Shown: positions 1-64,000 of the stretch, one piece after another
How positions within the stretch are numbered: the first letter of the stretch is position 1
Layout of the letters: each line of letters starts with the position of its first letter
Assembly: GCF_022693705.1 (NCBI RefSeq)
Contig: NZ_CP094288.1
Coordinates: 62,001-126,000, forward strand
Direction: 5' to 3'
DNA: 64,000 nucleotides
Source of the DNA: Infirmifilum sp. NZ
GTDB lineage: Archaea; Thermoproteota; Thermoprotei; Thermofilales; Thermofilaceae
Notes under the pieces: generated by a model
The model's input: only the letters and a program-made list of their open reading frames with translations
Databases searched by the model: none
Told to the model about the DNA's origin: nothing
Translations under genes and position numbers: made by a program

Positions 1-385
1 GGCGGACCAGCTGTGCGACCGCATAGCTATAATGGACCACGGCAAGATAAAGGCCGAGGGCTCCCCCGAGGAGCTGAAGTCGATGCTCGGCAACGAGGTG
101 GTCTACCTCAAGCTCGACGGCCACATCGAGGCCACGCCCTGCATTGAAGCCGACTTCATCGAGAACTGCAAGCCCGTCTCAAGGAACACAGTGCAGCTCG
201 TGGTCAAGAACGCCTCAACCGCGCTGCCCAGGATATTCGAGCTCGCCGGAAGCAAGGGGCTCAGGATTGTGGAGGTCACGTACAAGAGGCCCACTCTCAA
301 CGAGGTCTTCATCCACCTGACGGGGCGCGAGCTCCGCGACTCGCTTGAGGAGGGCGGGCCCAGGCCGCCGCATAGGAGGTGGTAG
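1..385 (+). CDS. ABC exporter ATP-binding subunit, C-terminal part (5' end outside window)
   Basis: The frame is open from position 2 and reads ADQLCDRIAIMDHGKI, the stretch that follows the H-loop in drug/daunorubicin-type (DrrA) ABC ATPases, where a phrase such as 'ADxLCDRIAIIDxGKI' precedes the C-terminal domain. The remaining roughly 110 residues form that domain and end with a PTLNEVFIHLTGRELRD phrase typical of the family. Walker A, signature and Walker B motifs lie upstream of the window. The stop is three bases before the start of an ABC-2 permease, so the two form an exporter operon. The exported substrate cannot be told from sequence. Confidence 0.9.
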   Translation, partial: ADQLCDRIAIMDHGKIKAEGSPEELKSMLGNEVVYLKLDGHIEATPCIEADFIENCKPVSRNTVQLVVKNASTALPRIFELAGSKGLRIVEVTYKRPTLNEVFIHLTGRELRDSLEEGGPRPPHRRW

Positions 386-388
386 GTT

Positions 389-1156
389 ATGAAGGGAGTA
401 GTTCCGATGGTATACAGGCAGGTGAAGAGGTTCGTAAACGCGCGGTCCAGGCTCGTCATGACCATCGTCCAGCCACTGATATGGCTGGTCTTCTTCGGCA
501 TGGGGTGGAGCAGGGCCTTCAGCTTCCCGGGCGCCAGGGCGATGTTCGGGGGGCTAGACTACCTAACTTACCTCGCCTCAGGGATGGTCGCCATGACCGT
601 AATGACCGGCTCCTTCATGAGCGGGGTGTCGGTGATCTGGGACAAGCAGTTCGGCTTCCTCAAGGAGACCCTCGTCGCCCCCGCGTCCAGGGCGGAGGTG
701 ATCCTGGGCAGGGCGCTCGGCGACGCGCTGGTGGTGAACCTCCAGGCCATGGTGATACTCGCGCTGGTCTTCCTGATAGCCCCTGGCCTCAACCCCGCAG
801 GCGTGATACCGGCGTTCCTCTACGGGCTGCTCCTCTCCCTGGGCTTCGCGAGCTTCGGCATAGCCCTCTCTGTGAAGCTTTCGAGCATGGAGGGCTTCCA
901 GATGATCGTCAACCTGATAACGATGCCCCTGCTCTTCATGAGCGGCATCTTCTACCCCCTCACTACGATGCCCGACTGGATGAAGGCGATAGCCTACTTC
1001 AACCCCGCAACCTACGCCGTGGACGGCATGCGGTTCTGGCTCACCGGGGTATCCTACTTCGACCCAGCCGAGGACATCGCGCTCCTGCTCGCCCTAACGG
1101 CCATCCTGCTCTTCATAGGCGTCAGATCCTTCGAGAGGGCAACAATCGAGGACTAA
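389..1156 (+). CDS. ABC-2 type exporter permease
   Basis: 255 residues with about six hydrophobic segments in the ABC-2 membrane pattern. A loop before the last helices contains the family-type phrase PLLFMSGIFYPLTTMPDWM, followed by YFNPATYAVDGMRFWLTG, which matches the conserved 'NPxTYxVDxxR' region of DrrB-like permeases. It begins three bases after the ATPase stop and is surely co-transcribed with it. Together they would form a homodimeric-type exporter. A T-rich stretch follows about 25 bases after the stop. Substrate unknown; drug, lipid or polysaccharide export are all possible. Confidence 0.9.
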   Translation: MKGVVPMVYRQVKRFVNARSRLVMTIVQPLIWLVFFGMGWSRAFSFPGARAMFGGLDYLTYLASGMVAMTVMTGSFMSGVSVIWDKQFGFLKETLVAPASRAEVILGRALGDALVVNLQAMVILALVFLIAPGLNPAGVIPAFLYGLLLSLGFASFGIALSVKLSSMEGFQMIVNLITMPLLFMSGIFYPLTTMPDWMKAIAYFNPATYAVDGMRFWLTGVSYFDPAEDIALLLALTAILLFIGVRSFERATIED

Positions 1157-1177
1157 AACCCGTAGCCCCAATCACAA

Positions 1178-1205
1178 CCCCCTTTTTCTAAACCTACTCT
1201 TTCTC
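1178..1205 (+). terminator. T-rich archaeal terminator after the exporter operon
   Basis: A pyrimidine-rich tract with a run of five T (CCCCCTTTTTCT, then CTCTTTCTCT) lies 20-50 bases downstream of the permease stop. Archaeal RNA polymerase terminates at such U-tracts without a hairpin. Placement is by inspection only. Confidence 0.45.
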
Positions 1206-1270
1206 TATTCGAAGCTGTAGCGAGCAGACAGCAAAATAATGTTTTTTAGCCTGCTACTCCCCAGCCACTC

Positions 1271-2113
1271 GTGGCAAGTGTCTCGGCCAGGAGCCCCGAC
1301 CTCGGGGGAGGCTTGCAGTACCACATCAGGTGCAAGCCCGGCGATGTCGCCCCGTACGTTCTGCTCCCCGGCGACCCAGACAGGGTTCCGCTGATCTCCA
1401 GCTTCTGGGATGAGAGGCGCGAGGTCGCGAGGCACCGCGAGTACACGACCCACACCGGGAGGTACAAGGGGGCACCCATCTCAGCCACGTCCACCGGTAT
1501 CGGGGGCCCCGCCGCGTCCATAGCCGTCGAGGAGCTACTGAGGGTCGGAGCCGGTACGCTCATAAGGGTCGGGACCACGGGGGCTATACAGCGTGACATC
1601 AGGGTCGGCGACCTCGTGATCGCCACCGGGGCCGTCAGGCTCGACGGCGCCAGCCAGGAGTACGTGATGGCGGAATACCCAGCCCTAGCGCACTTCGAAG
1701 TCGCGCTGGCGCTCATAGAGGCGGCCGAGAGCCTGGGCGCGAGGTACCATGTGGGCGTCGTCGCCTCAACCGACACCTTCTACACGGGGCAGTCCAGGCC
1801 GGGGTTCAAGGGCTACCAGCCGAGCTGGTCCCCAAGCCTCATGGCCGACCTCCAGGCCGCCGGGGTGCTGAGCTTCGAGATGGAGGCCGCAACGGTGTTC
1901 ACGCTCGCGTCGATCTACGGGGCCAGAGCCGGGGCGGTGCTCGCCGTCCTAGCCAACAGGGTGACAGACGAGTTCGTCCCAGAGGCGGGGGTTGAGGACG
2001 CCGTTAGAGTGGCTAACGAGGCCGTGAGGATCCTCCACGAGTGGGACGCTTTAAAAGGAGGTAAAAAGCACCTGTACCCCTCTCTCCTAAGGGAGTTAGT
2101 GTGCAGGCAGTGA
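1271..2113 (+). CDS. udp: uridine phosphorylase-like nucleoside phosphorylase
   Basis: 280 residues of the PNP/UDP phosphorylase family: reversible phosphorolysis of a nucleoside to base and ribose-1-phosphate in the cytoplasm. Family motifs seen include VLLPGDPDRV near residues 30-39 (phosphate-binding loop GDPxRV), STGIGGPAASIAVEELL (ribose/phosphate region), RVGTTGAIQ, and LSFEMEAATVFTLASIYG (the MEA motif that contacts the ribose hydroxyls). Length fits the family (about 250-290). GTG at 1271 is the first plausible start. Uridine is the most likely substrate by resemblance, but purine specificity cannot be excluded. It stands alone between the exporter and the phosphoesterase gene. Confidence 0.85.
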   Translation: MASVSARSPDLGGGLQYHIRCKPGDVAPYVLLPGDPDRVPLISSFWDERREVARHREYTTHTGRYKGAPISATSTGIGGPAASIAVEELLRVGAGTLIRVGTTGAIQRDIRVGDLVIATGAVRLDGASQEYVMAEYPALAHFEVALALIEAAESLGARYHVGVVASTDTFYTGQSRPGFKGYQPSWSPSLMADLQAAGVLSFEMEAATVFTLASIYGARAGAVLAVLANRVTDEFVPEAGVEDAVRVANEAVRILHEWDALKGGKKHLYPSLLRELVCRQ

Positions 2114-2464
2114 GCCCCGCGACCTTTTGCTCTCAGCCCTCTTCGCCGCCCTCACGGCAGCTGGGGCGCTTGTGTGGTTCCGTTACCCTTAAGCCCAGTA
2201 CCCGTGACCACGCAGACGCTCCTCACGTATCTTGCCGCGCTGCTGCTCGGCGGCAGGCTCGTGGCGCTGAGCCAGCTGTTTCACGTGCTCCCCGATCTTC
2301 GTCGGCATGAGAGGCGAATCAGAGGCCCCAAGCCGGACCACAGCCATTCGAATAGCAGGGCACTCGGTGGCTAGCGGTCAGTTGGGCGCAGCCTCCTCAC
2401 CAATCGGAGGGCTTTGCCTCATCACCACTACAAACCTGGAGGCAAGGGGCGCTAAAACCCTTGC
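2114..2464. other. 350-bp gap with no supported gene
   Basis: Short open frames exist on both strands (for example 2174-2374 on plus and a 39-codon frame on minus around 2205-2310), but none has recognisable motifs and they overlap one another. I see no convincing promoter, RNA gene or repeat here. Confidence 0.4.
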
Positions 2465-2836
2465 CTACCTCGTCTTGAAGAAGAGCCAGCCGTCCTTGAA
2501 CCTGAGGAGGACGTAGGTCCCCTTCAGCTTCGAGCCGTAAAACCTCAGGACAAGCTTGTCGCCCGAGGACTCCAGGAGCTCGTACTCCCCCTTGTCCCAG
2601 ATCCTCATCGTCCCAGCCCCGTAGCCCTCCTTTATCTCCCCCTCGAAGTCCAGCCACTCGAGCCCGTGGTCCTCCTGCTGCACACCGTACCTCTTGACAC
2701 CGGGCTCCAGGGGCGGCTGCTTCCTGAAGGCCCAGTCCTTCAGCACCCCACCCATCTCAATCCTCAGGTCGTAGTGCAGCCTCGCGCGCCTTGCGTCGTG
2801 CTCGTGGACAACAAACCTGGCCCTACGAGAAGCCAC
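2465..2836 (-). CDS. stand-alone LigD-type DNA 3'-phosphoesterase
   Basis: 123 residues matching the 3'-phosphoesterase (PE) domain that in many bacteria is fused to the NHEJ ligase LigD, and which occurs alone in archaea. It removes 3'-phosphates and 3'-ribonucleotides to leave clean 3'-OH ends. Seen: the N-terminal metal-binding region with HEHDARRARLHYDLR (residues 11-25), the EDHGLEWLDFEGEIKEGYGAG region carrying the other conserved His, and the closing WDKGEYEL and WLFFKTR phrases. Oddity: between the two metal-binding histidines the usual spacing H-x5-H is here H-x7-H, an apparent two-residue insertion. No ligase or polymerase domain is adjacent. GTG start at 2836. Confidence 0.88.
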   Translation of the reverse strand: MASRRARFVVHEHDARRARLHYDLRIEMGGVLKDWAFRKQPPLEPGVKRYGVQQEDHGLEWLDFEGEIKEGYGAGTMRIWDKGEYELLESSGDKLVLRFYGSKLKGTYVLLRFKDGWLFFKTR

Positions 2837-2929
2837 CTTGCCTCGCCTACTACTCCTGCGATTTGCTGGGAAATAAGCGCAACGCCTAGAAACGAGATTT
2901 GGCTAACATGGCGTATTCTGAGGAGTTAG

Positions 2930-2956
2930 AAGAAAAGAATGGGAAAAAGAGCAGTT
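2930..2956 (-). terminator. T-rich terminator after livK
   Basis: Read on the minus strand, the bases just after the livK stop give a run of U/C-rich sequence (CTGCTCTTTTTCCCATTCTTTTC) suitable for intrinsic archaeal termination. Assigned by inspection. Confidence 0.4.
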
Positions 2957-4465
2957 TTATTTTTTCTGCCTTCTGCGAAGGGCGATCAGGGCGGCCGCGA
3001 CTACCACTGCAACAACTATCAAGGCTATGATGATCATCGTGTAGTCCTGAGCCGGCTGGGCGGGTTGCTGGGCTGGCGGTTGCTGAGGCTGAGTGGGCTG
3101 AGGCTGCTGAGCGTAGAGGTTCACCTCAATCGGAGGCGTCACACTCTGCACGGTGTCGATGTACTTGGGGGCGAAAATGCCGGTCTTAAGCAGGGGCTTG
3201 TAGAGGTCTGGCAGCTCCTCCGGCCTGTAGTACTTCGCGAGAGTGCTGTTGTCCCAGACTATCTGCGCTATGTACATGTCCTGCACGGTCCTGTGGTCCT
3301 CTTTCCTGATCGTGATCTGGCCTTTAACTGAGAAGAAGTTTAGACCCTCCAGGGCCGCTATAAGCTTCTCGGAGTCCGTGGAGCCCCCGGTTTTCTTCAG
3401 TGCAAGGCCTAGTGCGTGGCCGGCGACGAAGCCCTCGCCGACAAACAGATCGGGCAGCGGGAAGGCCGCGAGGAGGGATCCCATCGTCGGCAGCGCCTTC
3501 TGCTTGTAGAGCTCCACGTACTTGGAGACAAGCCAGTTGTTAACGGGGTTGTTCTGCGGAAGGTTCCAGGCGTACTTCATCATACCCTGGTAGTTGGGGA
3601 GGTAGAGGCCCATTCGCAACAAGTTCAGCGTCGCGAGATCCGGGATGCCGGACGTCACTTTCATCTTCTGGTAGACTCCGGACGCGTTTATCTGCTGGTA
3701 AAGGGTTAGGGCTGTGGCCCCGCTCCAGACGGGTATGAAGACCTCTGCCTTGGAGGCCAGGAGCGCCTGGATGTAGGGCGTGAAGTCCGTTGTGGTGACA
3801 GGCGCGTAGATGTCGGCTACAACGGTGCCCCCGTTCTGCTGTATCACGCTGGACCATGCTTCAACGGTGGACCTGCCCCAGGAGTTGCTGGGCGCGATGA
3901 ACGCGACGGTTTTGCCGAGCTTAACCGCGAAGGTGCCCCCCGCGATGGCGTCGTGCCACGTCGTGCTAGAGAGCTGGAAGACGTACCTGTTGAGGTAGGT
4001 CTTCGTTATCTCGTGGTCCGCCGCTGGGACGACGATGAACACTATCTTGTACTTCTCCGCGATCTGAGTCAGAGCGATGGCTGAGGGGCTGTCAGCCGTG
4101 CCGACAAGGATCTCGACGCCCTTGTTCTGGATGAGGTCTTCGGCTGCCTTCGTGGCCGTCACAGGGTCCGGGACCTGTTGCCCCGCTGGGACGTTGCTGG
4201 CGGCGATTATGTGTATAGTCCTCCCCTGCCAGTTCAGCTTCCACTCGAGGTTGGGAGTGACGGTCTCGAAGCTAGAGATGTTCAGAGCGTACATCAGGCC
4301 TAGGATGAAGCCGTTTATAGACATGTCGCCGTAGTAGCTCAGCGCCCCTGACCTGTCCGTGACGATGCCTATTCGGATCTCCTGCGGCTGCGCGCTCAGC
4401 GTTCCGGAGAGCCCTGAGAGAGCAAGGAGCAGTGCGAGTATAACAGCTACCTTTTTTCTTGCCAT
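2957..4465 (-). CDS. livK: branched-chain-amino-acid-type ABC transporter substrate-binding protein
   Basis: 502 residues of the periplasmic-binding-protein type 1 (LivK/Peripla_BP_6) family, the extracellular receptor for the LivHMGF transporter encoded downstream on the same strand. Residues 1-25 form a signal peptide; the mature start QEIRIGIVTDRSGALSYYG is the typical family opening. Near the C-terminus a Pro/Gln-rich linker (about residues 450-470) leads to a membrane helix (about 475-495) and a basic RRRQKK tail, the usual archaeal way of tethering a binding protein. Such receptors also bind aromatic and aliphatic acids, so the neighbourhood of acyl-CoA ligase and hydrolase genes suggests an organic acid as ligand (inference). 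Has its own promoter with a GGTTAAC element. Confidence 0.88.
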   Translation of the reverse strand: MARKKVAVILALLLALSGLSGTLSAQPQEIRIGIVTDRSGALSYYGDMSINGFILGLMYALNISSFETVTPNLEWKLNWQGRTIHIIAASNVPAGQQVPDPVTATKAAEDLIQNKGVEILVGTADSPSAIALTQIAEKYKIVFIVVPAADHEITKTYLNRYVFQLSSTTWHDAIAGGTFAVKLGKTVAFIAPSNSWGRSTVEAWSSVIQQNGGTVVADIYAPVTTTDFTPYIQALLASKAEVFIPVWSGATALTLYQQINASGVYQKMKVTSGIPDLATLNLLRMGLYLPNYQGMMKYAWNLPQNNPVNNWLVSKYVELYKQKALPTMGSLLAAFPLPDLFVGEGFVAGHALGLALKKTGGSTDSEKLIAALEGLNFFSVKGQITIRKEDHRTVQDMYIAQIVWDNSTLAKYYRPEELPDLYKPLLKTGIFAPKYIDTVQSVTPPIEVNLYAQQPQPTQPQQPPAQQPAQPAQDYTMIIIALIVVAVVVAAALIALRRRQKK

Positions 4466-4492
4466 ACGAGTCTAGAGTGGCGAAAAACGTGT

Positions 4493-4512
4493 TGAATAAA
4501 GATAAGGTTAAC
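4493..4512 (-). promoter_or_regulatory. GGTTAAC element plus TATA box of livK
   Basis: On minus: GTTAACC (4512-4506), four bases, then a TATA-like CTTTATT, about 28 bases before the livK ATG. One of six promoters in the 4.5-21.2 kb region with this palindrome at nearly the same distance upstream of the TATA box. Its position next to the BRE/TATA suits an activator or repressor site. Confidence 0.6.
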
Positions 4513-4533
4513 TACTATTCACGCCCCGGCTTT

Positions 4534-5550
4534 TCACACCCAGCGGAACACCGCGCTGGCCATCACGAAGCCTACTCCGGAGGTCACGAACTGGATGTAA
4601 TCCCCCTTCTTGATCCTCCCCTGGGTCACAGCGTCGTGGAGAGCCATGAACACGCAGGCTGAGCCGGTGTAGCCGTACTTCTCCATTATCGTCGGGGCTT
4701 TCTCGATGGGCTGCCCTAGGAGCCTCATCAGCTGGTGTATCATCTCCCTGTTAACCTGCGTGACGAAGTAGTGGCTTATGTCGTTGGGTGTCAGCCCGGC
4801 TTTCCTGAGCGTGTCCTGCACGAGCCCGGGCCAGTGTCGGAGGTTGATGTCGGGCGGGTAGCGCTTCAGGTACCTCAGCTTGTGCCACTTCTCCTTAATC
4901 ACCTCCTCGGAGACAGGCCTAGCCCCGCCCACGTATATACCCCAGTAGTCGTAGTAGCTTCCGTCCGCTATTATCTTCCCGGTTATGAAGCCTGGCTCCT
5001 CTGACGGCCCCAGTATCACCGCACCGGCGCCGTCGGAGAAGACCGAGGCCGTCACGTCTTGCGGGTCGATGAACTTCGTCATGGTGTAGGGGGAGACGAC
5101 GAGAGCGTAGTTAACATCCTCGTTGAGCATGATGCTCTGGCTTGCCAGTATCAACGCGATCGTGTTGTCGGCGCACGCGGCGTTGATGTCGAAGCCCCCT
5201 GTTTTCAGCTTCGCCCCGAGCTTGTAGTGGAGGGGGTTGACCGTCGGGGGGGTTTGAAAGTCGGGGGTATCGGTGGCCACGATTATCAGGTCGATGTCGT
5301 CGATGCTGAGCTTAGCGTTCTCGAGGGCCATGCGCGCCGCCTCGGCGGCGAGGTCTGAGGGGGGCTGGTCAGGGGATGAGACGTAGCGGTGCTTAATCCC
5401 GATCCTGTTCTCGAGGGCGTTTCTCCAGGCATCGGGGAGCTTGAGGCCGAAGACTTTCTCGTAGTCGTCGTTGGTCACGAGGTTCTTGCCCAGCGAGATC
5501 CCGGTGCTCACGATGCGCGCGTACTTCTTGATCTCAGGTTTCGCTACCAT
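4534..5550 (-). CDS. ketoacyl-synthase III / HMG-CoA-synthase superfamily protein lacking catalytic His and Asn
   Basis: 338 residues with the complete thiolase-fold layout of KAS III (FabH) proteins. The acyl-accepting Cys is present (C126 in DINAACADNTIAL). At the position of the catalytic His (usual 'HQAN') it has T264 in FVTQVN, and at the catalytic Asn (usual 'GNTSAA') it has Y294 in GYTGSA. KAS III enzymes need the His-Asn pair for decarboxylative condensation, so this protein may instead transfer acyl groups or be a structural partner (inference; KAS III homologues with altered triads that act as acyltransferases are known). It has its own GGTTAAC promoter inside the 3' end of livM, and lies between the transporter genes and livK. 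Not a standard HMG-CoA synthase. Confidence 0.8.
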   Translation of the reverse strand: MVAKPEIKKYARIVSTGISLGKNLVTNDDYEKVFGLKLPDAWRNALENRIGIKHRYVSSPDQPPSDLAAEAARMALENAKLSIDDIDLIIVATDTPDFQTPPTVNPLHYKLGAKLKTGGFDINAACADNTIALILASQSIMLNEDVNYALVVSPYTMTKFIDPQDVTASVFSDGAGAVILGPSEEPGFITGKIIADGSYYDYWGIYVGGARPVSEEVIKEKWHKLRYLKRYPPDINLRHWPGLVQDTLRKAGLTPNDISHYFVTQVNREMIHQLMRLLGQPIEKAPTIMEKYGYTGSACVFMALHDAVTQGRIKKGDYIQFVTSGVGFVMASAVFRWV

Positions 5551-5576
5551 CGGTTAAGAGTAGAAGCATGGTTTGT

Positions 5577-5595
5577 AAATAAAAGTAAGGTTAAC
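5577..5595 (-). promoter_or_regulatory. GGTTAAC element plus TATA box of the KAS III-like gene
   Basis: On minus: GTTAACC (5595-5589), four bases, then TTTTATTTAC, about 27 bases before the ATG at 5550. The flanks resemble those of the livK promoter (AAAGATAAGGTTAACTACT against AAAAGTAAGGTTAACTAGT on plus). The element overlaps the last codons of livM. Confidence 0.6.
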
Positions 5596-6844
5596 TAGTT
5601 TCCCCTCCGAGAAGTGCTTCAAGCCTTCGCTTGAGCCTCCAGCCCCTAAGCAGCCAAGTCCCCCAGATCCCGTAGGGCAGCGAGAGCACGACAACCACGT
5701 AGAGCAGGCCGAGCAGGAAGCTGGGGAGGAGCTGTGCCTGCTGCATGGAGAGCCACCCGACGCTCAGTAGTGTGGGCGAGAGGGCCGAGAGGTAGTCCCT
5801 CAGGACGCCGACGAGTATCCCCCCGATTATGGGCCCGGGTAGCGTCCCGATGCCACCTACTATTGTCCCAACCAGGGCTGTGAACGTCTTGTCCGAGGAG
5901 AAGACGTCGGTCATCACCGTAGGTATGAGGGCAACGTACACGCTGCCAGCGACGCCGGCAAAGAAGCCCGAGATGAGGAAAGCGGCGAGCTGGTGCGCGA
6001 AGACGTTGTAGCCGAGAACGGAGGCCCTGATCGGGTTCTCGCGAACCGCCAGGAGCGATGCGCCGAGCGGGGAGACGGAGATGCGCTTCACCACGAGGTA
6101 TGAGACGTACAGCGTTAGAAGCGAGAGGAGGTAGAGGTTTATGGGGTAGAGGAACCTGATGACCTTGACATACGGTGCCCCTGCACCCAGCTCGGCGAGG
6201 AACCCGAGCGAATCCGCGAACGATTTAACGGAGGCGGCGGCGAGCAGCGCGAGCATCGCCGCGTAGACGACGGTCTTGGCCCACTTCACTCTCCTCCTCC
6301 GAGTATACCTAACGTCGTTCACGGCTGAGACGAAGGTGACGGCTAGAGCTAGCGCGAGGACGGCGAGGTACAGCCAGAGGCCAAAGGCGCTCGTCAGCTC
6401 TGGTATCGACCCAACCGTTATGGCCACCGTGGTTCTAGCAGTCGACTCGATCGTGCTCCTGAGCGCCTCCGCCACCGCGAGGGTCAGGATAGCGTAGTAC
6501 AGCCCCCTAACGCGGAAGGCAGGAACACCCACCGCAGTGTATGCTAGAGCGGCGACCAGTGCCGCGCAGATCATCGTAGCCGCGTACGGCACACCGGCGT
6601 TTAGCATGATGGCTGTCAGGAACGCCGCAACGCCGAACGGCACAGCGTGGCCGAAGCTGGCTATCCCCGCTAGACCGATGAGCACGTTGTAGCTTAGGGC
6701 TAGCAAGGCCCACACGTACGCGATGGCGAGAGTTGAGCCGAGCGTCCGGTCCAGCCAAGGGACGACGAGGAGGGTGGTCAGCGAGGCGTAGCCGACGAAC
6801 CTTTCCGGGAGGACTAATTGCCTTAGCCTCTCCACTCGCATCAC
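5591..6844 (-). CDS. livM: branched-chain-type ABC transporter permease LivM
   Basis: 417 residues, strongly hydrophobic with about ten membrane segments. The middle region has the LivM signature: SPLGASLLAVRENPIRASVLGY is the conserved cytoplasmic loop that contacts the ATPase, followed by the GTLPGPIIGGILVGVLRD region. An extra hydrophilic loop with RYTRRRRVKW (about residues 175-190) makes it longer than typical LivM (about 320-380). Overlaps livH by four bases and is the last gene of the seven-gene operon that begins with the acyl-CoA ligase at 12313. Confidence 0.9.
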   Translation of the reverse strand: MMRVERLRQLVLPERFVGYASLTTLLVVPWLDRTLGSTLAIAYVWALLALSYNVLIGLAGIASFGHAVPFGVAAFLTAIMLNAGVPYAATMICAALVAALAYTAVGVPAFRVRGLYYAILTLAVAEALRSTIESTARTTVAITVGSIPELTSAFGLWLYLAVLALALAVTFVSAVNDVRYTRRRRVKWAKTVVYAAMLALLAAASVKSFADSLGFLAELGAGAPYVKVIRFLYPINLYLLSLLTLYVSYLVVKRISVSPLGASLLAVRENPIRASVLGYNVFAHQLAAFLISGFFAGVAGSVYVALIPTVMTDVFSSDKTFTALVGTIVGGIGTLPGPIIGGILVGVLRDYLSALSPTLLSVGWLSMQQAQLLPSFLLGLLYVVVVLSLPYGIWGTWLLRGWRLKRRLEALLGGETS

Positions 6845-7713
6845 CTACCGAACAGCCCCTCGGGTTTAACCACGAGCACGATGATCATAACGAAGAGGTC
6901 GATGGCGAAGGTTATCCATGGGGCAAAGTAGGCTGTGAAGCGGTCAATGAAGCCTATCAGGAGGCTAGCGTAGAAGGCTCCAGTGTAGCTCTTCATCCCC
7001 CCGACGACGGGAATCGCGAAGCTGAGCAGCGAGAAGTACACGGGTAGCTCAACCGTAGCGTGCGTCAGGGGCGCTACGAGGGCTCCTCCCAGGAACGCGA
7101 GAGCCACCCCCAACGAGAACGCCACCATGAAGAGCGTCGACACATTGATTCCGAACACCTCCGCGAGCTCCCTGCTCTCCGTCCCAGCCCTGAGCTTCAC
7201 CCCGAACATCGTCTTCGAGAGGACTAAGCTGACAGCGGCGAAGAGCAGGAAACCGAACGAGGCTAGGAGCAGCTTGTACACCCTGACTCTCAGCGAGCCC
7301 ACCTCAATGTAGCCCGATACGAGGAAGTTGCTGGTCTCGGGGAAAGTCAGGCCAGTGGGCCATATAAGCTGGATCAGCGTGAACAGCAGGGTCATCAGCC
7401 CCATCGTGACGAGTAGCTGGGCTAGAGGGTTCCCGTAAACCGGCTTGATAACCAGCCTCTCGGTGGCTAGCCCAACGAGGGCTCCCAAGGCAAGCGTCAC
7501 GGCGGCGCTGAGAACGAAGTTCCCTGTAAGGTAGTAGAGAGTTACGAAGAGGTACGCTCCTAGGCCGAAGAAGGCCCCATGCGCGAGGTTGAAAACGTCC
7601 ATCAGGCCGAAGATGATCACAAGCCCGAGGGAAGCCATGTAGATCATGGAAGAGTAGGCTAGCCCGTCAATAACAGCGCTAAGGAAGAAATCCCACGTAA
7701 ACATACCCACCAC
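6841..7713 (-). CDS. livH: branched-chain-type ABC transporter permease LivH
   Basis: 290 residues with about eight membrane segments. Shows the LivH features: SLGLVIIFGLMDVFNLAHGAFF near the N-terminus, TERLVIKPVYGNPLAQLLVT, and the coupling loop with LRAGTESRELAEVFGINV. Ends with VKPEGLFGR, the common LivH terminus. Starts one base away from livF and overlaps livM. With LivM it forms the membrane channel of the uptake system. Confidence 0.92.
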   Translation of the reverse strand: MVGMFTWDFFLSAVIDGLAYSSMIYMASLGLVIIFGLMDVFNLAHGAFFGLGAYLFVTLYYLTGNFVLSAAVTLALGALVGLATERLVIKPVYGNPLAQLLVTMGLMTLLFTLIQLIWPTGLTFPETSNFLVSGYIEVGSLRVRVYKLLLASFGFLLFAAVSLVLSKTMFGVKLRAGTESRELAEVFGINVSTLFMVAFSLGVALAFLGGALVAPLTHATVELPVYFSLLSFAIPVVGGMKSYTGAFYASLLIGFIDRFTAYFAPWITFAIDLFVMIIVLVVKPEGLFGR

Positions 7714-8442
7714 CTACAGGCTCACACCAAGAATCCTCCTTACGACATCCCGGTTTTCCTCCAACGCGCTCGCCGGGAAACCCGTCACGACAACACCCTT
7801 ATCCATGAGGTACACGTAGTCCACTATCTCCCTGGCGAGCGCGAAGTTCTGCTCAACCAGGAGAACAGTCTTCCCGTGTTCATCCTTAAACTCCTTGAGC
7901 CTCCTCAGAAACGATTTCACGTAAATCGGGCTTAGCCCCTCGCTCGGCTCGTCCAGGATCAGCAACTCGTGCTCACGCACCATACCGCAGGCGATAGCAA
8001 GCATCCTCTGCTGCCCGCCGCTGAGGTTACCAGCCATCATCCGGGAGAGCTTCTTCAGCTCAGGGAATAGGCTGTACACCACCTCGAGCCTCTCAAGTAG
8101 CCTGTCCTTGGGGCCGTTGTAGGCGAGGCGGAGGTTCTCCTCCACCGTCAGCGTCGCGAAGATATTCTTCTCAGCCGGGACGTAGCTAACCCCCTTGAGC
8201 GTGACTCGATGCGGAGGTAGACCTGTAACATCCTCCCCCTTGAAAACCACTCTCCCCTTAGCGGGCTTGTAAATCCCGGCTATGGTCTTCAGAGTTGTTG
8301 TCTTCCCCACACCGTTCTTGCCGAGGATCGCGGTGACCGTTCCTCTCTCGACCTCGAAGGAAACGCCCTGGAGGATGTGGTAGCCCGATATGTAGGTGTG
8401 GAGGTTATCAACCACTAGGATCTTTTCGCCCATCTCACTCAC
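7714..8442 (-). CDS. livF: branched-chain-type ABC transporter ATPase LivF
   Basis: 242 residues. Walker A GKNGVGKTT (about residues 42-50), signature LSGGQQRMLAIA, Walker B LLILDEPSEGLSP, and the LivF-typical ending in which VEQNFALAREIVDYVYLMDKG supplies the H-loop-region Gln instead of His, as is usual in LivF. Hydrolyses ATP to drive import. Overlaps livG by eight bases. ATG at 8433 (MGEKI) is an alternative start. Confidence 0.92.
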   Translation of the reverse strand: MSEMGEKILVVDNLHTYISGYHILQGVSFEVERGTVTAILGKNGVGKTTTLKTIAGIYKPAKGRVVFKGEDVTGLPPHRVTLKGVSYVPAEKNIFATLTVEENLRLAYNGPKDRLLERLEVVYSLFPELKKLSRMMAGNLSGGQQRMLAIACGMVREHELLILDEPSEGLSPIYVKSFLRRLKEFKDEHGKTVLLVEQNFALAREIVDYVYLMDKGVVVTGFPASALEENRDVVRRILGVSL

Positions 8443-9196
8443 CCAGGTATATCCTCTGAACCTCCCGGTTCTCCACGATCTCCCTCGGCGGCCCCTCGGC
8501 GATAATGCTACCCTGGCTCATCACGCTAACAGTGTCGGCCAGCTCTAGTACCACGTCTATTTTATGCTCTATGACGACCACCGTCTTCCCCATCTCGTCT
8601 CTAAGCCTCCTGACGAGGCGGGTGATGGAGGGCACCTCCTCCGTGGATACGCCGGCCGTCGGCTCGTCTAGGGCTATGAGCTTGGGCTTACCGGCTAGAG
8701 CCATGGCTATCTCGAGCTTCCTCTTATCCCCCGGTGTGAGGTCCCGGGCAAGGAGCCCGGTCCTGGCGTAGAGGCCGGTTATCGAGGCGATCCTCATAGC
8801 CTCCCAGGTCACCTCCCTGTACGAGGTGACGGGCCTCAAGAAGTCCCACTTCATCCTTCCCCAAGAGGCCTGCACTGCGAGCCTTATGTTCTCGAGGACT
8901 GTGAGGTTCGGGAATATCGAGTAGACCTGGAAGGACCTCGTGATCCCGAGCGCGCTGATCGCGTGGGGGGGCTTGCCCGTGATATCCCGGTCCTCAAAGA
9001 ACACCCTGCCGCTTGTTGGCTTGAGAACCCCTGTTATCAGGTTGAAAAGAGTGGTTTTGCCTGCCCCGTTTGGGCCGATAATGGCGTGGATCGTGTTGGG
9101 CTTGACTCCAAGGTTCACGTTGTTGACCGCCACGAGGCCTCCGAACCTCTTGGTAAGGTTGGACGTCCTGAGGATAAATCCCCTCAATCTAGACAC
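8435..9196 (-). CDS. livG: branched-chain-type ABC transporter ATPase LivG
   Basis: 253 residues. Walker A GPNGAGKTT, the LivG insertion (NLTVLENIRLAVQAS) after the Q-loop, Walker B LIALDEPTAGVS and H-loop VVIEHKIDVVL. The signature is LTPGDKRKLEIA, where most LivG proteins have 'LSYGQQRRLEIA': position two to five are changed but the KLEIA end is kept. GTG start at 9196 overlaps the upstream hydrolase stop by eight bases, consistent with translational coupling. Confidence 0.9.
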   Translation of the reverse strand: MSRLRGFILRTSNLTKRFGGLVAVNNVNLGVKPNTIHAIIGPNGAGKTTLFNLITGVLKPTSGRVFFEDRDITGKPPHAISALGITRSFQVYSIFPNLTVLENIRLAVQASWGRMKWDFLRPVTSYREVTWEAMRIASITGLYARTGLLARDLTPGDKRKLEIAMALAGKPKLIALDEPTAGVSTEEVPSITRLVRRLRDEMGKTVVVIEHKIDVVLELADTVSVMSQGSIIAEGPPREIVENREVQRIYLGE

Positions 9197-9980
9197 CGGT
9201 CAGGAACTCCAGGACAGCCTCGTTGAAGAGCTCCAGCCTCTCGCGGTGGGGCATGTGCCCGACTCCTCCTAGTATCAGCGGCTTCGAGTTGGGCACTAGC
9301 CTCGACATCTCGTCGACCACCTCAGGCGGGGAAATGTAGTCCAGCTCACCTGAGATCAGGAGCGTGGGAACCTGTATAGACCTCAGGATATCCCGGTAGC
9401 TCTTCTGGGTTGCCGCCTCAGCGCTCTGGATGTAGACGCGCTTGTCTGTACGGGAGATTATCTCGTAGATCTCCCTCTTAAGCTCGCTCGGCGCCACGGG
9501 GGAGACCGCGAACTCCGCCACCTGCTGAGCGATCTCGTGCATGGACATGTTCTCGAGAACCTCTGTCATTGCAGGCGGGTACTCGGGTGCGGTTGCCTCG
9601 AGGACGAGCTTCTCGAACCTCTGTGGTGCGATCTTGTAGAGCTCGAGGAGCACCAGCGCACCCATGGAGTAGCCCACCATGTAAGCCTTTTCGACCCCCT
9701 CAGCGTCTAGGACGCTCAGAACATCCCTGGCGAAGTCCTCCATGGTTATCCTCCTGGACGGTATCTCGCTATCCCCGTGACCCCTGAGGTCCACCGCTAC
9801 TGCGCGGAAGCCTTTCCTGGGGAAGAACTCGAGCTGCGGCTTCCATGTGGCGAAGCTTTCACCGAGGCCGTGGACGAAGACTACGGGTTTGCCCTGGCCC
9901 ACAGCCACGTAGTGGATCTTCAAGCCGTCGTGGCTTCTCGCGTACTTGTGCTCTAAAAACTCCCATATACCCGAACCCAT
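9189..9980 (-). CDS. alpha/beta hydrolase (first of three)
   Basis: 263 residues of the alpha/beta-hydrolase fold. VFVHGLGESFATWKPQ gives the oxyanion region HG, GYSMG holds the nucleophilic Ser, SGELDYISPPE the acid region and GVGHMPHRE the catalytic His. Resembles the large group that includes 3-oxoadipate enol-lactonase and meta-cleavage C-C hydrolases. No signal peptide, so cytoplasmic. Coupled to livG and preceded by a second hydrolase, which suggests hydrolysis of an imported ester, lactone or ring-cleavage product (inference). Exact substrate cannot be read from sequence. Confidence 0.85.
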   Translation of the reverse strand: MGSGIWEFLEHKYARSHDGLKIHYVAVGQGKPVVFVHGLGESFATWKPQLEFFPRKGFRAVAVDLRGHGDSEIPSRRITMEDFARDVLSVLDAEGVEKAYMVGYSMGALVLLELYKIAPQRFEKLVLEATAPEYPPAMTEVLENMSMHEIAQQVAEFAVSPVAPSELKREIYEIISRTDKRVYIQSAEAATQKSYRDILRSIQVPTLLISGELDYISPPEVVDEMSRLVPNSKPLILGGVGHMPHRERLELFNEAVLEFLTGV

Positions 9981-9987
9981 ACACCAC

Positions 9988-10773
9988 TCACCCGACTAGA
10001 AACTCATAAACAATACGATTCACATCATGGGGCTTCTCCCAAATCGACACGTGCCCGCAGTCTAGCTCAACGTACCTCGAGCCTGGAAGCTCGTCGGCTA
10101 TGAGTTTCGAGTACCTCGGAGGGAAGAACTTGTCGTCGAGCCCTGAAACCACGAGTGTGGGTTTACCCTTGGCCAGCTTCCCCCTCAGGTCGAGCCTCAC
10201 GAACGCCTTTGCCATCTCCTGGAAAGCGTCGAAGTCGATGAGCTCGAAGTTGGGCGCCAGCGAGGCGACGAACTGGAAGTTCTCGTTGAGGAACCTGTCG
10301 GAGAAGATGTCCGGGACCATCGCCTGCCAGAGGAGCCTGCCAGACCTCAGCCTAGACACCGTGATCCACCTGTCAACCCTCGCGATGAGCGCCCGGTCAA
10401 CAGCGTGGGAGGTGTTGAGGACGACCACCTTCTCGATCAGCTCGGGGAACATGCTTGCCGCGAGCAGCGCCACCTTCCCCCCGTAGGATATACCCACGAG
10501 CGAAGCGCTCCGGATCCCTAAGCCCTCCATCAGCTCCCTCAGGTCTAGGGCGTGCCTCTCAAGGCTGTAGCCACCCTTAGGCTTGTCGCTGAGCCCCTGC
10601 CCCCTCATGTCGTGCAGGAGAACCCTGAAACCCCTGTTCCTCAGGTACTCGGCCTGCACCCTCCACCCAAGGGTGTTCATCGCGATACCGTTCAGCAGCG
10701 CAACAGTCTTCTCACCTGTACCCAGGAGCTCGTAGTATATCTTCACGCCGTCGGAAGTCGTGTAGTAACCCAT
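9988..10773 (-). CDS. alpha/beta hydrolase (second of three)
   Basis: 261 residues of the same fold as its neighbour but clearly a different subfamily: LLNGIAMNTLGWRVQ at the oxyanion region (NG in place of the usual HG), HDMRGQGLSDKP, nucleophile motif GISYGG, acid region SGLDDKFFPP, and DCGHVSIWEKP for the His. The DMRGQGLSD and GHVSxxEKP phrases are common in 3-oxoadipate enol-lactonase-like enzymes. Lies four to seven bases from both neighbours in the operon, so it is co-expressed with the acyl-CoA ligase and transporter. Confidence 0.85.
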   Translation of the reverse strand: MGYYTTSDGVKIYYELLGTGEKTVALLNGIAMNTLGWRVQAEYLRNRGFRVLLHDMRGQGLSDKPKGGYSLERHALDLRELMEGLGIRSASLVGISYGGKVALLAASMFPELIEKVVVLNTSHAVDRALIARVDRWITVSRLRSGRLLWQAMVPDIFSDRFLNENFQFVASLAPNFELIDFDAFQEMAKAFVRLDLRGKLAKGKPTLVVSGLDDKFFPPRYSKLIADELPGSRYVELDCGHVSIWEKPHDVNRIVYEFLVG

Positions 10774-10777
10774 AGCT

Positions 10778-12313
10778 CTACACCTCCAACCGGTCCCGAG
10801 GCTGACCGTACATCTGCTTGAGCGCCGACCGGGATACTTTCCCCGTCTCTGTGTAGATGAGATCCTTCACGACCTCGACGTACTTGGGGATCTTGTACTT
10901 GGCGATCTTGTCGCGCAGGAACTCCACCACCTCCTCCTTTGTGATCCTCTCGCCCTCTTTGAGAACGATCAGCGCCTTGGGCACCTCCCCCCACTTCTCG
11001 TCAGGCACGCCGATCACCACCACATCCTTGATTTTCGGGTGCATGAGCAGGAGCTTCTCGATCTCCTCGGGGTACACGCTCTCCTCGCCGCTCCTTATTA
11101 TGTTCTTCAGCCTCCCCACAATCCAGAAGTAGCCCTCCTCGTCCCTCCGGGCAACATCCCCCGTCGCGATCCACCCGTCACGCACGAGGGCCCGCATCTC
11201 CTCCTCGTTCCTGAGGTAGCCCGCGAACACGGAGGGGCCTCGGAGGAGCAGTTCCCCCTCCGCGCCAGCCGGCACCTCAGCGCCCTCGGGGTTCACGATC
11301 TTGGCCTCAACCAGGAGGTTCGGCTTGCCTATGGAGCCCATCTTGCGCTGAGCGTCCCACGGGTCGAGCGCGAACACCCCTGGGCCCATCTCCGTCATAC
11401 CGAAGCCCTGCTTCTGGACAACACCCTTCTCGAATATCTTCTCGATGAGGTCGCGCGTCAGCGCCCCACCCCCGCTGGTTATCCACCTCACCGAGGAGAA
11501 GTCAGCGTCCTTGAAGCGAGGGGACTGCAGGAGCATGCGGAGCTGCGTCGGGACGAGGAAGAGGAACGATGGCCGCTCCTGCTCAACCAGGTCTATGAAC
11601 TCGTCGACGTTCCACCTGTGCATCAGGATGCTTGTGCCGCCGAAGATAAGGAGGGGGATGAGGTACGTGTACGCGCCTATGTGGAAGAGAGGCAGTGTGT
11701 TGATCGTCACGTCACCGGGTATTATCAGGTCCCTCACGGTGTTCAGCGCGTTCCACAGGATCATCCTGTGGCTAACCACCGCGAACTTGGGCTTCCCCGT
11801 CGTCCCCCCGGTTTGGAGGAGCATAGCCGGGTCCTCCAAGCAGCACTCCGCAGATGCCTCTAGCGGTTGCCTCGAAGAGAAGCTGAACTCGCTTGCGCAG
11901 TCGTAGCACGCTTTATCCACGCTGATCCCCTCAACACCCTGCTCGAGCTCGCGCTCGTAGAGAACCACCTTGGGCTTAGTCTGCTCCACGAACTCCGAGA
12001 CCTCCCTCTTGCTGTAGCGCGTGTTTATCGGGGCGAGCACGCACCCCAGCTTGAAGCACGCGAGAAGCACCTCGACGAACTCTATCCGGCTCCACGAGAG
12101 TATAGCTACAACGTCCCCCTTGCCCACGCCCCACTCCTCGCGGAGGAGCCCCGCGATGCGACCGGCATCCCTGTCCAGTTGCGAGAAGGTGGCAACCCGC
12201 AGGGGCTTCTCGAGATTGTCCTTTAGAGCAACCCAGCCGCCTGTAATGTCAGCTCTCCTCGAGATCCAGTCGTTGACCCACCTGCCACAGCTGTAAACCG
12301 CACTCAGGCTCAT
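10778..12313 (-). CDS. acyl-CoA (AMP-forming) synthetase
   Basis: 511 residues of the ANL superfamily: activates a carboxylic acid to acyl-AMP, then acyl-CoA. Motifs: P-loop LLQTGGTTGKPKFAVVSHR, GFGMTEMGPG, GWIATGDVARRDEEGYFWIVGR, and the C-terminal catalytic Lys in YTETGKVSRSALKQMYG. Substrate may be a medium/long-chain fatty acid or an aromatic acid. First gene of the operon that continues with two hydrolases and livGFHM. Its promoter carries two GTTAAC palindromes. Being encoded with its own uptake system suggests it activates the imported compound (inference). Confidence 0.9.
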   Translation of the reverse strand: MSLSAVYSCGRWVNDWISRRADITGGWVALKDNLEKPLRVATFSQLDRDAGRIAGLLREEWGVGKGDVVAILSWSRIEFVEVLLACFKLGCVLAPINTRYSKREVSEFVEQTKPKVVLYERELEQGVEGISVDKACYDCASEFSFSSRQPLEASAECCLEDPAMLLQTGGTTGKPKFAVVSHRMILWNALNTVRDLIIPGDVTINTLPLFHIGAYTYLIPLLIFGGTSILMHRWNVDEFIDLVEQERPSFLFLVPTQLRMLLQSPRFKDADFSSVRWITSGGGALTRDLIEKIFEKGVVQKQGFGMTEMGPGVFALDPWDAQRKMGSIGKPNLLVEAKIVNPEGAEVPAGAEGELLLRGPSVFAGYLRNEEEMRALVRDGWIATGDVARRDEEGYFWIVGRLKNIIRSGEESVYPEEIEKLLLMHPKIKDVVVIGVPDEKWGEVPKALIVLKEGERITKEEVVEFLRDKIAKYKIPKYVEVVKDLIYTETGKVSRSALKQMYGQPRDRLEV

Positions 12314-12345
12314 CTAAATACCTAAGGGAGAAAACACGCGCGTCT

Positions 12346-12377
12346 TGATTTTACGTTTTTAGTTAACAGGGTTAACC
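12346..12377 (-). promoter_or_regulatory. double GTTAAC element upstream of the ligase-hydrolase-liv operon
   Basis: On minus: GGTTAACC (12377-12370), two bases, GTTAAC (12367-12362), then an A/T-rich TAAAAACGTAAAATC that can serve as TATA, about 35 bases before the ATG at 12313. The only site of the set with two copies, placed before the longest operon. Confidence 0.6.
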
Positions 12378-12395
12378 ACTGGTAAGTTATAGCCG

Positions 12396-13469
12396 TTACG
12401 GCAGGCTCTTCCTGAAGATCTCCAGGAACTCCTCCCTCTTCTCGACGAACGGCGTGTGGCCGGCCCCCTCTATGATCCTCGCCTCAAAGCTGCCGCCGCG
12501 GTCGCGGTACTCTTCCAGGAAAGCCTTTATCTGGCTGAACATGGGCTGCGGTGGGAACACCTCCTCCCCAGGGTAGTTTGGTATGAAGCCGCTCTTCCCC
12601 AGGAAGCCGATGTCCACGGGGCTCGAGTCCGAGACCATCAGGTCCTGGCTACCGTGAATCCACACGACTGGTGGCTTGCTGCGGGCCTGCAGGGCCGGCC
12701 TAGCGTTAAAGTACTTGGGGGACATGGCATTAAGCACCCCTCTCGTGCCTGGAGCCACGAACGGCCAGTTAGGGCTCTGCGTGTAGTCCCCGGGGTAGAA
12801 GTCGTCGCCCAGACTCGCCTTACGCATCATCGAGAGTATGGCTTCGTAAACCCTCTCGCTGGGCTTGTAGCCTGGGGCGAAGTACAGGCCCACGGTGGCG
12901 TCCAGCAGTTGCCTCTCGTCGCCGGTAAGAGCTTCACCCTTCTTAAGCTTCTCGAGCACACCGAGGAACATGGGGTTGTAGACCTTGATCAGACCCCCAC
13001 CGGAGCCGCTGTAGTCCGGGAAGCAGGGCTCGCCGTTGAGGCCCTTGACTCCCCCCATCCCGTAAGGTGGCATGGGGTCTACGAGAATTGCCAGCTCGAC
13101 GACTTCCGGGCGCCTGGACATCACGTCGAGGACCACTCCCCCGCCCATGCTGTGGCCTACGAACACGGTTTTCCCAACTCCGAGGTGGCTCATTATCCGC
13201 AGCACCTGGTCAGTGAACGTTCCAAACCCGCGGGTAGCGTCTATACCGTTGCAGCGCGTTTCCCCGAAGCCGCACAGGTCCGGGGCGACGATTGTGTACT
13301 CTTCTGGGATTTCCCCAATGAGCGGATGCCATATTTCGGAGCTCGAGAGATTTCCGTGCACGAGAACCATCGCCTTCCGGCCGCCTTCCCGGAGGAGGAG
13401 CGCGTACTCCTCATCTCCAACTTGGATCTTGATGTTTTTCAGCCCTGTCACGGGGAGATTGCGCTTCAA
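12396..13469 (-). CDS. alpha/beta hydrolase (third, larger)
   Basis: 357 residues, about 90 longer than its two neighbours owing to an extended cap region (about residues 150-270). VLVHGNLSSSEIWHPL, GFGETRCNG, nucleophile GHSMGG, acid region HGSQDLMVSDSS and GAGHTPFVEKRE give a complete fold and triad. It has no GGTTAAC site; it is divergent from the Bat-type regulator gene with about 100 bases between the starts. Starts at ATG 13469. Subfamily uncertain (esterase, lactonase or C-C hydrolase). Confidence 0.82.
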   Translation of the reverse strand: MKRNLPVTGLKNIKIQVGDEEYALLLREGGRKAMVLVHGNLSSSEIWHPLIGEIPEEYTIVAPDLCGFGETRCNGIDATRGFGTFTDQVLRIMSHLGVGKTVFVGHSMGGGVVLDVMSRRPEVVELAILVDPMPPYGMGGVKGLNGEPCFPDYSGSGGGLIKVYNPMFLGVLEKLKKGEALTGDERQLLDATVGLYFAPGYKPSERVYEAILSMMRKASLGDDFYPGDYTQSPNWPFVAPGTRGVLNAMSPKYFNARPALQARSKPPVVWIHGSQDLMVSDSSPVDIGFLGKSGFIPNYPGEEVFPPQPMFSQIKAFLEEYRDRGGSFEARIIEGAGHTPFVEKREEFLEIFRKSLP

Positions 13470-13571
13470 TAGGATAAATGCTTAGCGCTTCGAGCTTCGG
13501 CTTAGAACGTACTTAATAAAGGGGCATGGATAGCTTTAAAAGTTAGTTTTGCGACGAATTCACGGGATGAA

Positions 13572-14303
13572 ATGTACATAGGAGTGTTTGACATTGAGCA
13601 GTACGACTGCCCTGTCGTGAAGCTCACGGAAAAACGTGAGGGAATTACGACAACCGTCTTAACCGTCAACGTCTCGGAGCTCCCGAGAGGAGTGGAGCAG
13701 CTCTACCTAACTATAAAGGGGGATGACGAGGCTAGTGTGAAGAACGTCTTGGATGCCATCTCAAGTATCCCTGAGGTTAAGGATTACAAGGTCATCGGCA
13801 AGACGGAAGACACGTGGCGCGTTTACATGTATATCCTTAAAACACACACTATGGAGACCAGCGTCAAAATGGGAGCCATGTTCGTGTCGCCGTGGATAGC
13901 CAGGAACGGCGTCGAGCGTTGGACCCTAGGCTTCGTCAGCAAGAAGCAGTTCTACGACTTCCTCGACAGGGTTAAGGAGAGGGACCACGTTAGAAGGTAC
14001 TACCTCAACGAGGTGGCTGAAGACGACTTCGTCGCCGTCTCGGCGAACTACATCCCCGTGCTCCGCATGATATCCCAGCTCAACAGGCTGACTCCCAAGC
14101 AGTTGAACCTGCTGAAAATCGCCCTAAGCAAGGGGTACTACTCCTGGCCCAAGGGTGTGGACAGCGTTGACCTCTCGAACATGCTCGGGGTCTCCAGGGT
14201 GAGCGTGATAAAGTCCCTCAGGAGGGCGGAGTTCAAGGTTATAAGCTCAGTAATAGACTTCATGATGGCCGTTAAAAAAGACTGGGAGAAAAACTACTCT
14301 TAA
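13572..14303 (+). CDS. Bat-type HTH transcriptional regulator
   Basis: 243 residues. The C-terminal part (about 170-240) matches the archaeal HTH_10 (Bat-type) domain: LTPKQLNLLKIALSKGYYSWP, then LSNMLGVSRVSVIKSLRRAE as the helix-turn-helix. The N-terminal 160 residues resemble the sensor half of such regulators but have no recognisable ligand motif. A TATA-like GCTTTAAAAG lies about 35 bases before the ATG. It is the only obvious regulator gene inside the catabolic region, so it is the prime candidate to bind the GGTTAAC elements (inference). Confidence 0.82.
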   Translation: MYIGVFDIEQYDCPVVKLTEKREGITTTVLTVNVSELPRGVEQLYLTIKGDDEASVKNVLDAISSIPEVKDYKVIGKTEDTWRVYMYILKTHTMETSVKMGAMFVSPWIARNGVERWTLGFVSKKQFYDFLDRVKERDHVRRYYLNEVAEDDFVAVSANYIPVLRMISQLNRLTPKQLNLLKIALSKGYYSWPKGVDSVDLSNMLGVSRVSVIKSLRRAEFKVISSVIDFMMAVKKDWEKNYS

Positions 14304-14309
14304 CGCCGC

Positions 14310-15287
14310 CTAAGCTATTGGGGATGCTATCGTGGTTCCCAGGTCTATGGGTATCACGACCCCGTTCAAAGCCTCGTTCTCCACAACGTGGTAGACCAGC
14401 TTCGCTATCTCCTCGGGCTCGACGAGCCTCGGTATAGGAATGCGCCGCATGTACTCCTGGAGTATAGCTGAGGGCACGGCTAGAGCCATCCTCGTCTTCG
14501 CGAAGCCCGGCGCTATCGCCACGACTCTGATCCCGTAGGGCGCGAGCTCCTTCGCTAGGGTTTTCGTGAGCCCTATGAGGCCGGCTTTCGAGGCGGCGTA
14601 GTTTGCTTGGGCGATGTTGCCGAGAAGCCCAACGATGGACGAGATGTTCACAATCACCCCGCCGCCCACCTGCTTCATGATGGGTAGAACGGCCTTCGAG
14701 CAGAGGAACGCTCCCTTGAGGTTGACGTTTATGACCGCGTCCCAGTCCTCCTCCCTCATCCTCTCGAGGTACGTGTCCTTTGTTATCCCGGCGTTGTTGA
14801 CGAGGACATCTATCCTCCCGGCGAGCTTCACCGCCTCGTCCACAGCCTTGAACACGCTCTCGCTCTTCGAAACGTCCATGTACACAAAGAAGGCCCTGAC
14901 GCCGTGGCTCCGGATAGCCTCCAGGGTCTTCTCGGTCTCAGCGTCCTGAACAATGTCCGCCACCACGACATCGAACCCGTGCTTCGCGAACTCCAGCGCG
15001 ATCGCCGCCCCAATCCCCCTGCTCCCACCGGTGACGAGGGCGACCCTCCTGTACTCTTCCTGCACCCTGGGTATGAAGACCGGGAGCTTGCCGAACACGC
15101 TCCACTCCTCGACAACCTCGCCCTCCACGCCCTGCTTTATCTTCCCGAAGTACCTGGCAGGTACCCGCGCAACAAGCCTCTCCCCCCTCTCGTTCTCCAC
15201 GATGGCTATGGCGCACGTGGACTTGTGCGGCTCAACCGACAGGTACAGCTCGCTAAACACCCTCACTCTCCACGCCATACCCCTCAC
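14310..15287 (-). CDS. DUF35 OB-fold fused to short-chain (3-oxoacyl-type) reductase
   Basis: 325 residues. Residues 1-78 look like the OB-fold half of DUF35 proteins (AIAIVENERGERLVARVPA, then VEGEVVEEW and a closing LPVFIPRV); the usual zinc ribbon is missing. Residues 80-325 are a complete SDR: TGGSRGIG (86-93), NNAG (164-167), S217, Y230 and K234 as catalytic residues, nearest to FabG/acetoacetyl-CoA reductases. DUF35 proteins normally sit with thiolases and, in archaea, hold thiolase and HMG-CoA synthase together; this fusion would deliver the reductase to the thiolase. The GTG start at 15287 overlaps the thiolase stop by four bases. ATG at 15278 is an alternative start. Confidence 0.82.
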   Translation of the reverse strand: MRGMAWRVRVFSELYLSVEPHKSTCAIAIVENERGERLVARVPARYFGKIKQGVEGEVVEEWSVFGKLPVFIPRVQEEYRRVALVTGGSRGIGAAIALEFAKHGFDVVVADIVQDAETEKTLEAIRSHGVRAFFVYMDVSKSESVFKAVDEAVKLAGRIDVLVNNAGITKDTYLERMREEDWDAVINVNLKGAFLCSKAVLPIMKQVGGGVIVNISSIVGLLGNIAQANYAASKAGLIGLTKTLAKELAPYGIRVVAIAPGFAKTRMALAVPSAILQEYMRRIPIPRLVEPEEIAKLVYHVVENEALNGVVIPIDLGTTIASPIA

Positions 15288-16456
15288 CTCGAAAAGACCA
15301 AAACCACCGACGTTGCACCCGTCCCTCCGTGGTTCTCAACAACGCCGACTTCAGCGCCGCTCACCTGCCGCGCCCCAGCTTCCCCGCGTAGCTGCCAGAA
15401 AACCTCCGCCACCATACCCACCCCAGTCGCGCCTATCGGGTGGCCCTTAGCCTTAAGCCCCCCGCTCGGGTTTACCGGGTGGGAGCCCGTGAAGCTGGTT
15501 ACCCCCTCCCGGATGAGCTTGTACCCCTCGCCCCTCGGGGCCAGGCCGAGCATCTCGTAGAGGATTATCTCCGCTATGGTGAAAGCGTCGTGAACCTCGA
15601 AGAGGCTCACATCCTTCGCGCTCACACCGCTCATCCTGTAAGCCGCCTCAGCCGCGCGCCTAGCCGCGTCGATGGCCGCTATGTCCGCCCTCTGGTACAC
15701 CCCGGGGTGGTCGTGGGCGATGCCGACGCCCCTAATGTAGACCGGTGTGTCGGTGTACTTCCTCGGCTCGGAGCTCAGGAGCAAAGCCGCGGCGCCGTCT
15801 GAGAGAGGGGAGGCGTCGAATAGCTTAAGGGGCTTCGAGATGTACGGGGACTTAAGTACGTCTTCAACGGTTATCTTCTTCTGGAGCTGCGCCAGAGGGT
15901 TCCTCGTGGCGTTCTCGTGGTTCTTGACCGCGACGAGCGCGAGGTCCTCCTCCGTCGCGCCGTACCTGCTCATGTACTCCTGAGCCATCAGCGCGTAAAG
16001 CGTCATGAAGGGCGCGCCGACCCTGTACTCCTCAGGGCTACTCGTCCGCATCAGGATCTCGTTAGCCTTCGCTGACGAGCCCACGCTGCTCATCTTCTCG
16101 AACCCCACGATTAGGGCGTTCCTGAACAAGCCGCTTGAGAGCATGCGCCAGGCGAGGTATACGGCTGTGGTGCCTGAGGCGCAGGCGTTCTCAACCCGGA
16201 AGCCTGTCGCCGACATGTTGCCTATGTAGTGAGCTACCAGGGGTGCTGTGTGAAGGATGTTGCCGAAGCTGTCCGAGTAGTTGGAGACTATTATCAGGTC
16301 CACCTCCTCGGGGCTCATCCCCTTGTCCACTGTCTTGAAGACCCCGGTGGCCACCTCCTGGATCATCTCGTGGGCCTCCTTCTGCGACCTGGACTCGTAC
16401 TTGGTGCTGTACGCTCCAACGACGCCTACACTTTGGGCTTGGCCCGTTTCCGCCAC
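15284..16456 (-). CDS. SCP-x type thiolase (acetyl-CoA C-acyltransferase)
   Basis: 390 residues of the archaeal/SCP-x thiolase family: cleaves or forms 3-oxoacyl-CoA with CoA. C92 in ENACASGTTAVYL is the acyl-binding Cys; EVHDAFTIAE supplies the HDAF motif, GHPIGATGV the catalytic His, and VVENHGGTGATS the last conserved loop. Usual for the family, the C-terminal catalytic Cys of bacterial thiolases is absent. GTG start at 16456. Promoter has GGTTAACC. Forms a two-gene operon with the DUF35-SDR fusion, giving adjacent steps of a beta-oxidation-like or condensation pathway. Confidence 0.9.
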   Translation of the reverse strand: MAETGQAQSVGVVGAYSTKYESRSQKEAHEMIQEVATGVFKTVDKGMSPEEVDLIIVSNYSDSFGNILHTAPLVAHYIGNMSATGFRVENACASGTTAVYLAWRMLSSGLFRNALIVGFEKMSSVGSSAKANEILMRTSSPEEYRVGAPFMTLYALMAQEYMSRYGATEEDLALVAVKNHENATRNPLAQLQKKITVEDVLKSPYISKPLKLFDASPLSDGAAALLLSSEPRKYTDTPVYIRGVGIAHDHPGVYQRADIAAIDAARRAAEAAYRMSGVSAKDVSLFEVHDAFTIAEIILYEMLGLAPRGEGYKLIREGVTSFTGSHPVNPSGGLKAKGHPIGATGVGMVAEVFWQLRGEAGARQVSGAEVGVVENHGGTGATSVVLVFSR

Positions 16457-16478
16457 CCAATAGGAAGGTTCAACGCTT

Positions 16479-16501
16479 GCCTAAATGCCAGGAGGTTAAC
16501 C
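16479..16501 (-). promoter_or_regulatory. GGTTAACC element plus TATA box of the thiolase operon
   Basis: On minus: GGTTAACC (16501-16494), six bases, then CATTTAGGC as TATA-like sequence, about 25-30 bases before the GTG start at 16456. Same arrangement as at livK and the KAS III-like gene. Confidence 0.55.
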
Positions 16502-16532
16502 TTGTTAGCCTGGACGCCGAGGGAGGGATTCA

Positions 16533-16559
16533 GGGAAAAAATTACTTAAGAAATTCAAT
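16533..16559 (-). terminator. T-rich terminator after the YiiX-like gene
   Basis: Immediately after the stop at 16560, the minus strand reads an A/T-rich stretch containing TAATTTTTTCCC, a run of six U in RNA, suitable for archaeal termination. Confidence 0.4.
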
Positions 16560-17174
16560 TTAGAAACCCAGGAGGTCGCTGTACCAGATAGTGTACGTGT
16601 CGCTGTCGTCGACGATCTCGCTCGGGAGCACCCCGTAGCCGTTGACGGGAGTCCAGTAGTAGGCGTCTATATCGACGCCAGTCGTAGCCATGTAAGCGGC
16701 CCACACGAGCTCCGAGCAGTAGTACGATGGCCCGTTCACCTGCTTGTAGTAGCCGTTGTAGTCGTACGGGTAGCCGAGCTTGGAGTAAGCCCAGCTCGCG
16801 GCCTTCGCGACGTAGCTGTCCGACACCCCGCGGACCCTCAGTATGATCACGGCGCTGTACCTCGACATGAACTCGCGGAGGGTGTTTACCCTAACCCCCT
16901 CGAACAGCGCCTCCACGACGAGCCAGTCCCCAATAGTCGGGTCGTACTTGTAGAGGATCCCCGCGTGCGACCAGTACCCTATGCCTGTCAGCTGCTGGTT
17001 AGGGTAGTGCCCTATGACTATGTCCCCGGGTCTGAGCGCAACGTTTGGGTAAGGGTGGGTGAAGTAGCCGTAGGGGTGGTAAGAGTCGCTCGAAGAGGCG
17101 GAGGCGGGTGCGACGAGGGCGAGGATCAGCGGGAGCGCCAGAAGCCATGGGAGAATGCTTCTGCCCTTTCTCAC
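16560..17174 (-). CDS. secreted YiiX-like (permuted NlpC/P60, papain-fold) hydrolase
   Basis: From GTG at 17174 (204 residues). Residues 1-25 are a signal peptide ending near APASASS. The rest matches the permuted NlpC/P60-like YiiX family: GDIVIGHYP, then YWSHAGILYKYD with the catalytic His, LVVEALFEGVRVNTL, and SYYCSELVWAAY with the catalytic Cys. These enzymes are thiol amidases or acyltransferases; here it would act outside the cell. A longer frame to 17228 exists, but it would place a perfect TATA box (CTTTATAAATA) inside the gene, so the downstream GTG is preferred. Shares the divergent promoter region, with a GGTTAAC element, with the gene at 17262. Confidence 0.75.
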   Translation of the reverse strand: MRKGRSILPWLLALPLILALVAPASASSSDSYHPYGYFTHPYPNVALRPGDIVIGHYPNQQLTGIGYWSHAGILYKYDPTIGDWLVVEALFEGVRVNTLREFMSRYSAVIILRVRGVSDSYVAKAASWAYSKLGYPYDYNGYYKQVNGPSYYCSELVWAAYMATTGVDIDAYYWTPVNGYGVLPSEIVDDSDTYTIWYSDLLGF

Positions 17175-17194
17175 AGGCAGGCTACCCCTACTGC

Positions 17195-17222
17195 TATTTA
17201 TAAAGTTGCAGGTTAACGTATA
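17195..17222. promoter_or_regulatory. divergent promoter with GGTTAAC element
   Basis: The palindrome GGTTAAC (17211-17217) sits between two TATA boxes. On minus it is followed after five bases by CTTTATAAATAG, about 22 bases before GTG 17174; on plus it is followed at once by GTATATACC, about 45 bases before GTG 17262. One bound protein could control both directions. Confidence 0.6.
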
Positions 17223-17261
17223 TACCACCTAAGTAATTCGAACGTACTCAACGATGGGCAT

Positions 17262-19010
17262 GTGCAGAGGCGAAAACTCGACAGGAAAGCGCTCCTAGCA
17301 GCCACAGTACTGGCCCTCACCCTTATCCTTGCGCTTCTCAGCTCCCTCGGAGCCAGGGCATCGCTCTTCCAGGGTGTGCAGGCTCAAGAAGTCTTCGTCA
17401 CAGGGCTCGACGGAGCTAAGCTGAGGTGCATAGTCTTCAAGCCAGCCCAGGCGTCGGGAAGGCTCCCAGCCGTCATCGTTGTCCACGGGCTGGGCGCGTC
17501 CTCTGACACCATGAACGCCATCTCGACGGAGCTAGCCAGGAACGGGGTCCTCGTCCTGGCTTTGAACTACCGGGGCCACGACGGCAGTGAGGGAGGGGTC
17601 AACTACATCGGGGACCCGATCGCCGCCCCCAACATCTCCAACGACCTCGTGGCATCGCTCAACTACCTCCTCGCCCGCGACGACGTCGACGCGAAGAGAA
17701 TAGGCGTTGTCGGCTACTCCATGGGCTCGAGGGCGGCGCTGAGGCTGGGCCTCCTCGTTCCAACGGTAAACCCCGTGGTGATGATAGGGCCCTACTACTC
17801 CTGGGAGATCGGAGGGGTTAACACGACCTCTCCCAAAAACCTCCTCATTATCGTGGGTGAGAACGACGTAATAACGCCCCCCTCCTCCGCGCTCCTCCTC
17901 TTCAACTACGCCACGCGCTCAGAGGGTAAACCCGGCGAGGTCTTCGGCTCCCTGAGCAGCGGTACTGGCAGAAAGCTGGTGATCGTGCCCGGAGCCGACC
18001 ACTACACAATACCGTTTGCTAAGCAGACGATCCAGGAGGTCGTAGGCTGGGTCCTGCAGTCATACGGGCTCGGAGCCCCGAAGCTCTACCTCGACCCAAC
18101 CGTCCTCGGAGGCCTCGCGGGGACGGCGAGCTTCCTCACCCTGATCGGCGTCGCAGCGGTGATTTACCTGGCTTCAAAGTTCCAGGCTTTAGAAAAGCCC
18201 CAGCAGGCCCCTGTGAAAACCGCGAGGGGCATCCTCCTCATAGCGCTGGTAAGCCTGTACTACCTAACAGTAGCGTTCTACATCCTCCCGCTGGTCGTCG
18301 ACTGGGGCTGGAGAGTATACCAGTTTGCGATGTTCTCGGGAGGCCAGTACACAATCTATTACTTCGCCTTCCTCGCCCTAGCCCTACTAGTGCCCCTAGC
18401 CATCCTCGCGGTCAGGGACAGAGCGCTACCTGGCAGGATCGCGGGAAGCCTCAGGCGAAACCTCACCGCAGGCATCGTCACGGTGCTGGCAGTGTGGATA
18501 GTCGTGTACGTGCTGTACAACGCGACCCTGACGGGGGTTGTAGCTAACTACGCGATGAATCCGCTGAGACTCGCCCTCATGGTCTACCTAACGGTAATCC
18601 TCTTCCCGCTGGTTCTCGTGGACGAAGCGGTGCTTAGGCTCCTGATCCAGGAGCGCATCCCCACCCGGAGACCGTGGCTCAGGGTCGCAGCCACTTTCCT
18701 GCTCGAGTACGCCCTTAGGGTCCTCCCACTAGCCTGGTGGGTGGCGATCTCGTCAAACCCGCTGGCCATGAGCGGCATCCTAGCGAACTACTCTGCACTG
18801 AACCTGATAAGCGGCGAGAACCTCGACGTGGTGAAGGCCTTCATGCCGATGAACGCCTACGGGCTCTACTACGCCTTCAGCAGCGTGGAGCTCCTCCACG
18901 CCCTGGCTGGCAGCTACGTCTACGAGGAGTACAGAAGCCTCCTAGCGAGCACCCTCGTGAGGGCCTCCACGGTAGCCTTCACGATGGCCGCGGTGTTGGC
19001 GATCCTCTAA
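17262..19010 (+). CDS. membrane-bound alpha/beta hydrolase with C-terminal multi-helix membrane domain
   Basis: 582 residues. N-terminal helix (about 10-32), then an extracellular dienelactone-hydrolase/BAAT-like domain (about 40-270): VIVVHGLGASSDTM, NYRGHDGSEGG, nucleophile GYSMGS, VGENDVITPP (acid) and PGADHYTIP (His). Residues 280-582 hold about seven to eight membrane helices with no family I recognise. Such a fusion would tether an esterase or lipase-like domain outside the membrane. GTG start at 17262. Shares the GGTTAAC divergent promoter with the secreted YiiX-like hydrolase, so both extracellular hydrolases may release the substrate that LivKHMGF imports (inference). Confidence 0.75.
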   Translation: MQRRKLDRKALLAATVLALTLILALLSSLGARASLFQGVQAQEVFVTGLDGAKLRCIVFKPAQASGRLPAVIVVHGLGASSDTMNAISTELARNGVLVLALNYRGHDGSEGGVNYIGDPIAAPNISNDLVASLNYLLARDDVDAKRIGVVGYSMGSRAALRLGLLVPTVNPVVMIGPYYSWEIGGVNTTSPKNLLIIVGENDVITPPSSALLLFNYATRSEGKPGEVFGSLSSGTGRKLVIVPGADHYTIPFAKQTIQEVVGWVLQSYGLGAPKLYLDPTVLGGLAGTASFLTLIGVAAVIYLASKFQALEKPQQAPVKTARGILLIALVSLYYLTVAFYILPLVVDWGWRVYQFAMFSGGQYTIYYFAFLALALLVPLAILAVRDRALPGRIAGSLRRNLTAGIVTVLAVWIVVYVLYNATLTGVVANYAMNPLRLALMVYLTVILFPLVLVDEAVLRLLIQERIPTRRPWLRVAATFLLEYALRVLPLAWWVAISSNPLAMSGILANYSALNLISGENLDVVKAFMPMNAYGLYYAFSSVELLHALAGSYVYEEYRSLLASTLVRASTVAFTMAAVLAIL

Positions 19011-19014
19011 AAAC

Positions 19015-20454
19015 CTAAAAACTCGTAACGAGTTTTTTACCCTCAACCTCCCTTCTAGCCAGCGCGAGGTACTCCAGCCTCTTGACGACAACCTCCCGAA
19101 GCCTCGCGTACCTGTAGAGCGCCGCCAGGGAGCTCGCAGCCCTCTCGGGGGTCGGGTAAGCGGGCACCCCGGACTCGACCAGGAAGCTCACCGCCCTCCT
19201 TGACTCCTCGCTACCCACAAAACCCGCCACCACCGGCTTCCTGAAGCCGGACTCCAGGACAGCCTTCACTATCGCCTCAGCCGTCTTCAGCGGGTCAGTT
19301 GTTAGCGTCTGGCAGTAGAGCACGAGGACGGCATCCACCTCGGGGTGCTCCAGAGCCCTCTTGAGCGCCAGGTAATAGTACTCGTCCGACGCGCCACCCG
19401 TTATGTCAACCGGGTTCCTCGTTGACGCGTAACTAGGTAGGAAGGAGCGAAGGTACTCCACGTAGTCGCTCGGCGGCTCACGGAGGTATACCCCGTTCTC
19501 GGCAAGGGTGTCCGTCGCCTGGACCCCGGCCCCACCGCCGTTGGTGATGACTAGAACTCTGGGGCCTGGGGGCGAGCTGTAGCTGGCGAAGAGCTTCGCG
19601 TAGTCGAAGGCTGACTCCACGTCCTTTACCTGCAGCGCGCCGACCTGCCTGAGCACGCCCTCCCACAGTAGCGGGCCGCTTGAAAGGGACCCCGTGTGGC
19701 TGGCCGCCGCCTTGGCTCCCGCCTCGGTTCTGCCCGACTTGATGACTATCAGAGGCTTCTTGGAGGAGAAGCTTGAGGCTGCGTCGATGAACCTCCTCCC
19801 GTTCTCAACTCCCTCTATGTAGGCTATAACCGTTTTAGTGTGGGGGTCCTCCGCGAAGAACTCCAGCAGGTCCGCGTCGTCGATGTCCGACTTGTTACCG
19901 AGGCTCACGATGCTCGAGACGCCTACCTTCTCCACTATCGAGTAGCCCATAAGCGCTATGCCCAGCGCCCCGCTCTGGGTGACGAACGCCACGTTCCCCG
20001 GCAGGACGTTCGAGGGGCCAAAGGACGCGTTAAGCCTTGAAGGCGTGTACACGTACCCGAATATGTTCGGGCCCAGCACCCGCATCCCGTGCCTCCTCGC
20101 GGCGCTGACGAGCTGCCTCTCGAGCTCGAAGTTGCCGACCTCCTTGAAACCCGAGGACAGGACGACCAGGAACTCGACCCCAGCCCGGCCGGCGTCCTCC
20201 ACAACCTCCAGCACCCTCTCCGCGGGCACGGCGACTACGGCGACGTCAACCTTCCCCGATATGCTTGTGAGCGAGGCGTACGCCTCCAAGCCCATGATGC
20301 TGTCCGCAGACGGGTTCACGGGGTAGACCCTGCCGGCGAAGCCACCGGACAGTATGTTTCTAAGGACGATGCTCCCGATCTTCGACGGGTTGCGGGAAGC
20401 GCCGACGACCGCTATGGACCGCGGGTGGAACAGCCTGTACAGCCCGCTCGCCAC
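19015..20454 (-). CDS. ADP-forming acyl-CoA synthetase, alpha subunit
   Basis: 479 residues of the NDP-forming acyl-CoA synthetase alpha family, which converts acyl-CoA, ADP and phosphate to acid, CoA and ATP in archaea. N-terminal CoA-binding domain begins HPRSIAVVGASRNPSKIG; the phospho-His region AASHTGSLSSG (about residue 255) is intact; the second ligase-CoA domain follows with LVITNGGGAGVQATD. Starts six bases after the beta subunit stop. Its presence at the end of the region supplies an energy-conserving last step for a CoA-thioester pathway. Confidence 0.9.
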   Translation of the reverse strand: MASGLYRLFHPRSIAVVGASRNPSKIGSIVLRNILSGGFAGRVYPVNPSADSIMGLEAYASLTSISGKVDVAVVAVPAERVLEVVEDAGRAGVEFLVVLSSGFKEVGNFELERQLVSAARRHGMRVLGPNIFGYVYTPSRLNASFGPSNVLPGNVAFVTQSGALGIALMGYSIVEKVGVSSIVSLGNKSDIDDADLLEFFAEDPHTKTVIAYIEGVENGRRFIDAASSFSSKKPLIVIKSGRTEAGAKAAASHTGSLSSGPLLWEGVLRQVGALQVKDVESAFDYAKLFASYSSPPGPRVLVITNGGGAGVQATDTLAENGVYLREPPSDYVEYLRSFLPSYASTRNPVDITGGASDEYYYLALKRALEHPEVDAVLVLYCQTLTTDPLKTAEAIVKAVLESGFRKPVVAGFVGSEESRRAVSFLVESGVPAYPTPERAASSLAALYRYARLREVVVKRLEYLALARREVEGKKLVTSF

Positions 20455-20460
20455 AGCCCA

Positions 20461-21165
20461 TCACCTCAGCATGAACCTCGCGTCGGCCACCTTAGCCCCC
20501 AGCCCCTCCTCGAAGACGATCACCGGGTTCAAGTCCACCTCAGAGACCTCGTCCAGGTCCTCGATTAGCTCCGAGACCCTCAGTATTATCTCCTCAACCG
20601 CCTTTCTGTCCCTCGGGGCCTCGCCCCTGAAGGCCTCGAAGAGGCGGTAACCCTTAACCTCCCTCACCATCTCCCCGGCGTCGATAGGCGTCAGAGGGGC
20701 CACGCGGAAGCTCACGTCCTTAAGCACCTCGACGAAAACCCCACCCAGCCCGAACATCACCACCGGGCCGAAGTAGGGGTCACGCGTAGCGCCCACGATC
20801 ACCTCAAGCCCCCGGGGAACCATCTCCTGCACGAGAACACCATACACCCTCGCGCCCGGGGCCCTCAGCGTCACGTTCCTCATAAGCGCGGAGTACTTCT
20901 CGCGGACCTCCTCAGGCGACCTGACGTCCAGGATAACTCCCCCCACGTCCGACTTGTGGACAACGTCGGGGCTAATGACCTTCAGGACAACGGGGAAGCC
21001 GATCTTCTTCGCGATCCTCACGGCCTCCTCGCTGCTCCTGGCAACCCCGTACCTGGGCACAGGTATCCCGTAGTGCTCGCAGAGGCAAAACGACTCGTGC
21101 TCAAGCAGCTTGCTCCTACCCTCACTCCGAGCACTATCGATCAAAAAGGACGGAGTGCACTCCAA
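20461..21165 (-). CDS. ADP-forming acyl-CoA synthetase, beta subunit (ATP-grasp)
   Basis: 234 residues of the ATP-grasp domain (ATP-grasp_5) of ADP-forming acyl-CoA synthetase. Seen: LCEHYGIPVPRYGVA at the start, GFPVVLKVISPDVVHKSDVGG (the nucleotide-binding Lys and conserved 'HKxDxGG'), VQEMVPRGLEVIVGA, and the metal-binding end EVDLNPVIV. Separate beta subunits of about 230 residues are the norm in Thermoproteota. First gene of the pair; promoter carries GGTTAAC. Confidence 0.9.
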   Translation of the reverse strand: MECTPSFLIDSARSEGRSKLLEHESFCLCEHYGIPVPRYGVARSSEEAVRIAKKIGFPVVLKVISPDVVHKSDVGGVILDVRSPEEVREKYSALMRNVTLRAPGARVYGVLVQEMVPRGLEVIVGATRDPYFGPVVMFGLGGVFVEVLKDVSFRVAPLTPIDAGEMVREVKGYRLFEAFRGEAPRDRKAVEEIILRVSELIEDLDEVSEVDLNPVIVFEEGLGAKVADARFMLR

Positions 21166-21197
21166 CCCCCAGCACCAGACACGTGTATTCGTTGAAA

Positions 21198-21220
21198 GTC
21201 TAAAATACCCAAAGGTTAAC
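21198..21220 (-). promoter_or_regulatory. GGTTAAC element plus TATA box of the acyl-CoA synthetase pair
   Basis: On minus: GTTAACC (21220-21214), five bases, then GTATTTTAGAC as TATA-like sequence, about 35 bases before the beta-subunit start. Outermost member of the set of six. Confidence 0.55.
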
Positions 21221-21430
21221 TGAGATAACTCGCCGCTAGGGGCTCGAGCGCCGCTGCGCCTCAGCCGGGAAAAGCCCCACAGCCGTGCACCCGCGGAATG
21301 CTCAGCGATCTGTCAACTGTCGTAATCAAAGACCACCACTCACGCTCGATCCAGCCCGCAGGGAAAAAGCAAGGGCACCGATCCCTAGGAATCCTTGCGC
21401 CGACCCGGCCGCGGAAACGCCTTAACGCAG

Positions 21431-21456
21431 AGTCTGAGACTCTAAAGTCTGAGACT
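21431..21456. repeat. tandem near-palindromes AGTCTGAGACT
   Basis: AGTCTGAGACT occurs at 21431-21441 and again at 21446-21456, four bases apart. Each copy is an inverted repeat (AGTCT-G-AGACT), and the copies repeat every 15 bases. Two evenly spaced dyads suggest a protein-binding site. They lie about 145 bases before the gene at 21601 and just before a TATA-like CTTTAAAATT at 21469-21478. Confidence 0.5.
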
Positions 21457-21483
21457 TGCGAGTATATGCTTTAAAATTTGAGA

Positions 21484-21558
21484 GGCGACCCTGACGCCGG
21501 GGGGTCCCAAGGCTTCTTTGAACAGCTTAGGTAGCCGAAGAGGAGTCCCGGCGTCGCC
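21484..21558 (+). ncRNA. possible structured RNA (long stem-loop)
   Basis: The arms GGCGAC (21484-21489) plus GCCGGG (21496-21501) pair with CCCGGC (21547-21552) plus GTCGCC (21553-21558): 12 base pairs with a six-base bulge on one side. The loop holds a second short pairing (GGCTTC with GAAG/AGCC). A TATA-like box lies just upstream at 21469. It could be a small RNA or a regulatory leader; there is no match to a known family that I can name. Confidence 0.25.
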
Positions 21559-21600
21559 GAGTCCGGACAGTATTTAAGCAGGTACCGGTGGTGTGTACCG

Positions 21601-22614
21601 ATGCCGATTCTCGTGGACGAGATGCGCCTCCTGTACTCGCTCCCATTCGCGAGGAGCCTCAGGGAGCTCGCGAGGCTCGCCGGCGTCTCCCCCAACACCG
21701 CCGTGAAGTTCTACAACCAGTGGTCGTTGAGGGGCAGGTTCGTCATGGTCCCCGACGACGCCTACTTCGGCTTCGCCAGGGTCGTCTACATAGCGGAGAA
21801 GGCCACGTGGCCCGGCTCGCTGCCCTACGGCTCCCTCGAGGTCATGACCCTCAGCTCCCCCAGGGGCGAGCACACCCTCGTCCACGGCCTCGTCCCCCGC
21901 GTCATCATCGACGACTACGTCCGGGACCTGGCCGCCACGCTCGGCGAGGGGAGCGCGCTCGTCGCCCAGGAGGTCCAGCACTGGGTCCCGATAAGCAAGC
22001 TGCAGGGCCTCAGGCCCGTGGACGCCGAGAGGCTGCCCAAGCTCGTCGACTCCCTCCTCCCGGAGCTCAAGCGAGCCGAGCCGCTCGACATGCCCGACGT
22101 CTGGGACCTCGTCTACCTCACGGGCAAGATGATGCTCGGCCCCTTCGCGAGGCCGTCGGACCTCCTCAGGAAGCTGCAGCCGCTCTTCTGGCTCCCCATC
22201 CCCGCGCAGACCACCAGGAGCTACCACTACAAGCTCCACTTCCTGCCGGGCTGGCTGTACACCACCTTCCGCGCGCAGCGGAGGCCCCAGGAGGCCGTCA
22301 AGGTGGCCCTCGAGCTGGAGGGCAAGGACGCGGCTAGGGTGGCGAAAGCCCTGGCCCTGCTCCCCGCGTGGGGCGTCTCCTTCATCGCCGACCGGCGCGC
22401 CGTCTACGTGGGCCAGGTCGACGCCGCCTTCCTCCCCTCGGTCTACGACATACTGCACGGCTGGAGGGCTGAGGCCGTGAGGGGCCTCCTCTTCGCCAAG
22501 AGCCACCTGGAGCTGGACAAGCCCCTGCTCTGGAGGTTCCTCAGCGACGACGGGAAGGCGTGGGTGATGGTGGAGGAGAGGGCCAGGGTCCCCAGCTACG
22601 TCCCGGAGGAGTGA
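21601..22614 (+). CDS. winged-helix DNA-binding protein of unknown family
   Basis: 337 residues. The N-terminal 60 residues carry a helix-turn-helix (LRELARLAGVSPNTAVKFYN followed by a wing-like FVMVPDDAYFG). The remaining 270 residues have no recognised motif and are rich in hydrophobic and basic residues. A TATA box GTATTTAAGC lies 24-33 bases before the ATG, so the transcript is probably leaderless. Codon use is extremely GC-rich at third positions compared with the island further right. May be a regulator or a nucleic-acid enzyme; function not recognised. Confidence 0.7.
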   Translation: MPILVDEMRLLYSLPFARSLRELARLAGVSPNTAVKFYNQWSLRGRFVMVPDDAYFGFARVVYIAEKATWPGSLPYGSLEVMTLSSPRGEHTLVHGLVPRVIIDDYVRDLAATLGEGSALVAQEVQHWVPISKLQGLRPVDAERLPKLVDSLLPELKRAEPLDMPDVWDLVYLTGKMMLGPFARPSDLLRKLQPLFWLPIPAQTTRSYHYKLHFLPGWLYTTFRAQRRPQEAVKVALELEGKDAARVAKALALLPAWGVSFIADRRAVYVGQVDAAFLPSVYDILHGWRAEAVRGLLFAKSHLELDKPLLWRFLSDDGKAWVMVEERARVPSYVPEE

Positions 22615-22620
22615 GGCCGT

Positions 22621-23484
22621 TCAGCCCCACAGGGACACCACGGCCGTCGCAACGGAGACGAGCAGGGCGCCCGCCAGGTACCTCGCCTCCACCTTCTCGC
22701 CTAGTATGGGCGCCGCGAGCAGCACCGCGAAGACCGGGGCCCCCGAGGACACGACGGAGGGGCCCACGGCGTCGGACATCCGCATGGAGGTGAAGAGGGC
22801 CAGCGGCCCAAGCCCTATGCCCATCAGCCCGCCCAGCATCACCCAGCCCACCCTGGCCTGCCTGACCTCGCCTACGCGCCTGGCCAGAGCGGGGGCGGTG
22901 GCGGCGAGCAGGAAGCCAGTCCTGTAGAGGTTCAGCTCGACTGGGGTAGCGTACCTGAGTGCGATGTAGGCGAGCGTTATGCCCATCCCCCAGCTCAGGC
23001 TTGCGCCGAGGCCCGCTAGCAGGCCCCTCGCCGTGTAGCCGCTGCCGCCGTTGTAGACGACCCACATGCCGATGGCCACGAGGGCCGCTGCAATGAGCGC
23101 GGCGGGCCGAGGGGTCTTCCCGGTCAGGAGGAAGCTGAACAGCGCGACGGGGAACGGGTAGGTGTAGGCGACGGGGTACACGACCCCGACGGGGGAGCGC
23201 GAGAGCCCGTAGATGAAGAGCGAGTCGCCCAGGAAGAACGCGAAGACCGCTGAGGCCGTGGCCACGGCGTAGAACTCGAGGGGCTTAGCCATGCTGCCGC
23301 CCGAGGCCAGGAACGCGAGGAGCATGACGGTGAACGCGGGGCCGGCGCGGAGGCCGCTGGCCAGGAGGGGGTGCAGGCTCGAGCCCGAGACGCCCTTCCT
23401 GTAGAGCACGCCGGCGAGCGCGAACAGCAGCGCGGCCGCTACGGCGAGCAGGCTCCAGAGCATACCCCGTGAATCGAGTGTCAC
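22621..23484 (-). CDS. EamA/DMT-family transporter
   Basis: 287 residues with about ten membrane helices made of two EamA repeats. The second repeat contains the typical PVELNLYRTGFLLAA and, near the end, SSGAPVFAVLLAAPILGEKV, a good match to the conserved EamA phrase 'xxPxxxxxxxxxxLGExx'. DMT transporters move small metabolites across the cytoplasmic membrane; substrate not predictable. Convergent with the gene at 21601 (six bases apart) and divergent from the MazG-like gene. Confidence 0.88.
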   Translation of the reverse strand: MTLDSRGMLWSLLAVAAALLFALAGVLYRKGVSGSSLHPLLASGLRAGPAFTVMLLAFLASGGSMAKPLEFYAVATASAVFAFFLGDSLFIYGLSRSPVGVVYPVAYTYPFPVALFSFLLTGKTPRPAALIAAALVAIGMWVVYNGGSGYTARGLLAGLGASLSWGMGITLAYIALRYATPVELNLYRTGFLLAATAPALARRVGEVRQARVGWVMLGGLMGIGLGPLALFTSMRMSDAVGPSVVSSGAPVFAVLLAAPILGEKVEARYLAGALLVSVATAVVSLWG

Positions 23485-23501
23485 AATTTAACTTTTCGGG
23501 G

Positions 23502-23529
23502 CGCGGAAGCCCTATATACTGGGTCCGCG
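23502..23529. promoter_or_regulatory. 28-bp dyad CGCGGA-TATA-TCCGCG over the MazG-like promoter
   Basis: Arms CGCGGA (23502-23507) and TCCGCG (23524-23529) flank the TATA box CCTATATAC, about 11 bases before GTG 23540. The same 28-base arrangement, 25 of 28 bases identical, covers the TATA box at 43756-43783. A regulator bound here would block TBP, so a repressor operator is likely. Confidence 0.55.
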
Positions 23530-23539
23530 TAGGCGTGGC

Positions 23540-23935
23540 GTGGCCACCTTACGTGAGATCGAGGAAGCAGTGGTCAGGTTCCGGGACCAGCGCGACTGGG
23601 CCAAGTACCACACGCCCCGCAACCTCGCCATCTCGCTCGTCGTCGAGGTCGGCGAGCTCCTCGAGCTGCTCCAGTGGAAGACGGACGAGGAGATACTCGA
23701 GTACCTCCGCCAGGGGGAAGGGAAGGCGATGGCGTCCCAGGAGCTGGCCGACGTGGCGATATACCTCCTGCTCCTCGCCCACGAGCTCGGCGTGGACCTC
23801 GAGCATGCCATACTGGAGAAGCTCAAGCTGAACGAGCAGAGGTACCCCGTCGAGAAGGTCAAGGGCAGGTACGTGAAGTACACTGCCCTCCAGGGGGAGG
23901 ACCGCCGAAGCCCCGAGGGCTCGGGGCAAGGGTAA
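23540..23935 (+). CDS. MazG-like NTP pyrophosphohydrolase
   Basis: 131 residues of the MazG/dCTP-pyrophosphatase-like all-alpha NTPase fold. Seen: LAISLVVEVGELLELLQW with the metal-binding ExxE pattern and, later, ELADVAIYLLLLAHELGVD with the second acidic pair (ExxD). Such enzymes clear non-canonical or excess nucleoside triphosphates to monophosphate and pyrophosphate. GTG start at 23540 is preceded by a TATA box within a dyad (23502-23529). Length normal. The last 15 residues are poorly conserved. Confidence 0.88.
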   Translation: MATLREIEEAVVRFRDQRDWAKYHTPRNLAISLVVEVGELLELLQWKTDEEILEYLRQGEGKAMASQELADVAIYLLLLAHELGVDLEHAILEKLKLNEQRYPVEKVKGRYVKYTALQGEDRRSPEGSGQG

Positions 23936-23964
23936 TATACCCCCTCAACCGCTGAGCATCAGGC

Positions 23965-24144
23965 ATGTACGTCGTGGTCTCCTGCCCCCGCTGCGGGCAG
24001 CTGAAGATAGCGAAGGCGGGCTCGAAGACCACGCAGTGCCCCAGGTGCGGCTCGAGGTTCACCGTGGCGAAGAACCTCTACACGAGGCGCGTCTTCGAGA
24101 GCCTCGAGGAGGCCAGGGAGTTCCTGAAGAGCGCCACCTCGTGA
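23965..24144 (+). CDS. small two-CPxCG zinc-ribbon protein
   Basis: 59 residues from ATG at 23965. CPRCGQ near residue 7 and CPRCGS near residue 28 are the two knuckles of a zinc ribbon, and a basic C-terminal helix follows (NLYTRRVFESLEEARE). Small proteins of this design (DUF1922-like) are common in Thermoproteota and of unknown role; nucleic-acid binding is plausible. Starts 29 bases after the MazG-like stop, so may be co-transcribed. Confidence 0.75.
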   Translation: MYVVVSCPRCGQLKIAKAGSKTTQCPRCGSRFTVAKNLYTRRVFESLEEAREFLKSATS

Positions 24145-24175
24145 GGGCAAACTATTAGAGCCTGCGTCGAGCTGA

Positions 24176-24268
24176 ATGGCTGTGGGCAGGCTCGAGCGCA
24201 GGGAGGAGAGGCGCAGGAGGAGAAGGCGGCGCCTGCTCCTGCTCATGTACCTCTACGGTAGGATCTGA
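24176..24268 (+). CDS. possible 30-residue arginine-rich peptide
   Basis: ATG at 24176 opens a 30-codon frame with EERRRRRRRLLLLMYLYG, i.e. a run of Arg followed by a run of Leu. A TATA-like CTATTAGA lies about 20-25 bases upstream. It may be a real micro-protein or chance in GC-rich DNA. Confidence 0.25.
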   Translation: MAVGRLERREERRRRRRRRLLLLMYLYGRI

Positions 24269-24326
24269 GCCCGGGAGCGTGGAAGGGTATTTTAGAGGGG
24301 CCAGCGTCTAGAAACAGGCCTGAAGC

Positions 24327-24848
24327 ATGCCCGTGCTCCGCCTCGTGGACGTCACGCCCGACACCCTCACCCTCCCCAGGAAGCCCTGCGTCTACGCGCT
24401 CCTCTGGGTGCGCTCCGGCAAGCCCGTCCCCATACCCCGCCTCCTCGCCGTCGACCCGAAGGGCATACTCTACATCGCATCCACCGAGAACCTCAAGAGG
24501 CGCGTGGCCTCCAACCTCCTCAAGCACCTCCAGGCGGCGAGGCAGGGCGCAAGGCCACCAGACAGGATGCACGCCTTCGTCATAGCCCTCCAGTACACCG
24601 GCATGATCGACAAGGTCAAAGAGGAGGAGCTCCAGCTCGCCTACAAGCAGTACCCGGACATCCTCACCGCCGCCCGCGTCGAGAGAGCAGTGCTCGCGGC
24701 CTACATGAAGCGCTACGGCGAGCCCCCGCCCATGAACCTCTACCTGAGCAAGAAGCACCTCCTCACCCAGCCCCTCCAGCCCGACCCCGAGCTCCTCGAA
24801 GCACTAGGCCTCCCCAGAGCCACCCAGGAGCCAGCAAGCAGGCCCTGA
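24327..24848 (+). CDS. GIY-YIG-like nuclease-fold protein
   Basis: 173 residues. CVYALLW (residues 26-32) and GILYIASTENLKRRV (around 50-65) are a variant of the GIY-YIG motif pair, with Arg in the expected helix; a C-terminal Glu-containing helix follows (ERAVLAAYMKRYGEPPP). The G-I-Y and Y-I-G triplets are altered (VYA, LYI), so catalytic activity is uncertain. It may be a structure-specific nuclease or an inactive relative. A second, damaged GIY-YIG gene lies at 35789. Confidence 0.65.
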   Translation: MPVLRLVDVTPDTLTLPRKPCVYALLWVRSGKPVPIPRLLAVDPKGILYIASTENLKRRVASNLLKHLQAARQGARPPDRMHAFVIALQYTGMIDKVKEEELQLAYKQYPDILTAARVERAVLAAYMKRYGEPPPMNLYLSKKHLLTQPLQPDPELLEALGLPRATQEPASRP

Positions 24849-24880
24849 CAGCTTTATAAGCCCCGTAAACCCACTAAACC

Positions 24881-25273
24881 GTGAGGGCAGTGTCCGCGGA
24901 GGAGCTCCTGCGCCAGCTCAGGGAGGAGCCGCGCTACAGGCGCGAGCTAGCAGAGATACTAGCCTCGGACCCCGAAATCCGCCTCGCCCTAATCCAGGGG
25001 GCACTCAGAGAGGTGGCCACGAAGCAGGACATCGAGAGGCTCACGGCGTACATCGACTCGAGGATCAGCGACGTCGACAAGCGGCTCGACATCCTGAGCG
25101 CGCGCATCGACGACGTAAACAGACGTATTGACGACGTGAACAGGCGCGTAGACGACCTCAATGGGAGGCTCGAGGACCTCTCATCCCTAGTCAGGGCGAG
25201 CCTCGTCGCGATCGTAGTGACCCTAGCCTCCACGATACTAGTACCCCTTGCCCTCAAGCTACTACTACCCTGA
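24881..25273 (+). CDS. coiled-coil protein with C-terminal membrane anchor
   Basis: 130 residues. Heptad-like repeats IDDVNRRIDDVNRRVDDL fill the middle (about 65-95), and a hydrophobic helix (about 105-127) forms the C-terminal anchor. TATA box GCTTTATAAG about 25 bases before GTG 24881 indicates a leaderless transcript. This small coiled-coil/anchor family is common in Thermofilum-like archaea and has no known function. A fragment of a paralogue of its C-terminus survives at 40637-40700. Confidence 0.7.
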   Translation: MRAVSAEELLRQLREEPRYRRELAEILASDPEIRLALIQGALREVATKQDIERLTAYIDSRISDVDKRLDILSARIDDVNRRIDDVNRRVDDLNGRLEDLSSLVRASLVAIVVTLASTILVPLALKLLLP

Positions 25274-25471
25274 AAACGCACCAATGCCACAACCAACCTA
25301 AAGTCGGTCGTCAGCAACCCAAGATCATAAACAGGAGGCTCACGCGGGAGATCGTGGAAGTGATGGGGGAAGGAGGCGAGGCCGGGATCAACCGGTCCCG
25401 TTTGGTACTCCGAGGTCTTAGAGCAGTACCATCCGGTGTTCCCGGTACCAGCATGAAATGCCTTCATCTGT

Positions 25472-25660
25472 GTGATAAACGCCGAGAAAGTTGACGCTTG
25501 TTACACAGATCTAGGCGTGAGGCTCGCGACCATGTACCTGTTCACGAGGTACGGAGGGAGGTCCGCGACAAAGGACAACCACGCCGAGCTCTTTGGTAAG
25601 TTCGGCGTGGACCTAGACGTTACCTACCTGCGCCAGGAAAGGTGGTCTAGTGGACTTTAA
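25472..25660 (+). pseudogene. orphan 62-codon frame, probable gene relic
   Basis: Reads VRLATMYLFTRYGGRSATKD in a frame that looks protein-like, but there is no promoter, the N-terminus appears abrupt and the surrounding 25274-25471 has no gene. It ends inside the relic of an ABC transporter on the other strand. I do not recognise the family. Confidence 0.3.
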
Positions 25661-25900
25661 CCCAAGGCTACGTCGTATATGTTGACTTCCCGCACTCTCC
25701 TCATCAGCAGGACGGAGAGGAACAGCAGGGTCGCCGACGACGCGAGCAGGCCTGTAGAGCCCCACGATCGCCTTCAGCAGCGTGGTCTTACCCGCGCCGT
25801 TCGGCCCGAGGATCACCGAGCTACCCCTGAAGACCGCGGAGGGCACCCACAGCACCCTCCTGCCGTCAAAAGCAACCTCAACCCCCTCAAGCCTAATCAT
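25657..25900 (-). pseudogene. deletion relic joining ABC ATPase N-terminus to ABC permease C-terminus
   Basis: From ATG 25900 the frame reads MIRLEGVEVAFDGRR, then Walker A ILGPNGAGKTTLLKAIVGLYRP, after which homology stops. From about 25755 down to the stop at 25657, the next frame reads LLFLSVLLMRRVREVNIYD, the last helix and tail expected of an ABC-2 permease. The rest of the ATPase and nearly all of the permease are missing, so an internal deletion has fused the two ends of a two-gene exporter. Non-functional. Confidence 0.7.
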
Positions 25901-26025
25901 ACCACACAATGCTCCCGACTGCACCCATATATCTTTTCCCGGAGCAGCCGGCCAACACCCCGCGACGAAGGCGAGGAGAGGCACGAGCTTAAATACCCCG
26001 GCTCCGAAAATTATACGGAGAAAAC

Positions 26026-26826
26026 GTGGGAGCAACGCTCAGCAAGGAGGAGAGGCTGAGGATCCTGAGGACCGTCGCTGAGGACGAGGAGTTCCGGCAC
26101 GCGCTGATGGGAGCGCTGGGCTACTCGGAGCTCCTCTCCAACCTCGAGAAGATATGGAGGGAAATCGAGGGCATCAAGCTTGAGCAGGCGAAGATATGGG
26201 AGGAGATCAAGGCTCTGAGGGAGGAGATCAGGAAGATCTGGCAGGAGATCGAGGGAATCAAGCGGGAGCAGGCCAAGATCTGGGAGGAGATCAAGGCTCT
26301 GAGGGAAAACCAGGAAAAACTCTGGGAGGAAGTCAAGGCGCTCAGGGAGGAGGCGAACAAGCTCTGGAAAGAGGTTAAGGATCTCAAGGAGGGCCAGGAA
26401 ACGATTAGGAAGGAGCTAGAGGAGGTGAGGCGCGAGCTCGGCGATGTGAGGCGCATGCAGGAGAGGTACTGCACGACCCTCGAGGAGGAAGCCAGGGACG
26501 TCGTCGCCTACTTCCTGAGGCAGAAGGGCCTCGCCGTCGAGCTCGCCTCGCTGCAGCTGGACAGAGAGTACGAGTTCGACATCTACGGCACCGCCCCCGG
26601 CATCACCGTCATCGGCGAGGCGAAGGTCAGAGCCGGCGCCGCCCAGCTGGAGAGGTTCGCCCAAAGAGCAGAGGAGGCGGCGAGGCGCTGGCCCGAAAAG
26701 TTCCAGGGCAAGGTGGTCAAAGTATTCTACTGCATGCAGGGAGCCCCAGGCCTCGAGGAGGCGGCCAGGAGGCTAGGCGTCTGGCTCATCGTAGCGAACA
26801 GGCAGGCCACCCAACCCGGAATCTAG
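26026..26826 (+). CDS. coiled-coil DUF3782-like protein with PD-(D/E)xK nuclease-like domain
   Basis: 266 residues. Residues 40-145 are coiled coil built of a 28-residue repeat (KIWREIEGIKLEQAKIWEE and its near copy KIWQEIEGIKREQAKIWEE). The C-terminal 110 residues fit the PD-(D/E)xK-like fold of DUF3782 proteins: EFDIYG (D185) and VIGEAKV (E198, K200). These proteins are frequent in Thermoproteota, often in multiple copies, with unknown role. GTG start at 26026; TATA-like CTTAAATACC about 30 bases upstream. Confidence 0.75.
   Translation: MGATLSKEERLRILRTVAEDEEFRHALMGALGYSELLSNLEKIWREIEGIKLEQAKIWEEIKALREEIRKIWQEIEGIKREQAKIWEEIKALRENQEKLWEEVKALREEANKLWKEVKDLKEGQETIRKELEEVRRELGDVRRMQERYCTTLEEEARDVVAYFLRQKGLAVELASLQLDREYEFDIYGTAPGITVIGEAKVRAGAAQLERFAQRAEEAARRWPEKFQGKVVKVFYCMQGAPGLEEAARRLGVWLIVANRQATQPGI
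26149..26316 (+). repeat. two 84-bp tandem repeats inside the coiled-coil gene
   Basis: Positions 26149-26232 and 26233-26316 encode near-identical 28-residue units (four heptads). Shorter degenerate copies follow. Repeats of whole heptads let the coil change length by slippage without frameshift. Confidence 0.75.
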
Positions 26827-27020
26827 CACCCGCACGAGTTGATGGTAGCGTTTGACTCCTGCTTAGCCTCCGAGGGATCAGTAGAAAGCCTAGCCCGGGA
26901 GCCCCGCTCTAGCCCACAGGAGCTTGCGGAAGCGTCTTCAGAAAGCCCCCGGTGATTTGGGGCCCATTGGTTCACTTTAGTACTTGGAACCCGCGATTCG
27001 TCCCAACTGGTACCCCTTAG

Positions 27021-27263
27021 TACTCACAGGGTAAAGGCTGGGGCACTGGGAAGGTTTACACGTGGAGCCAGGTCAAGCGTAGTCTGAACGAGAGGCTCGC
27101 CCGGCGGTTTAGCTGAAGGGAGAACGCGAGTCCGAAGCCTCGACACAAAATTTCATATGACAGGAACCAAGTGCTCGTGGAGGTGAGGGGCAAAGCCCTC
27201 TTCGAGACCCCTGCCAGCCCGGTCGGGGTTCTCTTCACGAGATTCATCAACGTGGATCCCTAG
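27021..27263 (+). pseudogene. coding-like relic with an in-frame TGA
   Basis: One frame is open from 27021 to 27263 except for a TGA at 27114-27116. It reads VYTWSQVKRSLNERLARRFS before the stop and VLVEVRGKALFETPASPVGV after it, both protein-like. No start codon or promoter is evident. Family not recognised. The rest of 26827-27331 contains nothing I can support. Confidence 0.3.
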
Positions 27264-27331
27264 CGGGCCTCAGGCAACTTCCCGCCGCAGTAGGGGCATG
27301 AGGGCGAACCCGGCGGGGGTCGGGGCATCGG

Positions 27332-27705
27332 CTAGGCTGGCTGGCCTCCGCGCGTGTGGTCTTCGGCCAGCGAGAGGTAAACCCGGTAGAGTGGAAGCAG
27401 CGCGCCTAGGAGTAGGAACAGGGCCACGAGCAGTACGAGCCACGAGGCGAGGCCTTGAAGGTACATCGCGGCGACTAGGAGGCACCTACAGCGTGCCCGA
27501 GCACGATTGCTGTCTTCATCCCTGAGGCGCGCTGGGCAGGCGAGAGGAGGGGCGCAGGCGACTTCCGGTACACCGAGAAAGCGTAAAGAGCGCCAAGAAG
27601 AGCGCCAAACATTACTTCCAACAGCAGTATGGCTGCATAGTTAATTGGATGATAGTACAATGCTCCTATGGCGAAGATCACTGAGAAAAGCGAATACGCG
27701 AACAA
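27332..27705 (-). pseudogene. frameshifted small membrane protein
   Basis: From ATG 27705 the frame gives about two membrane helices (AILLLEVMFGALLGALYAFS and others) down to about 27475, where it ends. One base away another frame continues with YLQGLASWLVLLVALFLLLG and a soluble tail to the stop at 27332. Joined, they make a plausible protein of about 124 residues with four helices. A single indel near 27475 explains the break. Family unknown. Confidence 0.5.
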
Positions 27706-27935
27706 TGCCGCGCGAGCACGCGCCCAGGCGTCGCGGCCAGCCGGCTGGCGGGTGTCCGCCTTAGGTTCTTCACGAGAGGCGCTCCCCGCACACCGTGAAT
27801 ACGCGGTGCCGCTATTTTAGCATTTCCGCCTGCCAGATTGCAAGGGGGTTTCAGACCGAGAAGAGGTTATCTTCTCCCGTTTTCTGCTATATAAAGAGTT
27901 GGGTCATGGATAATAGCAGGGTTTAGGGTGTCTTC

Positions 27936-29048
27936 GTGAGGCCCTCGGATCTAGCTGGAAAGTTGGTGATATCTGCAAGCCGTAGCATGAGCCTTTACTG
28001 TTACTCGATTCTCAGGTTAGACCCGTACGTAGGGTGCGGGCATGGTTGCATCTACTGCTACACGAGGCTTCTTCCCGGCTACCAAAGCATACCCAAGCCT
28101 CTGTGGGGGTATCCGGAGGCACTGGATAAAGTCCTGGAGGCATTGTCCGAGACACCCGTAATCCAGATGCCGTTTAGGATGTCTGCCCTAACGGATCCGC
28201 TACAGCCCATTGAAAGGAAGGCTAAGCTGGGGCTCGATACGCTTAAGATTGCGCTGAAGCACAAAATACCAGTCCTCCTCTCTACCAAGTCGACCCTGCT
28301 TGCTGAACCCCCCTGGCTCGACGTCGTAAAGGAGCTTGCGGGGGAAAAGAAGATTGTGGCACAGCTAACATTAACAACGACAGACAATGCAATATCCAAA
28401 GCCTTAGAGCCAGGTGCTCCGCGGCCTGAAGAGAGGTTGAAGGCTGTTGAGAAGCTTTCTTCAGAGGGGGTCCCGGTAGTAGTTAGACTTCAGCCGTTGA
28501 TCCCTGGAGTCAACGATGACCCTGAATCGCTGGAAAACCTCATAGATCAGGTAAAGGCGGCTGGAGCACTGCAGGTGATCGCAGAGTACTACAGGTTTTC
28601 CTCGTGGAATGACGTCGACGCTTTATCTAAGGCGCTTGCCCCGCGCTTGCTCATCTACCTGAAGAGTAAGTCCCTCTGGGAAAAGTACCCCTCGGGGTCC
28701 CACAAGCGGCCTCGGAAGAGTTACAGGCTCGCGAAGTACAGGCTCATCCGCGATCTAGCTTCACGGAAGGGTCTGCTGTTCTCGCTTTGCCGCGAGGAGT
28801 TTCTAAACCTTGATACGGCTTCAAATTGCTGTGGTATTAACTTCATGCACGGGTACAGGCTTAGACCCACTTTGCGCGAGCTCCTCGGCAATGTGAAAGG
28901 AAGCACGTACGTAGCTAAGGAGGAGCTAATATCCATACCTTTCGCTTCGTTGCGAAAGGGGTTACTTGAACACTACGAATACTTGGAAAAATACCATAGA
29001 CCCGGGAAGACTTCAGAGGAGGAGCGAGATTTCGAGAACTTTCCTTAG
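27936..29048 (+). CDS. radical SAM protein (SplB-like, COG1533)
   Basis: 370 residues. YVGCGHGCIYCYTR (about residues 31-44) carries the CxxxCxxC motif that binds a [4Fe-4S] cluster and S-adenosylmethionine. The following PFRMSALTDPLQPIERK, VLLSTKSTLL and VVRLQPLIPGVNDDPE segments match the family of spore-photoproduct-lyase-like radical SAM proteins found next to nucleic-acid repair genes in archaea. True lyase activity is not shown; the extra C-terminal region (about 270-370) contains two further Cys. Start GTG at 27936; TATA box CTATATAAAG is about 40 bases upstream. Convergent with and overlapping the end of mcrC by 36 bases. Confidence 0.85.
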   Translation: MRPSDLAGKLVISASRSMSLYCYSILRLDPYVGCGHGCIYCYTRLLPGYQSIPKPLWGYPEALDKVLEALSETPVIQMPFRMSALTDPLQPIERKAKLGLDTLKIALKHKIPVLLSTKSTLLAEPPWLDVVKELAGEKKIVAQLTLTTTDNAISKALEPGAPRPEERLKAVEKLSSEGVPVVVRLQPLIPGVNDDPESLENLIDQVKAAGALQVIAEYYRFSSWNDVDALSKALAPRLLIYLKSKSLWEKYPSGSHKRPRKSYRLAKYRLIRDLASRKGLLFSLCREEFLNLDTASNCCGINFMHGYRLRPTLRELLGNVKGSTYVAKEELISIPFASLRKGLLEHYEYLEKYHRPGKTSEEERDFENFP

Positions 29049-30326
29049 CGCGGATTTTGACCTCTCGAGGCAACTCTCCTGGGGGTCAACGTAAACCAGA
29101 GCGAGCATCTTGCCGTTATCGTCGATTTTGATTATTGCTCCGCTGTACTCCCTAGCGGTAAGGTAGAAGCCTCTCTGCTCGTAGGCTTCCTCGTCCGAGT
29201 ATAAGCCATTCGTAGGCATCGGTGCAACTAGTATCGCGGCGTCAGCGTTAAACTCGTTTAAGTAGGAGTACACCTTAAACCGCGACTGCACCAGGTAGCT
29301 TAAATCCCGCGTGTACTTGTAGTCGATAACAACCAGCTTCCTCTTATCGTCCCTACGCCTAACCGCTATCGTATCCGGGAGACCTCCCAAGCCATCCACT
29401 TTGATTTCTCCGTCAAGAATACCGTAGTATCTGGCGGTCCTCAGCCTCGACTCCACATTCTGAGGTAGAGCGTTATAGGAAATGTCTATCCTCTCGCCGT
29501 TCCTGTAGATCGAGAGAACTCTTCCGCTGCTATCCACCTTTACTTCACAGCCCCCTCCAACAATGCTAAAAATGCACTCGAGAACCAAAGTAAACCCATA
29601 GAGCTCGTACAGCTTCTCCCTTGATATCTTAAGAGCAGGGAGAAGCTCACTCAGGACCCTAACGTCTTTTTCGATGACTCTCAAATTTTCATGCAATGCC
29701 CTGCGAAGGTCTAAAAACCGAGCATAACCGCGGTATTCCCGAGGCCTCCGCATCGAATCCTCCAGGACTTGTTCCTCAAGCTCGGCAACGCGCCGTTCAT
29801 CGTCTGCAAACCTCAGTGCTTTAATCGTTAAAGGCTTAAGCACGGGTTCTGACAGCAGCCTGTCGCACCGCTGGACAAGACTCTCGAGCTTCTCAACGAT
29901 CACACTCCTTAAAGGGTCGATTTCGGGAGACACTCTCCCCAGGATGCCCTCCAGCAACCCGGCGACCCTTTTCTTCACCTCGAGAAGTGTAACCACGAGA
30001 AGCAGATTAGCTGGTGTTTCCAGACTCACTTTGGTAGCAACTACGGGTAGCGCTACGGGCCAGTACTTTGCGGCAAGACTGGTTAGAACTCTCCCTCTTA
30101 TGGCCCTCTGCTCTACATCAACCTCTTCCACTGTTACAACCTGGAGTCTCCTGAGAACCTCGCTTACGGCATCCGAAAGCTCACCGAGTATCGCTACAGT
30201 CTTCAGTGCCTCAGCAGGTACTCCACTAACCACGATGTCACTTTCTACGTTTCTAAGCCTAAGGTTCTCGCGTACATGGAAGCGCTCGTAGAGAGCGAGC
30301 AGGGTCTGCCACGTGTACTCAGCCAT
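29013..30326 (-). CDS. mcrC: McrC-like nuclease subunit of a modification-dependent restriction system
   Basis: 437 residues from ATG 30326. The C-terminal third has a PD-(D/E)xK core: GGLPDTIAVRRRDD, then KLVVIDYKYTRDL (D and K in place) and FKVYSYLNEFNADAAILVAP. The N-terminal and helical middle parts fit McrC, which stimulates McrB GTPase and cleaves DNA. A longer frame runs to 30410 but overlaps the mcrB end by 65 bases; ATG 30326 is preferred because it lies 20 bases after the mcrB stop behind a purine-rich GGAGGAAGAAG. Confidence 0.8.
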   Translation of the reverse strand: MAEYTWQTLLALYERFHVRENLRLRNVESDIVVSGVPAEALKTVAILGELSDAVSEVLRRLQVVTVEEVDVEQRAIRGRVLTSLAAKYWPVALPVVATKVSLETPANLLLVVTLLEVKKRVAGLLEGILGRVSPEIDPLRSVIVEKLESLVQRCDRLLSEPVLKPLTIKALRFADDERRVAELEEQVLEDSMRRPREYRGYARFLDLRRALHENLRVIEKDVRVLSELLPALKISREKLYELYGFTLVLECIFSIVGGGCEVKVDSSGRVLSIYRNGERIDISYNALPQNVESRLRTARYYGILDGEIKVDGLGGLPDTIAVRRRDDKRKLVVIDYKYTRDLSYLVQSRFKVYSYLNEFNADAAILVAPMPTNGLYSDEEAYEQRGFYLTAREYSGAIIKIDDNGKMLALVYVDPQESCLERSKSALRKVLEISLLL

Positions 30327-30345
30327 GAACCTGACTTCTTCCTCC

Positions 30346-32004
30346 TCACTGCTCGAGGGCTTCGGGGTACAGTCGCTTGAAAGCCCCGAGGGACGATCCA
30401 TAATCCCCATCTTCCAAAACCTCTCTTATTGCCCTCAAGTGAGCTGAGGGAAGCCCCTCCAGCTGGGGGATGATAATAGCCTTAAACGCCCTGTCAACAG
30501 CCTCCTTGGGGTTTCCGCCGTAAACGCTTTCGGCGAATTTCACGAGATCCGCGAGAAGTGCAGTGCCGATTTCGAACTCATTCCTTGTTCCTTCTCTTAT
30601 CTTGTTATACAACTCCATAACCCCCTTCACGATTTCTCCGTGAGAGCTATACCTGGCTAAAATTTTCTCCAGCTCTCCCACCTCGGGGTTCTGAACCTCG
30701 ACCACCGCGAAACGCCTGAGGAAAGCGTAGCCCAGCGTGAAAAGGTATCTCCTGTCGTAGGTGTTCATAGTGGCGATAACCCTGAAGCCCCTCGGAACCT
30801 CGAGCCGATTCCCTCCGTTCTCCTCCCACTTCTTAAGGAGGTATTCTCCGCATGAATCGATGGCCCCGTCTTCCCTGTACTCCTGGATTTCCTCTAGAAT
30901 TGAGCCCGGTATAAACCACTCATTAGGATCTGAGCCGCTGAAAATCGTTAGGAATTCTCCGAAAGCTCTCTCCAGGTTCGCCCTGTTTATCTCGTCTATC
31001 AGCAAGATGGTGCCCGACTCTTTGCCCCTCTCCAACCTACTGTAGTCCTTTGCGACCGCCTCGAGCAGTGCTCCGCACCTCCACTTAACCCTACCACCGA
31101 CGAAAACCGGCCCCCCCACAACATCTACCCTAGACCACTCGGCCGTAGCCGTTTTCTCGACAATGTCAAAGCCATAAGCTTCAGCTATCGCCCGAGCCAG
31201 CGTAGTCTTACCGGTGCCCGGTACACCCCACAGCAACAGGTGCTTTCCAGAGGCTAAGGCGGAAATGCACTCTTTAACGATACCGCTAGGAATCACCACA
31301 TTACGGTGTATTAGCTCCTCCTCAACAGGCTTAGGATCCCACACCCCTGTTGGAGAGGGAACAACGTTGCGGAACCCAAAGCGACGTGCCAAAAACATTA
31401 TTTGATTAAATACGCTTTCTTCTATTTCGGCTAGTGAGCCCTGCGTTAAATTACCCGGAACTAGAGGTATAATGCTTGGACCCCACTTCGAGAATACTCC
31501 CGATAAAAGCGGCGAAGAAGACTTGAAATCTTCAGGCCTGAGTTCCTCAAGCTTCTCTAGGGTCTCGTAAAGCCCGGCTGCAACCTGCTCCACTCTGATG
31601 AAAAACTTGTAGTCCCAGTATTTATTCTCGTCACTCTTATCATTCTCACCACTCTCAGGCCAGTATTCCCATCTAATATTACCCTTTAGGTCTTGAGGAG
31701 GAAACACTCTCCCAATGGCCAGAACCCCCCTTGTAAACTCCCCCTTCTGACCCTTAGGCTTTAAGGATACAAGAGCAACCCGAACTTCTCCCTTTGAAGC
31801 GGCGAGGTTTTTGTACATACTTGAATTGTTAAAAGCCCATAGAATTGAGTATTTTTCTTTTCTTCTCAGTTCATTCGGAGGCGGTGAACCATCCCTAGCT
31901 GACGAGCTTAAACTCTCTTTAAGTATGTCGCGGAAGCTCCAAGCCCAGTTAGCCGCGCTACCCTGTATTGCAAAATACCTGTACTTTTGAGAGTTTTCTG
32001 ACAT
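30346..32004 (-). CDS. mcrB: McrB-like AAA+ GTPase with N-terminal reader domain
   Basis: 552 residues. Residues 250-552 are a McrB AAA+ motor: Walker A GVPGTGKTT (260-268), Walker B TILLIDEINRANLERAFGE, and the McrB signature ATMNTYDRRY. The N-terminal part (about 10-145) has phrases such as RGVLAIGRVFPP and YKFFIRVEQ that suggest an EVE/YTH (PUA-like) reader of modified bases; archaeal McrB proteins with such domains are known, but this assignment is tentative. With McrC it would restrict DNA bearing a modified base. AT-richer than the left half of the window. TATA-like sequence upstream not clear. Confidence 0.85.
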   Translation of the reverse strand: MSENSQKYRYFAIQGSAANWAWSFRDILKESLSSSARDGSPPPNELRRKEKYSILWAFNNSSMYKNLAASKGEVRVALVSLKPKGQKGEFTRGVLAIGRVFPPQDLKGNIRWEYWPESGENDKSDENKYWDYKFFIRVEQVAAGLYETLEKLEELRPEDFKSSSPLLSGVFSKWGPSIIPLVPGNLTQGSLAEIEESVFNQIMFLARRFGFRNVVPSPTGVWDPKPVEEELIHRNVVIPSGIVKECISALASGKHLLLWGVPGTGKTTLARAIAEAYGFDIVEKTATAEWSRVDVVGGPVFVGGRVKWRCGALLEAVAKDYSRLERGKESGTILLIDEINRANLERAFGEFLTIFSGSDPNEWFIPGSILEEIQEYREDGAIDSCGEYLLKKWEENGGNRLEVPRGFRVIATMNTYDRRYLFTLGYAFLRRFAVVEVQNPEVGELEKILARYSSHGEIVKGVMELYNKIREGTRNEFEIGTALLADLVKFAESVYGGNPKEAVDRAFKAIIIPQLEGLPSAHLRAIREVLEDGDYGSSLGAFKRLYPEALEQ

Positions 32005-32228
32005 TTTCTCGAAAATGGTGTTAAAAACGAATATAATAGTTTCGTCGCGAGCAGCGTGGGTATTTGCTAATTTTTCACATCATAACGGTTCCCAACTTCA
32101 GCACGAGGAAGCACTAAGGAAATAATCTATCCTCTGCCCCCTAACTTACATCCTGGAAATTCAAATTCTTCAACTTGTTGCTATAACATGCCTTTAGAAG
32201 TAGCCTTTCTCGCGCTGTACTCGACTAT

Positions 32229-32565
32229 TTAAAGGAGTATGGAGCCAAAGCCCGCGAAGAGGTCTAGGAGCCTCGCCCTGGCGAAGGCCTCGCTGACCCC
32301 TGGATCCTCAGGGGTTGTTCCTGTGCGGCGTCGCGTGCCTGTTCTCGAGGCCGATCAGCCTCTTGAACACGCGCAGGCCCGTGCCCTCGGGGAGCAGTGA
32401 GGCCGCGACGACAGCCCTAGCGCCTATGAGGGGCTTCCTAGTACACCAGAAGACCATCTCCCAGAATGGTGGCCTAGCGCCGCCAGCCTTCTCCTTCGCC
32501 GAGAACTCGTTCACCTCCCTGACGGGGAAACCTTCCGTCTCAATAAACCTGCGCCTTTGACTCAT
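32229..32565 (-). pseudogene. 5' fragment of DUF1156-type DNA methylase
   Basis: From ATG 32565 the frame reads RRRFIETEGFPVREVNEFS, then PPFWEMVFWCTRKPLIGAR and TPHRNNP, which match the start of the large DUF1156 DNA (adenine) methylases. The frame stops at 32308, but one frame over, translation continues as ARLLDLFAGFGSI, i.e. SAM-binding motif I (usual 'DPFAGFGSI'), and stops at 32229. So at least one frameshift and loss of all downstream domains (the intact proteins are several times longer). A dead methylase next to McrBC. The region just upstream is repeated at 36.6 kb. Confidence 0.75.
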
Positions 32566-32621
32566 CGCAGATAAATACTTATCGCTTACCTATAACATTT
32601 CCCAAATCGGGAATTCGGGAA
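32503..32621. repeat. dispersed repeat C, copy 1 (start region of the methylase)
   Basis: Covers the first codons and promoter region of the broken methylase. Resembles 36611-36704, sharing GAACTCxTTCACCTCCCTGA, TTGACTCATCG and AATTCGGGAA in the same order. Copy 2 lacks about 23 bases in the middle. Confidence 0.65.
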
Positions 32622-32834
32622 GCCTATACTATAGGTCAATCGGACTTGGATATACGTCGCCCCTATTAAACGAGAGTTTGTAGACTACAATGCACAGGTC
32701 ATCATGGAGTATAAGTCGTCGGAGTGAATATAAAGAGTACAGCTTAAAGTAGCGGAAGTAGCCTTAAACTTTCTCATCATACTTTATGTTTGTTCCAAGA
32801 ATATAGCCGCTGATCTGTCCACTATGACTATTAG
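32622..32834. other. AT-rich gap with no supported gene
   Basis: Contains CCTATACTATAGG, a 13-base palindrome around 32623-32635, which may belong to a promoter region. No coding sequence or known RNA is seen. Confidence 0.3.
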
Positions 32835-33332
32835 CTAAGTCGATTCTTCGCTTCCAAGACGGCTTTCGATAAAGGTAATTCCGTCATTAGTAATGTAGTA
32901 TTTTTTACCCTCCATAGTTGGAGAGATCCATGCTTTTTTTATCGCTTCCTTAAAATCCCTATGGGGGTTACCAGGCATCTTAAGTCCGGCTATCTTCCAC
33001 CTTTCAAGTAAATCATTTAGTGTGAATTCCTCAATATTTTCCTTATGTTTCATATAGTAGGCTATTGCCACCATGCGTTCTGGATTAGACTCCACGTCTA
33101 CTCGCTTCAGAAACTCAACGAGAGTTAGGCGTTGCAAGTCTATACCTCTGCTTGCTGGAATCATGGCTAATGGTGTTTTTGCACGTTGTATTAACTCATC
33201 TTTCTTTAATTGCAGTAAAAACTCAAGTATTATTGCGAATGCCTCTTTCCTGTACTCTTCACCTACGTTATTGGCTATCTCCGCAACCTGTCTGGCGATT
33301 TTCTTTAACATTTCCTGTGTCTCTTCTTCCAT
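32835..33332 (-). CDS. unknown protein of the AT-rich island, winged-helix-like C-terminus
   Basis: 165 residues, not recognised. N-terminal half is helical (MLKKIARQVAEIANNVGEEY, then EAFAIILEFLLQLKKDELI). The C-terminal 80 residues have a helix pattern with a closing beta-hairpin-like KKYYITNDGITFIES, as in winged-helix domains. Starts four bases after the stop of the gene at 33337-33768, so the two are translationally linked. AT-rich base composition sets the pair apart from flanking genes and suggests transfer. Role could be regulatory or defence-related. Confidence 0.6.
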   Translation of the reverse strand: MEEETQEMLKKIARQVAEIANNVGEEYRKEAFAIILEFLLQLKKDELIQRAKTPLAMIPASRGIDLQRLTLVEFLKRVDVESNPERMVAIAYYMKHKENIEEFTLNDLLERWKIAGLKMPGNPHRDFKEAIKKAWISPTMEGKKYYITNDGITFIESRLGSEEST

Positions 33333-33336
33333 ATTA

Positions 33337-33768
33337 TCACTCCTCTGATTCTAAATCTCCGAGGGTGTATTTTTCAGTAACTTTTTCAATTATTTTTTCC
33401 ACAGCAAAAAGCCCTCGTGCTCTATACAATCCTCTACCGAGACGCTCAACCAAACCTTCATTTACAAGGTCTTTTACTCGAGCCGAAGCGACTTTCTCCT
33501 GAAGCCCGGTTATTTGGGATAGTTCATCTAAAGAAACTTCTTGCCGAATGTTTTCGACAAGCTTTCCGGCAACATATCGTGCTGCAAGCGCCAAACCTAT
33601 TCGATCAATACCTGCTAAGTTCTTGATTTCAAACACTATTGCTCCTTCTTCGGTGACTTTAACAAACTTGACGATTTTTTTGAGAATTTCTTTGAGTCGC
33701 TCTTCTTCCTCCTCCTTTGTAATTATAAACTCTCTTTTTAACGCCTCTACGTCGTCACTTTTCAACAT
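33337..33768 (-). CDS. unknown winged-helix protein, partner of the gene at 32835
   Basis: 143 residues from ATG 33768 (MLKSDDVEAL). A longer frame to 33852 exists, but it contains a TATA-like TATATTATG that fits the shorter start. Middle segment FVKVTEEGAIVFEIKNLAGI then GLALAARYVAGKLV; C-terminal winged helix with VSLDELSQITGLQEKVASAR and VKDLVNEGLVERLGRGLYRA. Likely DNA-binding. Family not recognised. Forms a tight two-gene operon with the downstream gene. Confidence 0.6.
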   Translation of the reverse strand: MLKSDDVEALKREFIITKEEEEERLKEILKKIVKFVKVTEEGAIVFEIKNLAGIDRIGLALAARYVAGKLVENIRQEVSLDELSQITGLQEKVASARVKDLVNEGLVERLGRGLYRARGLFAVEKIIEKVTEKYTLGDLESEE

Positions 33769-34005
33769 GTATCTCATCCGACAGTATATTATGTGAGTCG
33801 TGTCGCTAATAAATATTACGTCCAAGGAAATGCTCCCATACAACGTAGTCATTAATTTATTTCAAATACACAGTTAGATCCTATACCTGTAACGCTGGGT
33901 ATCAGAGAATTTCTCAATTTCTTCTTGGATAGAAAATGACTGTGAAACCGTGAAATCGATACTTTTTTATGCCCATAGCCCTTATTTTCATGATAAGGTG
34001 GATAC

Positions 34006-34728
34006 ATGGAGGAAATGCTCGACTCAAGTAGAACTAGCCAGTTAACCAATGTCGATGCTCTTCTAATTACCATATACTATCTCACACATAAGAAGCATAA
34101 ATTAAGCACGAATTATAAACACGCGAAGCAATTCTATGTTCACCGTCTAGGTAGGAAAGAAAGTAGTTTTAGCAAAGCTGTTTTCATAGCTAAAAAGAAG
34201 TCTTTAATTGATAAGAGGGATAAGCAGTTAAGGTTAACGGCAAAGGGTATGGAAAAAGTGAAGGAGTTGTTACGAGATGTAGATAGTTCTGGGCATATTA
34301 TAATGAAGGCTGGAGAGCCCTTTTTCGCTATAAGAATTCTCGAAGAGTTGCTCCAAAAGAACGTTGAGGCGGATGAAGTACTCCTCTGTGATCCTTATAT
34401 TTCCCAGTCTACACTGTTTCCTTTACTTTCGTTAAAGGGTAAAGTTAGTAGAATACGGATACTGACTTGCAATATTCAAGATGCTGAGGTATTCAAAGAA
34501 TATGCTATGAAGCTGCAGCATGAAGCAAAGTTAAAAGTGGAGGTTAGAAAGATATGTGGGAAAATTCACGACAGATACATCATCGCAGGTAAAAAGTGCT
34601 GGCACATTGGAACAAGCATCAAGGATTTGGGCAAGAAAGATACATTAATCAAGGATGTAAGTGAGGTCTGCCGGCTTATTCGAGAGCTTTTCGAGGAACG
34701 CTGGAAGGAAGCCGACCCATTTCTATAA
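34006..34728 (+). CDS. winged-helix plus phospholipase-D-like protein
   Basis: 240 residues. Residues 15-95 are helix-rich and winged-helix-like (TNVDALLITIYYLTH, then SLIDKRDKQLRLTAKGME). Residues 105-240 fit a single PLD-like lobe: VLLCDPYIS, then KIHDRYIIAGKKCWHIGTS (H188, D189, R190) and DLGKKDTLI. The PLD 'HxK' is replaced by HDR, as in a subgroup of PLD-like proteins common in defence loci. Nuclease activity is uncertain. Strongly AT-rich, likely acquired. Lies between two minus-strand gene groups. Confidence 0.65.
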   Translation: MEEMLDSSRTSQLTNVDALLITIYYLTHKKHKLSTNYKHAKQFYVHRLGRKESSFSKAVFIAKKKSLIDKRDKQLRLTAKGMEKVKELLRDVDSSGHIIMKAGEPFFAIRILEELLQKNVEADEVLLCDPYISQSTLFPLLSLKGKVSRIRILTCNIQDAEVFKEYAMKLQHEAKLKVEVRKICGKIHDRYIIAGKKCWHIGTSIKDLGKKDTLIKDVSEVCRLIRELFEERWKEADPFL

Positions 34729-34831
34729 CAACTAAGTTTACTCTGCTGTAAACATTTTCAGCAGCTCCTCAACTCTTAATGTTAGTTTTCCAGTTTTCAT
34801 TAAATTATTATTAAGACTTCACAGAAGTTCG

Positions 34832-35497
34832 TTAAAAAGCTTTTGCCTCTGTGACGAAATCCTTAAGCATCTGAAACAGTTTTCTGCATACATCAAGCAC
34901 ATTTTCCTTCGGAATCTCTTTAAAGAACCAATCCACCTCAGGAGGTCTATTTTCCACAACTGGTGTTGTTGGCGGGGAGGGCTCCTCTTCGCGGACGAGG
35001 TTTCCGCTCTCGTCGTATACTTTAATGGACACTGAGTCCGTAAGGTGGATAGTTTCCGTTAGTGTGATTTGTATGGAATCGGGAGTGACTACTCTCCTAT
35101 GTACAGAGATATTTCTTTTGCGGAAGAGGACAGAGCCGTACCTGTCTTTCCTCATCGAGCCTACCCGTTTATTCCACCACTCAATGAAGCAGAGAGCATC
35201 CTTCTTGTTTAACTCCTGCGCCCTCCTCTCAAAGACCTGAGGAGTTAGCTCTTCATCTAAGCTAATCCCTAGGCCGTACTTCTTGTTGAAGTCCTCGAGG
35301 AGAACATCAGGTATGCTTCGCAGTGTGATGAGAAAGCAATTTAACTCATAGATAAAGCGTTCTTGGTCGATTGCATACATCTGCTCCATGTTCCTAAGAT
35401 GATAAAGTGCTTCTTTGAGCCTCTTTTCGGCATCCATTTCTAAATACTGCATGATTAATAATTTTACTTTTTTTCTTAAAAAACTTTCAGGAATCAT
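34832..35497 (-). CDS. candidate HEPN-domain protein (RNISVH motif)
   Basis: 221 residues. Residues 20-135 are all-helical and end in RKRNISVHRR: R128 and H133 make the R-x4-H motif, with Asn after the Arg, that marks HEPN ribonuclease domains. Residues 138-170 are beta-rich (IQITLTETIHLTDSVSIKVY), then a Pro-rich linker and a C-terminal helix. HEPN proteins are typical toxins or abortive-infection nucleases that act on RNA. I infer the class from the motif and helical context alone. ATG at 35452 (MQYLEMDAEK) is an alternative start. AT-rich. Confidence 0.5.
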   Translation of the reverse strand: MIPESFLRKKVKLLIMQYLEMDAEKRLKEALYHLRNMEQMYAIDQERFIYELNCFLITLRSIPDVLLEDFNKKYGLGISLDEELTPQVFERRAQELNKKDALCFIEWWNKRVGSMRKDRYGSVLFRKRNISVHRRVVTPDSIQITLTETIHLTDSVSIKVYDESGNLVREEEPSPPTTPVVENRPPEVDWFFKEIPKENVLDVCRKLFQMLKDFVTEAKAF

Positions 35498-35788
35498 GAG
35501 TTCTCCACTTTGCTTCGGTCCTTTCAGGAGTTGAGTAGAAGGCTCGATACAACTTGCTCTTCAGGGTTTTCACAAATATTTGCGTAACCAAATTAGTACA
35601 GAGGCCGATTGCTTTGAGAAGGTCACGTGGCCCGGAGACCAGGATATTTCCCCTCCGCGCGTTCCCCCCAACTTGGACCAATTGAGCATGAAACATGTCC
35701 TTAAAACGCCTGAATTGGTAAGCAATCTTCCCTGTGAAACCCTTAGCCGCGCACAACTGATTTATGCACAAGTACTGGTTTCAGAGCC

Positions 35789-36322
35789 GTGGAGGGTTTG
35801 AAGGATCTGGAGGAACTGGCAAGGCTCGCCGGGGATCCCGGGTTGTTTGAAAGGCTGGAGGTCTACGGGGGCAAGCTGAGGGAGCTGTTGTCCTCACCAA
35901 AGCTGGCTTTCAGCCCGGGGGCTCCCGTGCCTAGCAAGCCGGGTGTTTACGTTGTGTGGCGTGGCCGCGAGGTGATCTACGTCGGCTCCTCGAGCGACCT
36001 TAAGCGCAGGCTCCTCGGGGATCACCTGCAGGCAACGTGAAAGGTAGCTGGCTCAGGAGAGCCCTGTCGTGGGATCTGGGGTTCGCCGACCCAGCCGACA
36101 GGAAGGCTAGGCTAAGCCGCGAGCAGGAGGAAAAGATTAGCAGGCACTTGAGGGAGCAGTGCGCCTTCCAGTTCATCGTGGAGGAGGACGAGCGTAGGCG
36201 CGCGGAGGCTCTCGGAGGAGCACGGCGGCAGGACGCTGGCCAAGCTGGTCGACGAGTACAACTGGTGGAAGATTCGCAGATCCGTGGTGCTAGGCTCGGA
36301 CTGGCGGGAGACAAGCCCTTAA
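35789..36322 (+). pseudogene. frameshifted GIY-YIG protein gene
   Basis: From GTG 35789 frame 2 reads PSKPGVYVVWRGREVIYVGS and SSDLKRRLLGDHLQ, a clear GIY-YIG motif, then stops at 36038-36040. Frame 1 continues with VKGSWLRRALSWDLGFADPA and FQFIVEEDERRRAE to about 36205. Frame 2 then resumes with SEEHGGRTLAKLVDEYNWWK to a stop at 36320. Two compensating indels explain the pattern; corrected, the protein has about 177 residues. Either a decayed gene or sequencing errors. Confidence 0.6.
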
Positions 36323-36469
36323 GAGTGAAGGACGGGGCCGTCTTCCGGCCGGAGTCTCCAGCGCCTGAATCTCCCTGATAACGAAAATGAGGTAAAACAT
36401 GTTAAGCTGAGGCGGGTGCGGGGGAGGGTGACTTTCCCGGTCTGCGAGGCACATCGTTCGCTGTCGGGC

Positions 36470-36604
36470 CCTTCGTCTGGACCGGTGCACAACCTGCGTT
36501 GACGATAACCGCAAATAATATAGATAATAGTCTAGGCTACATGTATGCTGGCTGAGGATAGCGAGTTTGGCCGCTGTGTGGGGGGCTGTGAGGGGCATAT
36601 CCTT
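36470..36604. repeat. dispersed repeat B, copy 1
   Basis: About 135 bases alignable with 41632-41770: both share CCTTCGTCTGGACC, TTGACGATAAC, CATGTATGCTGGCTGAGGAT and CCGCTGTGTGG in the same order and orientation. Imperfect, so an old duplication or relic of a mobile or regulatory unit. Confidence 0.7.
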
Positions 36605-36610
36605 TACCGG

Positions 36611-36704
36611 GAACTCATTCACCTCCCTGAAGGGGGACCTTGACTCATCGTAGACAAATAGTTATCGCTTGCTTACAACATTCCCCGAAACGGAAATTCG
36701 GGAA
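36611..36704. repeat. dispersed repeat C, copy 2 (methylase start remnant)
   Basis: Matches 32503-32621 with an internal deletion. On minus it would encode only the first codons of the DUF1156 methylase before losing frame. It abuts repeat B. Confidence 0.65.
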
Positions 36705-36855
36705 AAATAATTGTTCGGTTTCTATCAAATCTCTGGCCGTGCGAAATAATTACTCCTGGGCTACGCGTTTCAAAGCGAGAAAAGAAGACAGAAAAGTTTG
36801 TTTTTCTGTTCTTTTAGCCCAAGGGAGTGCCTTTGACCGACAACAGGTGTTCTAC

Positions 36856-39800
36856 CTACACATTGATGCTCTTAGACACTGTCCCGACTTGCTGTTCGGT
36901 TAACCCTAAGTCCCGCATTATCAGGTTAGTTATGTGCTCGAGCAGGGGGAACTCGTCTATTATCGCTACTCTCTCGATTTCAACGTAACTCACAAGGACT
37001 TTAATTTCACTGCCTTCAAGCGACTTGGATTTTGTCTCCACGATTTTGAAGACGACTTCGAGGGAGTCACCTGGCCTCAGGGGAGCAAAAGTCTCTAAGC
37101 CATCACGCGTTCTGGCTTCAGGGGCCCAGATATAGGGCTCTTCCTTCAAGACCATATCGTTGATAATGTTGTTAGCGATCTTCATGGAGACGGCATACTT
37201 GAAAGCCTCTGAGCCGTACTTAATGTAACTCTCGATACTTTCAGCGAGATCTTGTAGATCTGAAACGGGCCCCATCCCGAACGCGAGCTTGCCCAACTCC
37301 CTGTAGAGCCTCATGACCTCACCCCCTACGTCGGGGGCTTTGGTGATCCGGGCTTCCTCTATTCGCATCGCGTTCGGCTTGCTGGCGCTTACGAGCACTG
37401 CGGTGGGGATGACCGTTGTCGCAGAACCGGTGTTCTGAATCTCTAGCGTTAGGTAGTAAACCCTCGGCCAACCGAAGAGGCTTCTCAGCCAGTTCCACAA
37501 GTCGCCTGTGATCTTGATGTTCTTTATCGCTAGGTTTCTCGCGGCCTCGTAGGCGCCCTCGGGGCTGATGCTTGTTACCTTAAGTTTGCAACTCAGCAAC
37601 GTATATTCTTTAACGCCTATACCTACAGCGACCTCACTGGATCCTGAGGACAACGCATCGGCGAGGTTGAGCGTGAACTCAAAGTCTTCGCAGAATGTTT
37701 GATAGGCATTAGCCGATACCTTGACCCTTATCTTCCCGCTCGCTATCGCTCTGTTAAGCGCTGTAATAAGCTTTGAGGCTAAGGAGGGATTGCCGAGAAC
37801 GGGATGCTCCCACTCAACCCACTCATTCGCGACATCGCTTATGTAAATATATTGAAGACGGTCGTCTAATTTACCACTAAACACTGAGACATCGTTGGCA
37901 CTAAGACCCATGATCCCTCCGGAGCCCTCTGTCCACTTAACCAGTATGCTTATGGGTCTGGCTCTAAAGCTGACGGTAGCTACGCCAGACGCGTCTCCGC
38001 TCACTGCGTAAACGGAGAGAATGTAGCTGCCGCTCCCACTTAGCTCAAAGGCTGAATACGTGTAGCCATCGTAGTTGGTTTTACTGGAGCTTCTGCCAAT
38101 TATGGTTCCATCCTTTGATAGCTCAAACTGCACACGCACTCCCCCCGCAGGTTGTCCGTTGGCGTCGAGAACTCTGGTGACAACTAAAATGGACTGCAGG
38201 TAAATGGTGTCGTCCGCCTTCGGGGAGAGGATCTGAACCGAGAGCTTGCTTGAGGGAGACGGAGGTGCCGGGCTTTGCTTCTTTCTAACGGTCAGCTCTA
38301 CGCTTACGGGGTTTGACCACGCCCCGCTGTCGTCCTTAACCCTAAAGTAGATGGTGTGTGTGCCTGCGGACAGCTTTGAGGTCTCAAAGGAGCACGCGCT
38401 GCTGAGGAAGCCGTCCAGGCTTGACCGCCACTCGCACTCTACGACCTGGCCGTCCGGGTCATAGCCGTGTCCCCTGAATCTCACAACATCCCCCTCGGTC
38501 GCAGGGTTTGGCGAGACGGAGTCTATGTACGCTACGGGGGGTTTGTTTGCCGGGCTTTGAACTTCCACCTGGTTTGTGATCCCGTTGAACTGATCATACA
38601 CTGTCCCGTGGGCGCTGGGGTCCGATGGGTAGTAGAGGCTTAGCACTACGTAGGGAGTATAACGGCCTGGGCTTTTAGGTGCCTTGAGCGTAACCTTGAC
38701 TGTCTTCGTTTCACCAGGTGAGAGAGAGAAAACCGAGGAGTTTTGCATCACGTCAAAGGGCTGTGAGAGGTCTTTGTCGAGGATGGCCGTGATGTAGAGG
38801 TCTCTGGTCCTCACGTCGAGGTTCCTCACGGTTACTTCAAACGACATAGTTGAGTCGGGTTGTACTGAAGTGGGGTACACGACGCTCACGATGTATGGTC
38901 TCATTCGGTAAAAGTCCAAAATAGCTGTCGAGTTACTCGCTGTTAACTTGAACTCATACCACCCCCAGTACTCTCGGAGTCTAAGCCCCGATGACGGTCT
39001 GTGGACGACCTCGATGAGGTACTGAGAGTTGAGCTCAATGTTGGAAAGTGAGACGGGAACATACTCAACGCCTCCTGAGTAGTCGAGAACTCTACTCTCG
39101 ACGAAAGCCCACCGACTCCCGGTGGACTTGTAAAGCGTAATCTCTAGGCTTCCACCGCTGGGCATCCTCAGGCCCGGTGCGTTGTGAATCCTGACGATCA
39201 AAGACCTAGTGGGGTTGACAACGTCAAAGTACGTGTATGCGCACGTTTTGCACTGCTCCTCCTGAAGAGGGTGCATCAAACAGAGCCAGAGCTCAGCTCT
39301 GTATCGTCCAGGAGTAGGCCCAGCTTGTAGCGAATACGTGTTTACTCCCACCCTTGTGTTGATTGTCTGTATTTCCCTTCCGTCTGGTCCGAACACCTTT
39401 ATGAAATACAGTAAAGGTGCCGAATACAAGGGGGTTGGGTTGATCTTAATCTGGATGTTTTCCCCGAGTAGGTACGTGCTCTTATCCGTAGCAATGGACT
39501 CCTGACCACCGCAGGCTATTGAGGGGGACGGTGGTTGTGGCGCTTGTTGCACTATCACTTTGGCGTGAGCAGGGGGCTGGGGTTGCCTTGTGACTCCCTG
39601 GAGCGCGTACCGTATTCCGTAATGCTGGTTCACGCAGATGTAGATGTAGTACGTCCCTGGCTCTTGGGGGGCCTTCACCTTGACAAACGTAGCAATAGTT
39701 GTACCTCCGTAGGTGGGAATCCCATCGAACAACTTAACGTAGTAGCCCTCTGGGGGCGGCCAGCTTGGGGCCCAGGAGTAGACGAGGAAGACCTGCCAGA

Positions 39801-40452
39801 TAATTCCAGGCGGGAGGTAGCTGAACTGTCTGATATCTAGCTTTATACTCAGCTCGAACTCCTGACCAGGGTTCACGTTGACCGTCTGCGGGCTGACCTG
39901 CCAGACAACGGGCGAGTAACCCTCCTCGTCTATCGATGTGAAGAGATCGTAGCAACTCCACTTCGCCGGGGCACCGGTATTCCCGACAGGTGTAGCAATG
40001 AGGTCGCCTTGAATAGCATAAACCGGGGCCATCACCCGCACAACGCCTCCTGAGCCCCTCTGAGCCTCCTCTAGGTACAGCTTGTATGTCCCGCTACGCG
40101 GCGAGGGCAAAGTCCACTTGTAGTTACCATCCCACACTGCAGATGGTGAGAGCCTCTTGCCGTCGGGACTAACTAGTGTAGCGGAAACAGCCTGCGCTGT
40201 CTCTCTCTCAACTATAACGTCAACGTAGGAGCCGGACGGGAGACTCGGTATGCTTATTTCAACGACAAACTCTCTCAGCCCGTCGCCATCAGAGTCAGAT
40301 CCTCTGGTTAAATCGACTTTAACATAGTCGTGAATTGTGATTTGAGCAGAAGGGACTACCGGCTGTTGTTGCGTGACGACAATGCTGACGAGGAGCAAGA
40401 TGGATAGGAAAAGTAAAATAATGATTCTGTATGCAGAGTAAAATCTCTGCAT
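36856..40452 (-). CDS. large secreted surface protein with PKD/Ig-like domains
   Basis: 1198 residues. Signal peptide at residues 1-30 (IIILLFLSILLLVSIVV). Near 50 a DSDGDGL motif resembles a calcium-binding thrombospondin-3-type loop. Several beta-sandwich regions follow; a PKD-like domain is seen with PPVAYIDSVSPNPATEGDVV and HTIYFRVKDDSGAWSNP (about residues 645-735), then an Ig-like (Big_1-type) domain with LDANGQPAGGVRVQFELS (about 765-830). Pro-rich linkers separate domains. No C-terminal membrane helix or sorting motif is evident, so it may be released or bound to the S-layer. Probable adhesin or cell-surface binding protein. The downstream end lies next to the repeat region. Confidence 0.8.
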   Translation of the reverse strand: MQRFYSAYRIIILLFLSILLLVSIVVTQQQPVVPSAQITIHDYVKVDLTRGSDSDGDGLREFVVEISIPSLPSGSYVDVIVERETAQAVSATLVSPDGKRLSPSAVWDGNYKWTLPSPRSGTYKLYLEEAQRGSGGVVRVMAPVYAIQGDLIATPVGNTGAPAKWSCYDLFTSIDEEGYSPVVWQVSPQTVNVNPGQEFELSIKLDIRQFSYLPPGIIWQVFLVYSWAPSWPPPEGYYVKLFDGIPTYGGTTIATFVKVKAPQEPGTYYIYICVNQHYGIRYALQGVTRQPQPPAHAKVIVQQAPQPPSPSIACGGQESIATDKSTYLLGENIQIKINPTPLYSAPLLYFIKVFGPDGREIQTINTRVGVNTYSLQAGPTPGRYRAELWLCLMHPLQEEQCKTCAYTYFDVVNPTRSLIVRIHNAPGLRMPSGGSLEITLYKSTGSRWAFVESRVLDYSGGVEYVPVSLSNIELNSQYLIEVVHRPSSGLRLREYWGWYEFKLTASNSTAILDFYRMRPYIVSVVYPTSVQPDSTMSFEVTVRNLDVRTRDLYITAILDKDLSQPFDVMQNSSVFSLSPGETKTVKVTLKAPKSPGRYTPYVVLSLYYPSDPSAHGTVYDQFNGITNQVEVQSPANKPPVAYIDSVSPNPATEGDVVRFRGHGYDPDGQVVECEWRSSLDGFLSSACSFETSKLSAGTHTIYFRVKDDSGAWSNPVSVELTVRKKQSPAPPSPSSKLSVQILSPKADDTIYLQSILVVTRVLDANGQPAGGVRVQFELSKDGTIIGRSSSKTNYDGYTYSAFELSGSGSYILSVYAVSGDASGVATVSFRARPISILVKWTEGSGGIMGLSANDVSVFSGKLDDRLQYIYISDVANEWVEWEHPVLGNPSLASKLITALNRAIASGKIRVKVSANAYQTFCEDFEFTLNLADALSSGSSEVAVGIGVKEYTLLSCKLKVTSISPEGAYEAARNLAIKNIKITGDLWNWLRSLFGWPRVYYLTLEIQNTGSATTVIPTAVLVSASKPNAMRIEEARITKAPDVGGEVMRLYRELGKLAFGMGPVSDLQDLAESIESYIKYGSEAFKYAVSMKIANNIINDMVLKEEPYIWAPEARTRDGLETFAPLRPGDSLEVVFKIVETKSKSLEGSEIKVLVSYVEIERVAIIDEFPLLEHITNLIMRDLGLTEQQVGTVSKSINV

Positions 40453-40961
40453 ACGTGTTAAAAATTTTACACTAAAATTTATTCCTTTCTCCTAATAATC
40501 ATTCGCAAACTGACACGGCTTACCAGTAATTTTAAATTTAATTAGATTTTAAAACTCGGAATAGACGTTAAGCCACCATCTATACTTACTACCTTTCATA
40601 CTGGTTGTCTCGAAACATCTCGACGTCAGTAGCCTAAAAACGGTGGAGGCTAGGGTCACTACGATCGCGACGAGGCTCACCCTGACTAAGGGGTGAGAGG
40701 CCCACCGTCTCTCCCGTATTATGCCAATCTTTAATCCACTTCAACATCAGCTCTCTGGCACCAGTAGTAACTGTATCCCGCGTAGCGCGGCTTCTTAGCT
40801 TCGACCTCTGGCGACAGATGAGAGAAGCGGAAAGCAAAGGGTACAGAAGCGTGCCTCCGGCAAGCACTGCGCTCAAATCCGCGTAGATTTATGGGAAAAA
40901 CGCCCCCGAGTGGCCCGACTCGCGGCTTCTCTTTCAATAAAGGAATGGAGGAGGAAATGCG
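40453..40961. other. 509-bp gap, no intact gene
   Basis: The first 100 bases are AT-rich and probably hold the promoter of the surface-protein gene (TAAAAATTTTACAC close to its start). The middle holds a 60-base relic of a coiled-coil/anchor gene (40637-40700). The remaining open frames on minus are unsupported. Confidence 0.45.
40637..40700 (-). pseudogene. C-terminal shred of a coiled-coil/anchor gene
   Basis: On minus it reads LVRVSLVAIVVTLASTV, nearly the same as LVRASLVAIVVTLASTI at the C-terminus of the gene at 24881-25273, and the DNA is close to identical over about 50 bases. No upstream portion is present, so it is a fragment of a paralogue. Confidence 0.65.
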
Positions 40962-41390
40962 TTAAAAGAGTGATATGTGGAATAGCAGTGCAAAAAACCA
41001 GAATACCATGAAGCCTATGAATAGCCACTCTAGTGCCTTTGCTACCGCGATTATTATTCTCTCCTGCCTGGGAGTGAGCTTTCTAGGCTTAACAGTTATT
41101 TTCACGAAGTCAGGAGTCCTGGACGCTACCCTCTCCCGGTGGTAGATGAAGCCGTATTCGGGGTGGTTGGAGAACGGTTTATAGATCAGCACAGGAGTGA
41201 TGCCGGTATCACCTCTCGTCGGCGGTGTACCTAGACCCCCAGAGCGGTGAGCGGGTTTTCTCCTAGGTCTTCTCTTTACTGCAGGCTTGGCTTCTCGTAT
41301 CGCGTAGCTCTCATGTTTTTCCTCTTTTCCCTCACTCTCGCTATGCTCTTTCTGCACTACTATCACAACTATAGAAATAGATAGATACAT
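40962..41390 (-). CDS. unknown protein with one C-terminal membrane helix
   Basis: 142 residues from ATG 41390 (a longer frame reaches 41459). The N-terminal two thirds are hydrophilic and rich in Lys, Arg and Glu; LTPRQERIIIAVAKALEWLF leads into a single strongly hydrophobic helix (FIGFMVFWFFALLFHI) at the very end. A tail-anchored topology is likely. The DNA is moderately AT-rich. No homology recognised; may relate to the surface protein downstream on the same strand. Confidence 0.5.
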   Translation of the reverse strand: MYLSISIVVIVVQKEHSESEGKEEKHESYAIREAKPAVKRRPRRKPAHRSGGLGTPPTRGDTGITPVLIYKPFSNHPEYGFIYHRERVASRTPDFVKITVKPRKLTPRQERIIIAVAKALEWLFIGFMVFWFFALLFHISLF

Positions 41391-41861
41391 GGGATTAACG
41401 CGTTGCGCGGCTGAGCGCGGCGCGCAGAAAGCCACACGGTTGTGGCTTAGCGCTCGCACCCAAGGGACCTAACCCGGCAACGCTTCTAGCGAGACCTAAG
41501 CTGCGATTTCACTTTTCAGGAATTACCGGCAGTCCCGAGTCTCAGGCGTCCCCCCAGTCGTGCTTACTGAGCAGAAACGAGTGTGGGCATGGGGGTTTCC
41601 CTGTCTTCGAGACGCCTCGCTTGCCATTGGACCTTCGTCTGGACCTGTGCTCAACCAGCTTTGACGATAACTGGTCATAAATTTCATAAGATATCATTTT
41701 AGGCTTCATGTATGCTGGCTGAGGATGGAGAGCCTGACCGCTGTGTGGATGGCTGAGGGGGCTCATCCTTCGCTTGCTTAGAAGAGTGGTGGTCGTTAAA
41801 AACGAGAACATGCGAGGTGAACTTTATTAAGTTTTGCCAAGTATGCTTACTGTGAGCTGAA
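41391..41861. other. gap holding repeat B copy 2 and the promoter of the PIN operon
   Basis: Repeat B copy 2 lies at 41632-41770. Just before the gene at 41862 the plus strand reads AACTTTATTAAGTTTTGCC (41820-41838), a TATA-like box about 30 bases before GTG 41862. Nothing else is supported. Confidence 0.45.
41632..41770. repeat. dispersed repeat B, copy 2
   Basis: Second copy of the element at 36470-36604, same orientation. After GCTCATCCTT it goes straight to CGCTTGCTTA, which in the first locus lies about 60 bases further on at the end of repeat C; this looks like a deletion of the repeat-C core. Confidence 0.65.
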
Positions 41862-42536
41862 GTGTTTTCGAATTCTGCGCTGAAGGTAGAGTTAAAAGTA
41901 GAGTCTATAGAAGTGATCAGCCTAATGAGCAAATGGATGCTTGATCCCCTCTTGCCAGAGCTTCTCAACGAACTGGGAAAGCGCGGTTATATCACAGCAA
42001 GAGTAAAGCCTGTTAGCACAGGCGGTTATAACATTCTCTCCATTGAGCCAAATGTCGTGGCGATAAAGGGCTCTACCTCTGTACTCTATGATCTTGTTAA
42101 ACGCTCCCTCAGCGTTGAGAGCTCAGATCCTGGTGTACTTGTAAAAGTGTTTGACGAGGTCGAGGAGATTCTCAAGAGTTTAGGTAATGACCCAGCTAAA
42201 GGCGTTCTCTTCTATGAATTGACTGCTAAAGCCAAGCTGAGCGGTAGCAGGTTTACATTTGGAAAACCTGTGAAAATGGGGGATAGTATGGGTGTGGAGC
42301 TCCTGGTCGTGCCTACAACATTTGTTCTGGCTAATGGTGACCCTAACTCTACTCAATGGCTTCATCTTGATGTGAAACCCATCTGGTCAAGCTGGTCAAG
42401 CGGGAAAGTCTACTACGAACTAATTTTCATCTGCAGAGACACTAGGGAAAAACTGCTAGGCATCGTAAGCAATTTTAATAAGATCTTAAACGATATTATA
42501 GTGGCAATAAACGAAGCTCTTAGGCTCGCTTCGTAG
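41862..42536 (+). CDS. unknown protein, first gene of PIN operon
   Basis: 224 residues, not recognised. Mixed alpha/beta with no signal peptide or membrane segment. Notable segments: VELKVESIEVISLMSKWMLD, IEPNVVAIKGSTSVLYDLVK (a hydrophobic beta-alpha unit), GVELLVVPTTFVLANG and VYYELIFICRDTREKLLGIV. The alternating strands could form a two-domain fold. It is followed after four bases by a second unknown gene and then a PIN-domain gene, all on plus. Base composition is lower in GC than the left of the window, so the operon may be acquired. Confidence 0.6.
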   Translation: MFSNSALKVELKVESIEVISLMSKWMLDPLLPELLNELGKRGYITARVKPVSTGGYNILSIEPNVVAIKGSTSVLYDLVKRSLSVESSDPGVLVKVFDEVEEILKSLGNDPAKGVLFYELTAKAKLSGSRFTFGKPVKMGDSMGVELLVVPTTFVLANGDPNSTQWLHLDVKPIWSSWSSGKVYYELIFICRDTREKLLGIVSNFNKILNDIIVAINEALRLAS

Positions 42537-42540
42537 TAAG

Positions 42541-43077
42541 GTGATGACGATGTCGAGCCCGCCCAGCTACCTTCTCTTAGAAAGCCGTAGCAGGAAAGGC
42601 TCTCCCGTGGCAACGTTGCTCGATCCCGCTAGCAGTTCAGCGGCAAAAAGTCCTCAGCTACCCATGCTCGTCACAGGCATCGACCACACCTCCGTAATAA
42701 TGGCCCTCGCCTCATCAGAGCTATATGCATCACCTAGCATGGAGGAGTCCTTAAGGGAAGCGATAAGTGACGTCCTACAAAAGCTAGGTGCCCCCTTACT
42801 GCACGTGGAAATACGGGATAGTGAGGAGTTGGGGCTCTATGCAATGGTTATTCTTGATTGTAACGCTAGAGAAGCAATGCAGTATTGGTTGAAGATTGCG
42901 GAACAGGTGAAGATGTTAGGGATACCGGTATTTGTTACCTGGACGGGGTACAACGACCTTAAGCCAGAGGAGCACGGAGCCTATGTGGGCAAGGCGCTCG
43001 CGCTAATGGGCGTCTTTCTGAAGACCCGAGAGCCCATTGATGTAGTGGCAGCCCTAAAGGAAGCATGGGGTTCTTAG
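42541..43077 (+). CDS. unknown protein, second gene of PIN operon
   Basis: 178 residues, not recognised; ATG at 42550 is an equally good start. The first 45 residues are Ser/Pro-rich and probably disordered. The rest has an alpha/beta pattern (LPMLVTGIDHTSVIMALASS, HVEIRDSEELGLYAMVILDC, MLGIPVFVTWTGYNDLKPEE) that resembles a sensor or adaptor fold more than an enzyme; no catalytic motif stands out. Separated by four bases from the gene before it and 29 bases from the PIN gene after it. Confidence 0.6.
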   Translation: MMTMSSPPSYLLLESRSRKGSPVATLLDPASSSAAKSPQLPMLVTGIDHTSVIMALASSELYASPSMEESLREAISDVLQKLGAPLLHVEIRDSEELGLYAMVILDCNAREAMQYWLKIAEQVKMLGIPVFVTWTGYNDLKPEEHGAYVGKALALMGVFLKTREPIDVVAALKEAWGS

Positions 43078-43106
43078 CTTGCTAGCTTATTTCGCGTGGT
43101 TGTAAA

Positions 43107-43670
43107 ATGTACTACGTGGATACCAACGTGCTTCTTTCCTACGTATTTGAGTCAGATCCTTACCACAGACGCTCGAAAGAGATCCTGGAAAGCTTAACTA
43201 GTGAGGGAAAGAAGCTGTGCGCCTCCTCCCTTGTGCTTACCGAAGCATGCGACGTCCTTTGCAGGAAAATTTCCCGAGAGAAAGGTTGGAAGCTCGTGGC
43301 GTTGCCCTCTCAGGACATTAGCGGATATGCGAGTCCTGAAGATAAGTGCAGGTTTCTGTCAAGCTTGGTCATTTACTTCATTAAAAATCGTCTCAATGTC
43401 CAATTCTTAGACTCAGAGGAATTTTATAGCTTCGAACAAATTTTCGAGGATCTAAGTATACCGAGGCTGTTCAAGGAATCGATAGAACTCTCGTTTAAGC
43501 TTCCTATCAGGGTCAAGGATCTTTTGCACCTAGCATATGCGCTTATCCTATCGAAGAACTGCGGTGTAAGGTATTTCCTAACTCTCGACGCGGAGAATTT
43601 CAACGAGGAAGTGAGGAATGTGGCTCAAAAGCTCTTAGGAATAACGGTTATGGTTATCAAGGAGGAATGA
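43107..43670 (+). CDS. PIN-domain ribonuclease-like protein
   Basis: 187 residues of the PIN fold. MYYVDTNVLLSYV gives D5 and N7; SSLVLTEACDV gives E46; RVKDLLHLAYA gives D138; FLTLDAENF gives D161, with N164. These acidic residues bind the metal that cleaves RNA. Slightly larger than VapC toxins (about 130) because of an insertion around residues 55-115. No VapB-like antitoxin precedes it; instead there are two unknown genes, so it is not a standard toxin-antitoxin pair. Confidence 0.82.
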   Translation: MYYVDTNVLLSYVFESDPYHRRSKEILESLTSEGKKLCASSLVLTEACDVLCRKISREKGWKLVALPSQDISGYASPEDKCRFLSSLVIYFIKNRLNVQFLDSEEFYSFEQIFEDLSIPRLFKESIELSFKLPIRVKDLLHLAYALILSKNCGVRYFLTLDAENFNEEVRNVAQKLLGITVMVIKEE

Positions 43671-43755
43671 TAATGCCTGCGAGCCTGCCTCACGGTCCCC
43701 GCGACGATCCGTTGGGAGGGGGGCGTACACGTCTTCGCAATTAAAAGCTTTGAGC

Positions 43756-43783
43756 CGCGGAAGCCCTATATCCCGGTTCCGCG
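43756..43783. promoter_or_regulatory. 28-bp dyad CGCGGAA-TATA-TTCCGCG over the LEA14-like gene promoter
   Basis: Arms CGCGGAA (43756-43762) and TTCCGCG (43777-43783), perfect 7-base complements, flank CCTATATCC, about 20 bases before GTG 43804. 25 of 28 bases match the element at 23502-23529. Likely binding site of one shared regulator. Confidence 0.6.
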
Positions 43784-43803
43784 CCTCTGGGGTGGGGTGC
43801 GGC

Positions 43804-44316
43804 GTGCCTCGCTCGAAGGCGCTTAGGCTCGTCGCGGTTGCGCTGGCTCTCCTGCTCGCCGCCCTAGCCGGGCTATACGTCCTGGGGTTGTTCGCCTTGA
43901 CGGGCCTGAGGCTCGGGGGCGTGGAGGTGCTGAAGCCCTGCGAGGTGGAGGTCAGTGACGTCAGGGTCGTGTCGGTCGGGCTCAGGAGTGCCAAGCTAGA
44001 GGTGGTGCTCACCGTCAGGAACCCGAATCCCGTCGCCGCGAGGTCGACGTCGATCGCTTACGACGTCTACGTGGAGGGCGCGTACGCGGCTAGCGGCTCA
44101 GCGCCGGCGCTCGAGGTGCCGCCCGGGGACTACGCGAGCGTTTCGAGCCAAGTGGAGGTGGAGTACGCCAGGGCCGCCCAGGCCGCGCAGGCTATAATCG
44201 AGGCGAAGCTGAGGGGAGGCAGGGTGCACATGGAGGTAAGGGGCAACGCCGTCCTCGAGACGCCGCTAGGCCGCCTGAGCCTCCCGTTCTCCAAGGTGTT
44301 GCAGGCAGACCCCTAG
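43804..44316 (+). CDS. LEA14-like (WHy domain) membrane-anchored protein
   Basis: 170 residues from GTG 43804. N-terminal membrane helix (about 5-27), then a WHy/LEA_2 beta-sandwich: VGLRSAKLEVVLTVRNPNPV contains the family's 'NPN' turn, and YDVYVEGAYAASGSAPALEV and GNAVLETPLGRLSLPFS are the paired strands. LEA14-like proteins are linked to desiccation and stress and face outward in archaea. An upstream frame to 43750 would start inside the dyad promoter, so the GTG is chosen. Confidence 0.78.
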   Translation: MPRSKALRLVAVALALLLAALAGLYVLGLFALTGLRLGGVEVLKPCEVEVSDVRVVSVGLRSAKLEVVLTVRNPNPVAARSTSIAYDVYVEGAYAASGSAPALEVPPGDYASVSSQVEVEYARAAQAAQAIIEAKLRGGRVHMEVRGNAVLETPLGRLSLPFSKVLQADP

Positions 44317-44581
44317 CTAGCCATCCTCAGCTTGTCCGAGGAGAATTCTACCTCAGCTCTCTACGCGCAGGCTGAAAGCTCCGAGCGCCTCAGAAACATA
44401 GCGTGTAGGCGCCAGCGCCTCCTGCACATGCGGGGTACAGTGAGGGGTAAGGCCCCGAGACTGCGCCTCAAACGCACACGCGGGCTCAGCTACGGCCGCT
44501 CTCCGCACCCGTCGGTATCGGGATTGCTCATCACCGCATGCGTTAAACCTGCTCGAGGGGAAAAGTGTTTCGCTTGGTGTG

Positions 44582-45124
44582 CTAGGCGCTCTTCCTGGCG
44601 AGCCTGAACTTCCCGACGCCGTAGAAGCCCGCGCCCCAGTTGTGTAGCGGTATGTCGACCTCGCCGATGCGCCAGCCGGTCTTCTCGCTGAAGAGCCTCT
44701 CGTCTGCCCTGGCGGCGAGCACCTCGCCTACGAAGAACTTCACGTCCCTCGCCTCGACCTCGTCCACCACCCTGCACTCCAGGACGCCGACCGCGTCCCT
44801 GGCGACGGGGGCTGAGACCTTCTCGCCCTTCACCGCGCCTATCGCGGAGGCCTTGTCGAGCTCCCTCCCGCTCGTGGTCCCGGCGAGGTACAGCTTGTCG
44901 AGGAGGCTCATCGGGAGGACGTTCACCGTGAACTCCCTGTACCTCTCGATCAGCTCGAACGTGTAGCTCTCCACGCCCACGGCCACGCCGACCAGCGGGG
45001 GCTCCTCGGCTATGGGCGTCACCCAGCTCGCGGCCATGAAGTTCACCGCCTCCCCCCAGCGCCCGCTCCCGATCAGGTACGCGGGCCTCGGGTGCAGCAG
45101 GAGGTAGAACCTGCCGACGTCCAT
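44582..45124 (-). CDS. flavin reductase-like (FMN-binding split-barrel) protein
   Basis: 180 residues of the flavin_Reduct/flavoredoxin family. RPAYLIGSGRWGEAVNFMAA with ASWVTPIAEEPPLVGVAVG is the FMN-binding start; REFTVNVLPMSLL and ARDVKFFVGEVLAARAD follow the family layout. Would reduce or carry FMN, perhaps as an electron donor. Stand-alone gene; partner not evident. Confidence 0.85.
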   Translation of the reverse strand: MDVGRFYLLLHPRPAYLIGSGRWGEAVNFMAASWVTPIAEEPPLVGVAVGVESYTFELIERYREFTVNVLPMSLLDKLYLAGTTSGRELDKASAIGAVKGEKVSAPVARDAVGVLECRVVDEVEARDVKFFVGEVLAARADERLFSEKTGWRIGEVDIPLHNWGAGFYGVGKFRLARKSA

Positions 45125-45327
45125 AAGCCCTAACCCGAGGATGTGGTAAATAAACCCCTCTCCGGTGAATACCCGTGAGGCTTCGACAGCGCCGGCTCTC
45201 TTGGGAGCGTGTGTCCTTGAGGAGGGGTTCCTGACTTTTCAGGGCCTTAAGCCTATTCTGTTCTCTTCACCTGCTGGCTTCATGCTTTTTCCAATGGCCT
45301 TGGAGGCTTGGTGTCTGTGAGCGTAGA

Positions 45328-45340
45328 GTATTTTTATATC
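45328..45340 (+). promoter_or_regulatory. TATA box of the gene at 45362
   Basis: GTATTTTTATATC lies 22-34 bases before ATG 45362, which implies a leaderless transcript and fixes the start. Confidence 0.55.
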
Positions 45341-45361
45341 GTTTGCGAAGTTTAGAGTGTT

Positions 45362-45820
45362 ATGCCGATCAAGATAACGCCCAAGGAACCCGTCTCAGGT
45401 AAAGAGAGGAAGAGGCGCTACCTTGCAGTAAAGGACATCATGGTTATGCGGTACAAGCTAGCCCTCAAGAGTGCCGGCACGCTCAGCGATGAAGAGATCG
45501 AAAGGGCTGTGAAGAGGTACGAGGAGGGCTTAAGCAGGGTTGATGAGTCTAAGCTCGAAGCATTCGATCAGCAGGCGGAGCTTGACAAGAGGCTCGGCGA
45601 GCTGCTCACCAGGAACAACATCATCGGTGTTAATCGTGTAGCCTACCGCTCGTTCGCCCTCAAGCTTCTCGCTCACACTCGAAAAGGCGGCTCGCTCTCG
45701 AGGCAATTCGTCGAAAAGCTTATCGAAGAGTACGCGACGGTGGAGCGCCTGAAACGCGAAGTATTAGAGGAGATCGCGCGTGAGCTGTTTGGAGTCTCGC
45801 TTTCCGATCCCCGTGACTAG
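45362..45820 (+). CDS. unknown helical protein
   Basis: 152 residues, charged and predominantly helical (TLSDEEIERAVKRYEEGLSR, then RQFVEKLIEEYATVERLKRE). No signal peptide, membrane helix or known motif. A TATA box 22-34 bases upstream of the ATG supports the start and expression. Possibly a nucleic-acid or protein-binding factor; no family recognised. Confidence 0.65.
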   Translation: MPIKITPKEPVSGKERKRRYLAVKDIMVMRYKLALKSAGTLSDEEIERAVKRYEEGLSRVDESKLEAFDQQAELDKRLGELLTRNNIIGVNRVAYRSFALKLLAHTRKGGSLSRQFVEKLIEEYATVERLKREVLEEIARELFGVSLSDPRD

Positions 45821-45908
45821 TCGCTCAGCACCCTTCATTCATCGATTGGTCTCTCCACTGCGGCGAAAGGTTCTCAACGAGTCAGGTATTCAGCTAGGGT
45901 AAAATAAT

Positions 45909-45995
45909 TATGGGAGCACGGTGGATAATAACTAGTGAGTATAGCCTCACGAGGTACTCGAGCTCCTCCTCCCTGTCCACGAACCTGCCGCGCAT
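45909..45995 (-). pseudogene. N-terminal shred of an archaeal AAA ATPase
   Basis: From ATG 45995 the minus strand reads MRGRFVDREEELEYLVRLYS, which is the standard opening of the archaeal ATPase family (PF01637, 'FVDREEEL'). The frame then runs out within about 30 codons into unrelated sequence; no Walker A follows. A truncated gene that has kept its promoter region. Confidence 0.6.
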
Positions 45996-45996
45996 G

Positions 45997-46044
45997 TTAG
46001 TATCCTTATACTAATTATCGTTATCTTAATGATCGTGATACTAA
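45997..46044. promoter_or_regulatory. TTAGTAT-CCTT-ATACTAA dyad plus third half-site
   Basis: Perfect inverted repeat TTAGTAT (45997-46003), spacer CCTT, ATACTAA (46008-46014), directly before the start of the ATPase shred; another ATACTAA lies at 46038-46044. Looks like an operator that has outlived its gene, or one serving the region. Confidence 0.45.
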
Positions 46045-46055
46045 AAAATTGGGCT

Positions 46056-46634
46056 CTATTTTTCAGGCTTGATTGCTATGAGGAGGCCGGGGTCGGTGTC
46101 GACGGTTGTGGCTGCCCAGCCTGCTTCCCTGGCGAGCTGGAGTACTCTCCTGGCTGGGGGCGTGTGGGCGTTGTGGTAGAGTGCTATGCCGCCTGGCCTG
46201 AGCTTTGGGCTGGCCAGCTCCCAAGTGCGGGTGTAGAGGTGCTTGTCGACGTCGACGAAGAGGATGTCGACGGGCTCCTGCAGCCCCTCAAGGAACGAAA
46301 CGGCGTCGCCGCAGACGGCCTTTAGCTGCAGGGGCGCGTTCAGGGTGGCGAGGGCTTGGCTGAGCCTGGCGCACCGGGATGGGTTTGACTCGACCGCGTA
46401 TACCCTCCCGTCCCTTACGGCGGCGTCGGCGAGTGCTTTGGCGATCCAGAGGGTGGAGTAGCCTACGCCTGCCCCGGCGTCGACTGCGAGGACGCTGCTT
46501 CTGCGGGTGGAGTACGTGTATGCTAGCGCGTAGAGAACTAGGCCGTCGCAGCGGGTGATCCTGGGGATGCCGAGGGAGTCGGAGAGGGCCTCGAGCCGCT
46601 CCAGCGCCTCGTCGAGACTATAGCCCACGCTCAT
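46056..46634 (-). CDS. SAM-dependent O-methyltransferase-like protein
   Basis: 192 residues of the class I methyltransferase fold. Motif I LAVDAGAGVGYSTLWIAKAL, motif II VYAVESNPSRCARL, and the acidic DILFVDVDKHLYTRTWELA with a following RPGGIALYHNAHTPP resemble catechol/caffeoyl-CoA O-methyltransferase-type (COG4122) proteins. The metal-binding Asp pair of that family seems partly kept (FVDVDK). Substrate unknown. ATG at 46634. Confidence 0.8.
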   Translation of the reverse strand: MSVGYSLDEALERLEALSDSLGIPRITRCDGLVLYALAYTYSTRRSSVLAVDAGAGVGYSTLWIAKALADAAVRDGRVYAVESNPSRCARLSQALATLNAPLQLKAVCGDAVSFLEGLQEPVDILFVDVDKHLYTRTWELASPKLRPGGIALYHNAHTPPARRVLQLAREAGWAATTVDTDPGLLIAIKPEK

Positions 46635-46701
46635 TTAACCCGTGTGGCTGTAAAAAACTGATGCCTGAGCGTTGCAGTGAGCATTCCGGGGCTAAGCATT
46701 T

Positions 46702-47181
46702 ATGGAGGCTCAGCGCGAGATCTGTGGGCGTTCCCCTGTGGACGGCAGGGTGGTTGTCTTACCGGCCGACTTCCACCTGCTGGAGGGCGAGCAGCCGCTC
46801 TGGTACGGGAGGAGGAGCTGAAAGGCGAACTGGCCTCTCCTACTTCTCTTCCTGCTCACCTTCTGGATCTTGGGCCTCGGGTTCCTGTTCCTCCTCTGGG
46901 CTTACCTGCGGGTCCGCTCCACCGAGTACCTGCTCACCAACCTCCGCGTCTACGCCAAGTACGGCTTGATCGGCAGGAGGGTGGTCGAGGTGCGGCTCGA
47001 CAGCATCACGGGCTCGATCGTGTCTCAGGGGCTATTCGGGAGGGTGCTGAACTACGGCACCGTTATACTCAGCGCCCCCGGACACTACGCCGGTAGCGTG
47101 GTGCTCGCGGACGTTGCTGACCCGTTGAGGGTTAGAGCGCTCATCGAGGACGCTAGGCTCAGGCACAGGCCCCCCGCGTAA
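46702..47181 (+). pseudogene. bacterial-PH-domain membrane protein with in-frame TGA
   Basis: One frame from ATG 46702 to 47181 encodes a YdbS/YdbT-like (bPH_2) protein of 159 residues if the TGA at 46819-46821 is read through. Before it: LLEGEQPLWYGRRS; after it: KANWPLLLLFLLTFWILGLG, then RSTEYLLTNLRVYAKYGLIG and the PH-like end. In this family the residue after 'GRxS' is commonly Trp (TGG), so a TGG to TGA change is the likely lesion. Downstream reinitiation at ATG 46870 would give a 103-residue fragment. Could be a pseudogene, a sequencing error or a recoding event. Confidence 0.65.
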
Positions 47182-47325
47182 CGCACCTGTAAGGCTTGCC
47201 GCGAGCTTCGCCTGCGGGTGGTTACTTTTTCAAAGTTTACACGCCTTCCTGGGGATGTCTGTGTAAACTCTTCGGCGGGCTGGGCGTAAGCGATTTAACA
47301 GCTTTTGAGGTTGCGTGGAAGCGAT

Positions 47326-48420
47326 ATGAGCGAGGCGGAGTACGAGAGGCTTTTTCAGCTCTTCAAGGAGCTGGTCGACGCGCTGGGCGTTTCGGGCTTC
47401 GAGGACGAGGTTAGGGGGCTCGTAGCCGAGAAGTTCAAGCCGCACGCCGACGCCGTCAAGGTGGACTCGCTGGGGAACGTTGTCGCCTCGATTAAGGGGG
47501 AGGATGAGAACTGCAAGGTGATGCTCGCCGCCCACATGGACGAGATAGGGCTCATGGTGTCTCACATCGAGAGCAACGGTTTCCTGAGGTTTACGGCTGT
47601 CGGCGGGGTGAACCCGGCTACGCTGATCGGGAACAGGGTCTGGGTCAAGGCGCGGAGCGGCAAAATTAAGGGGGTTGTCGGGGTGAAGCCCTGGCACCTG
47701 ATGTCGCCTGAGGAAGCCAAGAAGGTGCCGGAGTTGAAGGAGCTGTTCATCGACATAGGCGCCTCCTCGCGGGAAGAGGCCGAGAAGATGGGGGTAAGGG
47801 TTGGGGACGTTGCCGTCGTGGACAGGTCGGCCGAGAGGCTTAATGGGAGGCTCGTCGCGAGCAGGGCTGCGGACGACAGGATCGGCGTGGCGGTGCTCAT
47901 CGACGCGCTGAGCAGGGTTTACGGGTCGAAGCTGCCTTGCAGCGTCTACGCGGTCGCTACGGTGCAGGAGGAGGTTGGGTGCAGGGGTGCTCAGGTCGCG
48001 GCATTCGCGATCAAACCGACGATGGCTATAGCTGTGGATATCACCACCGCGAACGACGTAGCAGGCGTTAGTGAGCAGGACTACGTGGTGCGGGTGGGGA
48101 GGGGGCCGGCGATCAAGGTTATGGACGCGACGCGCACGTCCTTCCTCGGGCTCATAGCTCACCCTAAGGTCAGGGAGTTCCTGGTCAGGGTAGCCGAGGA
48201 GGAGGGAATCCCGTACCAGCTTGAGGTGCTTGTGGGCGGCACGACCGACGCTAGCACAATACACTTGACGCGCGAGGGCGTGCCGTCGGGCGTGGTTTCA
48301 ATCCCCACGAGGTACGCGCACTCACCCTCGGAGGTTTTCTCGCTCGAGGACGCTGTGAACGCTTCGCGGCTAATCGCTTCCGCGCTCGGGAGGTTCAGGC
48401 CTGAACTGCTCCTTTTCTAG
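47326..48420 (+). CDS. M42-family metallo-aminopeptidase
   Basis: 364 residues from ATG 47326. TET-type aminopeptidase with a two-metal centre: LAAHMDEIGLMV (His, Asp), ASRAADDRIGVAVLI (Asp), VATVQEEVGCRGA (Glu pair), AVDITTAND (Asp) and RYAHSPSEVF (His) are all present in order. Such enzymes form large tetrahedral complexes that trim peptides after proteasome action. TATA-like GATTTAACAG about 28 bases before the ATG supports this start in place of TTG 47305. Its 3' end overlaps the convergent gene at 48370 by 51 bases. Confidence 0.92.
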   Translation: MSEAEYERLFQLFKELVDALGVSGFEDEVRGLVAEKFKPHADAVKVDSLGNVVASIKGEDENCKVMLAAHMDEIGLMVSHIESNGFLRFTAVGGVNPATLIGNRVWVKARSGKIKGVVGVKPWHLMSPEEAKKVPELKELFIDIGASSREEAEKMGVRVGDVAVVDRSAERLNGRLVASRAADDRIGVAVLIDALSRVYGSKLPCSVYAVATVQEEVGCRGAQVAAFAIKPTMAIAVDITTANDVAGVSEQDYVVRVGRGPAIKVMDATRTSFLGLIAHPKVREFLVRVAEEEGIPYQLEVLVGGTTDASTIHLTREGVPSGVVSIPTRYAHSPSEVFSLEDAVNASRLIASALGRFRPELLLF

Positions 48421-49071
48421 GCAGGGCTTGAGGAGAACTCGCTCGACAAAGCCCCTGTAGCCCTTATCGGTGTTGGCTAGGGCCGTGTAAAGGCGATCTT
48501 CCGAGGAGGACGCGAGGTCCACCACTGCTACCTTACCGCCCCTCAAAGCGTACTTGTACAGGTGGCAGAACGCTCTCTCGACGTGTAGCTGCGCGCGAGC
48601 GAGGCGGGAGGGGTCGTCAGCGTGCAGGAGCTCCCTTGCGAGGGAGTAGGCGAGGAGTGCGAGGCTGAACTTCGGGTCAGCGGTAGCGGGGTCTTGGGTG
48701 AGCGGGTCCCTGGGAGCGGGGAGCAGGAAGAAGCGGAGTATTCTGCTGCGCGCCGACTTCTCCGCGTACTCGGCGTACATCCCCGCTTTTTCCCTGAGCG
48801 CTTCGAGGGACGCGCTGTAGGATTCTGCCAGCGCGCTTACGACTTCCTCAGCGTCCTGCAGGGGGTCGACAGGGGTTCCTGCGCCCAGGGACGCCCTGCA
48901 CTTCTCAGGAGGGTCGGGCGTCACGCTCCTCCTAACGCTGAGCAAGCGCAGAGGCTTGTACGATAGCACCCTAAGGAGCGTTGTATCAATTGCAACAGGG
49001 ATCTCTGCTACCCCTAGCTTTACAACCCCCTTAAGGTAAAAGTGCGGGAAGACTCTTTCGCATGAAAACAT
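48370..49071 (-). CDS. unknown helical protein
   Basis: 233 residues from ATG 49071. Not recognised. N-terminal 40 residues are hydrophobic/beta-like (KGVVKLGVAEIPVAIDTTLL); the middle and C-terminus are helical (DAEEVVSALAESYSASLEAL; YSLARELLHADDPSRLARAQ), resembling a helical-bundle protein. A TATA box TTTATATAAGC lies about 20-30 bases upstream on minus and is shared with the divergent oligopeptide transporter. A longer frame to 49218 would cross that promoter and is rejected. Tail-to-tail overlap of 51 bases with the M42 gene. Confidence 0.6.
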   Translation of the reverse strand: MFSCERVFPHFYLKGVVKLGVAEIPVAIDTTLLRVLSYKPLRLLSVRRSVTPDPPEKCRASLGAGTPVDPLQDAEEVVSALAESYSASLEALREKAGMYAEYAEKSARSRILRFFLLPAPRDPLTQDPATADPKFSLALLAYSLARELLHADDPSRLARAQLHVERAFCHLYKYALRGGKVAVVDLASSSEDRLYTALANTDKGYRGFVERVLLKPCLEKEQFRPEPPERGSD

Positions 49072-49085
49072 GACGATTTTTCGGT

Positions 49086-49105
49086 GAGAAAGCTTATATA
49101 AATAC
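49086..49105. promoter_or_regulatory. divergent TATA box, 49071 gene and oligopeptide operon
   Basis: GTGAGAAAGCTTATATAAATAC: the palindromic core TATATA reads as TATA on both strands, about 35 bases before GTG 49133 on plus and about 25 bases before ATG 49071 on minus. Confidence 0.55.
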
Positions 49106-49132
49106 ACCCTGTTTGCTGGCCCCAAAGAACCG

Positions 49133-51163
49133 GTGAAAGGGGTGGATAAGGGCAAGCGCAGGGGTATTTCAAAAGCGATAGCGGCCATCCTTGTCGCCGT
49201 TTTAGCTCTCGCTGGCATAGTGCTCTACTTTGCCTTCCAGAAGCCCCAGGCCCCCGCCGTCGCCCCAAGCGCCCCGACCGGGGCGGCTGGCCAGGGCCAA
49301 GCCGTCACCGCGCCTCCTTCCTCGAAGAAGTACCTCGTCGTGGCATTCTACGGCGCGCAGAGGCTCAACGAGAGCGAGCTCGTCCCATACTCCTCAATAT
49401 CACCTAGCTGGTACAGCAACTTGACGCTCGACGCCCTGATACTGGCTGGGCGGCAGGAGGCGAACAGCACGCTCAGGCAGGTCATATACAACACTATCCA
49501 GAAGGTCACGAACTACGAGCTTCCGCTAATATGGACTGTGCAGGGAATCGCCCCCCGAGCTTACTGGGAGTGGATAAGCGGCATATACTTCCACCCCACA
49601 CTGGAGTTCAGGTTTAACCACCTCAGCAAGGACCCTGGAGCCCCCAACCCTGACGTCATCAACTACGGCGGCACCGACGAGCCGCACAGCCTCGACCCCG
49701 CGGTGAGCTACTGGGGCTTCGACTGGTGGATTATGCACCAGATTTACGACAAGCTCGTGACGTACGAGGGCGAGAACTCAGAGTACGTTGTCCCGGCGTT
49801 GGGGGTTGCCTGGGCTTTCACCGAGGACGGCAACGAGTGGTTCTTCGTGATCAGGGGGAACGTCGTGTTCTACGATCCCTACGAGAATAAGACGTACCCC
49901 CTCGAGCCCCAGGACGTCGTGTACTCGTTCAAGAGAGTCGTCGCAATGCACCAGGACCCCTACTGGCTGATAGACACGTTCATTGACGTAGATAACTCCC
50001 AGGTCGTGAGCTTGGACGACTTCAGGGCAGAGCTCAGCAAGGGGCTCTACACGACTTTCAAGGGAGAGACGAGGAGGGTGAGCTCCTACGATGAGCTCCT
50101 CAGATTCTTCGGCTACAGCGGCCCCGTCGCCGGGGTAGTTAAGCTCAGGATGAAGATGCCTTACCCCGCGATCCTCAACGTCCTCGCAACTTCCCCTGCC
50201 TCGATAGTAAGCAGGCGCGTTGTCGAGGCTCACGGCGGCGTGACGCCCGGCGAGCAGAACCCCTGGGTTTACGAGCACCCCGTCGGGACCGGCCCCTACT
50301 ACCTCGTCAAGTGGGAGCACAGGCAGTACGTCGAGCTCGCCGCAAACCCATACTACTGGGGGAGTGATAAGCCGAAGGTGAAGAGGGTCAAGATCCACCT
50401 CATACCCGAGGATTCATCGAGGATAATGCTCTTCACGAAGGGTGACCTCGACATACTGGACATACCCCCCTCCCTCTTCTTCAAAGTGCAGGGCGTCACG
50501 CTGAACTACGGCGGGAGAACCTGGAGGGTTGTAAGCAGGGAGCAGCCCACGTTCTGGCTGTACTACATAGTCCCCAACGTGAACAAGGAGCCCTTCAACA
50601 AGCTCGAGGTGAGGCAGGCGCTCGCGTACGCGACTCCCTACGACCAGATAGCCTCGGTTGCCCTCGGCGGCCTGGCGTTCAAAGCCTACGGCGTAATACC
50701 CAAGGGGATGTTCGGCTTCCAGAACACCGACGTTATCAACTACACTTACAACCTTAACAAGGCTAGGGAGCTCCTGCAGAAGGCCGGCGTCGACCCGGCG
50801 AAGTACAGGTTCACGATAATAGTCCCCGAGGGCTACAAGGAGTTCCAGGACGAGGCGACGCTTCTGCAGGCCGCCTGGTCCCAGCTCGGCTTCCGGATAG
50901 ACATCCAGGTCCTCTCACGGCCAGTGTTCAACGACAGGATGATCAGTAAGGACGGCTTCGACATCAACCTCATCTCCTGGGGGCCGGACTACGTTGATCC
51001 GGACGACTACGCCGGCCCGCTCACGTACGGTGGACACACCTTTAGCAACATCCGCGTAACCCAGGTGTACAGCTTAGAGCAGGCACAGCAGCTCGTTGAC
51101 ATGGCAAGCGCGAAGGTCATAGAGTGCATGGACTGGGTTGTGATAGTTGGCCCTGGAAGGTAG
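49133..51163 (+). CDS. oligopeptide-type ABC substrate-binding protein, apparently circularly permuted
   Basis: 676 residues of the SBP_bac_5 (DppA/OppA) family. Residues 15-36 form a membrane anchor and 37-62 a Pro/Ala linker. The family's normal N-terminus (DVINYGGTDEPHSLDPAVSY, then IYDKLVTYEGEN) only begins at residue 174. Residues 95-165 (LILAGRQEANSTLRQVIYNT, then YELPLIWTVQ and WEWISGIYFHPTLEFRF) match what is normally the C-terminal end of the fold. The protein then stops soon after GPLTYGGHTF, where that end would follow. So the C-terminal segment has moved to the front: a circular permutation. Binds a peptide or sugar outside the cell and feeds DppBCDF. GTG 49142 is an alternative start. 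Confidence 0.82.
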   Translation: MKGVDKGKRRGISKAIAAILVAVLALAGIVLYFAFQKPQAPAVAPSAPTGAAGQGQAVTAPPSSKKYLVVAFYGAQRLNESELVPYSSISPSWYSNLTLDALILAGRQEANSTLRQVIYNTIQKVTNYELPLIWTVQGIAPRAYWEWISGIYFHPTLEFRFNHLSKDPGAPNPDVINYGGTDEPHSLDPAVSYWGFDWWIMHQIYDKLVTYEGENSEYVVPALGVAWAFTEDGNEWFFVIRGNVVFYDPYENKTYPLEPQDVVYSFKRVVAMHQDPYWLIDTFIDVDNSQVVSLDDFRAELSKGLYTTFKGETRRVSSYDELLRFFGYSGPVAGVVKLRMKMPYPAILNVLATSPASIVSRRVVEAHGGVTPGEQNPWVYEHPVGTGPYYLVKWEHRQYVELAANPYYWGSDKPKVKRVKIHLIPEDSSRIMLFTKGDLDILDIPPSLFFKVQGVTLNYGGRTWRVVSREQPTFWLYYIVPNVNKEPFNKLEVRQALAYATPYDQIASVALGGLAFKAYGVIPKGMFGFQNTDVINYTYNLNKARELLQKAGVDPAKYRFTIIVPEGYKEFQDEATLLQAAWSQLGFRIDIQVLSRPVFNDRMISKDGFDINLISWGPDYVDPDDYAGPLTYGGHTFSNIRVTQVYSLEQAQQLVDMASAKVIECMDWVVIVGPGR

Positions 51164-51198
51164 CTCGAGTAGGAGCCCTAAAAGGGGTGTTTTTCTCA

Positions 51199-52203
51199 AT
51201 GACTGATCTCAAGTACTTTATTTTGAGGAGGCTGATCACGTTCCTGCCTACAGTAGTGGGTGTTGTTGCCCTCACGTTCGTCATCGCGAGGATGATACCT
51301 GCAGACCCAGCGAGGCTCTGGGCCGGGGGAGTGAAGGCGAAGGAAGACGTCATAGCTCAGCTCGCGCAGAAGTACCACCTCAAGGAGCCGCTGTACGTCC
51401 AGTTCTTCTACTACCTCAGGGACATCTTCACCGGCGACTGGGGCGTCTCCCCAGTAACCCGGAGGCCAGTCTTAGCCGACATTGCCTCGTACTTCCCGGC
51501 GACGGTGGAGCTCGCGGTCTTCTCCTTCGTGCTGATCGTAACGGTGGGGGTTCCGCTCGGCATGGTGGCTGCCCTCAAGCGCGACAGCTGGGTGGACCAC
51601 TTAGTCAGGGTGATCTCGATCGGCGGGGCTTCGCTCCCCGTCTTCTGGCTGGGCGTCCTCCTCCAGCTGGCTTTCTACCACAGCTTGGGCGTGCTCCCCG
51701 CCGTAGGCAGGGGTACCCCGCCGCCGAGGGTGTTTACAGGCATGTACACGCTGGACAGCCTTCTCTGCGGCGACTTCGCCGCGTTCTGGGATAACCTCAG
51801 CCACATGGTACTCCCCGGGGTGACGCTCGCGTTCTCGTCGGTGGGTCTCATAGCGAGGATCACCAGAGGGAGCATCCTAGATACGCTCTCCGCTGAGCAC
51901 ATCGACTTCGCCCGCATGAGGGGTTTGACGAGGTGGCTCATGCTCAAGCACATACTGAAGAACAGCCTCGTTCCGATAATCACCGTGCTGGGCCTGACGT
52001 TCAGCTGGCTGCTCAGCGGGGCAATTGTGGTCGAGGCCATCTTCGCCTGGCCAGGGATAGGAAGCTACGCGACAAGCGCTATCGCGAACGTCGACTTCCC
52101 GGCTATCGTTGGCGTCACCCTCCTCATGGGACTGATCTACGTGGCGATAAACTTCCTCGTGGACATCCTCTACGCGCTCGTCGATCCAAGGGTGAGGCTA
52201 TGA
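51199..52203 (+). CDS. dppB: oligopeptide ABC transporter permease (DppB-type)
   Basis: 334 residues from ATG 51199. Six membrane helices; the first, YFILRRLITFLPTVVGVVAL, with LTFVIARMIPADPARLW, is the typical DppB opening. The BPD coupling loop RMRGLTRWLMLKHILKNSLV carries the 'EAA' motif region. Ends in VDILYALVDPRVRL, the common DppB terminus. Upstream frame to 51124 overlaps the binding-protein gene and is rejected. Overlaps dppC by four bases. Confidence 0.92.
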   Translation: MTDLKYFILRRLITFLPTVVGVVALTFVIARMIPADPARLWAGGVKAKEDVIAQLAQKYHLKEPLYVQFFYYLRDIFTGDWGVSPVTRRPVLADIASYFPATVELAVFSFVLIVTVGVPLGMVAALKRDSWVDHLVRVISIGGASLPVFWLGVLLQLAFYHSLGVLPAVGRGTPPPRVFTGMYTLDSLLCGDFAAFWDNLSHMVLPGVTLAFSSVGLIARITRGSILDTLSAEHIDFARMRGLTRWLMLKHILKNSLVPIITVLGLTFSWLLSGAIVVEAIFAWPGIGSYATSAIANVDFPAIVGVTLLMGLIYVAINFLVDILYALVDPRVRL

Positions 52204-53126
52204 GCCTGGTGCTCCTTAAAAGAAGGAGGGGTGCGGGGCAGCGTAGGAGCGAGCGGAAGCTGATCCTCCGCATACTCATGGGCTCTCCAGCTGGTGTTGC
52301 AGGCCTTGTCCTATCGCTCTTGTTCATAGTTCTTGGTGTGGTTGGGCCCCACATAACCCCCTACGACCCCATCCTGATAGACTTCGCGAAGGTCAACCAG
52401 CTGAGGCTACAGCCCCCGTCCCTGGCGCACCCCTTCGGGACAGACGAGTTCGGGCGCGACATGCTGAGCAGGGTTCTCTACGGGTCACGCCTCTCGCTGT
52501 TGTCGGCGGTCACAGTCCTGGGCGTCGCCGTCCCCGTGGGCATCATGCTTGGCTTGCTGGCGGGTTACTTCGGTGGGGCAGTCGACGAACTGATAATGAG
52601 GATCACGGACGTATTCCTCGCGTTCCCAGGCATAGTGCTAGCTATAGCATTCAGCGCCACCCTAGGCGCGGGGCTGTGGTCAGCGATACTGGCGGTGGCC
52701 CTGATCTGGTGGCCCTCCTACGTTAGGCTCGTTAGGGGGCAGGTAATACAGGTGAAGAGCTCGCTGTTCGTGGAGGCGGCGAAAGCCCTCGGGCTTAGCC
52801 CGCTGAAGATCATGATCAGGCACCTCCTGCCGAACATCTTAACACCGGTCATAGTCATGGCTACTCTCGATTTCGGAAGCGTGGTTATCGTGACATCATC
52901 CCTCTCGTTTATCGGCCTCGGCGCGCAACCGCCTCTACCCGAGTGGGGGAGGCTCGTCTCTGACGGGAGAGCTTACTTCCCGCAGGCCTGGTGGTACGTG
53001 TTCTTCCCGGGCTTGATGATATTCCTAGTGTCGCTGGGCTGGAACCTTTTAGGGGACACCCTGCGGGATGTGTTCGACCCGAAGTACAGGAGGCGGCTGG
53101 AGTTTAGGGAGGTGGAAGGAGAATGA
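52200..53126 (+). CDS. dppC: oligopeptide ABC transporter permease (DppC-type)
   Basis: 308 residues from ATG 52200, which overlaps the dppB stop (ATGA). AHPFGTDEFGRDMLSRVLYG is the DppC signature; the coupling loop EAAKALGLSPLKIMIRHLLP and the end LRDVFDPKYRRRLEF are typical. Forms the membrane pore with DppB. The open frame extends upstream to 51933, but the extra part lies within dppB and is not coding. Confidence 0.92.
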   Translation: MSLVLLKRRRGAGQRRSERKLILRILMGSPAGVAGLVLSLLFIVLGVVGPHITPYDPILIDFAKVNQLRLQPPSLAHPFGTDEFGRDMLSRVLYGSRLSLLSAVTVLGVAVPVGIMLGLLAGYFGGAVDELIMRITDVFLAFPGIVLAIAFSATLGAGLWSAILAVALIWWPSYVRLVRGQVIQVKSSLFVEAAKALGLSPLKIMIRHLLPNILTPVIVMATLDFGSVVIVTSSLSFIGLGAQPPLPEWGRLVSDGRAYFPQAWWYVFFPGLMIFLVSLGWNLLGDTLRDVFDPKYRRRLEFREVEGE

Positions 53127-54097
53127 GCGGCAACCCCTTGTTGAGTATCGAGGGGCTCAGGGTCTACTTCTACACCTACGCAGGTGTAGCCAGGGCGGTC
53201 GACGGAGTCGACCTCAGGCTGTACGAGGGGGAGAGCTTTGCCCTCGTGGGCGAGACGGGGTGCGGTAAGTCAACGGTGGCGCGCGCCATCATGGGGTTGA
53301 TCCCGCCCCCGGGGAGAGTCGTCTCGGGGAGAATAGTGCTCGACGGCGTAGACATCTTAAGCCTCTCCGAAGAGGAGTTGCGCAAAATCCGGGGCTCGAA
53401 GGTAGCGTACATAGCACAAGACCCGATGAGCGCCCTAGACCCCCTCTTCACAATAGGGGCTCACGTGGCCGAAACGATCGTTTCCCACAACTCGGCCAAG
53501 TGGGCTGAAGCCTGGATCAAAGCTCTAAAGATCCTCAGTAGTGTCGCAATTCCTGAACCGGAGAGGAGGGCTAGGAGCTACCCCCACGAGCTGAGCGGGG
53601 GTCTGAAGCAAAGGTCCGTAATTGCGACCGCCATCGCGAATAATCCCAAGCTTCTCATAGCCGACGAGCCCACAACGGCTCTGGACGTCACTATTCAGAC
53701 GCAGGTCATGGACCTCGTCATGGACCTGAAAAAGCGGTACAGGTCCACACTTCTTCTGATAGCACACAACCTTGGGCTGGTGGCCGAGTACACCGAGAGG
53801 GTTGCTGTCATGTACCTCGGGAAAATCGTCGAGGTCGCAGACGTTGAGGACCTCTTCGAAAAGCCCCTGCACCCCTACACGCAGGGGCTGCTTAAGTCTG
53901 TCCCGAACCCCCTCAGAAACATCGAGAAGCTGTACTCGATACCTGGCAGCGTCCCGAGCGCTGTTAATCCTCCTCAGGGCTGCCGGTTCCACCCGAGGTG
54001 CCCCTTCGCCACCGACAAGTGCCGCGTCGAGGAGCCGCCCCTAGTTGAAGCAGAGAAGGAACACCTCGTAGCATGCTGGCTGTATAGCAAGGGGTGA
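53123..54097 (+). CDS. dppD: oligopeptide ABC transporter ATPase (DppD-type)
   Basis: 324 residues. Walker [10 protein letters not shown], signature [17 protein letters not shown] (GLKQR where most have GMRQR), Walker [18 protein letters not shown]-loop [10 protein letters not shown]. The C-terminal oligo_HPY extension has [14 protein letters not shown] and the cysteine-bearing [15 protein letters not shown], which in this family binds an iron-sulfur cluster or metal. Overlaps dppC and dppF by four bases each. The last 128 bases are nearly identical to those of dppF. Confidence 0.92.
53957..54084 (+). repeat. 128-bp near-identical tail, copy in dppD
   Basis: Identical to 54934-55061 except one base (A at 54060, G at 55037). 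The rest of the two genes differ widely, so the tail must be a recent gene conversion or duplication. Confidence 0.9.
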
Positions 54098-55074
54098 TGG
54101 GTGTGAGCGTGCTCGTAAGAGTGGAGAACCTGAAGAAACACTTCCCGGTTAAAGGCTTCCTGTTCACAAGAGGGTGGGTTCGGGCGGTAGACGGGATAAG
54201 CTTCTCAATCCACAGGGGTGAAACGCTGGGACTGGTGGGAGAGTCGGGCTGTGGCAAAACCACTGTTGGAAGGCTAGCGGTACGTCTACTTGAACCGACG
54301 AGCGGCTCGATATACTATGACGGCGTTAACATCTTCGAGCTCAAGAACAGGCAACTGAAGGAGTTTAGGAGGAAGGTGCAGATAGTGTTTCAGGATCCCT
54401 ACAGCTCCCTGAACCCGAGAATGATGGTTTACGATATTATAGCTGAAGCCGTAACTGAGACAAACTCGGGCGGGGAGGGCGATCTTGAGGACTACGTGGC
54501 TTCGCTCCTCGAGAGGGTCGGCCTCTCCGGGGAGCACCTGTACAGGTACCCTCACGAGTTCAGCGGTGGACAGCGGCAGAGGATAGCCATAGCTAGGGCG
54601 CTGGCCGTTAAGCCCGAGTTTCTCGTCCTGGACGAGCCGACGTCGGCGCTTGACGTCTCCGTTCAGTCCCAGATCCTCAACCTCCTCAAAGACCTCCAGA
54701 AAAACTACAACCTCACCTACCTCTTCATATCCCACGACCTCGCCGTGGTCCGCTACATGAGCCACCGCGTAGCGGTAATGTATCTCGGGAAAATAGTCGA
54801 GTTGTCAGACTCCGCAACAGTATTTGAGAAGCCCCTGCACCCCTACACGCAGATGCTGCTCTCAGCGATACCTATCCCCGACCCTAAGCTGGCCAAGTCT
54901 AGGACGAAGATCAAACCCTCCGGAGAGCCGCCCAGCGCTGTTAATCCTCCTCAGGGCTGCCGGTTCCACCCGAGGTGCCCCTTCGCCACCGACAAGTGCC
55001 GCGTCGAGGAGCCGCCCCTAGTTGAAGCAGAGAAGGGACACCTCGTAGCATGCTGGCTGTACAGTAGATCTTAA
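54094..55074 (+). CDS. dppF: oligopeptide ABC transporter ATPase (DppF-type)
   Basis: 326 residues. Walker [11 protein letters not shown]-loop [14 protein letters not shown], signature [15 protein letters not shown], Walker [17 protein letters not shown]-loop [11 protein letters not shown]. Ends with [17 protein letters not shown] and the cysteine-bearing [15 protein letters not shown] shared with DppD. Last gene of the five-gene operon; the start GTG 54094 overlaps dppD. Later in-frame starts (ATG 54097, GTG 54103) are possible. Confidence 0.92.
54934..55061 (+). repeat. 128-bp near-identical tail, copy in dppF
   Basis: Partner of 53957-54084, in the same reading frame, differing by one base. 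Encodes the C-terminal metal-binding extension of both ATPases. Confidence 0.9.
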
Positions 55075-55188
55075 AGAAGTGACCGCGTGTTTTTACGCCG
55101 GTGAAACCTGGTCACGAAGTTAGCTATTGACATTTCTGACGCTATGCAGGTGGCTTTAGTGATTAGCGAAGTGAGAAAAAACTTTATT

Positions 55189-55635
55189 TTATATGATGCA
55201 CACTTCGCCTTTAGAAGTTACTTTCACGCGGTTGCCGGTCTTCACGTGCTGAAAGATCTCGTCACCAACTTTGTCTATGAGTGCTATTTTCTTCCCGAAC
55301 CACTCGTGGGCCAGGGCTACTCCTGATGATGTCAAGGTGTCGGCTTCGCGGGTGCAGACGATAGCCTTAGGTGCCACGCCTAGAAGGGCGATTTCGGCGA
55401 TTATTATGCCGCCGGTTGTGGACCCGATTCCGGAGGGTATTATCAGTATCTTGCCTGTGAGGTCTACACCGTATACGTGGGGGTTGTTCTTGTCACCGCC
55501 TATCGCGCGCTTTCTACGCCTGATCACTGTCTCCTGGTACGTTGCGAGTATGTTGAAGCCTTGAGGGGAGACAACGGCCTCTCCATCCACGTCTCCTGGG
55601 AGGATTGCCCGGCCTTTGAAGCACGTCTCAGGCAT
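55189..55635 (-). CDS. aconitase X small (swivel) subunit, divergent
   Basis: 148 residues of the DUF126/AcnX small-subunit family: FKGRAILPGDVDGEAVVSPQ, then LTGKILIIPSGIGSTTGGII (the conserved serine loop) and VKTGNRVKV. An insert (TVIRRRKRAIGGDKNNPHVYG) differs from the usual form and the serine loop reads GSTTGG where GSSTGS is common. Partners the large subunit two bases upstream. AcnX enzymes dehydrate phosphomevalonate or hydroxyprolines; given the divergence and neighbours, a different hydroxy-acid is plausible (inference). Confidence 0.82.
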   Translation of the reverse strand: MPETCFKGRAILPGDVDGEAVVSPQGFNILATYQETVIRRRKRAIGGDKNNPHVYGVDLTGKILIIPSGIGSTTGGIIIAEIALLGVAPKAIVCTREADTLTSSGVALAHEWFGKKIALIDKVGDEIFQHVKTGNRVKVTSKGEVCII

Positions 55636-55637
55636 AT

Positions 55638-56837
55638 CTACTCACCCCTGAGGTAGGAGAGGAGCTGCGGCGTATCCATGAAGGCGGCATGGCTGTAGTA
55701 ACTGAGCTTCCCGGAGTTTGTGAGTATTTTTAGCCGCTTCGAGGTGGGTATGTTTGTCAGCATGAGAGGGCAGAAGCTATCCACGTCCCCACCCGCGTCC
55801 CTGAGCTTGGAGTACAGCTTCGTGGATTTGAACTCTCGGGCTATCTTCGGTGCAGCTAGGAGTAGCGTGCGGGTCTTGAGCTCCGCTTCGGAAAGCTCTC
55901 TAGCGAAGAAGTCGAGCTGCTCTCGGGACAGGTGTGGGCAGCCGATTATCGCCAGGTCGGGCTTCCCGGGGGCGGCTTTCGCCTCCATTTCTCTCTTCAT
56001 TTTGGAAAGCTCCTCATCCCCCACTCTCAGCACTTTGTGATCGCTTCTCAAGATCTTTCTCCCGTTTTCCACAGCCTCGGGAGTGAGGTCCTCCGCGTGA
56101 AATAGCCCGACGGCACCCCACACTGCCATAGCGGCTCCCATGTCCTTCAGCTCGTACTCCTCAAACTCCCACCTGTCCAGACCCGCTATGTATGGGACCC
56201 CGTCCAGGACGCTCTTCCCGATTAAGCTCCCGAGAATGAAGGGGCTTGGCTTAGACGATGTTTTCACCTCGACTAGCCAGTCGGCTTTCCTGTTCTCGTC
56301 TAAAAGAAGTCCGAAAAGCGGGGTTTCTCCGGTGACGCCCGAGAGCAGCTCGACTATTGAGGAGTTCCTGTTTGTTCTAGCGCCCAGCACGGAGTTGGCG
56401 TATATCACTGCGGAGGATTCGGCCCAGGCTAGGATGTCACCGTATGAGGGCTTGTTGCCTATGTAGTAGGGCGTGCAGGTGAAAGCGTCCGGGTCGATGA
56501 GCCCTAGCCTCAGAAGCAGGGACTCCAGCCTCCCCTGCTTGCTGTAGAGGTACCTCCCGACGAGCTTCTCGACGAGGGGTATTGACGTCTGAGGGGGCCG
56601 TGGGTTAGCGGTTAAAGGCACCCTGGACTTTAGGTCCTTGCTGGCCAGTTCTTCAAGAACCATGAACATCGACTTTACGAACCTGAGGCCGCACGAGGTA
56701 ACCCAGTGGCAGCTCTTGCACTCAGCAAACCTCTCAGCGCCGTAGACCTTCCCGTATGCCTCCAATACTCTGTAGCACTTTCTCAGGGTTTCTTCGCGGC
56801 CTTCGACGAGGCGCCTCTCATCAACGGGACCTGTCAT
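55638..56837 (-). CDS. aconitase X large (catalytic) subunit, divergent
   Basis: 399 residues of the DUF521/AcnX family, iron-sulfur hydro-lyases. Well kept: FTCTPYYIGNKPSYGDILAW, AESSAVIYANSVLGARTNRN, LVEVKTSSKPSP and the C-terminal FCPLMLTN. But the N-terminal active-site region, usually 'KSAHVSG(V)SY', is KSCHWVTSCGLRF, with two extra Cys. That change argues against it being ordinary phosphomevalonate dehydratase. Downstream of an SCP2 gene and a dienoyl-CoA-reductase-like gene on the same strand. Confidence 0.82.
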   Translation of the reverse strand: MTGPVDERRLVEGREETLRKCYRVLEAYGKVYGAERFAECKSCHWVTSCGLRFVKSMFMVLEELASKDLKSRVPLTANPRPPQTSIPLVEKLVGRYLYSKQGRLESLLLRLGLIDPDAFTCTPYYIGNKPSYGDILAWAESSAVIYANSVLGARTNRNSSIVELLSGVTGETPLFGLLLDENRKADWLVEVKTSSKPSPFILGSLIGKSVLDGVPYIAGLDRWEFEEYELKDMGAAMAVWGAVGLFHAEDLTPEAVENGRKILRSDHKVLRVGDEELSKMKREMEAKAAPGKPDLAIIGCPHLSREQLDFFARELSEAELKTRTLLLAAPKIAREFKSTKLYSKLRDAGGDVDSFCPLMLTNIPTSKRLKILTNSGKLSYYSHAAFMDTPQLLSYLRGE

Positions 56838-56854
56838 GCTCCCACCCGGGTGCC

Positions 56855-57310
56855 CTAGAAGGTGAACTCCCTCTTTAGGTAGGGAAGCATCTCTGGTATA
56901 GCCTTACCCCCGAATATCAGCTCGCGCATGGCTCTGTTTACCTCCTCGAGGACAGCGCTCCTCTTGAGCAGCTCGAACACCTTTCCCTTAATCTTCACGC
57001 GCCCTCTGAGAACCATCGCGCCGCTCGAGGCCTCTCCCCTTAAGAGCGCGTCGAATGTGGAGACGCTCATCTCGACGGTTATGTCGGCCTTCTCCTCTTC
57101 CTCTGGCTCGAGAGCCCGTATCTCGGCGCAGCGGCCGTCCCTTATCGTTATGAAGGTCTTGTAGACGTAGGGTAGACCCGGGAGAGTGGGCGTAAGCTTA
57201 ACCAGTATTGTCCTCGTCCACCCCCGCGCGGCGCTCTTAAACTTCTCGCTGGAATTCAGCCTCCGTTTAACGGTATCGAGGAGGATACACGTAGTCATGT
57301 CAACCGGCAT
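56855..57310 (-). CDS. SCP2-like sterol/lipid carrier protein
   Basis: 151 residues from ATG 57310, which follows a GGTGGTG purine-rich stretch (GTG 57319 is an alternative). C-terminal half fits the SCP2 fold: ADITVEMSVSTFDALLRGEA, then SSGAMVLRGRVKIKGKVFEL, the typical 'DxxLxxxGxlkikGd' pattern. SCP2 domains bind acyl-CoA or other hydrophobic ligands. In an operon with acyl-CoA-type redox and AcnX genes, it may carry the hydrophobic intermediate (inference). Confidence 0.78.
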   Translation of the reverse strand: MPVDMTTCILLDTVKRRLNSSEKFKSAARGWTRTILVKLTPTLPGLPYVYKTFITIRDGRCAEIRALEPEEEEKADITVEMSVSTFDALLRGEASSGAMVLRGRVKIKGKVFELLKRSAVLEEVNRAMRELIFGGKAIPEMLPYLKREFTF

Positions 57311-57319
57311 ACCCACCAC

Positions 57320-59317
57320 CTACACCGAGATCGCCAGGTAATAAGCATCCCAAACAGCATCCCTTATCTTCCTGGGGCTTAACGCGTCCCCGATTATATG
57401 AACATTCGGGTGCTCGGCTGCGAGAGCGTCGTAAAGCTCCCTGTTGGGGACCATCCCCGTGGCTAGAACAACGCTATCGCAAGGTATCTCTCGCGCACCG
57501 TGAGGTGTTTCCACGACGACGCGACCGTCGAGAACCTCTTTAACCTTGGTATTCAGCATCAAGGGGATCTTTAGGTACTTGAGCATGGTCATCAGGTACA
57601 GCTTGTTAGCGTGGCTTACACTGATGTTAGGAGCAGGTAGCATTTCGACGATTGTGGCCTTCTTCCCAGATTGCGCGAGCCAGATCGCTGTCTCAACGCC
57701 CACGAGACCCGCGCCTACGATCACGACATCATCTTTAACGGCTTTAAGGCCTCGAAGCAGGTCAACGGCTTGAACCACGTTGGGCTTGTCTACCCCTGGA
57801 ATAGGCGGAACAGCAGGCCTAGACCCCGTTGCGACGACGACAACATCGGGGTTTTCCCCCAGAACCCTGTCAACAGTGGCCTCAGTCCTGAGGTTTACGT
57901 CGACTTCCAGCTTCTCGAGTTGCCGTTCATACCAGCGCTTAAGCCTGCGAATATCGTACTTGAAGTCGGGAACACCCCCCTCGATCAGGTGGCCGCCTAG
58001 CTCCGAGTCCTTCTCGAACAGTATTACCTCGTGCCCACGGATCGCGGCCACTCGGGCAAACTCCATTCCGGCAACGCCTCCGCCGCAAACCACGATCCTC
58101 CTCCTATGAGCTGCCGGCTTCAGCTCCAGCTCCCTCTCACGCCCTGTTGCAGGGTTTACGGCGCAGGAGAGGGGACGGGCCAGCTCGATGATCCTGTACA
58201 AGCACTCGTGGCAACCTATACACGGCCTTATCTCCTCGTACCTCCCTGCTCTCACCTTCGCCGGCCAGTAAGGGTCAGCTAGTAGCCCCCTCCCTATTGC
58301 CACCATGTCAGCCTTCCCCTCCTCAAGGACCTTCTCGGCGACGACAGGGTCGTCCAGCCTACCAACCGCTATAACAGGTATCTTGACCTCTCTCTTCACC
58401 ATCCCGGCGAAGTCGGCCAAACATCCGTGTGGGAGGTACTCGGGAGGGTGAGCCATGTACCAGCTGTCATAGCATCCGGCGTCAACATGTAGCGCGTCGA
58501 AGCCCGCCTTTTCCAGGATCTTCGCCATCTGGATCCCTTCCTCTATATCTCTCCCAGCTTCCGCGAACTCCTCCCCAGGTAACCCCGGGTTATTGTATCC
58601 CTTCAAAAAGTGTTTAACTCCAAACCTGTAAACAACTGGAAAATCTTTGCCAACAGTGTCTTTAATCGCGTTGAGAATTTCAATAGGGAGTCTAAGCCTG
58701 TTCTCAAGGCTTCCACCGTACTCGTCATCCCTCCTATTCCATATGGAGCTTGTGAACTGGTCGAGAAGGTATCCCTCGTGCCCGTGTAGCTCGATCCCGT
58801 CGAAGCCCGCGAGATACGCGTACTCGGCGGCACGACCAAAAGCCTCTACAAGCTTTTTGATCTCCTCCCTCGTCATAGCCCTCGTCTTCAGAGTGGGAAC
58901 CCAGTAGCAGGGGACCTCTGATGCGGAGACCGGCTTAAAGCCGGAAAGAAGGGTGAGCGTGGGTGCCACACGTCCAACACCGGCTGTGAGCTGTACGAAG
59001 ATGCGGGCGCCGTAGTGGTGAACCTCCTCTGTGAGCTCCGACATCGGGGAGACGTGCTTGACTGAGTCAAGTATTGGTAGCACGTGACGCCCATCCAAGC
59101 GTAAGTCCTCTATCTCGTTCTCAACCCGAGTGAGGCCAGTAATGATTAGACCTACCCCACCCTTTGCGCGTTCGACATAATAGTCCACGATTCTCCGGTT
59201 GATAGACCCATCGGGGTTCACCATCGTCACTAAACCCATCGGAGCCATCGCGATCCTGTTCTTGATCCACGTCTTCCCGATGCTTATGGGTCTGAACAGA
59301 AGTTTCCCCTGCATCAA
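57320..59317 (-). CDS. 2,4-dienoyl-CoA reductase-like (Old Yellow Enzyme plus FAD domain) oxidoreductase
   Basis: 665 residues. N-terminal TIM barrel of the OYE family with KNRIAMAPMG (FMN site) and FDGIELHGHEGYLLDQFTS; the iron-sulfur motif CIGCHECLYRIIELARPLSC lies near residue 365; the C-terminal half binds FAD and NAD(P)H (VVCGGGVAGMEFARVAA and VVIVGAGLVGVETAIWLA). Matches FadH/trimethylamine-dehydrogenase-type enzymes that reduce unsaturated acyl-CoA or enoates. First gene of the operon with SCP2 and AcnX. ATG at 59317 or 59314. Confidence 0.9.
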   Translation of the reverse strand: MMQGKLLFRPISIGKTWIKNRIAMAPMGLVTMVNPDGSINRRIVDYYVERAKGGVGLIITGLTRVENEIEDLRLDGRHVLPILDSVKHVSPMSELTEEVHHYGARIFVQLTAGVGRVAPTLTLLSGFKPVSASEVPCYWVPTLKTRAMTREEIKKLVEAFGRAAEYAYLAGFDGIELHGHEGYLLDQFTSSIWNRRDDEYGGSLENRLRLPIEILNAIKDTVGKDFPVVYRFGVKHFLKGYNNPGLPGEEFAEAGRDIEEGIQMAKILEKAGFDALHVDAGCYDSWYMAHPPEYLPHGCLADFAGMVKREVKIPVIAVGRLDDPVVAEKVLEEGKADMVAIGRGLLADPYWPAKVRAGRYEEIRPCIGCHECLYRIIELARPLSCAVNPATGRERELELKPAAHRRRIVVCGGGVAGMEFARVAAIRGHEVILFEKDSELGGHLIEGGVPDFKYDIRRLKRWYERQLEKLEVDVNLRTEATVDRVLGENPDVVVVATGSRPAVPPIPGVDKPNVVQAVDLLRGLKAVKDDVVIVGAGLVGVETAIWLAQSGKKATIVEMLPAPNISVSHANKLYLMTMLKYLKIPLMLNTKVKEVLDGRVVVETPHGAREIPCDSVVLATGMVPNRELYDALAAEHPNVHIIGDALSPRKIRDAVWDAYYLAISV

Positions 59318-59492
59318 GAATGTATCAAAACTATTACGTATATGCTTTCTTTACTAATAGCCATTCGTAATACACCTTTGTCACGCGGACTTCCACCGGA
59401 GCTCTGGGCTTCCTGTGTATAGACTTACCGTTTTACTTTGTCTAGCTTTGCGTTATAGGTGAAGATGCATAAGAAAAATGTCTTCTTCGGCT

Positions 59493-60049
59493 CTAGGCTA
59501 CGTTAACTTGGAAGATGTTGTAGCGCGTTATTTCCTCAATGGGCTTTCTCGGCCGGGGCTCCGGCTTCTCATCGGGGTAGCCGACGGGGATGAGCGCCAC
59601 TGAAAGGTAGCTGTCGGGTAGGCTTACAGCTCTGCGCACGGCGCTGATTTCCTGCTCTGTCCCGATGCCCGCCCATACCGTGCCAAGGCCTAATGCGTGC
59701 GCGGCGAGCATGAAGTAAGCCGCTACAAGCGCGCCGTCGTACTTGTGGAACATGGGGTCTTCGTCCTTATTAACAGCGAGGATCACGACTAGTGGTGCCT
59801 CTAGGAGTGGCTTGGGCCTGGCAGGGTCGGGAGGTGGTGGGCTGGCCTGGGCCAGCTTTTCTCTGACGACGGGGTCTGTGACGACTATGAACAACTCTGA
59901 CTGTTCCGCGCGCTGGGGGCGAAGCAGGCCGTGTCGATGGCCTGCAGGATTAGGCTTAGCGGCTGTGGCTGCTACTTAAACCTCCTTATACTTCTCCTGG
60001 CTTTAAGGAACTCGATCAGGGCTTCCAGTGTACAGCCTCCGGTGTTCAC
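59493..60049 (-). pseudogene. nitroreductase-family gene with in-frame stop and frameshift
   Basis: From GTG 60049 the minus frame reads LEALIEFLKARRSIRRFK, the classic nitroreductase opening, then TAG at 59972-59974. The same frame continues with LSLILQAIDTACFAPSARNS, the FMN-binding 'APSxxNxQ' region, until an indel near 59892-59900 shifts to the frame of LFIVVTDPVVREKLAQA. The rest is intact to 59493 (AAHALGLGTVWAGIGTEQEI). Repaired length about 185, normal for the family. TATA box GATATATATGC lies 25-35 bases before GTG 60049. Confidence 0.75.
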
Positions 60050-60174
60050 GCACGCTATGTATCCAGATACTGCATATATATCGTTTCGCTTAGTAAAGCG
60101 TATTGAGGGAAGAATCGCTTCAGGGCCGGAGGCGAAGCCGCTGGGAGTGAGGAGGGGAGAAAAATGGGAGATGT

Positions 60175-60742
60175 TTAGAAGCCTTGATACTTTTCCCTGG
60201 GTGCACCGCAGACAGGGCACTTCTCGGGGGCTCAGGGCCGACGTGCGTGTGGCCACACACGGGGCATATCCACACTTTGCCGTCTATGGGCATGTCCTGG
60301 CCTTTGTCGACGTACTCCTTCGCTTCGAGTAGAGCTCTGCGTGGATCTTCTCAGCCTCCAGCGCCCACGTGAATGACCTCTCAGCCTCCTTCTCTCCCTG
60401 TGACCTCGCTATGGCTATGTACGCTGGGTATATCTCGTTTACCTCGAACGTCTCCCCCATGATGCCTATCTCCAGGTTCCTGCTCGTGTTGCCGGGACCG
60501 ATGGGGAGGCCGGCTGAGACCTTGGCCTCCTCCCTTAGGCCTCTGAGGTTGCTGTAGTGGTTCCCCGTGTGCACGAGCTCGGCAAAGCCTATAGCCTTGA
60601 AGAGCCGGGCCACGTTTCGGGAGCCCCTCTCGGAGGTATCGACGAAAACAAGGTACCGTGTGTGCACCATAGATTCCCCGGAGAGCGCGTTGACCAGAAC
60701 CTCCTTGATCGTCAGGTTTGATCGTCTGGACGGTAAAATCAC
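60175..60742 (-). pseudogene. rubrerythrin gene with two frameshifts
   Basis: The di-iron domain is read from 60742: FAELVHTGNHYSNLRG, YPAYIAIARSQGEKEAERSF and EKIHAELY. Near 60331-60336 the frame shifts; the next frame gives LLEAKEYVDKGQDMPIDGKV and WICPVCGHTHVGPEPP. In the G-run at 60226-60230 it shifts again and ends EKCPVCGAPREKYQGF at 60175, completing the rubredoxin-like Cys4 iron site. Joined it is a full rubrerythrin (about 188 residues), which reduces peroxide in anaerobes. The C/G homopolymer at the second site makes a sequencing error possible. Confidence 0.75.
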
Positions 60743-60870
60743 CTTAATTCTCTGTATTTTCCGAACAGGAAAGGGGATAGAAGACTTCTGTTTCGGTTCG
60801 CGCTTTCGGCTAAAATTCTTACGTGTTTAGGACGGAAAGGCTGATAAGCGGTTTTCCCAGCGTAATCACC

Positions 60871-61770
60871 ATGCACAAGCACAGCCGTTACTCGGCAAGT
60901 GCTCGACCTGCAACTTTCTCGATAGTGGGGTTTGACCCCGAGACGGGGGACCTCGGCGTAGCTGTGGCGTCGAAGTTCGTGGCCGTCGGCGCTCTAGTCC
61001 CCTGGGCGAAGGCCCGGGTAGGGGCCATAGCCACCCAGGCTCTGGCAAACGTGTCCTATGGGCCTCGCGGGCTCGACCTGCTGGCGAAGGGGCACTCGGC
61101 TAAGCAGGTTTTAGCGATGCTACTCGAGGACGACCCACGAAGGGAGGACCGGCAGGTCGGCGTAGTGGACTCGAGGGGGGAGGCGGCCGCTTTTACGGGG
61201 AAGAACTGCTACCCCTATGCTGGGCACGTGGTCGGAGACTTCTTCGCGGCTCAGGGCAACATACTTGCTGGGCCGGAGGTCGTCGAGGCCATGGCCAGGG
61301 CCTTTGAGACGACGAAGGGCGAGCTCGTCGACAAGCTACTGGCGGCGCTCGAAGCGGGAGACAAGGCTGGGGGCGACAGGAGGGGGAAGCAGTCGGCGGC
61401 CATACTTGTCGTCAGGGAGGGCGAGGGCTACGGCGGGTACACCGACAGGTACGTCGACCTGAGGGTCGACGACCACCCGGAGCCGGTCCGAGAGCTGAGG
61501 AGGATCTTCAGAATCTGGGAGCTGACGCTGCTCCAGCGCGAAGACCCGAGCGACGTCGTCGAGAAGAGCGCTGTTGCCGAGAGGGTGCAGCTCGCCCTGA
61601 AGAAGGCCGGCTTCTACAAGGGCGAGGTCACGGGCAGGTGGGACGACGAAACCGAGAAGGCGTTCACGGAGTGGGCCATGATAAACAACTTCGAGAACAA
61701 GCTGAGGAGCGACGGGCTGATCTGGGGGACAATCTACAGGTACCTGATTGAGAGCGCTCAGGTTTCTTAG
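60871..61770 (+). CDS. DUF1028 (Ntn-hydrolase-like) protein with C-terminal PG-binding-like domain
   Basis: 299 residues from ATG 60871 (GTG 60823 possible). Residues 8-220 match DUF1028: ATFSIVGFDPETGDLGVAVA at the start, then VGAIATQALANVSYGPRGLD and GNCYPYAGH-like GKNCYPYAGHVVGDFFAAQG. Family proteins resemble Ntn hydrolases of unknown substrate. The C-terminal 70 residues (VQLALKKAGFYKGEVTGRWD) are the putative peptidoglycan-binding-type domain often attached to DUF1028. Function unknown. Confidence 0.82.
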   Translation: MHKHSRYSASARPATFSIVGFDPETGDLGVAVASKFVAVGALVPWAKARVGAIATQALANVSYGPRGLDLLAKGHSAKQVLAMLLEDDPRREDRQVGVVDSRGEAAAFTGKNCYPYAGHVVGDFFAAQGNILAGPEVVEAMARAFETTKGELVDKLLAALEAGDKAGGDRRGKQSAAILVVREGEGYGGYTDRYVDLRVDDHPEPVRELRRIFRIWELTLLQREDPSDVVEKSAVAERVQLALKKAGFYKGEVTGRWDDETEKAFTEWAMINNFENKLRSDGLIWGTIYRYLIESAQVS

Positions 61771-61990
61771 CAACCCTCCATTCGGAGTAGCTGGACCTCT
61801 ACCGCCGCGAAGTCTGTACGCCTCCCCTCGGGGACCTAAGCGCGGACCCCTGTTCCTGTAAGGTCATGAATCCTTAAGGCATTGTATCCCGCTGTCTAAG
61901 TTGCATTAAAGGATTTAGGCTAAGCTGAGCTCGGTGGGGGTGAGGCGCGGAGGGGCCTGCAGCGCTGTACCGAGTCTCTGGCTTTTTCGC

Positions 61991-62446
61991 CTACTGCTCT
62001 TTTTGCTCGACTTCTTTACAGTATCTCTCGAATTTTCTGAGCCAGGCTGTTATCGAGCGGGGGTGATCTCGGTGCTTGTCTATGAAGTCCACGAACCTTA
62101 TTATCTGCAGAATGGTTTTGGGGTGCAGGCCGTGCTCGAGGATGTGCGCGTCCCTGCGGGCGGCGTCCTCGGGGACCAGGAGCATTTCGAGAAACCTCCT
62201 GATGTAGTTGTACCTTTTCTCAACAACCTCGGCCAGCTCTCTGCCGCGCTCCGTCAGCCTCACGGCACCGTACTTCTCGTGGGTCACCAAGCCTCTTTCC
62301 TCGAGCTTCCTCAGCATCTCAACGGCGCTTGAAGGCTTGACGCTGAGCTTACAGCTGATATCCTTCACTCGCGCGTACCCCTTGCTCTTCTCGAGCTCGT
62401 ATATTGCTCGCAGGTAGTCCTCCATCCTCTCCGTGATGAACTCCAT
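61991..62446 (-). CDS. DtxR/MntR-family metal-dependent repressor
   Basis: 151 residues. N-terminal winged helix with MEDYLRAIYELEKSKGYARV, ISCKLSVKPSSAVEMLRKLE and ERGLVTHEKYGAVRLTERG; then the dimerization/metal domain with RRFLEMLLVPEDAARRDAHI, LEHGL supplying the usual His and Glu metal ligands. C-terminal tail lacks an SH3-like FeoA domain. With bound Fe2+ or Mn2+ it should bind DNA and repress. Divergent from the NifX-like/FeoAB genes; a TTTAGGCT-type site lies in front of its own start, suggesting autoregulation. Confidence 0.9.
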   Translation of the reverse strand: MEFITERMEDYLRAIYELEKSKGYARVKDISCKLSVKPSSAVEMLRKLEERGLVTHEKYGAVRLTERGRELAEVVEKRYNYIRRFLEMLLVPEDAARRDAHILEHGLHPKTILQIIRFVDFIDKHRDHPRSITAWLRKFERYCKEVEQKEQ

Positions 62447-62463
62447 ACAAGTGTATAGTGTTT

Positions 62464-62480
62464 GGTCAGCCTAAAAATTA
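62464..62480 (-). promoter_or_regulatory. TTTAGGCT-type site upstream of the DtxR-family gene
   Basis: On minus: TAATTTTTAGGCTGACC, 18-34 bases upstream of ATG 62446. Resembles the feoA promoter sequence AAATTTTAGGCTACCC. Likely autoregulatory operator. Confidence 0.55.
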
Positions 62481-62558
62481 TTCCCCCAGTGGGTAGCGTT
62501 TGAATGTAGCGGCTCCTGCTGTCAGGGGGCTACCCGCGAATGCCATCGATATCTTAAG

Positions 62559-62574
62559 GTAAAATTTTAAGCTA
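62559..62574 (+). promoter_or_regulatory. GTAAAATTTTAAGCTA promoter/operator of the NifX-like gene
   Basis: GTAAAATTTTAAGCTA at 62559-62574 differs by a single base from GTAAAATTTTAGGCTA at 63034-63049 before feoA. The A/T core is probably the TATA/BRE region. About 20-35 bases before the gene. Confidence 0.55.
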
Positions 62575-62592
62575 TAGCACATTATTCTGTGG

Positions 62593-62955
62593 GTGAGGGG
62601 TCGAAGTGTGGGGATGCTGAGAGTCGCCGTAGCCACAGTCGGTTACGAGGGCCTCCGCGATAGGGTTGCAAGCGAGCTGGCTAGGTGCCCTACACTCACG
62701 ATACTCGAGATCGACGAGGAGGGGATGAGCTACCGCTTACTCGAGGTGATCGAGAACAAGGCGGCTAAGTTCAGTCAGGGCGCGGGCCCGATATTCGTGT
62801 ATACTTTGGCTGAGAAGGGCGTTGAAGTCGTATTGGGACCGGTTGCAGGAATGGGGATCGCAGACTTGCTCGCTGAGGCTAAAATAAAGTTTGTCAAGTG
62901 TGAGCCGGGTACAAGGGTGGAGGATGCCCTGAACTCGGTTTTGCGAAAGCCCTGA
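62593..62955 (+). CDS. NifX/NifB-domain (dinitrogenase FeMo-cofactor-type) protein
   Basis: 120 residues of the NifX/NafY-type family (PF02579). MLRVAVATVGYEGLRDRVAS opens the fold; GPIFVYTLAEKGVEVVLGPV and GMGIADLLAEAKIKFVKCEP are the family core. In non-diazotrophic archaea such proteins are thought to bind iron-sulfur or molybdenum clusters. ATG 62614 (MLRVAV) is an equally good start. Location between a DtxR-type repressor and FeoAB supports a role in iron handling. Confidence 0.82.
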   Translation: MRGRSVGMLRVAVATVGYEGLRDRVASELARCPTLTILEIDEEGMSYRLLEVIENKAAKFSQGAGPIFVYTLAEKGVEVVLGPVAGMGIADLLAEAKIKFVKCEPGTRVEDALNSVLRKP

Positions 62956-63033
62956 GTCAGCACGCGGCAAACTTGCAGATGTGCTTGGTGCCTAGCTCCC
63001 TTCCCTTTTAATAGGCTTCAGGCAACTGATATC

Positions 63034-63078
63034 GTAAAATTTTAGGCTACCCTAACATTTACCCTAACTCCGTTAGGG
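63034..63078 (+). promoter_or_regulatory. feo promoter with two DtxR-like dyads
   Basis: TTAGG-CTAC-CCTAA (63042-63055) and CCCTAAC-TCC-GTTAGGG (63062-63078) are two dyads, the second perfect, joined by ATTTA. Both are built from the CCTAA/TTAGG half-site typical of archaeal DtxR-family operators. They lie just before the TATA-like ACCTATATC at 63080-63088, so a bound repressor would block transcription of feoA-feoA-feoB. Confidence 0.65.
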
Positions 63079-63115
63079 ATACCTATATCGCTACCAAAAG
63101 GAATGAAAAAATTCG

Positions 63116-63421
63116 GTGAGCCTAAACATGGCTGCGGTTAGGAAAAGGCTCAGTGAGTTGAGGCCTGGAGAAGTGGGGACTGTTGTAGGCTACGCGGATG
63201 CGCCGTCCTGGCTTAAGAGGAGGCTTGTGGAGATGGGCCTTTCTAAAGGCACGACGGTCAAGATGGTGAGGAACGCGCCCCTGAAGGACCCGATCGAGTT
63301 CGAAGTGAGGGGCTACAACGTCTCCATTCAAAGGGAGAAGGCGGAGGTTGTGCTCGTAGAGGTCGTTGGGTATGATTCCCCTGACTCTGGCGTTGGAGGG
63401 GAGCGAGGTGCGAGTGATTGA
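63116..63421 (+). CDS. feoA: FeoA-type SH3-like protein (first)
   Basis: 101 residues from GTG 63116; ATG 63128 (MAAVRK) is a good alternative. RKRLSELRPGEVGTVVGYAD, LKRRLVEMGLSKGTTVKMVR, KDPIEFEVRGYNVSIQREKA: the complete FeoA fold. FeoA assists the FeoB ferrous-iron channel. The 3' end overlaps the second feoA by about 50 bases; the last 15 residues (SPDSGVGGERGASD) are an unusual Gly/Ser-rich tail read through this overlap. Confidence 0.88.
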   Translation: MSLNMAAVRKRLSELRPGEVGTVVGYADAPSWLKRRLVEMGLSKGTTVKMVRNAPLKDPIEFEVRGYNVSIQREKAEVVLVEVVGYDSPDSGVGGERGASD

Positions 63422-63599
63422 TATAAGGGCTGGGAGGGGGCTCGTTGCGAGGCTCCTAGAGCTCGGCATCACGCCTGGCTCTACACTCAGGGTGCTTAAG
63501 ACCTTCGGGTCAGGACCCATTCTTCTGGACGTTAAGGGGTCTAGGATAGCTCTCGGCAGAGGAGTCGCCATGAAGATACTCGTGGGGGTGGTGCAGTAG
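63372..63599 (+). CDS. feoA: FeoA-type SH3-like protein (second)
   Basis: 75 residues from ATG 63372 (ORF from 63366). SEVRVIDIRAGRGLVARLLE, LGITPGSTLRVLKTFGSGPI and SRIALGRGVAMKILV give a short but complete FeoA domain. Ends one base before the feoB start. Two FeoA proteins before one FeoB is a known arrangement and may let them act as a heterodimer. Confidence 0.85.
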   Translation: MIPLTLALEGSEVRVIDIRAGRGLVARLLELGITPGSTLRVLKTFGSGPILLDVKGSRIALGRGVAMKILVGVVQ

Positions 63600-64000
63600 G
63601 TGACCGAGCGCCAGAGGATTCGGGTAGCGCTGGCAGGGAACCCCAATGTGGGGAAGTCTGTGGTGTTCAACAACCTTACTGGCTCGCACCAGCACGTGGG
63701 TAACTGGCCGGGTAAAACCGTCGAGAAGGCTGAGGGGTTCTGCTACTTCGACGGCACTGAGATCTACATCGTAGACCTCCCGGGGACGTACAGCCTCACG
63801 GCGTACTCGATCGAGGAGAGGATCGCAAGGGACTACCTAATCTACGAGAAACCCGACGTGGTCGTCAACATCGTCGACGCGTCGAATCTCGAGAGGAACC
63901 TGTACCTAACGCTACAGTTGCTAGAGCTGGGGGCTAACGTCGTCGTCGCGCTGAACAAGGTGGACCTGCTAGAGGCTTCAGGCGCGAGAATCGACATCAG
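63600..64000 (+). CDS. feoB: ferrous iron transport protein B, N-terminal G domain (3' end outside window)
   Basis: Partial, from GTG 63600 to the window end. G1 ALAGNPNVGKSVVFNNLTG, switch I HVGNWPGKTVEKAEG, G3 YIVDLPGTYSLT and G4 VVALNKVDLL are those of the FeoB G-protein domain, with the diagnostic GNWPG. The membrane channel part lies outside. The gene starts immediately after the second feoA stop, in the DtxR-controlled operon. Confidence 0.92.
   Translation, partial: MTERQRIRVALAGNPNVGKSVVFNNLTGSHQHVGNWPGKTVEKAEGFCYFDGTEIYIVDLPGTYSLTAYSIEERIARDYLIYEKPDVVVNIVDASNLERNLYLTLQLLELGANVVVALNKVDLLEASGARIDI

Follow-up and report, generated by a model that had tools for sequence, protein, structure and literature searches.

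The binding-protein gene and its operon

The window, by which we mean the whole stretch of 64,000 nucleotides that was analysed, carries on its forward strand an open reading frame with a GTG start codon (49133-51163), whose product is very probably the membrane-anchored substrate-binding subunit of a Dpp/Opp-type importer of a Thermoproteota archaeon, its binding domain being a family-5 (cluster C) domain that has undergone natural circular permutation; the function is inferred. Features of the gene and of its product are as follows.

49094..49103, + strand: TATA-box-like sequence TTATATAAAT, about 30 nt 5' of the start codon (read from the sequence)
49133..51163, + strand: circularly permuted SBP_bac_5 protein, order Y-Z-X, 676 aa (ORF, Pfam, segment HMMs, AlphaFold)
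49172..49234, + strand: N-terminal transmembrane anchor helix, residues 14-34 (AlphaFold secondary structure and hydrophobic sequence)
49235..49318, + strand: flexible linker (leash), residues 35-62 (pLDDT below 50 at 35-62)
49328..49351, + strand: N-terminal strand of an extra hairpin, residues 66-73 (AlphaFold strand; matching sequence continuous in XYZ relatives; pairing inferred)
49379..49627, + strand: segment Y, residues 83-165, homologous to the canonical SBP family 5 C-terminus (hhalign, HMM)
49619..49651, + strand: fusion linker NHLSKDPGAPN, from old C-terminus to old N-terminus (junction comparison)
49628..50365, + strand: segment Z, residues 166-411, corresponding to the N-terminal half of canonical proteins, which reaches from their start to roughly position 145 of the Pfam profile (Pfam, segment HMMs)
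50369..51052, + strand: segment X, residues 413-640, corresponding to the second half of canonical proteins, roughly positions 145-365 of the Pfam profile (Pfam, segment HMMs)
50987..50989, + strand: Asp619 in WGPDYVDPDD, aligned with DppA aspartate D436 (alignment to DppA; role from PMC12136057)
51053..51160, + strand: C-terminal tail, including VVIVGPGR (residues 668-675), the second strand of the cut hairpin (AlphaFold, alignment)

By the general logic of archaeal promoters, TTATATAAAT is inferred to be the promoter of a short-leader or leaderless gene. An open reading frame without Pfam match (48370-49218, - strand) is divergent from the binding-protein gene and, as called, overlaps its start. 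Downstream lie four transporter genes.

51200..52203, + strand: dppB-type permease (BPD_transp_1 2e-43, BPD_transp_1_N; ORF from 51124, inner ATG at 51200)
52200..53126, + strand: dppC-type permease (BPD_transp_1 7.5e-35, OppC_N)
53123..54097, + strand: dppD-type ATPase (ABC_tran, oligo_HPY)
54094..55074, + strand: dppF-type ATPase (ABC_tran, oligo_HPY)

Two permeases and two oligo_HPY ATPases alongside the gene meet the description of a Dpp/Opp-type gene set. On the other strand, downstream of the operon, is an Aconitase X gene (AcnX, 55189-56837, Pfam E 1.9e-88); a small adjoining ORF could be the second part of AcnX.

For analysis the protein was divided into Y (83-165), Z (166-411) and X (413-640). 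Its Pfam SBP_bac_5 (PF00496) match covers residues 219-635 (profile positions 2-365, E 7.6e-71, 239.6 bits for a cut-off of 32.4), which is most of Z plus X. The canonical order is Z-X-Y, with the C-terminal segment of some 75 residues after the profile region, whereas in the window protein Y precedes that region; the canonical linear order is therefore not met, and the protein is a permuted variant of SBP family 5 (PF00496).

Homologues with the same order

The earlier note had proposed a search for homologues of the same order, and such proteins exist in independent genomes. Full-length colinear Y-Z-X homologues, from 69% down to about 40% identity, were found in several Thermoproteota families when 41 relatives and 398 genomes from the phylum were searched; others turned up on scanned GTDB contigs, from Thermoprotei, Staphylothermus, Ignisphaera, Sulfolobales, Pyrodictiaceae, Acidilobaceae and Thermofilaceae bins. 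That the order was made by misassembly or in a chimeric gene can be given practically no credit. Metagenome bins are indeed the source of many relatives, but the window belongs to a genome closed in one contig, and the same order recurs at 40-69% identity in many independent assemblies. Misassembly is thereby refuted for the window order, for which chance is excluded as well, and for the X-Y-Z order described below (XYZ), the lone DHVE2 permutant L107 not being covered.

The closest same-order homologue (69% identity) comes from another family of the class. No full-length same-order homologue was present in the five congeners searched or in G207, a further genome of the species. This absence, set against the 69% match in another family, may reflect either horizontal transfer or strain-level loss.

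Two groups share the window order: W1, the window group, and W2, a longer group of 750-800 aa. In XYZ relatives the stretch VVVVGPKGSGA...SKPLVVVAYEV is continuous. In W1 the first strand of this stretch is the C-terminus of the domain and the second its N-terminus, whereas in W2 both hairpin strands are N-terminal. The two groups thus have the same order with different cut points.

Segment Y is the displaced C-terminus

A profile of Y, built from 19 homologues, was compared by hhalign with a 570-column alignment of 27 canonical proteins from archaea and, in three cases, bacteria. Seventy-four columns were placed onto columns 491-564, that is at the very C-terminal end of the canonical alignment (Prob 98.8, P 1.2e-16), the next-best placement having a P of 0.26. 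The Y HMM also matches the C-terminus of many canonical archaeal proteins (best E 2e-14), and by BLAST residues 94-166 pair with residues 485-557 of L113, a canonical protein (E 9e-9). There is no Y after X in the window protein, whose chain ends there with a short added strand. What is expected of a natural permutant is met: both pieces are homologous to the canonical protein, in swapped order, and the order is fixed in homologues. The data support homology of Y to the canonical family-5 C-terminal segment, and so circular permutation.

The earlier note had placed the C-terminal SBP_bac_5 segment, at residues 95-165, ahead of the usual N-terminal start. The displacement is borne out, without a second copy of the segment, and the start is to be corrected to near residue 83. 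It had also stated that the protein ends where this segment would have followed, 35 bases before dppB; the first part stands, and the stop lies 36 bases before the dppB ATG.

Taken by itself, the Pfam annotation, which leaves out everything before residue 219, resembles that of an ordinary protein with an N-terminal extra domain, and the earlier note had named as its refutation an unrelated domain at residues 65-170, added to a binding fold whose C-terminal lobe is complete without it. We find this scarcely tenable. Ordinary members, too, have a C-terminal segment that the Pfam model does not reach (it matches 88-476 of 559 in L113), and Y has its homologue precisely in that segment, of which the window protein has no other copy. 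An unrelated extra domain is ruled out by the profile comparison.

Predicted structure of the permuted domain

AlphaFold returned one confident fold for the window protein (pLDDT 89.8, pTM 0.84, with a 31-sequence alignment). The model is confident over the whole domain from about residue 65, only the anchor and the leash being disordered. As far as a model can tell, this agrees with the earlier proposal of a complete fold with a single membrane anchor at the N-terminus, and the domain should clamp its ligand like DppA. In a Foldseek search the best PDB matches were DppA proteins, but the TM-scores on the target, from sequential alignment, reached only about 0.54-0.70; this is expected if a sequential aligner cannot place Y, and by itself is no proof of a bilobed DppA-like fold.

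Strands are predicted at residues 66-73 and 668-675. Since the matching stretch is continuous in XYZ relatives, an extra beta-hairpin was probably cut in its loop to give the window protein. A short loop joins Y, the old C-terminal segment, to the old N-terminus, and the new termini would have opened in the hairpin before Y; we infer that the effect of the permutation is to move the leash to another point of the domain.

It could be argued that Y completes a neighbouring subunit in a domain-swapped dimer and not its own chain, as a flexible Y-Z junction would permit. We regard this as very improbable, the monomer model being confident throughout the domain and the Y-Z linker being short, about 6-11 residues.

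Other rotations in the same genome and in other archaea

All three rotations coexist in the closed single-contig genome of the window: canonical ZX(Y) in L001, YZX in the window protein and XYZ in L004. Segment HMMs likewise give Y-Z-X in homologues of the window protein, X-Y-Z in L004 and Z-X-Y in canonical proteins. In L004, Pfam profile positions 145-361 come ahead of 1-142 within one ORF, and the gene heads its own operon, with the layout of the window operon as read from ORF order. AlphaFold on an XYZ relative, A4 (L098), gave a pLDDT of 47.4 with a shallow alignment of 11 closely similar sequences, so that the XYZ topology rests on sequence alone.

The same genome encodes, at C1:684986-687280 (L139:3987-6284), a 766-aa binding protein with a signal peptide and a C-terminal membrane helix (L005). 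X-Y comes first in it (P 8e-19), and its second half shows weak matches (HDGT, GPFYL) that are arranged as would be expected for Z. L005, which has matches in 23 of the 31 genomes searched, is probably another circularly permuted XYZ lineage.

A fourth topology, Q (X''-Y-Z-X'), is cut inside X. Segment HMMs identified it in L091, L092, L107, L112 and L136-138, and it was then found in L169-171, L174, L176 and L185-187; it recurs among Thermoplasmatota and Archaeoglobi as well as in one Asgard and one Crenarchaeota MAG. In the only bacterial genome searched with L107, that of Inquilinus limosus, only Z-X' matches were obtained, which carry no information on order. The permuted Archaeoglobus protein L112 (L112:5914-7653) has a PGF-CTERM sorting signal at its new C-terminus, so that a re-sited anchor would there be C-terminal.

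Several permutants have close canonical relatives. The clearest case is L107 (DHVE2 group, permuted) compared with L113: 383 aa align at 78% and 159 aa at 86% identity in swapped order, while the N-terminal anchor is common to both (70% identity). Likewise L136 (permuted) and the canonical L129 share swapped pieces at 64% and 69% and an anchor at 59%, and the pieces of L185 (permuted) are 72% and 71% identical to those of the canonical L148. As judged from these alignments, the binding domain rotates and the N-terminal anchor is retained. The simplest route, which we infer, would begin with a tandem duplication of everything that follows the anchor, after which both ends would be trimmed. No trace of such a duplication was seen beside L107, where the only matches were the gene itself and, on the opposite strand, a distant canonical paralogue.

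How often the order changed

Trees were built after re-ordering all segments to Z+X+Y. At least 7 changes of order are required by the tree of 109 sequences, and at least 9 by that of 94 more widely sampled sequences. The hairpin permutants (W1, XYZ, L091/092 and W2) form one clade (support 100/100), with W2 nested among XYZ. Forcing all W sequences together costs 147 log-likelihood units, and a single origin of the window order is rejected (p-AU 7e-66). The Q topology is scattered over five positions in the tree: L107, L112, a Methanomassiliicoccales group, L091/L092 and L185-187. The canonical L129 (L129:5845-7650) is nested inside the permuted Methanomassiliicoccales clade and may be a candidate reversion to the canonical order.

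The rival reading that survives best is that permutations were fewer, most of the apparent later ones being gene conversion between permuted and canonical paralogues of the same genomes. Such paralogues do coexist, a canonical sequence (L129) does sit inside a permuted clade, and the fusion linker is alike in distant permutants: KDPNAT-NPDT in L107, KDP.AP.PD in the window group and KDASAPEPDT in L137. Because of this similarity of linkers, gene conversion could account for some of the apparent events. As an explanation of most of them we nevertheless judge it unlikely. The Archaeoglobi permutants L185-187 have a different linker, and both of their pieces are 71-72% identical to the canonical L148; in L107 the resemblance to the canonical sister group extends even to the N-terminal anchor; the hairpin is not cut at the same point in W1 as in W2; and conversion would need a whole-gene replacement that spares the junction.

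Ligand, tether and possible role of the permutation

In E. coli, the DppB scoop enters the DppA cleft, and DppA R383 and D436 hold the dipeptide termini, D436 holding the ligand amino group (PMC12136057). This aspartate aligns with Asp619 of the window protein, and it is invariant among the homologues in A1 and A2; the arginine is not obviously kept. The ligand is likely a peptide or similar amine, an inference that rests on the conserved amino-group-binding aspartate, without binding data. An M42 glutamyl aminopeptidase gene lies upstream on the same strand (47305-48420) and would fit a role in peptide uptake. The protein would work with the adjacent DppBCDF on a peptide ligand, both points being inferred in the absence of substrate, expression or transport data.

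That the permutation tethers the protein from a different face, as the earlier note had it, is plausible but not shown. We take domain I of DppA to comprise residues 1-33, 183-260 and 479-507, and domain III residues 261-478. With these presumed boundaries the chain is opened in the C-lobe in W and Q but in the N-lobe in XYZ, so that W and Q would move the leash from the N-lobe to the C-lobe, no measurement being available. Recurrent permutation of archaeal family-5 proteins, with at least 9 changes, few cut sites and one of them, inside X, used at least 5 times, might be adaptive, the domain rotating on a fixed leash; we offer this only tentatively and incline somewhat against it. Rotation would change the lobe tethered to the membrane, and so the docking on the transporter, the role of leash position being untested.

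Natural circular permutation is mostly encountered as a single curiosity that separates distant relatives. The present family has four topologies, at least 9 changes of order, a reused cut site and sister pairs still 71-86% identical, and its transporter operons look intact where checked. How permutations arise in genes, and whether the site of the tether matters for transport, can be tested from this family. There is also a warning for annotation: the family profile covers part of the protein only, so that permutants look like ordinary proteins that have an unusual stretch at the N-terminus or are cut short at one end.

Comparison with known systems

The XYZ, Q and W2 relatives (L004, L107, L112, L044 and others) share with the window protein the family and the fused old termini; they differ in having their new termini elsewhere, between Z and X, inside X, or before the hairpin strand. 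SBP_bac_5 proteins (PF00496) such as DppA and OppA (cluster C) have the same domain content, ligand-binding aspartate and dppBCDF operon and, as far as the predicted model indicates, a similar fold. They differ from the window protein in their order, Z-X-Y instead of Y-Z-X with termini in the hairpin before the C-terminal segment, and in lacking its N-terminal membrane-helix anchor, which some canonical archaeal members do have.

No earlier report of permuted family-5 or archaeal binding proteins was found in the open-licence literature. That binding proteins can be permuted is known; what appears to be new is the family in which it happens, how many topologies there are and the fact that it recurs. 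The nearest precedent is TpMglB-2 (Tp0684) of Treponema pallidum, a circularly permuted sugar-class binding protein described as 'Type Ic / Cluster Bc', for which adaptation to tethering was raised as a possible reason (PMC4990184). It too is a natural circular permutant among ABC binding proteins and is membrane tethered. The window protein does not belong to Cluster Bc, being assigned to family 5 (cluster C) by both profile and structure search: TpMglB-2 is a bacterial sugar-binding protein of type I / cluster B with one topology, whereas the proteins described here are archaeal, of cluster C, and have several cut sites and origins.
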